Virus record (IMG/VR): IMGVR_UViG_3300042890_001320
Coordinates: 1-47,692 of that record
Reading direction: 5' to 3' (one strand)
Length of the DNA: 47,692 nt
Origin: a virus
Position numbers and translations under genes: made by a program. The notes under the pieces are model-generated. The model searched no databases, was not told the DNA's origin, and saw nothing but the letters and a program-made list of their open reading frames with translations. Numbering within the stretch: the stretch's first letter is position 1; each line of letters starts with the position of its first letter. Below are positions 1-47,692 of this stretch, piece by piece.

Positions 1-1
1 A

Positions 2-1057
2 GAAGATAATGACAAAAAAGAAGAAATCCAAACTGACATTACAATAAGTAATGAAGAGGATGAAGATAAATCAAAAGAGGGTGAAGAATCCTCAAATGAA
101 GATTTAGAAAAAAAGAAGGATGAACCAAAAGAACCTGAGACTAAGATTAGTTTAGGTAATTCTGATGATACCTATCTTGATATTGTAAAAGAAAGATTAG
201 ATTCAGGAGAGTGGGATGACTTAGTTATCGAGGATGAAGATGGTAACGAAGTAAAACTTTCCGAACTAAAAGATATCGACAAAGATACATTCAAGGCTTT
301 AGAGAAAGAAATAAAAACTCAAAAAGATACTGAATTTAAAGAAAAATATATCTCTGTAGACGGATTAGACGAAGTTAAAAAGAGACTAATCAATATTGTA
401 AAAGAAGGGGATTTAGATTTAGCAAAAGCTTTATTCCAAAACCCAGCAGCTTTACAAGAACCTTTCCAAGGATACGATAACGAAAATGATGACCATAATG
501 AGGATGTACTTGATTGGTACTACCAAAAAGCATTAGGGCATAGTCCAAAAGAAGCTGCCGCTTTAGTAAAGGCTTCAAAAGAAGATTTAACTTTAGATAC
601 AAAGGCTCAAAAAATTGTAGAGTATCAAAGAAATCAATTCTACACAAATCTACAAAATAGAGAACAGAAAATATTAGCCGATAAAGCTAAGGAACAGGAA
701 ACTATTAAAGAGTACAGAAAAAACTTATCTACTGAACTTAAACAAGAGGGACTGTCAGAAAACCTAACTAGAAAATTTGTTGATGTAGCTACAAAGACAG
801 ATAATACGGGTAATTACGAGATAGACACCATTTATGATGAGTGGATGAGTGACCCAAAGAAAGCGAAAGAGTTGATATACTTTATGTTGGATAAAGAAAA
901 CTATCTTAAAAAAGCAACAGCAGCAGTCAAAAAAGATGTACATTTAGATACTTTAAAAAGGATTAAAATTGTACAAGATGGCTCTAAAGTAGAAAAGCAA
1001 AAGAAAGAGGACACAGCTCCAATTACTCCATTTGAAACAATAAATTTTGACCAATAA
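2..1057 (+). CDS. Putative head scaffolding protein (5' partial)
   Basis: The frame is open from the left edge to a TAA at 1055-1057, so the start lies outside the window and at least 351 residues are visible. The product is strongly charged. The first 60 or so visible residues are almost entirely Glu, Asp, Lys and Ser, followed by short helical segments rich in Lys and Glu, with no hydrophobic core domain or catalytic motif that I recognise. It ends 27 nt before the major capsid gene. A soluble, acidic, largely helical protein directly upstream of the capsid gene is the usual place and composition for a scaffolding protein, which fills the procapsid and leaves or is degraded on maturation. 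The role is inferred from position and composition only. An internal ATG at 845 is not the true start, because the frame upstream is clearly coding. Confidence 0.6.
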   Translation, partial: EDNDKKEEIQTDITISNEEDEDKSKEGEESSNEDLEKKKDEPKEPETKISLGNSDDTYLDIVKERLDSGEWDDLVIEDEDGNEVKLSELKDIDKDTFKALEKEIKTQKDTEFKEKYISVDGLDEVKKRLINIVKEGDLDLAKALFQNPAALQEPFQGYDNENDDHNEDVLDWYYQKALGHSPKEAAALVKASKEDLTLDTKAQKIVEYQRNQFYTNLQNREQKILADKAKEQETIKEYRKNLSTELKQEGLSENLTRKFVDVATKTDNTGNYEIDTIYDEWMSDPKKAKELIYFMLDKENYLKKATAAVKKDVHLDTLKRIKIVQDGSKVEKQKKEDTAPITPFETINFDQ

Positions 1058-1084
1058 TAATTAATAAATTAAACTTAACTAAAA

Positions 1085-2779
1085 ATGATACAACAACAAA
1101 ACATTCCCTTCGTTGTGAATGGCGACCAGGTGATAATGTTTACCGACAAGAAGACAGTATCTTCTATCAACGGTGCACAGGATTTACCTTCTCTTTATTC
1201 ATGGTACAAAGAAGACCCAAATAAACATCACTTAGGGTTGATGAATTTATGGGGTAAACAAGCAGTAAGAAGCTACGGTATTCTTCGTGAATTATTACAA
1301 AACAAATCAATCCTTGAAGTTAACGGATGGGACGGTGGATTTACTTATGACATTCCGGTAGAAGAGTACAAAGGCTGTTACACAACTCGTGATATGTCTA
1401 ACCAATCTTACCCTGGAGTAGATGGTGGAACATTCAAGATTACTTTAAACAAAGCTTACACTACTGGAGACGTATTGACAAACAACAAGTATTACGGACA
1501 ACAAGTAATTGTTTCTGGAGAAGTACCTGTAGTTGCAGTAGGAGAAGGTTGGGAGCACACAGTTAAATTGGCAGACAATGATAAGAACACTTGGTTCTTA
1601 CCTTCTAACTTAGCTAAAGGTATCCAATACTTTAAAGTAGGTCATGCAATCTTAGGAGAAAGAGGTACAAACTTCTCTCACTTTGATATGCCTGATACAG
1701 TAGGTACAATGAGATGTGAGTTCCGTTTAGGTTCTGCATCTGGAGTTGAAGCTTACATCACTGGTATGGCAGATTCTAAATCTTTCTCTGGTGCTGATGC
1801 TCAATCTAAAATGTACTTAGATAAATTACAATCAGAATTTGAAGGTAATGAATATGCTATTTTAGCAAACATGACTACTAAGAATGGTAAGAAAATGCCA
1901 GACATGAAGACAGCTAGAATTGGAGCTACTATGGAGTTCTTGACAATGAGAGAATTAGAGCGTTTAACTGCTCAAAAACTTTTGTTCCAACGTGCTGCTA
2001 CAGTTCGTGATTCAAATGGTGTTGCTAGATTAAACGAAGGTTTATGGCACCAATTACGTAGAGGTAAACTTATTAAGTATGGTCGTCCAGGAGGAATTAC
2101 TCGTGACCACTTGAAAGAGTCAGCTGAATACGTATTCCGTATCAACCCATTCAAACAAGATGTTGAAAGACGTTTAAAATTCAAATGTGGTAAATATGCT
2201 TACCAAAATATCTTATCAATTTTCTCTGACGAAGTAAATGCACAAAATTCTGCATTGAATACTTTCTTAGGAATTGAAAGAACTATCCCTAACCCAGTTC
2301 GTGGTAATGACCCATTCAACTTGGAATACGTACCAATCCGTTTCACTAAAGTTTTCATTCCTGGTATTGGAAATGTTGAAATCGAAGAGGATACATCATT
2401 GAACATGATGGAAGGTGTTGACCGTTTAGCAGGTGGATTCCACCCAGAAAACTTGTCACCAACTGCTTACTCAATGGTAATCTGGGATGTAGATGACCAA
2501 CAATACTCTAACAACAAGCAGTTACCAAAAGGTGCTACTTTAGTTGAAGGAGGTAATATGGGAGCTAACATCTACTTAGTAAAACCACAAGGCGAAATGT
2601 GCTACTGGGGAACTACTAATGGTCGTTACGACTATAGAAAAGCAGGAGATGTAATGTCATCAATGAAGCAAATAGGACAAGAGTTCTGGGCGTTCAACAT
2701 TTGTGATATTCACGTTAGAGACTTAACTCGTTTCGTTATGATTGAATTAGACGAAGCAGCAAGAAAAGGCTTTAACTAA
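1085..2779 (+). CDS. Major capsid protein (crAss-like)
   Basis: This 564-residue protein forms the icosahedral shell. It has the length and composition of the large HK97-fold capsid proteins of crAss-like phages. The middle part (about residues 280-400) is rich in Arg, Lys and aromatic residues. The C-terminal part ends in an acidic-then-basic helix. It lies directly after the scaffold-like gene and is followed by a hairpin at 2801-2824, so the two probably share a transcript and the capsid gene is its last member. It is the only gene here in which CGT is the commoner arginine codon, against AGA elsewhere, as expected for the most highly expressed virion gene. The start at 1085 follows an A-rich leader without Shine-Dalgarno. 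Assignment rests on family resemblance from memory plus gene order. No protease-cleaved delta domain is obvious at the N-terminus. Confidence 0.82.
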   Translation: MIQQQNIPFVVNGDQVIMFTDKKTVSSINGAQDLPSLYSWYKEDPNKHHLGLMNLWGKQAVRSYGILRELLQNKSILEVNGWDGGFTYDIPVEEYKGCYTTRDMSNQSYPGVDGGTFKITLNKAYTTGDVLTNNKYYGQQVIVSGEVPVVAVGEGWEHTVKLADNDKNTWFLPSNLAKGIQYFKVGHAILGERGTNFSHFDMPDTVGTMRCEFRLGSASGVEAYITGMADSKSFSGADAQSKMYLDKLQSEFEGNEYAILANMTTKNGKKMPDMKTARIGATMEFLTMRELERLTAQKLLFQRAATVRDSNGVARLNEGLWHQLRRGKLIKYGRPGGITRDHLKESAEYVFRINPFKQDVERRLKFKCGKYAYQNILSIFSDEVNAQNSALNTFLGIERTIPNPVRGNDPFNLEYVPIRFTKVFIPGIGNVEIEEDTSLNMMEGVDRLAGGFHPENLSPTAYSMVIWDVDDQQYSNNKQLPKGATLVEGGNMGANIYLVKPQGEMCYWGTTNGRYDYRKAGDVMSSMKQIGQEFWAFNICDIHVRDLTRFVMIELDEAARKGFN

Positions 2780-2790
2780 TATAAATTGTT

Positions 2791-2834
2791 AAATTTTCTT
2801 TACCCCACTTTAACCGGTGGGGTAAGAAATTTAA
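2791..2834 (+). terminator. Hairpin after the capsid gene
   Basis: TACCCCAC (2801-2808) pairs perfectly with GTGGGGTA (2817-2824) across an 8-nt loop. The stem can be extended by A/T-rich flanks (AAATTTTCTT on the left, AGAAATTTAA on the right) with small bulges. There is no clean run of T after it, so it may work as a weak terminator or as a 3'-end stabiliser for the capsid mRNA. A promoter follows directly. Confidence 0.6.
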
Positions 2835-2838
2835 CTTA

Positions 2839-2870
2839 TTTGTGTTTTAGAAAAACAATTCGTAATTTTG
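2839..2870 (+). promoter_or_regulatory. Bacteroidota-type promoter P1
   Basis: TTTG at 2839-2842 and TAATTTTG at 2863-2870 are separated by 20 bp, matching the -33 TTTG / -7 TAnnTTTG pattern of the Bacteroidota primary sigma factor. It lies between the capsid hairpin and the gene at 2961, leaving a leader of roughly 80-85 nt. A 17-nt stretch around the -7 element (2857-2873) is identical to the one in the promoter at 39977-40008. Confidence 0.8.
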
Positions 2871-2960
2871 CATCACAGAATCAAACCAATAATATTCTGC
2901 AATATTACAAACAACCCAACAACAGAAAAAGAAGTTAAGTAACCAAAAAATTAAGACATA

Positions 2961-3944
2961 ATGGCTCCAATAGCAAAAAGCAAAAAGGACGAAAGTAGTG
3001 TCATCTTAAAAATCTATGATTTTGAGATTAAAAAAGATACACTTTACGAAATAAAAGAAAAGTTAGACACTTCAGCACCAGATGGTTTCAAAGAGTTTAA
3101 CACCACAAAAGTTCTAAGTGATATAGTAGTTGATACTTTTCCTGGAGCTATTTTTGATGAAGAGAGAGGAATTTGGGATACAGGTTTGTACCCTACTTCA
3201 AAATCTTTAGCGAGAGCAATATCAGATGTTGATGCTAGAACCTTAGCATTAAAATCCCTAAAAACAAACATAATAAGTCCTATAGAAGAGGAAAAAGGAG
3301 ATGGTATTTTAGACCACACTTCATCCAATAATCACTTCTGGGACTCCTTTAGAATAGAATGCCACAGAGGTAAACTTTTTGACACTGCTAAAACAGAAGA
3401 TTTATTAAGACTATATCTTTTACTAGTTCACAAAAGAGTTACACCAAAAGAAATGGAATCTCATCCAGAGTTTAAACAGCCAGTTTCTATGTATTGTATT
3501 GTTGATAAAGACAGTTCAATGAGTAGAGAAGCTGAAAAAGAAATGAGAAAAGCAAAAGCTTCAGCTTTATTCTATACACTTTTAACTACAGACCGAGATG
3601 GTTTATTACAAGTATTAGAGTATCTAGGAATAAACGCAACAAAAGCTAGTGACGATGCTGTACTATACACAGTCTTTGGTAACTTTATTAGTTCAAAAGA
3701 AGATAAGTTCCAGAACGACAAAGTGTTTATTGATGCAGTAGAAAAATACCAAACAGAAGAAGGAGCAGAAGAGCTTTACATACACTCAAAATTAAAAGAA
3801 CTCTACATTAAAGGTAAAGTTAAATATAAAAAAGGAGAAGTGTGGATGGATGATGTTTACGTTGAAAATGGTTGGAAGAACTCAGCAGCAAAAGTTAAGC
3901 AAGACCAAGAGCTAAAACAAATCTTTGCAACTCTTCTAGAGTAA
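2961..3944 (+). CDS. Putative head-associated structural protein
   Basis: A 327-residue soluble protein that I cannot assign to a named family. It is mixed alpha/beta with many Lys and Glu residues. It has no signal peptide, membrane segment or recognisable catalytic motif. It is the first gene after promoter P1, two genes before the 669-residue capsid- or tail-associated protein. Its position, immediately downstream of the capsid gene, suggests a head completion, neck or minor head role, as seen for unassigned conserved genes at this place in crAss-like phages. The ATG at 2961 follows an A-rich leader (AATTAAGACATA). Function is inferred from position alone. Confidence 0.55.
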   Translation: MAPIAKSKKDESSVILKIYDFEIKKDTLYEIKEKLDTSAPDGFKEFNTTKVLSDIVVDTFPGAIFDEERGIWDTGLYPTSKSLARAISDVDARTLALKSLKTNIISPIEEEKGDGILDHTSSNNHFWDSFRIECHRGKLFDTAKTEDLLRLYLLLVHKRVTPKEMESHPEFKQPVSMYCIVDKDSSMSREAEKEMRKAKASALFYTLLTTDRDGLLQVLEYLGINATKASDDAVLYTVFGNFISSKEDKFQNDKVFIDAVEKYQTEEGAEELYIHSKLKELYIKGKVKYKKGEVWMDDVYVENGWKNSAAKVKQDQELKQIFATLLE

Positions 3945-3950
3945 TAAAAT

Positions 3951-3984
3951 ATTAATGGGGGGTCTCCCGGCTCCCCTTTATTAA
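3951..3984 (+). terminator. G/C-rich hairpin between 2961 and 3994 genes
   Basis: GGGG (3957-3960) pairs with CCCC (3973-3976). Flanking TTAAT-like and TTTATT-like bases extend the stem with two T-T mismatches. It ends about 10 nt before the ATG at 3994. This could attenuate transcription inside the operon or mask the next start. The T-tract is short and the base composition (six G in a row) is unusual for this genome. Confidence 0.45.
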
Positions 3985-3993
3985 AAAACAGAG

Positions 3994-4662
3994 ATGACTA
4001 CCACAGAACAAGCCTTTATAAAATTTCAGATTAAAATTAATGAAACTTACGAGAGTTCTAAAATAGGTATCGATAGAGGTAGATTTGTTTTTTTATTTAA
4101 TGAGGCACAAAACAAAATGGTTGAGCTTATACTCAACAGAAAAGGTACAGACGACTACACGTATATACAAAACATACTAGTACCAAATAAAGAAATCAAA
4201 AGAAGTACATCAATAAAAGATGCTGATGTATTCAATATTCCAGAAGATTTACTAAGCTTTTCATCTGCTTATTCTACAGCAACAAGAGGTAATTGCACCG
4301 ATGTAAAAATAACTTTGTTTGATATCAAAGATGATAACAAGACAGAGATACTACAGGACGAATTTAATAAGCCTTCATTTATAGCCAGAGAAGCACCAAT
4401 TTCAATGGGCGATAATAAACTTTTCTTATACAAAGAAAATTTTACACACAACAAACTTTTTTTATCTTACTATAGATACCCCAAACAAATAAAACTTTTA
4501 GACCCAGATAACCCAGAAAGCCTATTTGACCAAAGTGTAAATCCAGAATTTGATGATTTACTTTTAGATAGGATTTTATCAATGGCATCAAGTGAGTTTG
4601 AAATAAATACAGGGGACTCTAAATTTCAAGCAGATAGAATGAGAGCAACTGAACAACTTTAA
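3994..4662 (+). CDS. Putative head-tail connector / neck protein
   Basis: A 222-residue protein with no membrane or signal segment. The N-terminal third reads as a long helix (about residues 5-45). It is followed by a beta-rich middle in which an 'FNIPEDLLSF' segment (about 81-90) resembles the LPEDYL-type turn seen in many phage connector and tubular proteins. The C-terminal part contains 'LSYYRYP' and an acidic 'NPEFDDLLLDRILS' helix. This layout is the one I associate with adaptor proteins that sit under the portal. The next gene encodes a larger virion protein. I place it as a connector-type protein at moderate to low confidence. A minor head protein would be the alternative. Confidence 0.5.
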   Translation: MTTTEQAFIKFQIKINETYESSKIGIDRGRFVFLFNEAQNKMVELILNRKGTDDYTYIQNILVPNKEIKRSTSIKDADVFNIPEDLLSFSSAYSTATRGNCTDVKITLFDIKDDNKTEILQDEFNKPSFIAREAPISMGDNKLFLYKENFTHNKLFLSYYRYPKQIKLLDPDNPESLFDQSVNPEFDDLLLDRILSMASSEFEINTGDSKFQADRMRATEQL

Positions 4663-4697
4663 AATAATAAAAATAACAACTAAAATTAAAATTAAAA

Positions 4698-6707
4698 ATG
4701 GCAAGTCACGCACCACAAACACTATTATTTGTTACCAACGAAGGTTCGGTATCAACCTCAGGAGGTTCTACAAGAATCGCTAAAGGACAAATTGGTCTTG
4801 TTGATAAAGGAGGAGTACCAACAGCAGCTGGTATGCCTGTAGTTACTTCTGTAACATCAATAGCAGCAGACAGAAACAGATTATACGAATTGAGATTAGG
4901 TGTCGCACCTTTAACCCCAACTCGTTCACAGTCTAACAAAGCGTATTCTACAGTACCTTTTAAATTATCAGAAATTGTTGACGTAAAAGTTAACTACCCT
5001 AAAATGGGAGTTTCAGTAGATGAGTTTATCATAGGATACGATGGAATCAATGCAAGCTCAGCATTAGTTATGAGCAATGGAGACAATGAAGTAATTGACA
5101 TTACTTTATCTGGAGAAGCTATCGGAATGTTAGGATACCCAGAAGCAAAAGTAACAGTTAAACTTTATTTAGAAGCACCTAATGAAGGTTCTTTTACAAT
5201 GCACCAAATCGTTGAAGAAGGTGTTAAACGTTTAAAAGATGTAACTTTAGTAGGAGGAGTGCCTATCACAACTTATATTGATATAAGCCCTGTAAATAGC
5301 ACAAATATAAGTTTAGCTACTTTGCAATTAAATGATGTACCATCAACTTTTTATAGATTGACTGTAAAAGATAAAGGTAATCATACTGCACTAGGATTAG
5401 TACAAGCACAGTATCCTACATTAGTAGTAAAAAGAGAAGCTTATACTCCAGGTACATCTGAGGCAGGAGTTTCAACTTATGTTGTAATTGGTACGTCTTT
5501 ACCAGCAGCTTACTCATTATCAGTAGCAGCTTTAGCAGATGCTAACTGTGACGGTACGCCTGAGTTAACTACTACTACATCTACAATTGCTTGGGTTGCC
5601 GGAGCTACTTGCTCTGCTATACAAGAGACTTTTACTTTGCAACTAAAAGATACCGACTGTGGTACTAATAGATTAGCAGCAGTACAAGCAGCTTACCCAG
5701 AATTAGAAGTTTTAGTAGACACAGAAAACGCAAGTTGGACACAAACAGGTACAGTAGCTGGTCTAACTACAGGAGAAACTTTGAGCCTTGTTATAAATGG
5801 AGTTACATATAATACAAGTGGTATTTTTGCTACAGATATAGCTACAACTATCACAAACTGGGTAGCAGGGAATGCAGCAGCTATTCTTGCAGCTACAGGA
5901 GCTGTAGTAACTAAAGGTACAGGTAATACAATTGTTTTCACAGATTTATCAGAAGGGTTTGTTGTAGTTGCCGCTTCAGGAGCTGCTTTTACTTTAGAAC
6001 TATCTGAACTTGCAAACATAGGAACAGGAACTACAGGAGCTTGTCAAACAGTTTATAGAACTGTAGTAACTTCAGATATAGTATGTGAAGATTGTTCTCC
6101 AGTACTTAGAGACTTATTTGTTGTAACTGCACCAGCACCTTTCCAAGGAGTTCACTGGGTAGCAGCACCTACAACTTTTAGCTCTACAGCATTAATGGGA
6201 ATCCACTTAAAAGGTAAAGTAAATATCTTTGCAGGAAGCGAAGAGTTTAGAGATGAGATGCCTTTCGTGTATAGTTCTACAAGATTATCTATTGCAAATG
6301 CAGCTCCAGGTATGGTATCTGAGTCATTTAACATGGGTACTAATGGAAGATTTAAAGTTAAATTGATGTCTATCGCAACTGAACCAGAAGCAGTAGGTGG
6401 TCAATTCTACGATATGGAAGAAAGAACTAGAGTTTACTTTGAAAATCGTCAAAGATTAGCAGGTAACAACTTTGGTAAGTTAGTATTAGGTCAAGAGTCT
6501 CACTTAAAACCAACATCTCAATACGTTGATTATGTTGTAAGTGTAAGAACAAATAGATTTGCTCAATCTTTCTCAGGAGAAGTAGTTGAAAACTTTGACT
6601 ACCACATCTTAGTAGAAGTAGGTAAAGCTACATCGGTTCACAACTTGCTAACAACATTGGCAGCAGGTAATAACATCACTTTACCGGCACTAGTAGCAGG
6701 ATACTAA
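4698..6707 (+). CDS. Capsid- or tail-associated structural protein with internal duplication
   Basis: A 669-residue virion-type protein, rich in Gly, Ala, Ser, Thr and Val, consistent with beta-sandwich domains. The N-terminal 200 residues form one conserved-looking domain. Residues about 210-260 ('YRLTVKDKG...LGLVQAQYPTLVV') are repeated in diverged form at about 315-345 ('FTLQLKDTD...LAAVQAAYPELEV'), each followed by a Cys-containing strand segment. The C-terminal 190 residues return to a compact domain with several aromatic and charged residues. It is the last gene of its transcript: a strong terminator starts 14 nt after the stop. In a podovirus-like crAss phage this is best explained as an auxiliary/decoration capsid protein. 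A tail tube or sheath is less likely because no long tail genes are present. Confidence 0.5.
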   Translation: MASHAPQTLLFVTNEGSVSTSGGSTRIAKGQIGLVDKGGVPTAAGMPVVTSVTSIAADRNRLYELRLGVAPLTPTRSQSNKAYSTVPFKLSEIVDVKVNYPKMGVSVDEFIIGYDGINASSALVMSNGDNEVIDITLSGEAIGMLGYPEAKVTVKLYLEAPNEGSFTMHQIVEEGVKRLKDVTLVGGVPITTYIDISPVNSTNISLATLQLNDVPSTFYRLTVKDKGNHTALGLVQAQYPTLVVKREAYTPGTSEAGVSTYVVIGTSLPAAYSLSVAALADANCDGTPELTTTTSTIAWVAGATCSAIQETFTLQLKDTDCGTNRLAAVQAAYPELEVLVDTENASWTQTGTVAGLTTGETLSLVINGVTYNTSGIFATDIATTITNWVAGNAAAILAATGAVVTKGTGNTIVFTDLSEGFVVVAASGAAFTLELSELANIGTGTTGACQTVYRTVVTSDIVCEDCSPVLRDLFVVTAPAPFQGVHWVAAPTTFSSTALMGIHLKGKVNIFAGSEEFRDEMPFVYSSTRLSIANAAPGMVSESFNMGTNGRFKVKLMSIATEPEAVGGQFYDMEERTRVYFENRQRLAGNNFGKLVLGQESHLKPTSQYVDYVVSVRTNRFAQSFSGEVVENFDYHILVEVGKATSVHNLLTTLAAGNNITLPALVAGY

Positions 6708-6712
6708 GAATA

Positions 6713-6749
6713 AAAAGAAAAGGAGGAGCAAAACACTCCTCCTTTTTTA
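6713..6749 (+). terminator. Intrinsic terminator after the 669-aa gene
   Basis: AGGAGGAG (6721-6728) pairs perfectly with CTCCTCCT (6736-6743) across a 7-nt loop, followed by TTTTTT. The A-rich stretch before the stem makes it look bidirectional. It separates the head genes from the lysis cassette. Confidence 0.88.
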
Positions 6750-6775
6750 TATTAAATAATAAAATTGAGAGATAA

Positions 6776-7210
6776 ATGAAGACCTACATAATTTATTTTT
6801 TTACCACCCTTCTATTATTTTTCGCACCTATACAAGGGTTATTAATATCAGTAGCAACAGCTATAGCATTAGACACAATTTTTGGAATAGCTAAATCAAT
6901 AAAGAAAAAAGAGAAAATAACTTCTAGAAAGTTAAGTAATATAATTTCAAAATTTGTTTTATATCAAGCAGCAGTATTATTAATATTTACCATAGATACA
7001 TTTTTATTAGGAGAGTTTTTTAAAGTTTGGTTTTCAATACCATATTTCTTCACAAAAATTGTAACAATTATATTGATATTTATAGAAGCAGTTAGTATAA
7101 AGGAGAACTTTGAAGAAGCTTTTAAAATAAATATTTTTACAATGTTAAAAAGAGCTTTAAAAAGAAGTAAAGATATTAAAGCAGACGTAGACGTACTAAA
7201 ACCATATTAA
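6776..7210 (+). CDS. Phage holin
   Basis: A 144-residue small membrane protein that would form the lesion in the cytoplasmic membrane that times lysis. It has three to four hydrophobic segments: about residues 1-32 (helical hairpin), 55-78 and 84-104. A central 'LDTIFGIAKSIKKKEKITS' loop followed by 'KLSNIISKFVLYQ' matches the layout of the toxin-secretion/phage-lysis holin family. The C-terminal 35 residues are basic and charged, as holin tails usually are. It is 10 nt upstream of a peptidase-type endolysin gene, which strongly supports the role. I see no separate consensus promoter between the terminator at 6721-6743 and this start. Confidence 0.85.
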   Translation: MKTYIIYFFTTLLLFFAPIQGLLISVATAIALDTIFGIAKSIKKKEKITSRKLSNIISKFVLYQAAVLLIFTIDTFLLGEFFKVWFSIPYFFTKIVTIILIFIEAVSIKENFEEAFKINIFTMLKRALKRSKDIKADVDVLKPY

Positions 7211-7220
7211 TGCAAAAACC

Positions 7221-7649
7221 ATGATAACAAGTAAGCAATGTTTCGCTAAATGGGGAGACCCGTTAACAACTCACGATGAAGGAGTATACATGGTTATGTG
7301 GGATATACCAACTAATCTAGAAATTGGAGTAATACCAAAAAGACTGTATTGTAACAGAGCTATGATTGCTCCGTTAACTCAAGCATTCACAAATCTTATT
7401 AAGACAGGGTTTGTTAAAGAATTAAAAACTTGGGACGGATGTTTTAACATAAGAAAAAAAAGAGGACTATCTGCTCAAAGTTTACACTCTTGGGGAATAG
7501 CTATTGATGTAAACGCTTTTGAAAATGGTCTTAATCAAACTCCAAAACTATCAGCAGGATTTGTAAAATGTTTTACTGATGCAAATTTTGAATGGGGAGG
7601 CACATGGACACGTAAGGATGGAATGCATTTCCAGCTAAAAAGCATATAA
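7221..7649 (+). CDS. Endolysin, M15-type zinc peptidase (VanY-like)
   Basis: A 142-residue single-domain protein that should cleave the peptide part of peptidoglycan in the periplasm, as an L-Ala-D-Glu or D-Ala-D-Ala-type zinc peptidase. The metal-binding pattern of the M15 family is complete: 'SLHSWGIAIDVNA' gives His89 and Asp96 (SxHxxGxAxD), and 'GGTWTRKDGMHFQL' near the C-terminus gives Asp133 and His136. There is no signal peptide, so export depends on the holin encoded directly upstream. The length fits compact M15 endolysins. Its stop is 1 nt before a tiny membrane-peptide ORF. Confidence 0.9.
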   Translation: MITSKQCFAKWGDPLTTHDEGVYMVMWDIPTNLEIGVIPKRLYCNRAMIAPLTQAFTNLIKTGFVKELKTWDGCFNIRKKRGLSAQSLHSWGIAIDVNAFENGLNQTPKLSAGFVKCFTDANFEWGGTWTRKDGMHFQLKSI

Positions 7650-7650
7650 G

Positions 7651-7728
7651 ATGAATAGAAGACCATTGAAAAATGTACTGTACGCTATAGGCATATTTTT
7701 TGTAGTATACTTATTTGCTTTAATTTAA
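7651..7728 (+). CDS. 25-residue single-pass membrane peptide in the lysis cassette
   Basis: An ATG one nucleotide after the endolysin stop opens a 25-codon frame ending in TAA (7726-7728). The peptide has a basic N-terminus (MNRRPLKN) followed by one hydrophobic segment of 16-17 residues that runs to the C-terminus (VLYAIGIFFVVYLFALI). This is a good transmembrane helix with an N-in orientation. The next gene starts 13 nt later. Position after holin and endolysin suggests an accessory lysis factor (antiholin, holin-like pinhole or spanin fragment), but it lacks any lipobox or periplasmic domain, so a full spanin is excluded. Expression is inferred from close packing. It is too short to find by length-based gene calling. 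Confidence 0.55.
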   Translation: MNRRPLKNVLYAIGIFFVVYLFALI

Positions 7729-7741
7729 AAATTTTAAAAAA

Positions 7742-8161
7742 ATGAAAAATTCAACTACCACAAGTAAATATCCACTACCAAAAGATAAAATTTGGTCAAG
7801 ACTACCAGCTAGAGTTAAAGCACTAGAAGATAACGCACCTAAGTACAAAGTGTACACTGCTCTTCTTACACAAACAGGAACTGATGCTCCTGTAGCTACT
7901 ATTTTAGAAAACACAGCTAATTTAACCGTAACATATACTTACAATAGTACTGGAGTGTACTTATTTAATTTTATTAAGCTAAGCTCAGAAAAAATTGTAA
8001 TAGATGTATATACAAAATTAGGTACTTATGGAAATATAATAAATAACTCTTATACTATTAATCCAACTTCTGTTAATGGTACTATATCAGTTAGTTCTTC
8101 AGGACTTGGGGCAGATGGGTCTATGGTTAATCTACCAATTGAAATAAGAGTTTATAACTAA
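7742..8161 (+). CDS. Small fibre-tip-like protein sharing a module with the 672-aa fibre
   Basis: A 139-residue protein, mostly beta, rich in Thr, Ser, Asn and Val. After about 30 N-terminal residues it carries a module beginning 'YKVYTALLTQTGT' (about 35-47), then 'VATILENTANLTVTYTY' and an 'STGVYLF' turn, ending 'IEIRVYN'. The same order of motifs forms the C-terminal ends of the protein at 18432-20450 (YKVFTALLTQSGT, IANILENT, SSGQYL, LEIKVYN). This points to a trimeric appendage tip or assembly module used twice. It follows the lysis cassette and opens the appendage module. It is probably a virion surface protein. A separate receptor-binding role is inference. Confidence 0.6.
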   Translation: MKNSTTTSKYPLPKDKIWSRLPARVKALEDNAPKYKVYTALLTQTGTDAPVATILENTANLTVTYTYNSTGVYLFNFIKLSSEKIVIDVYTKLGTYGNIINNSYTINPTSVNGTISVSSSGLGADGSMVNLPIEIRVYN

Positions 8162-8172
8162 AAACATAAAAA

Positions 8173-16970: not shown

Positions 16971-17092
16971 CAGGAGATAGGGCGTAGTTAGAAGTTACTT
17001 GAAAACTCGAAAGGGTAGATAGCGACAAGTTAGAAGTTACTTGAAAACTCGAAAGGGTAGATAGCGACAAGTTAGAACGCCCTTGAAACCTG
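16971..17092 (+). repeat. 42-bp tandem repeat folded into a two-armed symmetrical element
   Basis: Two exact 42-bp copies lie head to tail at 16986-17027 and 17028-17069. A degenerate third copy starts at 17070 (AGTTAGAA, four changed bases, CTTGAAA). Each copy gives an arm: ACTTG pairs with CAAGT (16997-17001/17026-17030 and 17039-17043/17068-17072), enclosing ACTC-GAAA-GGGT, a short stem with a GNRA-type GAAA tetraloop. AGGGCGT (16979-16985) pairs with ACGCCCT (17077-17083) to close both arms, and CAGG (16971-16974) can pair with CCTG (17089-17092) outside. It starts 8 nt after the stop of the 412-aa gene and lies before two terminators, so it would be the 3' part of the appendage transcript or a released RNA. 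A DNA role (iteron, packaging site) is also possible. Confidence 0.72.
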
Positions 17093-17107
17093 CTTTTATA
17101 ATATAAA

Positions 17108-17138
17108 GAATAGAGGTTTTTTGGTTTCCTCTTTTTCT
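17108..17138 (+). terminator. First terminator of the appendage transcript
   Basis: AGAGG (17112-17116) pairs with CCTCT (17128-17132) across an 11-nt T-rich loop, followed by TTTTC. The stem is short but has a T-tract. It probably acts together with the stronger hairpin 30 nt downstream. Confidence 0.6.
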
Positions 17139-17145
17139 GTTGGGT

Positions 17146-17178
17146 GAGGAGGAGCTTAGGCTCCTCTTCTTTTTTTAT
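17146..17178 (+). terminator. Strong intrinsic terminator
   Basis: GAGGAGC (17149-17155) pairs perfectly with GCTCCTC (17160-17166) across a 4-nt TTAG loop. Three more pairs (one G-T) extend it to ten, and a run of T follows (17170-17176). It ends 17 nt before the next promoter, so it closes the appendage operon cleanly. Confidence 0.9.
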
Positions 17179-17194
17179 AAGAATTTTTAACCAA

Positions 17195-17226
17195 TTTGGA
17201 AATGGCATATATTTTTATTAATTTTG
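17195..17226 (+). promoter_or_regulatory. Bacteroidota-type promoter P2
   Basis: TTTG at 17195-17198 and TAATTTTG at 17219-17226, spaced 20 bp. The -7 element ends only 18 nt before the ATG at 17245, so the leader is very short. This position also shows that the TTG at 17224, which lies inside the -7 element, cannot be the start codon of the following gene. Confidence 0.85.
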
Positions 17227-17244
17227 CAACTTAAATGTAAAGAA

Positions 17245-17922
17245 ATGACTAACGCTGAAATAGTTTCTAGAGTACGAAACGGTCTTAACTCAATAACAAA
17301 AGACGACAGAATATCTAGAAGACACATACTCCATGTGGCTAAACAAAAAGCTACTTTTTTAATTTCTCAAAAACTTGGGGACAGAAGTCTTTTTAGAGAA
17401 GACAACTTATATAAGACATTAGACTGCTTTGAAATGGAGCCTGTAGATGTAGTTAGATGTGAGATTATAGAATTTAGAAGATGTAAATCAATAATGAAGT
17501 CTAAGTGTAAGCTACCAAAACTAATCTATAGCAGATACGGAAGCTCTTTAAAAGAGGTAATCACAGCAGACGGTGAAAAAGAATTTAAACCAATCACACC
17601 TTCTCAATACCGTAGAGACAATAACAGACTAGAGAAAGCAGAGTACATTTACTTTTACATAAAAGATGGATACCTATACCTTCTTGATACAGAAATTGAA
17701 TTAGTTAGTTTATACTTAATTAGTATGGAGCTGGATTCTGTAGAAGATTGCTGCGGATGTAAAGATGGTTCTGAAGAATGTAAAAGCCTTTGGGATTATG
17801 AATTTAATGTACCAGATAAACTAGAAGAAGCTATTGTAGGAGAAACAATAAAAGAGATAGCTATGGTTAAACAAATACCTAGAGATGAAAACCCAAACTC
17901 AAACAACAACGAAAAGCAGTAA
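17245..17922 (+). CDS. crAss-like neck/tail ring protein candidate, 225 aa
   Basis: A 225-residue basic-to-acidic protein. The N-terminus ('RISRRHILHVAKQKATFLISQK', helical) is followed by 'EIIEFRRCKSIMKSKCKLPK' and a beta-rich middle with 'PSQYRRDNNRLEKAEYIYFYIKDGYLYL'. A Cys cluster lies at about 168-180 (CCGC...EC), and the tail is Asn-rich. I associate this motif order with conserved structural genes of Bacteroidota podoviruses placed just before the muzzle gene. ATG 17245 is preferred over an in-frame TTG at 17224, which is part of the promoter. The end overlaps the next gene by 38 nt. A head-tail ring or connector role is inferred. Confidence 0.6.
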   Translation: MTNAEIVSRVRNGLNSITKDDRISRRHILHVAKQKATFLISQKLGDRSLFREDNLYKTLDCFEMEPVDVVRCEIIEFRRCKSIMKSKCKLPKLIYSRYGSSLKEVITADGEKEFKPITPSQYRRDNNRLEKAEYIYFYIKDGYLYLLDTEIELVSLYLISMELDSVEDCCGCKDGSEECKSLWDYEFNVPDKLEEAIVGETIKEIAMVKQIPRDENPNSNNNEKQ

Positions 17923-18427
17923 TAGACCCACTACAAGAATTAGAGGCAGAAGGCATACAGTAGGAGTTTTAGGTAGTAGTTTTTCTATAGTAGACCATAA
18001 AGCATACCAATATTACAAAGAGAACTCTAAATTAGCAAATAGGAAAGATGTAGCAAACTATATAGAACACGGTAAAATAATATCAGAGTTTTATAGAATT
18101 GCCGGAGAAAAACTAACAGAGTCTAGCGGAGGGATATTTTTAGAGGGGTTAGGCTACTTTGGAATCATACAAGAAATGAGAAAAAAACTTGTACACGATA
18201 ATAAAACAAGAGAGAAAAAATTAAATCTAAAAACAGATAACATAATATACAATATAGCTTTTGTACCAATAGACAAAGACAACTGTTTTAGACCATGGGT
18301 TTTTGATTATAGTTTTTCTACAAGAGTAAAAGGACAGCTTTGCAAAGAACTAAAATCAGGAAAAAAGTACAGCTTCAATGCTTCTTTATTTTTTAACAAA
18401 TTAAAAAAATTAGGTAACGATTTATAA
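17885..18427 (+). CDS. Tail ring/connector-type protein, 180 aa
   Basis: A 180-residue basic protein that starts inside the end of the previous gene in another frame (38-nt overlap), which suggests coupled translation. The first 25 residues are Thr-, Lys- and Arg-rich and probably flexible. It has a helical middle ('DVANYIEHGKIISEFYRIAGEKL') and a 'GGIFLEGLGYFGI' turn near 80-92, then a Lys-rich strand region. There is no membrane segment. The gene order (before a fibre-like gene, a ring-type gene and the muzzle) suggests a component of the short tail. The homology is not certain. Confidence 0.55.
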   Translation: MKTQTQTTTKSSNRPTTRIRGRRHTVGVLGSSFSIVDHKAYQYYKENSKLANRKDVANYIEHGKIISEFYRIAGEKLTESSGGIFLEGLGYFGIIQEMRKKLVHDNKTREKKLNLKTDNIIYNIAFVPIDKDNCFRPWVFDYSFSTRVKGQLCKELKSGKKYSFNASLFFNKLKKLGNDL

Positions 18428-18431
18428 AAAA

Positions 18432-20450
18432 ATGGAAACAATCAAATTAAAAAAATCTGGTAACTTTATGTGGGTTACAGATTTAAAAACAAATACAGTA
18501 ACTAGATTTCCGGCAAAGGATACCTACTATGCTTTTGAAGATAAGAACAGAGTCTTAGTTCTAACCTGGGATAAAAACAACGGTGAAACCTATCATAGAT
18601 ACAAAGTCTCACAACTAGTAGATTTAGATGAAGAACCATTTATAAGCTTTGCTGCACTAGATACATTCTTAGCCGCAAATCTGGGTTTTAATGGGGGTGG
18701 AGGGACATCCGGAACAACCCCAAATCTAGCCGAGGTTTTAACAGTTGGGGATAAAGAATTTCAACAAATAGATAGCGACAGAGATTTTGAACTTGCAGAC
18801 CGTTTAAAATATTCTGTTATTACGGCTGGAATAACAATGACACTTGATGATGATTTAGATTTATTTCCTGTTAATAGTTTAATTCAATTCTATGTAGCCG
18901 ATAATTCTGATATAAATGCAACTTTAACTTTAAATTTTGGGGCTACGACAGGTTGTTTTTATTTAATTGAAAATATTACTACTTTAACTTTAAACGTTGG
19001 GGATTTTTGCGAATTAAAAAAAGGGACTGCTGGTTCTGTTTGGCTTTTAAATGTTTGGAATAAGTCAAGCGGTAGTGGAGATTACCTACCATTAGCTGGA
19101 GGCACAATGGATGCAGGAGCTGATATATTCTTTGATAACGGTTCTATAATTAGCGAAGGCACTTATGATTTTGGAGGTTTTGGAGACATAGTAGTAAGCG
19201 GTATTACTAATTCTGGAGATGGTTTTATTAATGGCATTATGGGTTGGGGAGACCCAGCAGGCACTTTATGGAGTGATTTGAATGGTATTTACAAAAAAAC
19301 ATCTATCGCAGTAACTCCTTCTGCTATTGGTGCTGGAGATATAGGTATGCACACTCCTGAACCTGGTACTTACAATTATTATTTACAGTTACCTTCAAAC
19401 CCTGGTTTTAATGGTGTTGCTTATTTTTTAGCACCTGGAAACAGAAGTGGTTGGGGAGACCCTAATAATGATGCAACTACTGACCCCCCTGTAAATTATT
19501 GGAGGTTATGTGTATTATCTGATTACCCTTATGTTTATTTCACTAATCCAAGTACAGACCCTTTTAGTTTTCCTACATCAGGATGGGTTCCTGTGGATGA
19601 TACTATACCTATTAGTGAGGGTGGAAATGGCTATGATTATATTGCCAACTATGATGGAGGCTTCACAGCAGATATTTTATATATATTAAATGGTAATGGA
19701 GGTATATCTAGAATTTGTTCTATAGGTTATGAAGACAACTGGCAAGCAGGTGTAAGGTATGTTTTTGGTAATAGTGGAACTATTAGACATGCTACTAATG
19801 GTTTTACAATAGTTCCAGACTCCTCTTTTGATTACACTAAAAGATTTGCAGTAGGTAGTCTTTGGACTTTAGATAATGGGGATACTTATGAGTGTCTTAA
19901 TGCTGACTTAAATGCAGCAGTTTGGAAGCTATACTCATCTCCTATACCTAAATATAAAGTGTTTACAGCTTTATTAACACAGAGTGGTACTAGTGGCTCA
20001 ATACCTTTATCTAGTGGTGACTCAGTAATTAAGGGTATTACATATAAAATAGACGGTGGTAGTGATGGGGACTTTTCAAATGTAGGAGCACCAAGTAATG
20101 AGGATTCAACTTCCTTTATCGCAACAATAAATGGGTTACCTAATAGTTATGGAACTTGTTCATTATTATATGACCCAGGAGCTCCAATAGCAAACATATT
20201 AGAAAACACTATTGGAAATATTTGGTTTGAATATGCTTCATCAGGTCAATATTTATGTAAATCAAGTAATCTATTTACAGAAAACAAAACAACTATAGAT
20301 ATGGATTCGTATTGTCAAAATGGTAATCCATCTTGTAATTTAATTTACAAAGATTTATCTACCGCAGATTTTATAATAGGCACTTATAAAGACACATTTA
20401 CGGATGAGAGGTTATCTAACAATAGATTAGAAATAAAAGTTTATAATTAA
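18432..20450 (+). CDS. Tail fibre/appendage protein, 672 aa
   Basis: A 672-residue appendage protein. The N-terminal 85 residues form a small attachment domain ending with 'PFISFAALDTFLAANLGF', then a Gly-rich hinge (GFNGGGGTSG). About 100-220 is a beta domain. At 217-240, 'DYLPLAGGTMDAGADIFF' is the pattern found at fibre shaft starts. Tryptophan-, Gly- and Asn-rich segments fill about 250-500. The last 170 residues carry the module shared with the 139-residue protein at 7742 (YKVFTALLTQSGT, IANILENT, LEIKVYN). It sits between the ring-type genes, so it may be fixed to the tail rather than to the head. Receptor binding is inferred. Confidence 0.7.
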   Translation: METIKLKKSGNFMWVTDLKTNTVTRFPAKDTYYAFEDKNRVLVLTWDKNNGETYHRYKVSQLVDLDEEPFISFAALDTFLAANLGFNGGGGTSGTTPNLAEVLTVGDKEFQQIDSDRDFELADRLKYSVITAGITMTLDDDLDLFPVNSLIQFYVADNSDINATLTLNFGATTGCFYLIENITTLTLNVGDFCELKKGTAGSVWLLNVWNKSSGSGDYLPLAGGTMDAGADIFFDNGSIISEGTYDFGGFGDIVVSGITNSGDGFINGIMGWGDPAGTLWSDLNGIYKKTSIAVTPSAIGAGDIGMHTPEPGTYNYYLQLPSNPGFNGVAYFLAPGNRSGWGDPNNDATTDPPVNYWRLCVLSDYPYVYFTNPSTDPFSFPTSGWVPVDDTIPISEGGNGYDYIANYDGGFTADILYILNGNGGISRICSIGYEDNWQAGVRYVFGNSGTIRHATNGFTIVPDSSFDYTKRFAVGSLWTLDNGDTYECLNADLNAAVWKLYSSPIPKYKVFTALLTQSGTSGSIPLSSGDSVIKGITYKIDGGSDGDFSNVGAPSNEDSTSFIATINGLPNSYGTCSLLYDPGAPIANILENTIGNIWFEYASSGQYLCKSSNLFTENKTTIDMDSYCQNGNPSCNLIYKDLSTADFIIGTYKDTFTDERLSNNRLEIKVYN

Positions 20451-20454
20451 TATT

Positions 20455-21318
20455 ATGACAAGAAAACAGCTAATAGCAGAAATTTTAACTGATTTAAGAC
20501 AGTATGACGAAAGTGGTCTTATAGACTACCTTTCATTAAACATGTGGATTAAAAATGAGTTAAAAAGATTTGGTGCCAATATAACTATACTTACAGAAAA
20601 GGTGCTAGACGTACAAGAAGGTAAAGCAGAATTACCAGAAGATTTCTGGACTTTGCACCTAGCATTAAAATGTAAACAAGATGGTTGGGAAGGCGAACAC
20701 CAAGAAGACCGTCATCTTGTTCAAGACTCTCAATGGTATACACAGACTACTACAACAAACTATGTTTGGGATAACCAATCTCAATCACACAAAGAAGAAG
20801 ACTACAAGACAGTTGAAGAAAAAGTCTTTTATAAAGATAGAGTAACAAACATACATTACAAAGAACCTGTCTTATTAAGGCTAACAAAAGGTTTTAAGAA
20901 AGAGTTTTGTGCACCGGGATGTAGGAACATACAACAAAGACTTACAGCCTCAGCAAACTACGAAATCAATATACTAGGTAACATACTTCAAACAAACTTT
21001 AAAGAAGGTCATGTGTACATGCAGTATAATGCAATACCTACAGATGACTCTGGAGATATTTATATTCCAGATGTAAGAAGCTTACAAGAGTACTTGATGT
21101 ACTACGCAAAAAGAAAGATACTAGAAGGGCTTTGGATTAACGATGATGATGTAAATTTAATAAACAAGCTTCAATATATTTCAGCAAAAGAAAAAGAGAC
21201 TTTTGGACTTGCAATGACACAAGTAAAAATGGAAGGTCTAGGTAATTGGGACAAAAAACTTAAACAGAAGATTATTGCAGAGTCAAACAGATTTGAAAGA
21301 ATGTTTCCAAATCTATAA
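20455..21318 (+). CDS. Tail ring protein next to the muzzle gene, 287 aa
   Basis: A 287-residue soluble protein. A helical N-terminus (about 1-60, 'MWIKNELKRFGANITIL') and an 'ELPEDFWTLHLALKCK' segment (about 62-77, the LPEDF-type turn of connector proteins) are followed by beta strands with many Gln, Thr and Tyr, and a C-terminal helix bundle ('RSLQEYLMYYAKRKILEGLW', about 212-231). In crAss-like phages the gene directly before the muzzle/stabilization gene encodes a ring protein of the short tail, and this gene ends 12 nt before the muzzle-like gene. Assignment combines that gene-order knowledge with the motif; a precise ring number cannot be given. Confidence 0.65.
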   Translation: MTRKQLIAEILTDLRQYDESGLIDYLSLNMWIKNELKRFGANITILTEKVLDVQEGKAELPEDFWTLHLALKCKQDGWEGEHQEDRHLVQDSQWYTQTTTTNYVWDNQSQSHKEEDYKTVEEKVFYKDRVTNIHYKEPVLLRLTKGFKKEFCAPGCRNIQQRLTASANYEINILGNILQTNFKEGHVYMQYNAIPTDDSGDIYIPDVRSLQEYLMYYAKRKILEGLWINDDDVNLINKLQYISAKEKETFGLAMTQVKMEGLGNWDKKLKQKIIAESNRFERMFPNL

Positions 21319-21330
21319 TAAAAAAAATCA

Positions 21331-24300
21331 ATGGCAGAACAACCAAACAATAAAGTAAATGTTGCATTAGCTAAGTTGGGTATGGATAAAGATACCCACG
21401 CTTCCCAACTTAATGAAACTCAATACACACATGCTATAAACGCCAATGTAGAAACAGAAAGCGGAAACAGCTTAAATATCACAAACGAAAAATCAAATGT
21501 CCTTATAACAAGGTATAAGGAAGGTTTTGTGTTACACGGTTTTGAAAACGATATCTTGTCAAATGATACTTATGTATTTTTAGTAAACCCTGTAACAGGA
21601 GTTGGGGAATTTGGGGTTTTAAAAAATAACCAAAACATAACTAATTTAGAAGACATAACTGTTTTATGTGGTAACTGTGACCAAGTAAAAGAGCTTGCCA
21701 CTCCGTTAGAAGAAATAGAACAAGAAGAAATAGAAGGTGTTTACGAAACTTTAATATCAGATGTATCTGCATTAGATTCATCAAATAACACGTGTCTTAC
21801 TCGTTCAGATGCAAACTATAACCTTTTAGGATTAGGGTTTAACTTTAATATTAATTACCCTATAAAAAAGCTGACCATAAAAAATGAAAAGTGTGGTAAA
21901 ACTATCTATTTTACTGACAACTTCAATCCACCTAGACATATTAACATTGATAGAATAGACCAGTACAAGATTCAAAACGTACCTTGCGATGATGATATAG
22001 AAACTGAGTGTATTGACTTTGATGAACTAAGAATATTTAAGCTTTACAACATACCACAAATCACTCCAACTTCTATACAGTTAGGTGGGGAATTGAGAAT
22101 GGGTATGTATGAGTTTTTACTAGCTTATTGTGATGCTTCCGGAAATGAAATCTCTCCGTACTACTCTTTAACAAGACCAGTATCTGTATTTGACAAAAAC
22201 AATTTAGTTCAAGGTCAAGAAAACACAGCAGACAGAACAAACTTTTCTATAAGACTCCAGGTATCCGGGCTAGATAAAAGATATTCACACTACAAGGTAG
22301 CAGTTATACAAACAGCTGACATAGAAGGAGTAACTAGATATTTCCAAGAAGGCATACACACTACAAACGACAATACTATTATATATGGTAGTGAGCAAGA
22401 TAAACTACCCACAAGCATAGATAAGCTACTTATAGACAATCTAAAAGTAGAACAGTCTGAAGGGTTGACAGCTTCTAATAATATTCTTTTTCAATACGGG
22501 CTTACCCTAAAAAAGGAAATAAACTTACAGCCAGTAGTCAATTTTATGGGACAGTTCCTAAAATGGCAAACGCATATAGCAACAGAAAATCTATACGAAA
22601 ACGGGGTTATTGGCTCACAGTATATAGGATATAATAGAGATGAAGTTGTACCTTTTGGAATTAGATTTAACCTACTTGGTGGATATGAAACTTCTATTTT
22701 TCCTTTTATAGCAAGAGCTCCTAAAGATTTTGATTTAGATTTAGTAGTAGTAGATGAGGAACCAAATATAGAGGTTTTAGAACCAGGTGAGGAAAAAGAC
22801 ATACAATCAATACTAGACAACATATTAGATTGCAACACAACAGACAGAACCAAAAGATGGCAATACTATAACACAGCAGAAGTTGGGCAAGACGAAAACA
22901 TTTGTCCACAAGAGGATGTAGATTATGTTTCAGTAGAATCACCTGTATCAAAAACTTGTGTATTAGAAGATATAATAGAAATACCGGCAGGCAGTTTTGT
23001 TATTGAATTAGATGATGAAGAGTATACTACACTAGAAGAATATATAGAATTAAAAAAAGATAATTGCCCTAATGAGTTTTACGATGAAGAGGGTTCTTTG
23101 TCAAGCTTATGCAGTTATCTAGAAGAGTCACAATATAGCAGCATATTATGTGAAGAAGATTTATTTGCAAACCTAGTAAACCTAGAGGGAGACCCAATAT
23201 GCCTTACACCAGATATGGAGGCAGAAATAGTGCTATCTGGAATTGAAAGTATATTAAGTGGTTCCGGTCAATCAGGCTTTATTAACGGAGATAACATACT
23301 AGAAAAGTACAATTCACCTAAAAGTTTAGTGAAAGACTCTTCCGGAAATATGTACGTATCTGATACAAATAACCATGCAATTAGAAGGATTACACCAGCT
23401 GGTGTTGTTAGCACTTTTGCAGGAAATGGGGTAGCAGATTTTATCGATGCCACTGGAACTTTTGCTAAATTCAAATTACCAACTAGCATAACTATAGATT
23501 CCACTAGTACGTTCCTATATGTAGCCGATACAGGAAATAGTGCAATTAGAAAAATAGAGGTATCTACTGGTATTGTTACCACTTTTCTAACCTCAGTTAC
23601 TACAACAGGTATAACCATAGATTCTTCAGATAACCTTTATATAACTGATACGGTAAATCATTTAATAAAAAAGATACAACCAGACACTACCATAACCACT
23701 TTAGCAGGTTCAGGTAATACAGGCTCTGATGATGGTACAGGAACTGCCGCAACATTTAATAAACCATCTGGCATAACCATAGATTCTTCTGGAAATTTAT
23801 ATGTAGTTGACACAGAAAATAATGCAATTAGAAAAATAGAGATATCTTCTGGTAATGTAACTACTATTGTAACATCTGTATCTAAATTAGAACAAGCAAA
23901 CGGAATAGCCATAGATTCTTCTGGAAACTTTTACGTAACTGATATATCAAAAAATTCCATAAGAAAAATTACAGCACTAGGTGTCATAACAGATTTTGCT
24001 GGCTCTACTTCAGGGGCTACTGGTGATACTGATGGTATTGGAATTATTAATGCTAAATTTAACCAACCTTTTGGGGTAATGGTTGACTCCTCTGATGATA
24101 TTTACATAGCAGATTCAGGAAATAATAAAATTAGAAAAATAACATTAGCAGGTGTTGTAACCACTTTTTCAGGAGAGATAACACTACCAAAATTTCATGC
24201 ACCCAGAAACACAGTTCTTGATTCTTCAGGGAATGTTTTTGTAACTGATTCAATAAATAATGTAATTAGAAAAGTAGCAACAGATGGAACAGTAACCACT

Positions 24301-27300
24301 TTTGCTGGCTCTACTTCAGGCACACCAGGATTTGGGAATGGTACCGGAACTGCTGCAACATTTAATAATCCTTTTGGCATAACTATAGATTCTTCAGATA
24401 ATCTTTATGTGACAGAACTAGGTAATCATTCAATAAGAGTAGTTACACCATCAGCAGTTGTAACCACTTTAGCAGGTTCAGGCACTCCTGGCTCTGTTGA
24501 TGCTACCGGAACTGCCGCAACATTTAATACTCCTTTTGGCATAACCATAGATTCTACAAATTCATTCCTTTACGTAGCTGATTCTGGGAACCATAAAATA
24601 AGAAAAATAGAAATAGCCACTGCCACTGTTACCACTTTCGCAGGAATAGGTACACCAGGTTTTGTAAACGGTACTTCTGCTGTTGCAACATTCCATTCAC
24701 CATCTGGAGTAACCATCGCTCCAGATGGTAAGGTTTACGTAGCAGATTCCACCAATAACGCAGTTAGAAGAATAACAACAGCTGGTATAGTATCTACTAT
24801 TACAACTTCAATTTCTAAATTGGGACAACCAATAGGTATAGTTTTTGACCCAAATCCAACTAGCCCAAGTACCCCACTTCTTTATGTAGTGGACACATCA
24901 AATCATGCAATCAGAAAGATAGTAATATCTTCTGGGGATATAACAGATTTTGCAGGTACAGGAACACCAGGTTTCGTAAACGAGTCTACTGTTTATGCTC
25001 AGTTTAATCAACCATTTGGTGTAACTATAGATTCCACTAGTACATTCCTTTATATAGCAGATACAGGAAACAATGCTATTAGAAAAATGAATATAGCTAC
25101 AGGTGTTGTAACTACTTTTGCTGGGTATAATAGTTTTATCTATAGAAATGGTGCTAGAGAGGAAAAAGTAGAAAAACTTTTCCCTACAGAGTATCAACCA
25201 ATGTCAGCTCCAGAAAATTGTTCATTATACAAACCATCCGAAGCAGCACCCACAGTCTCAATAGATGGTGGGGAAACTTCCCTTTTTCTACAGGATTCAA
25301 CTAACCCTCTAGGAGTTTATTGTAATACACCTACAGGTGAAGCACCTAGAGGTAGAGAAGTTTACGTAAGAGATTCACAATTTAACAATGAAAATTGCTC
25401 ACAAGCAGAGGAGATAAAGCTAAATACGGTAATTAGTCCAAATAATGAAAACGCATTTTTTAATAACTATTATGTGCAATTTACAGGTGTAGTTACTACT
25501 CTAGCTGGCTCTACAAACGGTAATGAAGATGGAGAAGGTACAAATGCTAAGTTTAGTTCGTTGATTGGTATGATAGCAGATTCTCTAGGTAATATCTATG
25601 TAACCGATATCTCTACACATTCAATTAGAAAAATTACACCATCTGGAGAAGTAACCACTTTTGCTGGCTCTACTTCAGGGGCTAATGGCTTTGGGAATGG
25701 TACCGGAACTGCTGCAACATTTAACCAACCTTTTGGTATAACAATAGATTCCTTAGACAACCTATATGTAATTGATAGGGTGAATAGTGCAATTAGAAAA
25801 ATTACACCAGCTGGCGTTGTTACAACTGCTTTTACTAGTTCTTTTTTTACAGGTGCGTTTGGTATCACTATCGATTCTACTAATACATTTTTATATTTTA
25901 CAAATCCTGTAGACGATGAAATTAGAAAATTGCATATACCTACTGGTACTATAACAACCTACACCTATGGAATCGGATTCCTTATTGACCCAACCGGAAT
26001 AGTAATTAGCAATGACGATAGCACTCTTTATGTAGCAGAGTCAGGGAGGAATAGAGTGATAAAGTTTACAATCCCAAGTTCAGGCACTAGCGTAACTGTT
26101 ACCTCAGTTGCAGGAAACACCACAGCAGGTTATGCAAACGGTACCTCTACTGTCGCAAGATTTAATAACCCAGTAGGAATAAAAATTGATTCTAACGGAG
26201 ACCTTTATGTAGCTGATGCAGATAATCACGCAATTAGAAAAATATCATTTTACATTAATCCTGTACAAACAATAGTTACTACCATAGCAGGTCTTGGAGG
26301 AACAGATGGTTCAAATGACGGAACAGATTGGTCAGCAAGATTTAGAGACCCAATAGATATAGCTATAGTGCCAAGTACCGACTTTGGTGGTTGGAACACT
26401 TTATATATAGCAGACCAAGGAAATGATTTAATTAGGAAAATAACAAATACCCCAGAGAGCTTACAGTATACTAATAAATCAACGTATCTAAATGGGAATC
26501 TTTTAGACCAAAACGGTAATCCTACAGGACAATTATTTTATCCAAGATTAAGTAAAAATACAATTTGGTTCAAAGGTAACACAGAAACTAAAGAAAGGTT
26601 TATTATAGATTTATCAAAGCAAATAGACCCACAAGGAGATGATTTAATAGCTATAGCCTCAACTGTTAGATTTAGCTTGTTCAAAAGATGTACAGACACC
26701 CAAGCTTTATTTTCTAAATTCGTGGATTTATCAAGCTCCGCTGGTCAAGGTACGTTTTTATTTGAAAGAAAAAACACAACAGATTTATTAATAACAGACT
26801 TACAAGGCACCTCTACACTTATACTTGGGGGATGGTTTACAAATAGTAAGTATTTGATAGCTGTAGATACTCCACTAACAATACAGCTAAAAGAACTAGA
26901 GTCAGGTGCTTGTGTAAACAGTAATGTAGTACCAGTATGGGTAAATTCTCCAACAAAGGGTTGTTACACACTAACTAAAAGAGATATAGAATACAGTAGA
27001 ATTTTTGTATCTTGGAGTAATTTAAAATTAAGTAAAAAAATATTATACACAGCAATATGTACTTTTGAAGAACCAGTAGCCCAGTCTTGTAAAGCAATAC
27101 CTTACAAAACAGGAATACCAGCTTTTTGGGAAAGTGAACAAACATACCCAGACAATAATGAACTTTATAACTCATCTAATCTTCTGATAAGCGAAGAAAG
27201 AATAGAAGGGGTATCTAGCAAACTAACTAACGAAACGATAACAGAGTTCAAAGAAGTTTTTACAGACGGTGCAGAGGATGGCAATTATATTTTTAAATCC

Positions 27301-30300
27301 GAACCTTGGCAAGACACAACAAAAAAGGTTGCTGATTTTACTTGTAGAAACATAAGACATTTTAAATTTCCAGACAATAAAGTAGCACCTTTTTTATATA
27401 ATCAACAAAAATTACCATTTTCAGAATCTGTTATTTATCCGATGGGTATAACAATAGATGAAAATGTCATAAACACTTTTTTGGATATAGCTGTTGACAA
27501 CAACCTTTTATCCCCGGAAGATAGGAAAAAAATAGTCAGCTACGAGATATTCAGAGGGGATATATCTTTAGACAGAAGTGTAATATCTTCAGGATTACTT
27601 TTTGATATGCGTAGGTATAATGAAAGAGGTAGAGAGGTTTTCTACTCTAACTATCCATACAATACTTATTCCAAAGACGTATTAAACTTGGATAGTATGA
27701 CAACCATAGATAGCGAAGGAGTAGTTTGGGGTAATTCAAACAGAAATTATACATTCCATTCTCCTGAAACAGATTATGGGAAACCTACGTTACCTTCTGA
27801 GATGTCTATTCAAGGTTATATGTTTGGGAACTCTAGTGGGTATTTTGACGAAGTAAGACAGCACCCAAAATGGGTTATACTATCTGGCTCTGCTTATAAT
27901 TTAGCTGCATCTTTAGCGACACTTGAGATTGCAGCTGAAATAGCAATGTCTGTAGCAGAAGCTATATCAAACACAAACTGGATAGTAGGTTTCGCAAATA
28001 CTGTTTTCCCAGGAGGTATAGTAGGAGCCGCACTTGTACTTGTTGCCCAAGCTACAACCGCTATTGTTTATAAGTATGGAAGATATAGATATGAGTGGCT
28101 AAAAATATTTAGAGATTTAGGTGCCCCACAAAATTTTGCCTACTACTATTATTCAGATGGTTTTTATAACTATATGAATACAGAAACAAAGAGAGGTTCT
28201 AATTTAAGAGCCTTAAACATTGCAAAATACCTAGGCGATGGAAGGTATAATGTAACAAACGAAGTTACTAGAGAAACTTTTAAGGTTAATAATATAGACA
28301 GAGAAAAGACAGTAATATTGTCAACAGGCGAGTCTCTAGTAAATTACCCAGATTATTACAAAACACATGACAAAAATAATTCTAGTTTAACCACAATGTT
28401 TTTGTCTAGTTTGAACTCAATAGGCAGAAGCCCTGAAATTGCAAAAGACATCGCATCCCCTTATGTAGCTTTAAAAAACTATTTACCATCTCAGTACAAT
28501 ACAATAAACTCTATAAAATGGCTTACCACATCTTTTGTAGGCTCTCTGACAAATATAAATGATACTTGTGTAGAAGTACTACCTATTTTTGGTGGCGATA
28601 CATTTATAACAAGACACAGTTTTAAAAGAAAGATACCACTGTTCTTAGTTACAGCTATGAAACAAGCTGATTTAACACCTTTTAACTATTTCTACTACAG
28701 CAATATAGGTAGAAACCCTAAGTACTATGTTAGCTACGAACAAAACAAAGATTTTAATGATAGTGGTAAAGCTTTCCCAGATATAAGCAGTGATTTTAGC
28801 TTTGATAACAGGACTAGTTCTGGTAACTACTTTGTGCCACCATCTAAGTTTTATTTGTACTACTACGGTGTACCAAACTTTTTGACAGAAACCCGAATAA
28901 ACACTAACTATAGATATTCTGGTAAAGAAAAAAGAGAAAGTTTTTATCCTGTTTGCGGAGATTTAGGAGAGTGGACACAAGAAAGTGTGGTACCAATAAG
29001 AGAACCAAACATCTTTAAATACAACACAGTATACTCAAAAAATTCAACTTTTATAAGAAGTAGAACTTTAAGTCCTACCTATAATAAAGAGTTTGATGAT
29101 TGCGTACAAGATATGCCAAATGGTATAATGGCTAGTTTAAGAGACAGTACAGAAAACTCGATATACGACCCATGGTTAATATATAGACCTTTAGACACGT
29201 TTGAGTTCCCCTCTAACTATGGTAAACTTAAAGATATAATAGACGTAGAAAGCCAAGCTATACTGGCTAGGTTTGATAATACAACTGTATTGTACAATAA
29301 AGTAGATACAAAAATAGATACCGGCTCAGCAATAACAGCAACAGTTTTAGGAGGAAGGATGTTTTTTGAAAGAATGACTACATCTTTTGTAAATTCTAAA
29401 ATGGGATATGGTGGGACTCAAAATTTTACGAGTATTTCTTGTGAAGCAGGTCATTTTTGGGTAGATGCAAAAAGAGGTCAAGTACTAATGCTACCCCCAA
29501 ACGGTAAAGGCATTCAAGAAATATCTACTTCAATTGGAGACAAATCCAGTGGAATGAGGAACTGGTTTAAGGAACACTTACCATTCAAGATACTAAAATC
29601 TATACCAAATGCAGATATTGATAATCCTTACAATGGAGTTGGTATTACAATGGGGTGGGATAGTAGATATAGAAGAGTTTTTATAACTAAAAAAGACTAT
29701 ATACCTAAACCTTGTGTAGAATTTGTGGAAGGCGTAGGATATGTATGTGTAGAAGTTACAGGCAGAGGCACACCAGAGCAAGAGACTGTAGTAACACCAG
29801 TAAGCGTGACGAACACTAACTACTTTGAGGATGTATCTTGGACTATAGCTTTTTCTTTGAATACAGGTTCATGGATGAGTTTTTACAGCTTTTACCCTAA
29901 CTACTACATCAGTCACAATACTTACTTCCAAACAGGTAGGAATAACGCAGTAGACAGTTCAGAATTAGGCTTATGGTCTCACTTACTAACAAACAAATCA
30001 TACCAAGTATTTTATGGTAAAAAGAAATCATTCACTGTTGAATATCCTATAAAAGCTGAGTATACGACAAAAAGGTTAAAAGGGATTAAGCTATGGACGG
30101 AAGCAAAAAGGTATAGTAATGATTACGATTTTTCTGTAACACCTGACTTAACATTTAATAAATCTCTGATTTACAACAATGTAGGATGCTCAGGTCAACT
30201 AATACTAGATATACAAAAGCCAAACTTAGCTAACACAAAAAACTATCCTAAAACAAATCAAAATAATACGCAAAACATATTGATTACCAATAAGGATAAC

Positions 30301-30543
30301 TTCCAGTTCACTTATGATTATATCTTTAATAGGATTAAGTACAACACGACTAACATACCATTCTTACTTCAAGATAAGAACCAGATTGACAAGCAACCTA
30401 ATCCAGCAGTGATTAAATTCTACGGTATTAACCCACTTAAAAAAATGGAAGGAGACTGGTTCTTAAACAGGTTGACTTATGATGCCGACAGTAGATTTAG
30501 TCTAACATTAAAGTTTGTGTTAAACGAATCTCAGAACACATAA
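21331..30543 (+). CDS. Muzzle-like tail protein with 18 NHL-type propeller blades, 3070 aa
   Basis: The N-terminus ('LAKLGMDKDTHASQL', then 'ANVETESGNSLNITNEKSN', about 12-55) is the crAss-like muzzle/stabilization protein signature; this protein caps the short tail. From about 650 to 1270 there are 12 NHL-like repeats, each with a core such as 'GNLYVVDTENNAIRKIE', and from about 1385 to 1705 six more, separated by roughly 115 residues. Twelve plus six blades fits three six-bladed propellers. The remaining C-terminal 1360 residues return to a conserved-looking body, with an Ala/Val-rich hydrophobic stretch (about 2180-2250) that may be a membrane-interacting or buried helix. Blade DNA is repetitive: a 29-nt and a 35-nt sequence recur exactly. 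The propellers probably extend outward and bind glycans or host protein; this is inference. Confidence 0.8.
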   Translation: MAEQPNNKVNVALAKLGMDKDTHASQLNETQYTHAINANVETESGNSLNITNEKSNVLITRYKEGFVLHGFENDILSNDTYVFLVNPVTGVGEFGVLKNNQNITNLEDITVLCGNCDQVKELATPLEEIEQEEIEGVYETLISDVSALDSSNNTCLTRSDANYNLLGLGFNFNINYPIKKLTIKNEKCGKTIYFTDNFNPPRHINIDRIDQYKIQNVPCDDDIETECIDFDELRIFKLYNIPQITPTSIQLGGELRMGMYEFLLAYCDASGNEISPYYSLTRPVSVFDKNNLVQGQENTADRTNFSIRLQVSGLDKRYSHYKVAVIQTADIEGVTRYFQEGIHTTNDNTIIYGSEQDKLPTSIDKLLIDNLKVEQSEGLTASNNILFQYGLTLKKEINLQPVVNFMGQFLKWQTHIATENLYENGVIGSQYIGYNRDEVVPFGIRFNLLGGYETSIFPFIARAPKDFDLDLVVVDEEPNIEVLEPGEEKDIQSILDNILDCNTTDRTKRWQYYNTAEVGQDENICPQEDVDYVSVESPVSKTCVLEDIIEIPAGSFVIELDDEEYTTLEEYIELKKDNCPNEFYDEEGSLSSLCSYLEESQYSSILCEEDLFANLVNLEGDPICLTPDMEAEIVLSGIESILSGSGQSGFINGDNILEKYNSPKSLVKDSSGNMYVSDTNNHAIRRITPAGVVSTFAGNGVADFIDATGTFAKFKLPTSITIDSTSTFLYVADTGNSAIRKIEVSTGIVTTFLTSVTTTGITIDSSDNLYITDTVNHLIKKIQPDTTITTLAGSGNTGSDDGTGTAATFNKPSGITIDSSGNLYVVDTENNAIRKIEISSGNVTTIVTSVSKLEQANGIAIDSSGNFYVTDISKNSIRKITALGVITDFAGSTSGATGDTDGIGIINAKFNQPFGVMVDSSDDIYIADSGNNKIRKITLAGVVTTFSGEITLPKFHAPRNTVLDSSGNVFVTDSINNVIRKVATDGTVTTFAGSTSGTPGFGNGTGTAATFNNPFGITIDSSDNLYVTELGNHSIRVVTPSAVVTTLAGSGTPGSVDATGTAATFNTPFGITIDSTNSFLYVADSGNHKIRKIEIATATVTTFAGIGTPGFVNGTSAVATFHSPSGVTIAPDGKVYVADSTNNAVRRITTAGIVSTITTSISKLGQPIGIVFDPNPTSPSTPLLYVVDTSNHAIRKIVISSGDITDFAGTGTPGFVNESTVYAQFNQPFGVTIDSTSTFLYIADTGNNAIRKMNIATGVVTTFAGYNSFIYRNGAREEKVEKLFPTEYQPMSAPENCSLYKPSEAAPTVSIDGGETSLFLQDSTNPLGVYCNTPTGEAPRGREVYVRDSQFNNENCSQAEEIKLNTVISPNNENAFFNNYYVQFTGVVTTLAGSTNGNEDGEGTNAKFSSLIGMIADSLGNIYVTDISTHSIRKITPSGEVTTFAGSTSGANGFGNGTGTAATFNQPFGITIDSLDNLYVIDRVNSAIRKITPAGVVTTAFTSSFFTGAFGITIDSTNTFLYFTNPVDDEIRKLHIPTGTITTYTYGIGFLIDPTGIVISNDDSTLYVAESGRNRVIKFTIPSSGTSVTVTSVAGNTTAGYANGTSTVARFNNPVGIKIDSNGDLYVADADNHAIRKISFYINPVQTIVTTIAGLGGTDGSNDGTDWSARFRDPIDIAIVPSTDFGGWNTLYIADQGNDLIRKITNTPESLQYTNKSTYLNGNLLDQNGNPTGQLFYPRLSKNTIWFKGNTETKERFIIDLSKQIDPQGDDLIAIASTVRFSLFKRCTDTQALFSKFVDLSSSAGQGTFLFERKNTTDLLITDLQGTSTLILGGWFTNSKYLIAVDTPLTIQLKELESGACVNSNVVPVWVNSPTKGCYTLTKRDIEYSRIFVSWSNLKLSKKILYTAICTFEEPVAQSCKAIPYKTGIPAFWESEQTYPDNNELYNSSNLLISEERIEGVSSKLTNETITEFKEVFTDGAEDGNYIFKSEPWQDTTKKVADFTCRNIRHFKFPDNKVAPFLYNQQKLPFSESVIYPMGITIDENVINTFLDIAVDNNLLSPEDRKKIVSYEIFRGDISLDRSVISSGLLFDMRRYNERGREVFYSNYPYNTYSKDVLNLDSMTTIDSEGVVWGNSNRNYTFHSPETDYGKPTLPSEMSIQGYMFGNSSGYFDEVRQHPKWVILSGSAYNLAASLATLEIAAEIAMSVAEAISNTNWIVGFANTVFPGGIVGAALVLVAQATTAIVYKYGRYRYEWLKIFRDLGAPQNFAYYYYSDGFYNYMNTETKRGSNLRALNIAKYLGDGRYNVTNEVTRETFKVNNIDREKTVILSTGESLVNYPDYYKTHDKNNSSLTTMFLSSLNSIGRSPEIAKDIASPYVALKNYLPSQYNTINSIKWLTTSFVGSLTNINDTCVEVLPIFGGDTFITRHSFKRKIPLFLVTAMKQADLTPFNYFYYSNIGRNPKYYVSYEQNKDFNDSGKAFPDISSDFSFDNRTSSGNYFVPPSKFYLYYYGVPNFLTETRINTNYRYSGKEKRESFYPVCGDLGEWTQESVVPIREPNIFKYNTVYSKNSTFIRSRTLSPTYNKEFDDCVQDMPNGIMASLRDSTENSIYDPWLIYRPLDTFEFPSNYGKLKDIIDVESQAILARFDNTTVLYNKVDTKIDTGSAITATVLGGRMFFERMTTSFVNSKMGYGGTQNFTSISCEAGHFWVDAKRGQVLMLPPNGKGIQEISTSIGDKSSGMRNWFKEHLPFKILKSIPNADIDNPYNGVGITMGWDSRYRRVFITKKDYIPKPCVEFVEGVGYVCVEVTGRGTPEQETVVTPVSVTNTNYFEDVSWTIAFSLNTGSWMSFYSFYPNYYISHNTYFQTGRNNAVDSSELGLWSHLLTNKSYQVFYGKKKSFTVEYPIKAEYTTKRLKGIKLWTEAKRYSNDYDFSVTPDLTFNKSLIYNNVGCSGQLILDIQKPNLANTKNYPKTNQNNTQNILITNKDNFQFTYDYIFNRIKYNTTNIPFLLQDKNQIDKQPNPAVIKFYGINPLKKMEGDWFLNRLTYDADSRFSLTLKFVLNESQNT

Positions 30544-30555
30544 AATTTAACTAAT

Positions 30556-30586
30556 TTTGAAGTTACAATAATTTTTAGTAATTTTG
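30556..30586 (+). promoter_or_regulatory. Bacteroidota-type promoter P3 (overlaps a terminator)
   Basis: TTTG at 30556-30559 and TAATTTTG at 30579-30586 with a 19-bp spacer. The -7 element overlaps the left arm of the hairpin at 30583-30612, and the ATG at 30621 is 34 nt downstream. Transcripts starting here would lack the left arm and so escape termination. Confidence 0.8.
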
Positions 30587-30618
30587 CCTCTAATTTAATT
30601 TTTAGGGGCAAATTTTTT
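30583..30618 (+). terminator. Terminator of the muzzle operon, overlapping P3
   Basis: TTTGCCTC (30583-30590) pairs with GGGGCAAA (30605-30612), eight pairs with one T-G, across a 14-nt A/T-rich loop, followed by TTTTTT (30613-30618). The T-run ends 2 nt before the next start codon. Only read-through RNA from the muzzle gene carries both arms. Confidence 0.75.
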
Positions 30619-30620
30619 AT

Positions 30621-33326
30621 ATGGCTACAAGTAGATACAAAGAAAATTTAGAATTATTAAGAAAGCCGGAGGTACAAGCTATGCTACGTGTTATACGTAA
30701 TGCAGAAGGTACAGACAATGATAGAGGTTATAACACAAGAGTAGGGTATACATATTTTAATAATTTAGACAAAAAACCAGGTAAAAAAGTTTGGATACCT
30801 TCTATTAAAGATTACTCATCAGCAGAAGGAGCGTATCAATTTTTAAATTCAACTTGGGAAGGGCTTTCTAGAGATTTAGGACTAAATGATTTTTCTAGGC
30901 AGTCTCAAGATATAGCTGCGGTAGAACTATTAAGAAAAAGTGGTTCACTAAAAAAACTTTTAGAGGGAGATTTTAACTCTGCCACACATTTAGCATCCCC
31001 AGTTTGGGCATCACTTCCAACTACATCAGGAAAAGGAGTTTATAGGAATCAAAAAGCTAAAAAGCTAGAGCATTTAAAAAATGTGTTTAAAGACACTTTA
31101 AAAAAACCTTATGATTTCAAAGATGCAGAAGAGGGCTATTATACAGAGGAACCTATAAAAGAAACTCAAAAATACCAAGAAGATGAACAACCTTTAGGTG
31201 ACTACTACGTAGATAGCACAATAAGACTAAACGAAAACTCTGGGGAGTATATGTCAGCCAATGATTATTACGAAACAGAGGAGTCTAAAGAAGACAACGA
31301 AGGAAATGTTGCCAAACAAGAGTTAGCACAAGCCCAGCAAGAGAAGAACTTTATGGAGGACTTCCAAAGAACACAACAGCAACAACAAGAATTTGCACAA
31401 GGTCAAAACTATGCCGCACAACAATCCGGATATCAATTGTATATGCCGGAATTACCAGAAATTCAAGCACAACAAGCACCAAGCTATTTTGAAGAAGGTG
31501 GAGTTCAAGGTGGAATAGATTATACAAAGTTCAATAAAATCTTGAAAAGATTTGAAGAAGGAGGAGATTTTGTAGACACCTATTCAGATGTAGAGTTAGA
31601 GGCAGACACTGAGACAGAAGACGAAGGTAAACCTAAACCTGGAACTAAGAAGCCATTAATACCAAAGTTTGAATACAAGAAAAAAACGGTAGATGAAGTC
31701 ATTAACCAAAATAAAGAGAATCTCTATAAAACTACAAAAAGAGATAACTTATCAAACTTAGAAGCCCCAGTAAAAAGAAACATAGAAGCCCAAGCAAAAA
31801 AGAAAGAGTATAAAGAAAAAACTACGTTAAACGATTTAGACCAGTACTCAAAAGAATTAGCAAGTAAAGCTACACTAGAAGATACAATAGAGAATAAAGA
31901 CATTGACTTAGGTATAGGACTGTCTAACTACAAAACAGTCGCAGAAAGAAAAAAACTACAAAGCTTTTTAGTAGACCAAGGGTATAACTTAAACCCAGAA
32001 GGTAAGTTTGAAAATCAAGGTATTGATGGTAAGATTGGTAAAGTAACCTTAAAAGCAGTCCAAGAGTACAATAAGAACTTATCAAACCCAAACTACCATA
32101 GTTTTAAAGAAGGAGAAGGACTATTAGGACAGTGTACAGAAGGACAATGCTCTGAGTATGCTCAAAATGAGTTATTTAGAAATATTCAACCAAATGTATC
32201 TAGGCAAGAGTGGAATACTAAGACAGGACTTTATGGTAATGCTTGGGATATTGGTAAGAACATAACTACTAAAGGAGGTAAAGAAGTAGACAGAAAAACT
32301 GTAAAACCCGGAGACGTAGTTACTATGTATACTGGAGGTAGTAGTGCTTATCAAAGAGAGGCAGATGCAGCAGGTACAGGTACAACTCACGTAGGTATTG
32401 TAGATAAAGTAAACCCAGATGGTAGTTATTATATACTACATAATAACCACACTGGCTCAAAAGATAACTGGCAAGGTAGAGAATATAGAGAACTAGTAAA
32501 AAATAATACAACGGGTATTCATAATTTTACAGTAAAGCATGCCTTTAGACCAAAATACGAGGCTGTAGAAAGTGGGGAAAAGAAGATTATTAGAGAAGAC
32601 TTAGCTATAAGAATAGACCCTAAAAAATCAGCAATCCTCTCTTCTGGAGATTATAACAACCGCTTTACTTCTAAATCAGCAAAAGAGAAACTAGAAAACT
32701 ACTATATAAAACCTTTGAATGATTCTAAAAATAAAAAAGCTTTATCAAAGGTATTCAATTTAGGAGATGACGAATACAACTCTTTAGCAAAAGCTTCTTT
32801 AGGTATTTTAGGTCAAGAGTCAGATTTTGGTACAAATGAGCTATATACTACGGGTACAAAAAGAGCAGTAGCCACAGGCTTTAAAGCTGTAGGATACAAA
32901 AAAGATGAAGTATCAAAAGGTGCAGGTCAAATGAAATACGAAACCAATTTTGGAAACGATGATTTGACAGAAATAGGAATCACAAAAGATAATTTCAATG
33001 ATGAGGACAAAGTATCTTTAACTACAATGTATAAGGTTTCTAGGGATTATAAAAAATTCTTAGAAAAAGGATTTAGTAAAAAAGATGCACTATACAGAGC
33101 TGTAACAAACTATAACAGTAGTATGGGTCGTGTAGTAAATGGTAAAAAAGTAGAAGATTGGGCAAAAACTTATGATGTGGATTATACCAATAAGGTACTA
33201 AACTTCTCTAATATTTTTGATGTATCAGACGGTAAAAAATCATACAAAACAACTTCAGACAATTTATTACTAAATAAAAATGTTGCTAAGTGGAAAGCCG
33301 AACTAAAAAAAGCAAAAAAACTTTAA
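30621..33326 (+). CDS. Virion-associated peptidoglycan hydrolase with four domains, 901 aa
   Basis: Domains in order: residues about 15-150 resemble lambda R endolysin (GH104 lytic transglycosylase), with 'NAEGTDNDRGYNTRVG' (catalytic-type Glu29), 'SAEGAYQFLNSTWE' and 'SPVWASLPT'. A linker rich in Gln follows (235-290), containing FEEGG motifs. About 445-490 resembles a PG_binding_1 domain ('GIDGKIGKVTLKAVQEYN'). About 500-650 looks like a CHAP/NlpC-type cysteine amidase or peptidase, with Cys510 in 'EGQCSEYAQNE' and His590 in 'TTHVGIVDK'. About 720-840 resembles an SLT transglycosylase ('GILGQESDFG' with Glu733, 'GAGQMKYE', 'AVTNYNSSMGR'). No signal peptide is present. Its place after the muzzle and before internal proteins suggests packaging in the virion and wall opening at entry, not lysis. 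Confidence 0.78.
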   Translation: MATSRYKENLELLRKPEVQAMLRVIRNAEGTDNDRGYNTRVGYTYFNNLDKKPGKKVWIPSIKDYSSAEGAYQFLNSTWEGLSRDLGLNDFSRQSQDIAAVELLRKSGSLKKLLEGDFNSATHLASPVWASLPTTSGKGVYRNQKAKKLEHLKNVFKDTLKKPYDFKDAEEGYYTEEPIKETQKYQEDEQPLGDYYVDSTIRLNENSGEYMSANDYYETEESKEDNEGNVAKQELAQAQQEKNFMEDFQRTQQQQQEFAQGQNYAAQQSGYQLYMPELPEIQAQQAPSYFEEGGVQGGIDYTKFNKILKRFEEGGDFVDTYSDVELEADTETEDEGKPKPGTKKPLIPKFEYKKKTVDEVINQNKENLYKTTKRDNLSNLEAPVKRNIEAQAKKKEYKEKTTLNDLDQYSKELASKATLEDTIENKDIDLGIGLSNYKTVAERKKLQSFLVDQGYNLNPEGKFENQGIDGKIGKVTLKAVQEYNKNLSNPNYHSFKEGEGLLGQCTEGQCSEYAQNELFRNIQPNVSRQEWNTKTGLYGNAWDIGKNITTKGGKEVDRKTVKPGDVVTMYTGGSSAYQREADAAGTGTTHVGIVDKVNPDGSYYILHNNHTGSKDNWQGREYRELVKNNTTGIHNFTVKHAFRPKYEAVESGEKKIIREDLAIRIDPKKSAILSSGDYNNRFTSKSAKEKLENYYIKPLNDSKNKKALSKVFNLGDDEYNSLAKASLGILGQESDFGTNELYTTGTKRAVATGFKAVGYKKDEVSKGAGQMKYETNFGNDDLTEIGITKDNFNDEDKVSLTTMYKVSRDYKKFLEKGFSKKDALYRAVTNYNSSMGRVVNGKKVEDWAKTYDVDYTNKVLNFSNIFDVSDGKKSYKTTSDNLLLNKNVAKWKAELKKAKKL

Positions 33327-33336
33327 TTAAAACATA

Positions 33337-36300
33337 ATGAAAAGGAGCCAAAAAAAGAAGCGTAACCTTATCAACAAAACAGGGTACACTCCCGGATATG
33401 ATACAGAGAAAAATCCTGTAAACTATATACCAAGCGAAGATATAACCATGGCTAATACGCCTTACCCAGTATATGCCACTCCTTTAGACCAAAACGGTAA
33501 TCCTATGGGAAATGGTCTGGTTATGCAACCTGGGGGGGAATATAAATTTAAAGGAGCATCTTATGTAGAGGAAATACCATTTTTTCAAGGAGGTGGTAAA
33601 AAAATATATGTAGAATCAAAAAACGACCCTAGGTATAAATCTTATCAAGATAGTGTAAGTTCTTATAACAAAAGTATTATAAATAAAAATCAGACCTTAA
33701 AAGAAATAAAAGAAATTTTAGATAATAAAAGTTGGGTTGATAAACTTATTACTGGTGGAAAGGATAATATTGTTAAAGTAAAAACAAAAGAAAGTTATGA
33801 TAAATATCCTGGGAATATTAAGCCTATAGCTAGTTATTCTTTTAGAACACCAAATGATTTAGGCTCTGAATTTGTAAATGAATTTTTTGGAGGATATGAT
33901 GTTTTAAAAAAGCCACAAGAACAAGTAATAGTAAAACCTACCACTACAACTATACAAACTACAAAACCTTCTAATACAGGATGGACACCTTTAACAAAAG
34001 AAATAGCTAAAAGTAGATATGAAGGAGATTTAAAAAACATGTTTTATAGAAAAAACGAAAAACCAAGTAAATATGATATTGTTTATATTGAACCACCCCA
34101 AGTTTCTAGACAACCTATAAAATCAATACAAAACAATTTAAAACCAGAAGGTTTAATACAAAGTGATATAGAATTAAGTGCTGACATGTCAGGATTAAGA
34201 CCTACTGCAAGACAACCTAAATACTATGATGTAGAAGATATTGTAAACAATGGAAAGAGTCAAACTAATTATAAATGGTATCCTGAAAACAATGAATCAT
34301 TAAGACAATTATCTGAAGAAGAAGGTGACAAAAGAATAATGGTTCCTCATTATCAAAGAGGTGGTAGAAGTAAAATAAACCCCAGCTTAGAAAGACAGCT
34401 TTTAAGCAAGTACGTAGACCCAGTAACAAAAAGAGCTATGGAAAGAGCCAAGCAGAAAGGTATAAGAACTGGTATACACAATGGAGGATTAGATGCTATA
34501 AGACACTCTTCAAGTGCAGCTGCTACATCTTCTATATTACCTAGTTGGGCTAATGCTTTACCGGGGGGTTTATCTGCTAATATAGCAATGACAAATCTTG
34601 CAGGATTAGCACATGAAGTGAACTCACCTAATAGTTTTAAAGAACACGCATCTGATTTATATAATAATTTTGTAGGGAGTGTAGTAGGAACGCTTCCAAT
34701 CACAGAAGAAAGTAAACACGACCTTTTAATAGAAGCCCAAAAAAACGGTATTTTATCAGATATGGGGAATAAAAGACCTTTAAACAGTAAACAAACAAGA
34801 CCTTCAAACAACAAACAAAATAATATGAACAATACAACAAACTCAGCCTTTAATAGAAACATAAGAGGCAAAAAGACTTTTGACCAATTTTTACTAGGGG
34901 ATACACCAGAGTTTAAAATGGGGGGCAAAAACGACTGGATAAGTGCTAAAATATCTACACTTGTAAAGGAAGGGTATCCTCAAAAACAAGCTGTAGCTAT
35001 TGCCTATAGTATGTATGAGAATGTACACGGTAACGGTGGTTATCAATTACCTATGTACCAAACAGGAACAACTGTAGTAACTGACCCAAATAAACCAACA
35101 CCTGAAGCAATTGCCGCTTACGAGGAGCAACAAAAAAAAGCACAAGGTCAGGGAATTACTATAGCAGACTCTGCTTTAGGGGATGTAACATCAGGCATGA
35201 CTAACCCAGAGCTTATGCCAACAAGTGCTCAACTAAAGAGCAACAAAATGCAAAACACAGCTACAAATAATTATGATAGTAGTGGTAATGCTCTAAAAAT
35301 GGATAATCCACTAGACGTAAAAGGAGAACAACCATTCCAATTTTTTAACCCTTACTCTGGTTTTGATATACCAACAGCAGCAAGCACTCTAGGTTCATCT
35401 ATAGAAAGCGGAGATACTTTTGGAACAGTGGCTTCAGGATTAAAGTTAGCTACAGGCTTAGCTAGAAACTTTTTAGGGGGTATGGGTCAAGAAAGAAGAA
35501 AGAACTATATGACTCAACAATCTTACGAAAAACAAAGAGAGGGTATGACAGGAGCAGGTAGAGAGACAGCTTTGAGAGCTGGCGGTTACTACCAAGAAGG
35601 TGGTATGCAACCAGGAATGGAAGAAGGCATGGAACAACAAGGGCAAGAGCAGCAAATAATGGGAGAAGTAGCACAGATGTTACAACAAGGAGCCGACCCA
35701 CAACAAGTTATTCAACAACTAGTTCAAATGGGGATACCAGAAGAACAAGCAGTTCAAATGGTTGAAGCTGTAATGCAAGAAATACAAGGCTCAACACCTC
35801 AATTAAAAAGAGGAGGTATGATGTACTATCAAGAGGGTGGAGAAGAAGAGGAGGATGAAGAAGGATATGGGTATGAATACGAGGAAGAGCCTAATTACAT
35901 GATAAATAAGCCTAGTTTGATGGGCAAGCAACAAAATTTTACTCAGCGTGAATTAGCAACAAGCCCTGCTATTGAATCAGCAGTTGAAGCTACTTCTTCA
36001 ACAAAAGAAGAGGAAACTCCAAGCTATGACAAAAATTCAGCTAGGGACACTTGGGTAGCTAAAACCGGAATGCCTTGGTCTGAAGCTAAAAGACTAGGTT
36101 ATACTAGTGGTACTGCTAAGGATAATATGAAGCTTTTATCAGAGCTAAATGACCCAAGATTTAAAAAAGAATACCTAAGAAAATCATCACCGAAGGGTGA
36201 GAAGACATATAACGGGGGTCAACTAAAAGAAGTTGTAGTTACAAGACCTAAAAAAAATAACTATGTAGACCCTTATAAAGGGTGGTATAATGATAGTGAG

Positions 36301-37827
36301 GGTGATTTAAGAAATGCAAAAGGAGTAATGGTAGGACTAGACGGAAAACCATTAAACTTCCTAGAAAGAAACTTCTCGTCATCAATAACTCTACCACCAC
36401 TTGATGACAGCGGAAGAAGAATGCCTAGGCTAAGAGCGAATGCTACAGCAGAAGAAGCAAACGCATACCATTTAGCACAATATAAAAATAAGATAAAAAG
36501 ACAAAAAGAGTTGGAAGACGTATGGGGAAAAATACCTTCTAGCACACCATTTATAAAATATCAAGATGGTGGGGAACAACAAATAGCCCAACAAGTAGCA
36601 CAAGCTATGCAACAAGGTATGCAACCTCAAGAAGCTATGGCTATGTTAATGGAATCTGGAATGACTGAAGACCAAGCAATACAACTGGTTCAAGCTATTA
36701 TGGAGCAGGTTCAACAACAAGGGCAACAAATGGAGGAAGGAACACCACAAATGAGAAGAGGTGGGGAAATGATTAAGCGTAAAGACGGTTCGTATTCAAG
36801 AAGAGGTCTTTGGGATAACATTAGAGATAATGCAGGTTCCGGAAAAGAACCAACTAAAGAGATGTTAGAACAAGAAAGAAAAATAAAAGCCAATAAAAAA
36901 GAAATGGGTGGCTATATGTACGCTGAAGGTGGTATAAATAACCCAGGATTTAAAGCTCTACCTAAAGAGGTACAGGCTAAAATTATGTCTAATATGTACC
37001 AAGAAGGAGGTATGGAGCCTGAAGCAGACCCAGCTCAAGAAATGATGCAACAGGTAGCACAAATGTTACAACAAGGAGCACAGCCAGAAGAGGTACTACA
37101 AATGTTGGTAGAAGCCGGTATTCCAGAAGACCAAGCTATGCAAATGGTTCAAGCGGTAATGCAACAAATGCAAGCACCACAAGACACTCCTCAAATGAGA
37201 GATGGCGGTGGCATACCTGAAAGATATAAAAATGATGGTTTTACAAAAGTAGGAGTAAAAAGACAGTCTACAAGACCTGGTAAAAAATGGATGGTTCTCG
37301 CTAAAAAAGGAGACCAATACAAAGTAGTGCATGGAGGCTATGATGGTATGAAAGATTTTTCTCAACACGGTTCAGAGGACAGGAAAAAGAATTTCTGGAA
37401 CAGAATGGGAGGAAAAGATTCAGCTAAAGCAAACGACCCATTTAGCCCTTTATATTGGCACAAAAAGTTTGGCACTTGGCAAGAAGGTGGAGAAATGATG
37501 GAAGATGATATGGAAGAAGAAAACGAAGGTATGGAAAACGAATCTGCAATGTCAGAACAAATCGAAGACCAAGTAGAGCAAGCTTTAAAACAAGGAGCAG
37601 ACCCTCAGCAAATATTACAACAGCTAGTTCAAATGGGAATGTCTGAAGAAGAAGCTATGCAAATGATACAAGAGATACTTCAAGAAATGCAAGGTGGTGA
37701 AGAAGAGGAAGAAGGTACTCCACAAATGTCAAAAGGAGGCAAATACATGAGAGCTTTAGTAGGTAAGACTATTAAAAACTACACATATAATCCAAAAACA
37801 GACTCATATATAGTAAGCTATGAATAA
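33337..37827 (+). CDS. Giant internal virion protein with QEGG motifs and four UBA-like repeats, 1496 aa
   Basis: A probable packaged ('cargo') protein. Residues about 340-480 contain 'HNGGLDAIRH' (His381, Asp386, Arg389, His390) and, about 35 residues on, 'LAHE' (His426, Glu427), a layout like DUF6973-type putative hydrolases. 'KEGYPQKQAVAIAYSMYE' follows at about 545. Four diverged copies of a 45- to 60-residue helical repeat (nucleotides about 35656-35817, 36571-36753, 37033-37197, 37555-37728) have the form 'VAQMLQQGADPQQVIQQLV' then 'GIPEEQAVQMVEAV' and each ends near 'TPQMRRGG'. Short 'xxxEGG' or 'xxxxGG' motifs occur about a dozen times. The end overlaps the next ATG by 8 nt. No membrane segments are evident. 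Confidence 0.6.
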   Translation: MKRSQKKKRNLINKTGYTPGYDTEKNPVNYIPSEDITMANTPYPVYATPLDQNGNPMGNGLVMQPGGEYKFKGASYVEEIPFFQGGGKKIYVESKNDPRYKSYQDSVSSYNKSIINKNQTLKEIKEILDNKSWVDKLITGGKDNIVKVKTKESYDKYPGNIKPIASYSFRTPNDLGSEFVNEFFGGYDVLKKPQEQVIVKPTTTTIQTTKPSNTGWTPLTKEIAKSRYEGDLKNMFYRKNEKPSKYDIVYIEPPQVSRQPIKSIQNNLKPEGLIQSDIELSADMSGLRPTARQPKYYDVEDIVNNGKSQTNYKWYPENNESLRQLSEEEGDKRIMVPHYQRGGRSKINPSLERQLLSKYVDPVTKRAMERAKQKGIRTGIHNGGLDAIRHSSSAAATSSILPSWANALPGGLSANIAMTNLAGLAHEVNSPNSFKEHASDLYNNFVGSVVGTLPITEESKHDLLIEAQKNGILSDMGNKRPLNSKQTRPSNNKQNNMNNTTNSAFNRNIRGKKTFDQFLLGDTPEFKMGGKNDWISAKISTLVKEGYPQKQAVAIAYSMYENVHGNGGYQLPMYQTGTTVVTDPNKPTPEAIAAYEEQQKKAQGQGITIADSALGDVTSGMTNPELMPTSAQLKSNKMQNTATNNYDSSGNALKMDNPLDVKGEQPFQFFNPYSGFDIPTAASTLGSSIESGDTFGTVASGLKLATGLARNFLGGMGQERRKNYMTQQSYEKQREGMTGAGRETALRAGGYYQEGGMQPGMEEGMEQQGQEQQIMGEVAQMLQQGADPQQVIQQLVQMGIPEEQAVQMVEAVMQEIQGSTPQLKRGGMMYYQEGGEEEEDEEGYGYEYEEEPNYMINKPSLMGKQQNFTQRELATSPAIESAVEATSSTKEEETPSYDKNSARDTWVAKTGMPWSEAKRLGYTSGTAKDNMKLLSELNDPRFKKEYLRKSSPKGEKTYNGGQLKEVVVTRPKKNNYVDPYKGWYNDSEGDLRNAKGVMVGLDGKPLNFLERNFSSSITLPPLDDSGRRMPRLRANATAEEANAYHLAQYKNKIKRQKELEDVWGKIPSSTPFIKYQDGGEQQIAQQVAQAMQQGMQPQEAMAMLMESGMTEDQAIQLVQAIMEQVQQQGQQMEEGTPQMRRGGEMIKRKDGSYSRRGLWDNIRDNAGSGKEPTKEMLEQERKIKANKKEMGGYMYAEGGINNPGFKALPKEVQAKIMSNMYQEGGMEPEADPAQEMMQQVAQMLQQGAQPEEVLQMLVEAGIPEDQAMQMVQAVMQQMQAPQDTPQMRDGGGIPERYKNDGFTKVGVKRQSTRPGKKWMVLAKKGDQYKVVHGGYDGMKDFSQHGSEDRKKNFWNRMGGKDSAKANDPFSPLYWHKKFGTWQEGGEMMEDDMEEENEGMENESAMSEQIEDQVEQALKQGADPQQILQQLVQMGMSEEEAMQMIQEILQEMQGGEEEEEGTPQMSKGGKYMRALVGKTIKNYTYNPKTDSYIVSYE

Positions 37828-39967
37828 TAAAATAGAAATACCTAGAGAAGTATTTGAAAATATCTTCTTTTCAGAAGGGGGAACAAAAAAAGAATTAGCA
37901 AAGGAGCTTGCCGGTAATTACCAGGCTCCTTTGACTAAAGACAGATTGTATTTAGCTAACGCTGAAGTGGAAAAAAACGAGTATGTTTTTGACTCAAACG
38001 GTATTAGAAAGTTTGGTGGTAATACTCACGAAAAAGGTGGTACACCAGTCAAGCTAGAAGAGGGTGCAAGAATACTTAGTGACCACTTAAAAATTGGTGC
38101 CGATTTAGCCAAGCAGTTAACTAAAAGCTTAAAACTACCATTTAGAGCTACAGACACTTATGCAAAAGCTCTGGATAGGTTTAACAATGCTTCAGACTTA
38201 CCTAAACTAAACAAAGAGATAGAGAATCTTATCTTAAAAATGGATTTAGAAAAATCAAAAGATAAAACGACTTTTGCTATAAACAATCAATTTTTAAATA
38301 ACACTTTGAACTCTAAAAACAAACAAAAACAACCATTAGAAAAAGAGATGGCTGGGTTTTTTGAGATGCTGTTTGAAGAACAAGAGATGTCTAAGAAAGA
38401 GCAATCAGGAAGTAAGATGCAAATGGGCGGTAGCTATTTAGAAACAGCTTCTAGATATGGTATAGACCCAAAAAGAGCTAAGGAACTTTTATCAAGCTTA
38501 CCACACTATCAAGATGCAGTAGCTGTTTTTCCTGAAGAGGAGCCTAAAGTTAAACCTCAGCCTAGTAGACTACCTTACCAGGAACAAAATAATCCATACT
38601 TTGCAATAAACCCAGGAAGAGAAGGTAAGCTAAAAGATTGGATTGGGGAACAAATGTATAAAGCAGAATATGAATTAGGGGACTTAAAAGCTAAAACTGA
38701 AAGATTTAAAGACTTAGCAAAAAATGCAGGATTTGCATATACAGATTCAGATTTTAAGTCACAACAAAGCTTAGATAATTTTTCCGGGAGATTACAAGAT
38801 TTTAATATAAAAAATAAACCAGCATTAGCTTATCACTACGGGCTTAATGTAGAACCTACCAGACAGGGATTACAGTATTTGGTAGATAATAAAATTATAA
38901 AACCTGAAGACTACGGTATAAAACTTATTAATGGCAAAGTAGCCAGGGGAAGTTATGATACGCTATCAACAGATGCAAATAATAAATTAAGTGAAGTTAT
39001 ACAAAAACTTCCAGAAAATACTAAGAAAGATTATGCGTTAACTAATTACAAAGATAATTTAGGATATTTTAGGGGTATAAAAACTAAAGACCAGGAACTT
39101 ACGGATGAAGAGTATAAAAAATTTACTTCTGAAAACGAAGAAGTAGGTGATGGTTATTACAAAACAGATGTTCCTGGAGCCTACGTAAAACCTATACTAA
39201 TAGGTGAGACACCATATCAAGTTAAACCAACAGAAACAGCTGAGCAGGCACCTGAGCAGGCACCTGAAGAAACTCCAGAACAACCTAATGTAGCAGCTGC
39301 CCCCGGTGAAAAAAATAGAAGAGGTCTTTTACTATTACCAGACCAATCACCTATGTTGCCTAACTTGCTACCTAGTCTAAAAGTACAAAGAAGGTTTAGT
39401 AGAATTGGTTATAACGACATATCTCCAGAACAACAGCTAACAGAAATGAATCGTTCAGCAGCAGCTTCTAGACAGTCACTACAAGAACTAACACCACAGC
39501 AAAGAGCAGCAGCCGAAATAGGGCTTACAGCTAATGAGAACGTGATGTCTAACAAGGCAATAGCAGATGTAAACAGAGCAAATGCTGCCGCTAGAAATGC
39601 TGTTGATATTTATAATGCAAAAGTATCAGATGCAGAAGAAAACGCTTCAGCAGGAGATGCTTTGAGTTACGAGCAAAGAACTCAAACTGCTTTAGGAAAT
39701 TACGACAAAGAGATTCAAGGCTACTATGACAAACTCGCATCAAATCAGATGAATAATTGGAAGACGGTAGAGGCTTTAAATAGGTATAACGCCTTAAATC
39801 CAGATGTGCAGTTTACAGGTGAAGGTTATGAAGTAAATAGAAATCCAGGTTATGGTACTGGGAATGTACCCTATATAGAAAACCTTAATAAGGAAGATAA
39901 AAAAACCAAGACCAGTAAAAAAACTAAGACAGCCACAGGAAAATTTGGAGGTAGGTTTAAAAAATAA
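37820..39967 (+). CDS. Internal virion protein with GGNTHEKGG motif, 715 aa
   Basis: The ATG at 37820 lies 8 nt inside the end of the previous gene, so the two are probably coupled. Residues about 40-100 contain 'YVFDSNGIRKFGGNTHEKGG' and 'GARILSDHLKIG', a motif block I have seen in internal proteins of Bacteroidota phages. Helical, Lys- and Glu-rich sequence fills about 100-260. Then come a Pro/Glu-rich linker (near 470-495, 'EQAPEQAPEETPEQ') and a C-terminal Ala-rich helical stretch. It ends in a basic tail with 'GKFGGRFKK'. There is no catalytic motif. It is likely packaged with the neighbouring giant proteins and ejected with the DNA; that is inferred from position. Confidence 0.6.
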   Translation: MNNKIEIPREVFENIFFSEGGTKKELAKELAGNYQAPLTKDRLYLANAEVEKNEYVFDSNGIRKFGGNTHEKGGTPVKLEEGARILSDHLKIGADLAKQLTKSLKLPFRATDTYAKALDRFNNASDLPKLNKEIENLILKMDLEKSKDKTTFAINNQFLNNTLNSKNKQKQPLEKEMAGFFEMLFEEQEMSKKEQSGSKMQMGGSYLETASRYGIDPKRAKELLSSLPHYQDAVAVFPEEEPKVKPQPSRLPYQEQNNPYFAINPGREGKLKDWIGEQMYKAEYELGDLKAKTERFKDLAKNAGFAYTDSDFKSQQSLDNFSGRLQDFNIKNKPALAYHYGLNVEPTRQGLQYLVDNKIIKPEDYGIKLINGKVARGSYDTLSTDANNKLSEVIQKLPENTKKDYALTNYKDNLGYFRGIKTKDQELTDEEYKKFTSENEEVGDGYYKTDVPGAYVKPILIGETPYQVKPTETAEQAPEQAPEETPEQPNVAAAPGEKNRRGLLLLPDQSPMLPNLLPSLKVQRRFSRIGYNDISPEQQLTEMNRSAAASRQSLQELTPQQRAAAEIGLTANENVMSNKAIADVNRANAAARNAVDIYNAKVSDAEENASAGDALSYEQRTQTALGNYDKEIQGYYDKLASNQMNNWKTVEALNRYNALNPDVQFTGEGYEVNRNPGYGTGNVPYIENLNKEDKKTKTSKKTKTATGKFGGRFKK

Positions 39968-39976
39968 TTTAATTAA

Positions 39977-40008
39977 TTTGTAAAAAACAATTATAATTCG
40001 TAATTTTG
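39977..40008 (+). promoter_or_regulatory. Bacteroidota-type promoter P4
   Basis: TTTG at 39977-39980 and TAATTTTG at 40001-40008, spaced 20 bp, in the 59-nt gap between two cargo genes. The ATG at 40027 is 18 nt downstream of the -7 element. The 17 nt at 39995-40011 are identical to those at P1 (2857-2873). Confidence 0.85.
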
Positions 40009-40026
40009 CATAAATTTTAATACAAT

Positions 40027-42867
40027 ATGGCAAACGCATATACAGCCCCATTAACATACAGTCCTACGATATCCACAATGGATATAGCTCAACTTACGGG
40101 GCAAGTACAAACAGCCTTACAACAAAGGTTTGATGTAAATGTAGCCAAGGTTGATGACCTTATACAAAAAATTACAAGCGTACCTTTAGTTAGAGACCAA
40201 GATAAAAAGTATCTTGGAGATAGGTTAAACGGATTACTGTCAATGGTTGATGCTAATTCTAAAGTTGATATGACCAATAATAATGTAACTAGACAAATAT
40301 CTAATTACATAAGCACTGCTATTGATGATAATGTAAAAACGCAAATAGGCAACTCTCAAAAAATACAAAGCTTTCAACAAGAAGCCGCAAGGATTAAAAA
40401 AGAAAAACCTGAGTTGTATAACGATGCAAACTATGCGTATGCTATAGATAAATCTGGACTCAATTCTTATATGAGTGGAGAGACCGATGATTTAGGGAAC
40501 TTGCAGTATACAAATTACTATGATGTTGCAAAAAACTTAAACGAACCATTAGAAAAATGGGCTAAAGAAATGGGATTTGAAAGAGTCGTAGACACCAGTG
40601 TTGAGGGTGGGTATATGTATCAGACAGTTAAGGGTAAAAAAATGACTCCGGAGCAAATAGAATCTTATGTAAACAACAGAATACAAGCAGACTCTAATCT
40701 TAAACAACAGTTGATGATTAATTCTCATTATAAGTACAGAGGTGTTACAGATGATGCTCTAATAAAAGACTACCAAGAAAAATCACAGCCTATATTAAAT
40801 AGATACGACACTACTTTAACATCTATAGATTCAGAAATAAAAAATACAAATCCAGACAACAAAACCAAAATAGAAGCTCTTAACCAAAAAAAGGTTTATG
40901 TAAGTCAGCAAAAACAATTTTTTGAATCTCAGTTAGACCCTCAAAACTTCAATAGAGATAGTTTTGTATTTAGAAACGAAACACAAAATTTAATAGAATC
41001 TTATAAAAAGACATTTGGATATTCTGAAATAACAGATATAGAAAATGATAATTTTTATAAAGCTACAAAAGCTGGAAGTACAGGAACTGGTGCAGGTGTA
41101 GGTGGATTTGCACAAGGGTTACCAGCAGGTACAGCTTTTATGAGTAGTGAAGAGAAAGTAGCGGAAAAAGAAAAAGAATCTCCATTAGCACTATTTAAAA
41201 AAGGTAGAGATACTACGTATAGCCAATTTACTCAAGCTGTTAAACAACAACTGCAAAGAGAAGGAAAAACTGCTACAGATAAAGATGTACTTAATTACTA
41301 TGCTAATTTAAAGAAAGTTTCTGAAGAAGGTGTAGATATCAATGCACAGGCGTTTAGCCCAGAGATATTAGAAAGTTATAAAAAAGTAGAACAGTACAAT
41401 AAGCAAGCTTACCATTTATCAAAAGTATCAGAAGAAGTATACGGTAAAGATGTAAACAGGATTTTTGACGGGTTATTTGGGGGTAAAAGTAAAGACTTAG
41501 ATGCAGAGGGTTTAGCACAAACCATGCCTAAAACAGCTGAACTGTTAAAGAAATATAAAAACGCTTCACAGGTTCCAGCTAGAGATAAAGCACTAGCACA
41601 ATACGAAATAGCCAAGAATATAAGAGATTATGTACTAGAGGAAGATGAAGATAAACAAAGAATGGATTTCTTCATAGAGGGGTATAAGCAAAAAAATAAA
41701 ATATCTGATAAAGACTTAGCAGCTTATAGTAAGTTAAAACCCGGAGAAAAAGATTTTGGTTTTTTTGGTGGATTATCAGAAGGTTTGAGTTTAATAAAAG
41801 ATAGAGTAGTTGATGCTCCAGGTAATATTCTAGGAGCTCTATTTGGAGGATTTAGAAGAGAAGAGGATTATCAAAAAGGAGAAGAAGAATACAGAAGAAA
41901 GCAAATAGAATACGGTAAAAGAGCTGACAATCTTGATAGAAATCTAGCAAGAGGAATTAAAAAAATATTTTCTGAGGATTCAGATTTATCAGAGGTACAA
42001 TCAGGGGATATAAGACTTAATAAGTATGAAGCTCCCCAAGATATAATTACTACAAGCAAAGATATTTTAAAATCTAGATTTGAAGGCATACTTAAATCAA
42101 ACGAGGCTAACCTAGATAAAACAATGTCTGTGGTACTAAGCTCAGGGAATAAAAATGACGAACCTTATATAGATGTTATTAAATCTGCATTGTACTCACA
42201 AGGGAAAAGCCCAGAAAAAGGTACAAATATAATGATAAAAAAGGTAGAAAATGGCATAGCTACAATAACGTTTGATAATGAGGTATTTATACCAAAAGAA
42301 AAAGGTGGACAAACAAAAGAGATAGTTAGAGATGAAGTACAAGTACCAGTGTCTAATCTACCACCTAACTTGATGAACAGTATGCAAGTAGGCAAAGCAG
42401 ATTGGGCTTACTCTAAAGATAATCCACAAGCTATGAAAACATTGTTTCATTACAATCCCTTTTTAGACTTAGATTCAAGGTATGAATTTACTAACAAGTA
42501 CTTAAACAATTACGGTAATAGTGTATCACCAGAAATAGCAGCTTCAATACAAAGAACAAGCTTTTCTGAATTTAAAACAAAAGAAGAGTTAATAAATTTA
42601 GCTTCAAAATATTTACCAAGAGAATACCTACAAGATTATTCTACAAATGTACTAGATTCAAACTACTCTGTAAATTGGGAAAGAAAATTAGGAGCCTTTT
42701 ATCCAACTCTTATGAAAGATGGCAAAAACTTGATGGCTTTACAATCACAAGCTATTGACTACAAAACCCATGATTTTAGTATAGCTTCTATGAGTATTAT
42801 AAATAAGTACTTAGAAGACCAAATAATGGATAGAAGAAAACAATTATTACAGATACAAACAAGATAA
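40027..42867 (+). CDS. Internal virion (cargo) protein, 946 aa
   Basis: A 946-residue, mostly helical, charged protein. The N-terminus ('QTALQQRFDVNVAKVDDLI', about 29-47, and 'DQDKKYLGDRLNGLLSMV') resembles N-termini of internal proteins in crAss-like phages. Long Lys/Glu/Gln-rich helices follow (about 110-350), with a Gly-rich break at about 352-365 (GSTGTGAGVGGF). A Gly/Phe-rich segment near 580 ('FGFFGGLSEGLSLI') and a 'LGALFGGF' stretch at about 598-605 may interact with membrane. The C-terminal 250 residues are mixed. There are no enzyme motifs. It is first in its transcript (P4) and ends 2 nt before a still larger gene. It is probably co-packaged. Confidence 0.6.
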   Translation: MANAYTAPLTYSPTISTMDIAQLTGQVQTALQQRFDVNVAKVDDLIQKITSVPLVRDQDKKYLGDRLNGLLSMVDANSKVDMTNNNVTRQISNYISTAIDDNVKTQIGNSQKIQSFQQEAARIKKEKPELYNDANYAYAIDKSGLNSYMSGETDDLGNLQYTNYYDVAKNLNEPLEKWAKEMGFERVVDTSVEGGYMYQTVKGKKMTPEQIESYVNNRIQADSNLKQQLMINSHYKYRGVTDDALIKDYQEKSQPILNRYDTTLTSIDSEIKNTNPDNKTKIEALNQKKVYVSQQKQFFESQLDPQNFNRDSFVFRNETQNLIESYKKTFGYSEITDIENDNFYKATKAGSTGTGAGVGGFAQGLPAGTAFMSSEEKVAEKEKESPLALFKKGRDTTYSQFTQAVKQQLQREGKTATDKDVLNYYANLKKVSEEGVDINAQAFSPEILESYKKVEQYNKQAYHLSKVSEEVYGKDVNRIFDGLFGGKSKDLDAEGLAQTMPKTAELLKKYKNASQVPARDKALAQYEIAKNIRDYVLEEDEDKQRMDFFIEGYKQKNKISDKDLAAYSKLKPGEKDFGFFGGLSEGLSLIKDRVVDAPGNILGALFGGFRREEDYQKGEEEYRRKQIEYGKRADNLDRNLARGIKKIFSEDSDLSEVQSGDIRLNKYEAPQDIITTSKDILKSRFEGILKSNEANLDKTMSVVLSSGNKNDEPYIDVIKSALYSQGKSPEKGTNIMIKKVENGIATITFDNEVFIPKEKGGQTKEIVRDEVQVPVSNLPPNLMNSMQVGKADWAYSKDNPQAMKTLFHYNPFLDLDSRYEFTNKYLNNYGNSVSPEIAASIQRTSFSEFKTKEELINLASKYLPREYLQDYSTNVLDSNYSVNWERKLGAFYPTLMKDGKNLMALQSQAIDYKTHDFSIASMSIINKYLEDQIMDRRKQLLQIQTR

Positions 42868-42869
42868 AA

Positions 42870-45800
42870 ATGCTAATAGAAAACCTACCAGATTCAAGTA
42901 TCCCACCAAAAACCCTACAAGACGTAAGAAATGAAGAGTTAAATTTTTTGGTAAATGATATTAGAGTTGATAACTATGATAAAGCATTATCAATAGTCAC
43001 CCCTTTATCTGAAATTTCAGGTAATTTACAAAGAACCGGGGGTTTGCCAAAACAAGATACGATTGCTAGCCTTACTATGAAGGAAGCTAACAAGGTTAAG
43101 CTAAACGACTATTCTGATGTAAAAGTTTCTGATGTGTACAGAGATTACTCTGATGGAAGCAGAATCGCCAGATATGATACTTACTCTACAGTAAATCTAG
43201 ACCAAGAGGAGTACGCAGCTAGCAAGCAAACTTCTGGGGACTTATGGAGTAGGGGTTTAGCTAATTTTGGGCTAAAAACAATAAATAATGCTGTAGGTAC
43301 AATTGGGGGGTTTGCTTATGGAGTCGTTGATGCAGCCCGTACAGGAAGTATGCAATCTTTGTTCGATAACAAGTTTATGGATTACATAAATGATTTTGAT
43401 ACTTATATAGGAAATACAAACGCTATCTATAAGTCAAAAAAAGATATGGAAGCCACAGGCTTGGATTATTGGTCTAGGGGAACTACTTGGGCTGACGATG
43501 TTACTAGTGGACTATCTTTTCTTACTGGAGCTGTAGCAGGAGAAGCAGCTATGGCTTATTTTACTGGAGGCTCTTCACTAGCTACAACAGCAGCAAGGGT
43601 AGGTACAAGATTAGGACAGTCTTCAAAAGCCCTAAAAGCGTTTAATACAGCGAGAAAAATGTCTAACCCGGCAGCAAAAGTTTTCTCTACAGCAAAATTA
43701 GAAACAAGCCTTGGTATAAATTTTGGTAAAGCCGGAGAGTTATTAAATACTGCAAGGTTTGTTGCAACAAGCTCTGGTTTTGAATCAGGATTTGAGGCTA
43801 ACGCTTTCAAAAGAGAGATGGAAGAAGCCTATTATACAGACTTTGAGAGATTAAATGGGAGAATGCCAACCATAGAAGAAGAGAGAGAATTTAGAAAAAA
43901 TTTAGCTACAGCTTCTGACGGGGTATACGCAGCAAACTTTGCAATAACCGCACCATCTAACTTACTTGTTGTAGGTAAAATGTTTGGTATTAAAAACCCA
44001 TTGTCTGTACCTAATAAATGGGCAGACTCAAAACTTTTTGGAATAGGGTATAAAAAAGTAGGGGAAGAGTTTGTAGAGACTTCTGCAAATAAGCTTCAAA
44101 AAGTTTTAGGAAAAAGCTATGCCTTTACTAAACCTATGTTTGTAGAAGGTATCTGGGAGGAAGGGATGCAATCAGCTGTACAGAATACAGGTAGAAACTG
44201 GGTAGAGGCAAAATATGACCCCCAGTATACTAAGAACGGTTTAGGTGTAATAGATTCATTTTCTAAGGGACTCGCTGAAACTTACGGAACAGCTGAAGGC
44301 TGGAAGGAAATACAAATGGGTATGCTAATAGGTTTACTTGGGGGTACTGTTGGTAACAAAATATCTACAGGAAAGTGGAACCCGGATTATAGTAAAGCAA
44401 AAGCTGAAAACAAACTTATTGTAGACACTAGAAATACATACTCTGGTACCAGAATAGCTGAAGTAATGGCTTACGGTAATAGGGTACAACAAGCACAAGC
44501 TAACTCTGAAAAAGCAGAGGCAGCTGGGGATTTTACTGGTCAAGAGATGGCAAGAAAAGATGCTGCTTTAGCTCAATTAAACTTTGCTCATAATCTAGGA
44601 TATATGGAAGATGCTGTATCTGACACAGTAACAGCTATCAAGAATATGGATAACGAAACCATAATGAAAGAGTATGGTGTAGATGAGAAAGGTGCAGAAT
44701 CTTTAAAAGAAAGCATGATTGCTGAGTACAAAAATACAGCAGATACTTATAAAAAGAATAGTGATTTTGCTGAATATTTTATAAACTCAAGATTATCAAA
44801 AGAGGAAAAGGCAGAACTTAAAGGGCACGATGTAACAGCTCTTAGAGAAGCTTTAGCTTACGAATTGACTATGGGTGCCGAAATGGATACTTTTTCTAGT
44901 AATATTCTACAAGCTATAAAAAATAAAGTTGGTACCACAATACTAGGTCAAGATATATCTGACACCCTAGATATTGAGCATGTATTATCAAAAGCCGGTA
45001 AAGATACAAAAAGACAAGTTGAAAAGAAAGTTTCTCAGATAACGAAATTAAAGTCTGAGATGATGTCTTTAGACGAACAATATAAAAAATTAGAAACCAC
45101 TTTCTACAACTCTACTTCTGAAGAACAGAAGAAAATCTTGCTAGGAAAGATGGATGCGATAACTTCTAAAAAAGCACAGCTAGAACAAGAAAGAACTAAT
45201 CTAGCTAAAGAAACAGACATATTGTTTAGCACAGCTAAGCTAAGCAACCCTTTTAGTAAAGAAGGTTCAAACGTAATTATTACAGCTGCTAAACTAGAAG
45301 TTTTACAAGAGCAATCTAAAGCTATAAAAGACTTAGTATCTTCTTATGAAAGAGTAAGTCCACAAGATGCCTTAGAGCTACAAAAATTAGTAGAGGAGTA
45401 TACTAAATCACTGAGCTCTTTCCAAAGATACGCAGATTTAGCAAGACAAATCACAGACCCTAAATTAGGACTTAGAGGTAAAAGAAATTTTATATCTGAA
45501 ATCAAAAGAGACAAATCTCCTAATGAGGCTACAATCGAAATGATTGAATCTTTGCTACCTAGAATGGTACAAGCTAAAAACCAAGTTGTTGAAGCTACTG
45601 TTGAGGGTAACAAAGCAGTACAAGATGTTACAGACAAAGGAGAAGAAGGTAAGGCACCTGAAGAAGTCAGAGAAACTCAAAAAGATGGGGATACTATACC
45701 TATGCCTACAGCTGAGGAAAAACAAGCCGCAAAAGAAGCAGAAAAGAAAAAAGTAACAGACGAGTATGATGCCAAGATAGCAGGTTTACAAACAACAGCC

Positions 45801-47692
45801 GAAGAGGTAGTTGATGTAGAAGACAGCCCTAAACAAATAGCTAAGTTAAGAGAGCAAGAGCAAAAAGAATTACTTGCAGCTATACCGGAGGCAAAAAATG
45901 CCCTGACAGATGGTAAAGTAGACAAAAACAAATTAACTAATCCAGAAGATATAGCTAAGTTTGAAGAAATCTATGATAGATATGACAAGCTGATAACACC
46001 TTTATTGAAAGGTCAAAAAAGTAATAGTTGGAGGAATAGTTTACAAAATATAAAAGATGAATTAAACAAGCTTGGCACCAAAGAAGAAAAATTACAATGG
46101 CTCTCTGATAATGGCTATTTAGAAAATTTTACCCAAAATGGTAAAAGCAGTACGTATTTAAAAACAGCAACAGGCAGAGTAGTTGTAAAAATAAAAATAG
46201 GTTCTATAGTAGTACCCTTTTATATATCTACCGGTCAAGGCTTAAAAACAGATGTTGAGACTAATAAGTGGTATGTATTTTTTGGGCAAGGAGAAAATGG
46301 GTGGTTTAATAAGACTAGTGGAAAAGACATAAATACCCAATACGATGTAAAGGTATTCCAAGATATTGCAGAAGTATTAAATGAAATAGGCAGCGTAAAA
46401 GAGGAGTACAAAAACCATGAAGATAGTAGAGGTTTTATGGATTTAGGGTTCACAGCAAGTGCTGAAGAACAACTAAAAACATTAATTGATTTTATAACCC
46501 CAATACAACCTACTTTAAAGGATGGTAGTATGGTAACTACTCCTGAAGAATTAAAACAGCTAAAAGAGAATATCCAAGCGGTTAAAGATAGAGTAGAAAA
46601 GGAACTTGGTATGACTAATCAAGGTAATAATACTACCTCTGATACAAAACAAACAGCAGATAATACTAAAGAAATCAAAAAGCTTGAAAAAGAAAAACAA
46701 GCTAAGTTAGATGCTATTGATAAAAAATATCAAGACAAAACGCAAGAGCCGGTACAAGAGAAAAAGTCACTGATAGACTCTATAGTTGAAATGGTAAAAA
46801 ACAGTCCATACTTACTAGAGAATTTTGGTGAAAATATCTTAGACTTAGTTCCTACTGAAGCCGAGATAGAAGAGTTTTATGACTTAGCGGCTAAAGCTAT
46901 TGATGACCCACGTATTGATACGGAGTTAGTGGCTTTTAAAAACCCTTACGACTCTAAGAGATTTTCTCCTACAACAAGACCGTCTTTAACAAAGGCTGAA
47001 ATAACTAGATTACAAGAGCTAAACCAAAAGATGGCTAATTGGCAGTTGATAGAAGGATACCAAAACGAAAACGGAGTATCTTTACAACAAATGATAACAC
47101 AAGCTGTAGCAGTAAGACAAACAGTAGAACCGATAATCAGAGAAAAACTTACAGACTCAGACTTAATAAACTTATCTGATAACGAGCCTCTAGAAGTAGA
47201 CGGAGCCAGCGGTATTAGAAACGAACAGTACATACAAGTATACGAAAATGTATTTGTTAAAAAGAAAGGAAACTCTGTACAAATATCACATTTAACTCTT
47301 CCTGGGCTTTTAGAAAGAATGGGAATAACCGGTGATATAGGTTATGTACAAACTAAATGGGAAAAAGGTAAAAATGTAGAAGTAAAAGGTTCAGCTAAAG
47401 TAATTACACCAGAAGAAGTAGAGGAAAACTCTTTGCCTGGAGCTAACTTTATAGTTACACTTGCAGATGGAAGCAAAGTTAATTTAACAGTAGAAAGAAG
47501 TGGTGCTATATCTTTGAAAAGCGAAGACTTCCCTAAAGTTATGGCTGAAGCTAATATGAAGCACGTAGAAGGCACTCTAAATAGAAATGGGGGGTATTCT
47601 CCTGTTTATGATTTGGAGACCGGAGAGAAGCTAAAAACAGACTACAGAAACGCATCTGAATATTCTCCTAGAGAAATCTATAATATGGAGCC
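42870..47692 (+). CDS. Giant internal virion protein, 3' partial (at least 1607 codons)
   Basis: The ATG at 42870 is 2 nt after the preceding stop. I read the frame as open to the right edge, so the C-terminus is outside the window. Residues about 200-260 contain an amphipathic, Ala/Gly-rich region ('FLTGAVAGEAAMAYFTGG') preceded by 'DYWSRGTTWADDVTS', and about 430-500 contain 'EEGMQSAVQNTGRNWVE' and 'WKEIQMGMLIGLLGGTVGN'. This pairing recurs in very large internal proteins of crAss-like phages. About 720-1000 is a long coiled-coil region rich in Lys, Glu and Gln. The final visible 250 residues include beta-rich segments. Giant proteins in this place in the family include the virion RNA polymerase, but no DxDxD-type motif is visible in this part. 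Confidence 0.65.
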   Translation, partial: MLIENLPDSSIPPKTLQDVRNEELNFLVNDIRVDNYDKALSIVTPLSEISGNLQRTGGLPKQDTIASLTMKEANKVKLNDYSDVKVSDVYRDYSDGSRIARYDTYSTVNLDQEEYAASKQTSGDLWSRGLANFGLKTINNAVGTIGGFAYGVVDAARTGSMQSLFDNKFMDYINDFDTYIGNTNAIYKSKKDMEATGLDYWSRGTTWADDVTSGLSFLTGAVAGEAAMAYFTGGSSLATTAARVGTRLGQSSKALKAFNTARKMSNPAAKVFSTAKLETSLGINFGKAGELLNTARFVATSSGFESGFEANAFKREMEEAYYTDFERLNGRMPTIEEEREFRKNLATASDGVYAANFAITAPSNLLVVGKMFGIKNPLSVPNKWADSKLFGIGYKKVGEEFVETSANKLQKVLGKSYAFTKPMFVEGIWEEGMQSAVQNTGRNWVEAKYDPQYTKNGLGVIDSFSKGLAETYGTAEGWKEIQMGMLIGLLGGTVGNKISTGKWNPDYSKAKAENKLIVDTRNTYSGTRIAEVMAYGNRVQQAQANSEKAEAAGDFTGQEMARKDAALAQLNFAHNLGYMEDAVSDTVTAIKNMDNETIMKEYGVDEKGAESLKESMIAEYKNTADTYKKNSDFAEYFINSRLSKEEKAELKGHDVTALREALAYELTMGAEMDTFSSNILQAIKNKVGTTILGQDISDTLDIEHVLSKAGKDTKRQVEKKVSQITKLKSEMMSLDEQYKKLETTFYNSTSEEQKKILLGKMDAITSKKAQLEQERTNLAKETDILFSTAKLSNPFSKEGSNVIITAAKLEVLQEQSKAIKDLVSSYERVSPQDALELQKLVEEYTKSLSSFQRYADLARQITDPKLGLRGKRNFISEIKRDKSPNEATIEMIESLLPRMVQAKNQVVEATVEGNKAVQDVTDKGEEGKAPEEVRETQKDGDTIPMPTAEEKQAAKEAEKKKVTDEYDAKIAGLQTTAEEVVDVEDSPKQIAKLREQEQKELLAAIPEAKNALTDGKVDKNKLTNPEDIAKFEEIYDRYDKLITPLLKGQKSNSWRNSLQNIKDELNKLGTKEEKLQWLSDNGYLENFTQNGKSSTYLKTATGRVVVKIKIGSIVVPFYISTGQGLKTDVETNKWYVFFGQGENGWFNKTSGKDINTQYDVKVFQDIAEVLNEIGSVKEEYKNHEDSRGFMDLGFTASAEEQLKTLIDFITPIQPTLKDGSMVTTPEELKQLKENIQAVKDRVEKELGMTNQGNNTTSDTKQTADNTKEIKKLEKEKQAKLDAIDKKYQDKTQEPVQEKKSLIDSIVEMVKNSPYLLENFGENILDLVPTEAEIEEFYDLAAKAIDDPRIDTELVAFKNPYDSKRFSPTTRPSLTKAEITRLQELNQKMANWQLIEGYQNENGVSLQQMITQAVAVRQTVEPIIREKLTDSDLINLSDNEPLEVDGASGIRNEQYIQVYENVFVKKKGNSVQISHLTLPGLLERMGITGDIGYVQTKWEKGKNVEVKGSAKVITPEEVEENSLPGANFIVTLADGSKVNLTVERSGAISLKSEDFPKVMAEANMKHVEGTLNRNGGYSPVYDLETGEKLKTDYRNASEYSPREIYNME

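Follow-up and report, generated by a model that had tools for sequence, protein, structure and literature searches.

A conserved pseudo-three-fold RNA element directly downstream of a tail-appendage gene in a crAss-like phage

Introduction

What occupies the short non-coding stretch behind the tail-appendage gene of a crAss-like phage, and on what does it act? The window (the whole stretch of 47,692 nt analysed here) is the 47.7-kb virus record of this phage, and the gene located 3' of the element codes for tail ring protein 2 (PF25702, E 1.2e-28), whose closest cultured relatives are found in the Cellulophaga phages phi17:2 and phi4:1 (43%). The appendage gene is followed by 42-bp repeats, a hairpin with a T-rich loop, a terminator and the ring gene, in that order. 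The initial annotation described the repeats as two identical arms closed by a separate stem, without a named counterpart, and considered either a structured 3' RNA or a DNA site such as an iteron set or a packaging signal. According to PMC2864571, it is most uncommon for bacteria to regulate a gene through structured RNA in the 3' UTR, and precedents are few.

Architecture of the element

Tandem Repeats Finder returned a period of 42 with 2.2 copies at 100% (16986-17077) and, as an alternative, 2.5 copies at 93% (to 17088), in agreement with the two exact 42-bp copies, the partial third and its decay that had been reported. The stretch does begin after the appendage stop, 7 nt past the ORF, and both the closing stem AGGGCGT/ACGCCCT (ensemble pair probability 0.92-1.0) and the ACTC-GAAA-GGGT tetraloop hairpins of the two arms (0.78-0.96) are present. 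The five-pair arm stem ACTTG/CAAGT can also be found in the letters, but its register was rejected, at -3.4 kcal/mol compared with -4.6 kcal/mol for the register used by the relatives.

The element is a pseudo-three-fold three-way junction in which one unit occurs three times, as each of the two arms and as the closing stem, so that the earlier division into two arms and a separate stem has to be replaced by three equivalent units. Each unit follows the same plan, a linker RRTTAGA, a 7-nt helix, a loop WGAAR, a short helix, a loop WGAT and the helix back, and the closing stem is the third copy of this plan, opened at the loop (Table 1). Its helix letters differ from those of the arms, but it shares with them the internal loop (TGAAA opposite AGAT) and the linker; loop and linker letters of the outer unit and an arm are identical at 16 of 16 positions. 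Loop and linker letters common to all three units amount to 48/48 in the window, 46/48 in the relative L013 and 40/48 in the relative L010, compared with a maximum of 32 in 20,000 shuffles.

Table 1. Features of the element and its neighbours, in window positions
Feature	Position	Strand	Evidence
Entire pseudo-three-fold three-way-junction RNA element	16970..17092	+	covariance model 125.2 bits (model trained on it)
Outer unit, distal helix 5' strand CAGG, partner 17089-17092	16971..16974	+	sequence; RNAalifold
Outer unit, internal loop strand AGAT	16975..16978	+	sequence
Outer unit, junction helix 5' strand AGGGCGT, partner 17077-17083	16979..16985	+	7/7 pairs; probability 0.92-1.0
Junction linker 1, AGTTAGA	16986..16992	+	sequence
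Arm 1, AGTTACT-TGAAA-ACTC-GAAA-GGGT-AGAT-AGCGACA	16993..17027	+	junction helix 5/7 pairs
Junction linker 2, AGTTAGA	17028..17034	+	sequence
Arm 2, exact arm 1 copy	17035..17069	+	repeat analysis
Junction linker 3, AGTTAGA	17070..17076	+	sequence
Outer unit 3' half, ACGCCCT, loop TGAAA, CCTG	17077..17092	+	sequence; RNAalifold
Tail-appendage gene, 412 aa	15725..16963	+	ORF; homology by tblastn
Appendage C-terminal domain, ends ..RYKHT	about 16073-16960	+	common to all phages with the element
Intrinsic terminator, neighbour outside the element	17146..17169	+	kept in relatives without the element

Linkage to the appendage domain

Single-protein and profile searches of viral_contigs with the appendage C-terminal domain identified four contigs besides the window (L004, L010, L013 and L014), and L004 was also retrieved by a ring protein search. 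In L010, L013 and L004 the element lies directly after the stop of the gene for the homologous domain, which brings the class to four known members with the window, and the distance from stop codon to first paired base is 7 nt in the window, 1 in L013, 1 in L010 and 0 in L004. The clearest member is L013, with linkers GGTTAGA, AGTTAGA and AGTTAGA and helices TGCCCCT/GGGGGCA, TGTTCTT/GAGAATA and TGTCTCT/GGAGATA, each with 7/7 pairs. A T-rich stretch stands right after the outer helix in all four members (CTTTTATAATAT, TATTTTTAAACA, AATTTTTAAACA, TTTTAATAATAT).

Among the ten contigs searched for both, domain and element occur together in four, L014 has the domain without this element, and the five relatives known by their ring gene (L005-L009) have neither (5/5). 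The ring protein 2 of L010 belongs to the lineage of Flavobacterium phage FpV4 (55%) and, because window and L010 differ in ring-protein lineage, domain and RNA have moved or persisted as a pair; in different phages the two stand behind differing N-terminal parts. Within L010 and L013 the element is located mid-operon, about 30 nt ahead of a fibre-like gene, and a terminator scan found no sense-strand terminator there, while in the window and L004 a proper terminator follows about 55 nt downstream. What the four members share as a neighbour is thus the upstream gene, and the operon junction that had been assigned to the element holds for the window and L004 but fails for L010 and L013. Of the two terminators that had been placed behind it in the window, both exist as hairpins, but only the second scores as an intrinsic terminator.

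Wider searches added no further member. The phage collection yielded no cultured phage with the domain, and a direct search with the repeat's own letters met only the window itself among the viral_contigs and gave no convincing match in phages. The pattern GTTAGA..GTTAGA..TWGAAACC returned nine stretches. Two of these are the elements of L010 and L013 described above, and seven were judged by eye to be unrelated sequence lacking the unit plan. The unit pattern was found in 66 stretches of viral_contigs, with four matches at 6-7/7 pairs, all within L010 and L013, and the remaining 64 matches at 0-5/7, and in at least 118 stretches of genome_contigs, where two of the 81 matches scored (at 80 loci) reached 6/7 pairs and none of the 81 had a matching outer helix. 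Protein query A1 retrieved no relative from genome_contigs, and a match of model R1 within phi4:1 coding sequence, the best of eight phage records (20 bits, E 0.019), was taken as chance. Two AlphaFold2 runs predicted the domain poorly (mean pLDDT 43 and 38), and a search for solved structures found none.

Conservation of the fold

RNAalifold recovered the same three-way junction from an unguided MAFFT alignment of the window, L010 and L013. In the named structure 94.4% of 90 cells are paired, compared with 81.2% in shuffles, and both sides have changed in 12 of the 30 pairs, compared with 4.6 in shuffles and 1-3 with slid partners; these compensatory changes bear out the conservation of paired bases in relatives on which the initial annotation had made its reading depend. 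Across 11 units from the four elements, pairing holds at 70 of 77 junction-helix positions; L004 arm 1, whose frame is unclear, is excluded from this count. The nine distinct junction helices pair at 58 of 63 positions, which 3 of 200,000 permutations reach, an optimistic figure because the frame was chosen after the loops were seen.

With a covariance model built from L010 and L013 only, the window scored 66.1 bits and L004 scored 19.9 bits (E 0.012), while a sequence-only model from the same two members gave 28.6 bits for the window and left L004 unmatched. The model from three members matched L004 over its full length in the locus search, with 30.5 bits and an E-value of 5e-5 in 166 kb, unlike a looser first search of whole records with that model, in which L004 went unreported at E <= 1.

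The folding energies speak in the same direction, modestly for the window, where the sense strand reaches z -2.26 with 3 of 200 dinucleotide shuffles as good, and z -2.4 in the comparison of all four members, so that the free-energy comparison proposed earlier came out slightly in favor of structure. Sense-strand values for L013, L010 and L004 are -4.4, -3.1 and -3.4, and the antisense values are -2.8 for the window, -1.6 for L013, -1.0 for L010 and -1.9 for L004. The junction helices contain 13 G-U pairs against 3 A-C, and this bias, together with the shuffle z in L010 and L013, favours a sense-strand RNA.

Single-sequence ensembles disfavour the arms: the arm junction helices of the window stand at probability 0-0.03, arm 2 of L010 is near 0 in the unit frame with a shifted helix preferred, and the arm 1 junction helix of L013 reaches 0.15-0.19. 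These low values arise because the repeat copies pair with each other. The predicted minimum-energy fold of L004 is without the junction, and its arm 1 is irregular. Taken together, the element is very probably a conserved sense-strand RNA, and the compensatory changes, the G-U bias and the sense-strand values of L010 and L013 uphold the structured 3' RNA among the possibilities first listed. The right thing had been seen with the wrong symmetry; the element is real, conserved, sense-strand and unnamed, and its function is what we infer below.

Distant relatives of the domain

Profile searches of 395 genomes of an order, 395 of its phylum and 397 of a family gave a domain match in four genomes (L237, L238, L241 and L242); a second domain match, in L236, was dropped, having eight internal stops and lying beside a metalloprotease-like frame. 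The nine domain relatives, window included, divide into four with this element, one with another pseudo-three-fold junction, three with other structured or repeated RNA and one with nothing comparable. L014, a phage with an ordinary portal (PF04860), has after its domain a structured stretch of 200 nt (4817-5016) whose lowest-energy fold is four-branched and which scores 2.9 bits, unmatched, with the element model. The domain relatives of the bacterial genomes L237 and L238 are 66% identical to each other; right after the first lie three 160-nt tandem structured copies (1932-2411), and L238 has at least three (reverse complement 1945-2472) plus a fourth cut by the end of the stretch. Each of these repeats combines short CTCTTAACTGAG-type hairpins with one long hairpin, and between L237 and L238 the hairpin letters differ while the fold looks alike.

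The bacterial genome L241 (domain match E 7e-8) has a three-way junction at 1984-2171, a few nt after the stop, in letters unrelated to those of the window. Its linkers measure 6, 6 and 7 nt (ACCATA, ACGAGA and ACCACGA), and its arms start almost identically (GTAGCTCTTC and CTAGCTCTTC, with the closing strand GACGCTCTCC), though the near-equal linkers and arm starts may be chance likenesses. The sense strand folds at z -4.55 and the opposite strand at +0.74, and a large three-way junction of some kind also arose in 45 of 300 shuffles. After the domain of L242, a weak match (E 1.5e-4), come a terminator and a long hairpin, with no comparable element evident. A three-copy rule for the distant relatives was rejected on account of L238, with its cut fourth copy beside the three of L237, and three-foldness is no rule of the domain, because L014, L237, L238 and L242 carry different structures.

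Relation to known RNA elements

At gathering thresholds none of the 4227 families of Rfam 15 matched anywhere in the window, in keeping with the earlier remark that no named RNA or DNA element of this arrangement was known, and the best scores of permissive Rfam scans of window 16900-17220 and of the L013 and L014 stretches were far below gathering. We found no published description of such an element in the literature on phage, three-way-junction and symmetric RNAs, in which a closed-access report is conceivable. Kink-turns carry their tandem G-A pairs beside a 3-nt bulge that lies to the 5' side on the GA strand; by eye, such pairs are conceivable between the loops WGAAR and WGAT, but the surplus nucleotides are found on the opposite strand, 3' of the GA, and the kink-turn was rejected. 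In TRAP-binding leader and CsrB-type RNAs, repeated motifs are matched to a symmetric or multivalent protein, but these motifs are unpaired triplets or separate hairpins, with no junction of equal units as found here. The sib retroregulator of phage lambda is a simple RNase III hairpin acting from the 3' side on the preceding gene; both are phage 3' RNAs, but our element is a three-way junction with repeated loops. RNA of the phi29 pRNA type is needed for packaging and binds the portal, and it works in a symmetric assembly whose symmetry comes from several copies. This prohead RNA contains a three-way junction, according to the part of PMC5340915 available to us. The present element, unlike it, has its symmetry inside one chain and is located behind an appendage gene, not packaging genes, a position that speaks against membership of the phi29 type.

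A close likeness in kind is the L17 downstream element, for which the available part of PMC2864571 describes a structured RNA right after one protein gene, a proposed 3' UTR feedback and G-U pairs that mark the strand. Its sequence and fold are different (the window element has no Rfam match), the accessible text of PMC2864571 describes no three-unit symmetry, and for a phage that text alludes only to upstream-gene regulation. GOLLD, ROOL and OLE, described as ornate and symmetric in the part of PMC12286853 at hand, are far larger and owe their symmetry to homo-oligomers, whereas here pseudo-symmetry is contained within about 120 nt. Structured 3' RNA elements are already known as a broad kind; what appears new is the architecture and the coupling to the domain. 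We take the element for a probable new RNA type that cooperates with the host-recognition appendage or acts upon it.

Proposed role and alternatives

The computed fold, its compensatory conservation, the three-unit symmetry, the linkage to the domain and the placement 0-7 nt after the stop in all four members form the basis of our tentative proposal, which stands at a little under even chances, that the element is a structured RNA which ends the appendage mRNA on its 3' side and acts in cis, evolving and moving with the C-terminal domain. That it acts on or with the upstream gene, by whatever means, we consider somewhat more probable than otherwise, and its position fits 3'-UTR feedback elements, in which the encoded protein or an RNase acts on a 3' structure. 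From the established footprint of the ribosome, a ribosome terminating at the appendage stop codon would cover and melt the outer unit. Since only 0-7 nt separate the stop from the first paired base, closure of the third unit would be coupled to the end of translation, and the closed three-unit form would exist only after translation of the appendage has ended.

The three copies of a tandem-GA-like internal loop and linker could then be three equal binding sites for a multivalent protein. Three equal sites for an oligomeric protein are possible, though we would rather bet against them; such a partner would most likely be trimeric, with the appendage's own C-terminal domain as first candidate. 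Phage fibres are commonly trimers, and it is this, together with the three equal sites, that leads us to propose the appendage itself as the putative binder of the element in its own mRNA. Such binding may adjust the stability of the appendage mRNA or re-initiation on it, or it may help the subunits to assemble. An improbable extension is that the three-unit scaffold holds three C-terminal domains made from its own message and nucleates the fibre tip or stays in it; the junction of L241 would then be the same device in other letters.

The alternative that survives best, and which we regard as possible but doubtful, is a plain 3'-end stabilizer or retroregulator that sets mRNA lifetime, either by a fold that keeps 3' exonucleases out or through RNase cleavage, and whose three-fold look comes from duplication, with no symmetry-matched partner. 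The place just behind the stop codon in all four members and the compact fold, more stable than shuffles on the sense strand, are as expected of it, and regulation of an upstream gene by 3'-UTR elements has a precedent in the available part of PMC2864571. A hairpin would suffice for such a task, however, and instead loops and linkers are kept while helix letters change. A small RNA that acts in trans after being processed out of the 3' end of the appendage transcript would agree with the size of about 120 nt and the T-rich stretch after the outer helix in all members, but we hold it improbable, as the tight linkage to the domain is unexpected for a free sRNA; in L010 and L013 its release would need processing because a further gene follows.

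A site acting as DNA (appendage-module recombination, a mutagenic-homing hairpin, an integron-like site, an iteron set or a packaging signal) would account for domain and element behind varied N-terminal parts, like a swapped module. The pair-type bias of 13 to 3 argues against it, as does the window DNA fold, which is no better than shuffles (z -0.84). The element tracks the domain of one gene and not a genome position, and it is absent from five relatives that keep the ring gene, which goes against the iterons or packaging signal suggested earlier. For mutagenic homing, the DGR reverse transcriptase (RVT_1) was found in 0 of 6 records, several of them fragments, while the control was positive in 3 of 14 genomes. 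Integron attC has opposed core sites GTTRRRY / RYYYAAC, whereas the three GTTAGAA copies of the window misfit GTTRRRY and are direct, not opposed. We consider a DNA site very unlikely. An elaborate intrinsic terminator, which the T-rich tails could suggest, is the least likely reading of all, since a scan for a GC-rich hairpin with an immediate T run, limited to simple hairpins, called the element in none of the four members, the window and L004 have their proper terminator downstream, and a terminator has no need of conserved loops.

At the minimum, these results describe an RNA class, absent from Rfam, with compensatory changes and with a clear gene association through which its function can be tested. 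If the proposed cis-acting role is true, the appendages of some Bacteroidota phages would have a dedicated RNA partner, exchanged together with the recognition domain, and RNA would gain a new role in the assembly or the expression of viruses. Structural biologists would also take an interest in near three-fold symmetry that occurs naturally within one RNA chain.

Other features of the locus

At the appendage/ring junction a conserved hairpin (window 17112-17133) has a constant loop, UUUUUGGUUU, and a varying stem, GAGG/CCTC in the window and L004-L007, TTAGG/CCTAA in L009 and ATAGT/ACTAT in phi17:2 and phi4:1; a terminator-like hairpin comes after it, and both are independent of the presence of the three-armed element. 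Upstream of the ring gene, TTTG, 20 nt and TAATTTTG (17195-17226) fit what we take to be the Bacteroidetes-type promoter TTTG..TANNTTTG, and ATG 17245 is a more probable start of the ring gene than TTG 17224. The appendage region also codes for a phage protein with DUF4874 and DUF4832 (13452-14966), which has a weak C-terminal match to Por_Secre_tail (24.7 bits, cut-off 27), as in secreted host proteins. A 1335-aa protein with DUF5122 beta-propeller repeats is encoded at 9110-13117. The window ends inside a giant gene, an open frame of at least 1607 aa (42870-47690) that leaves its right end.
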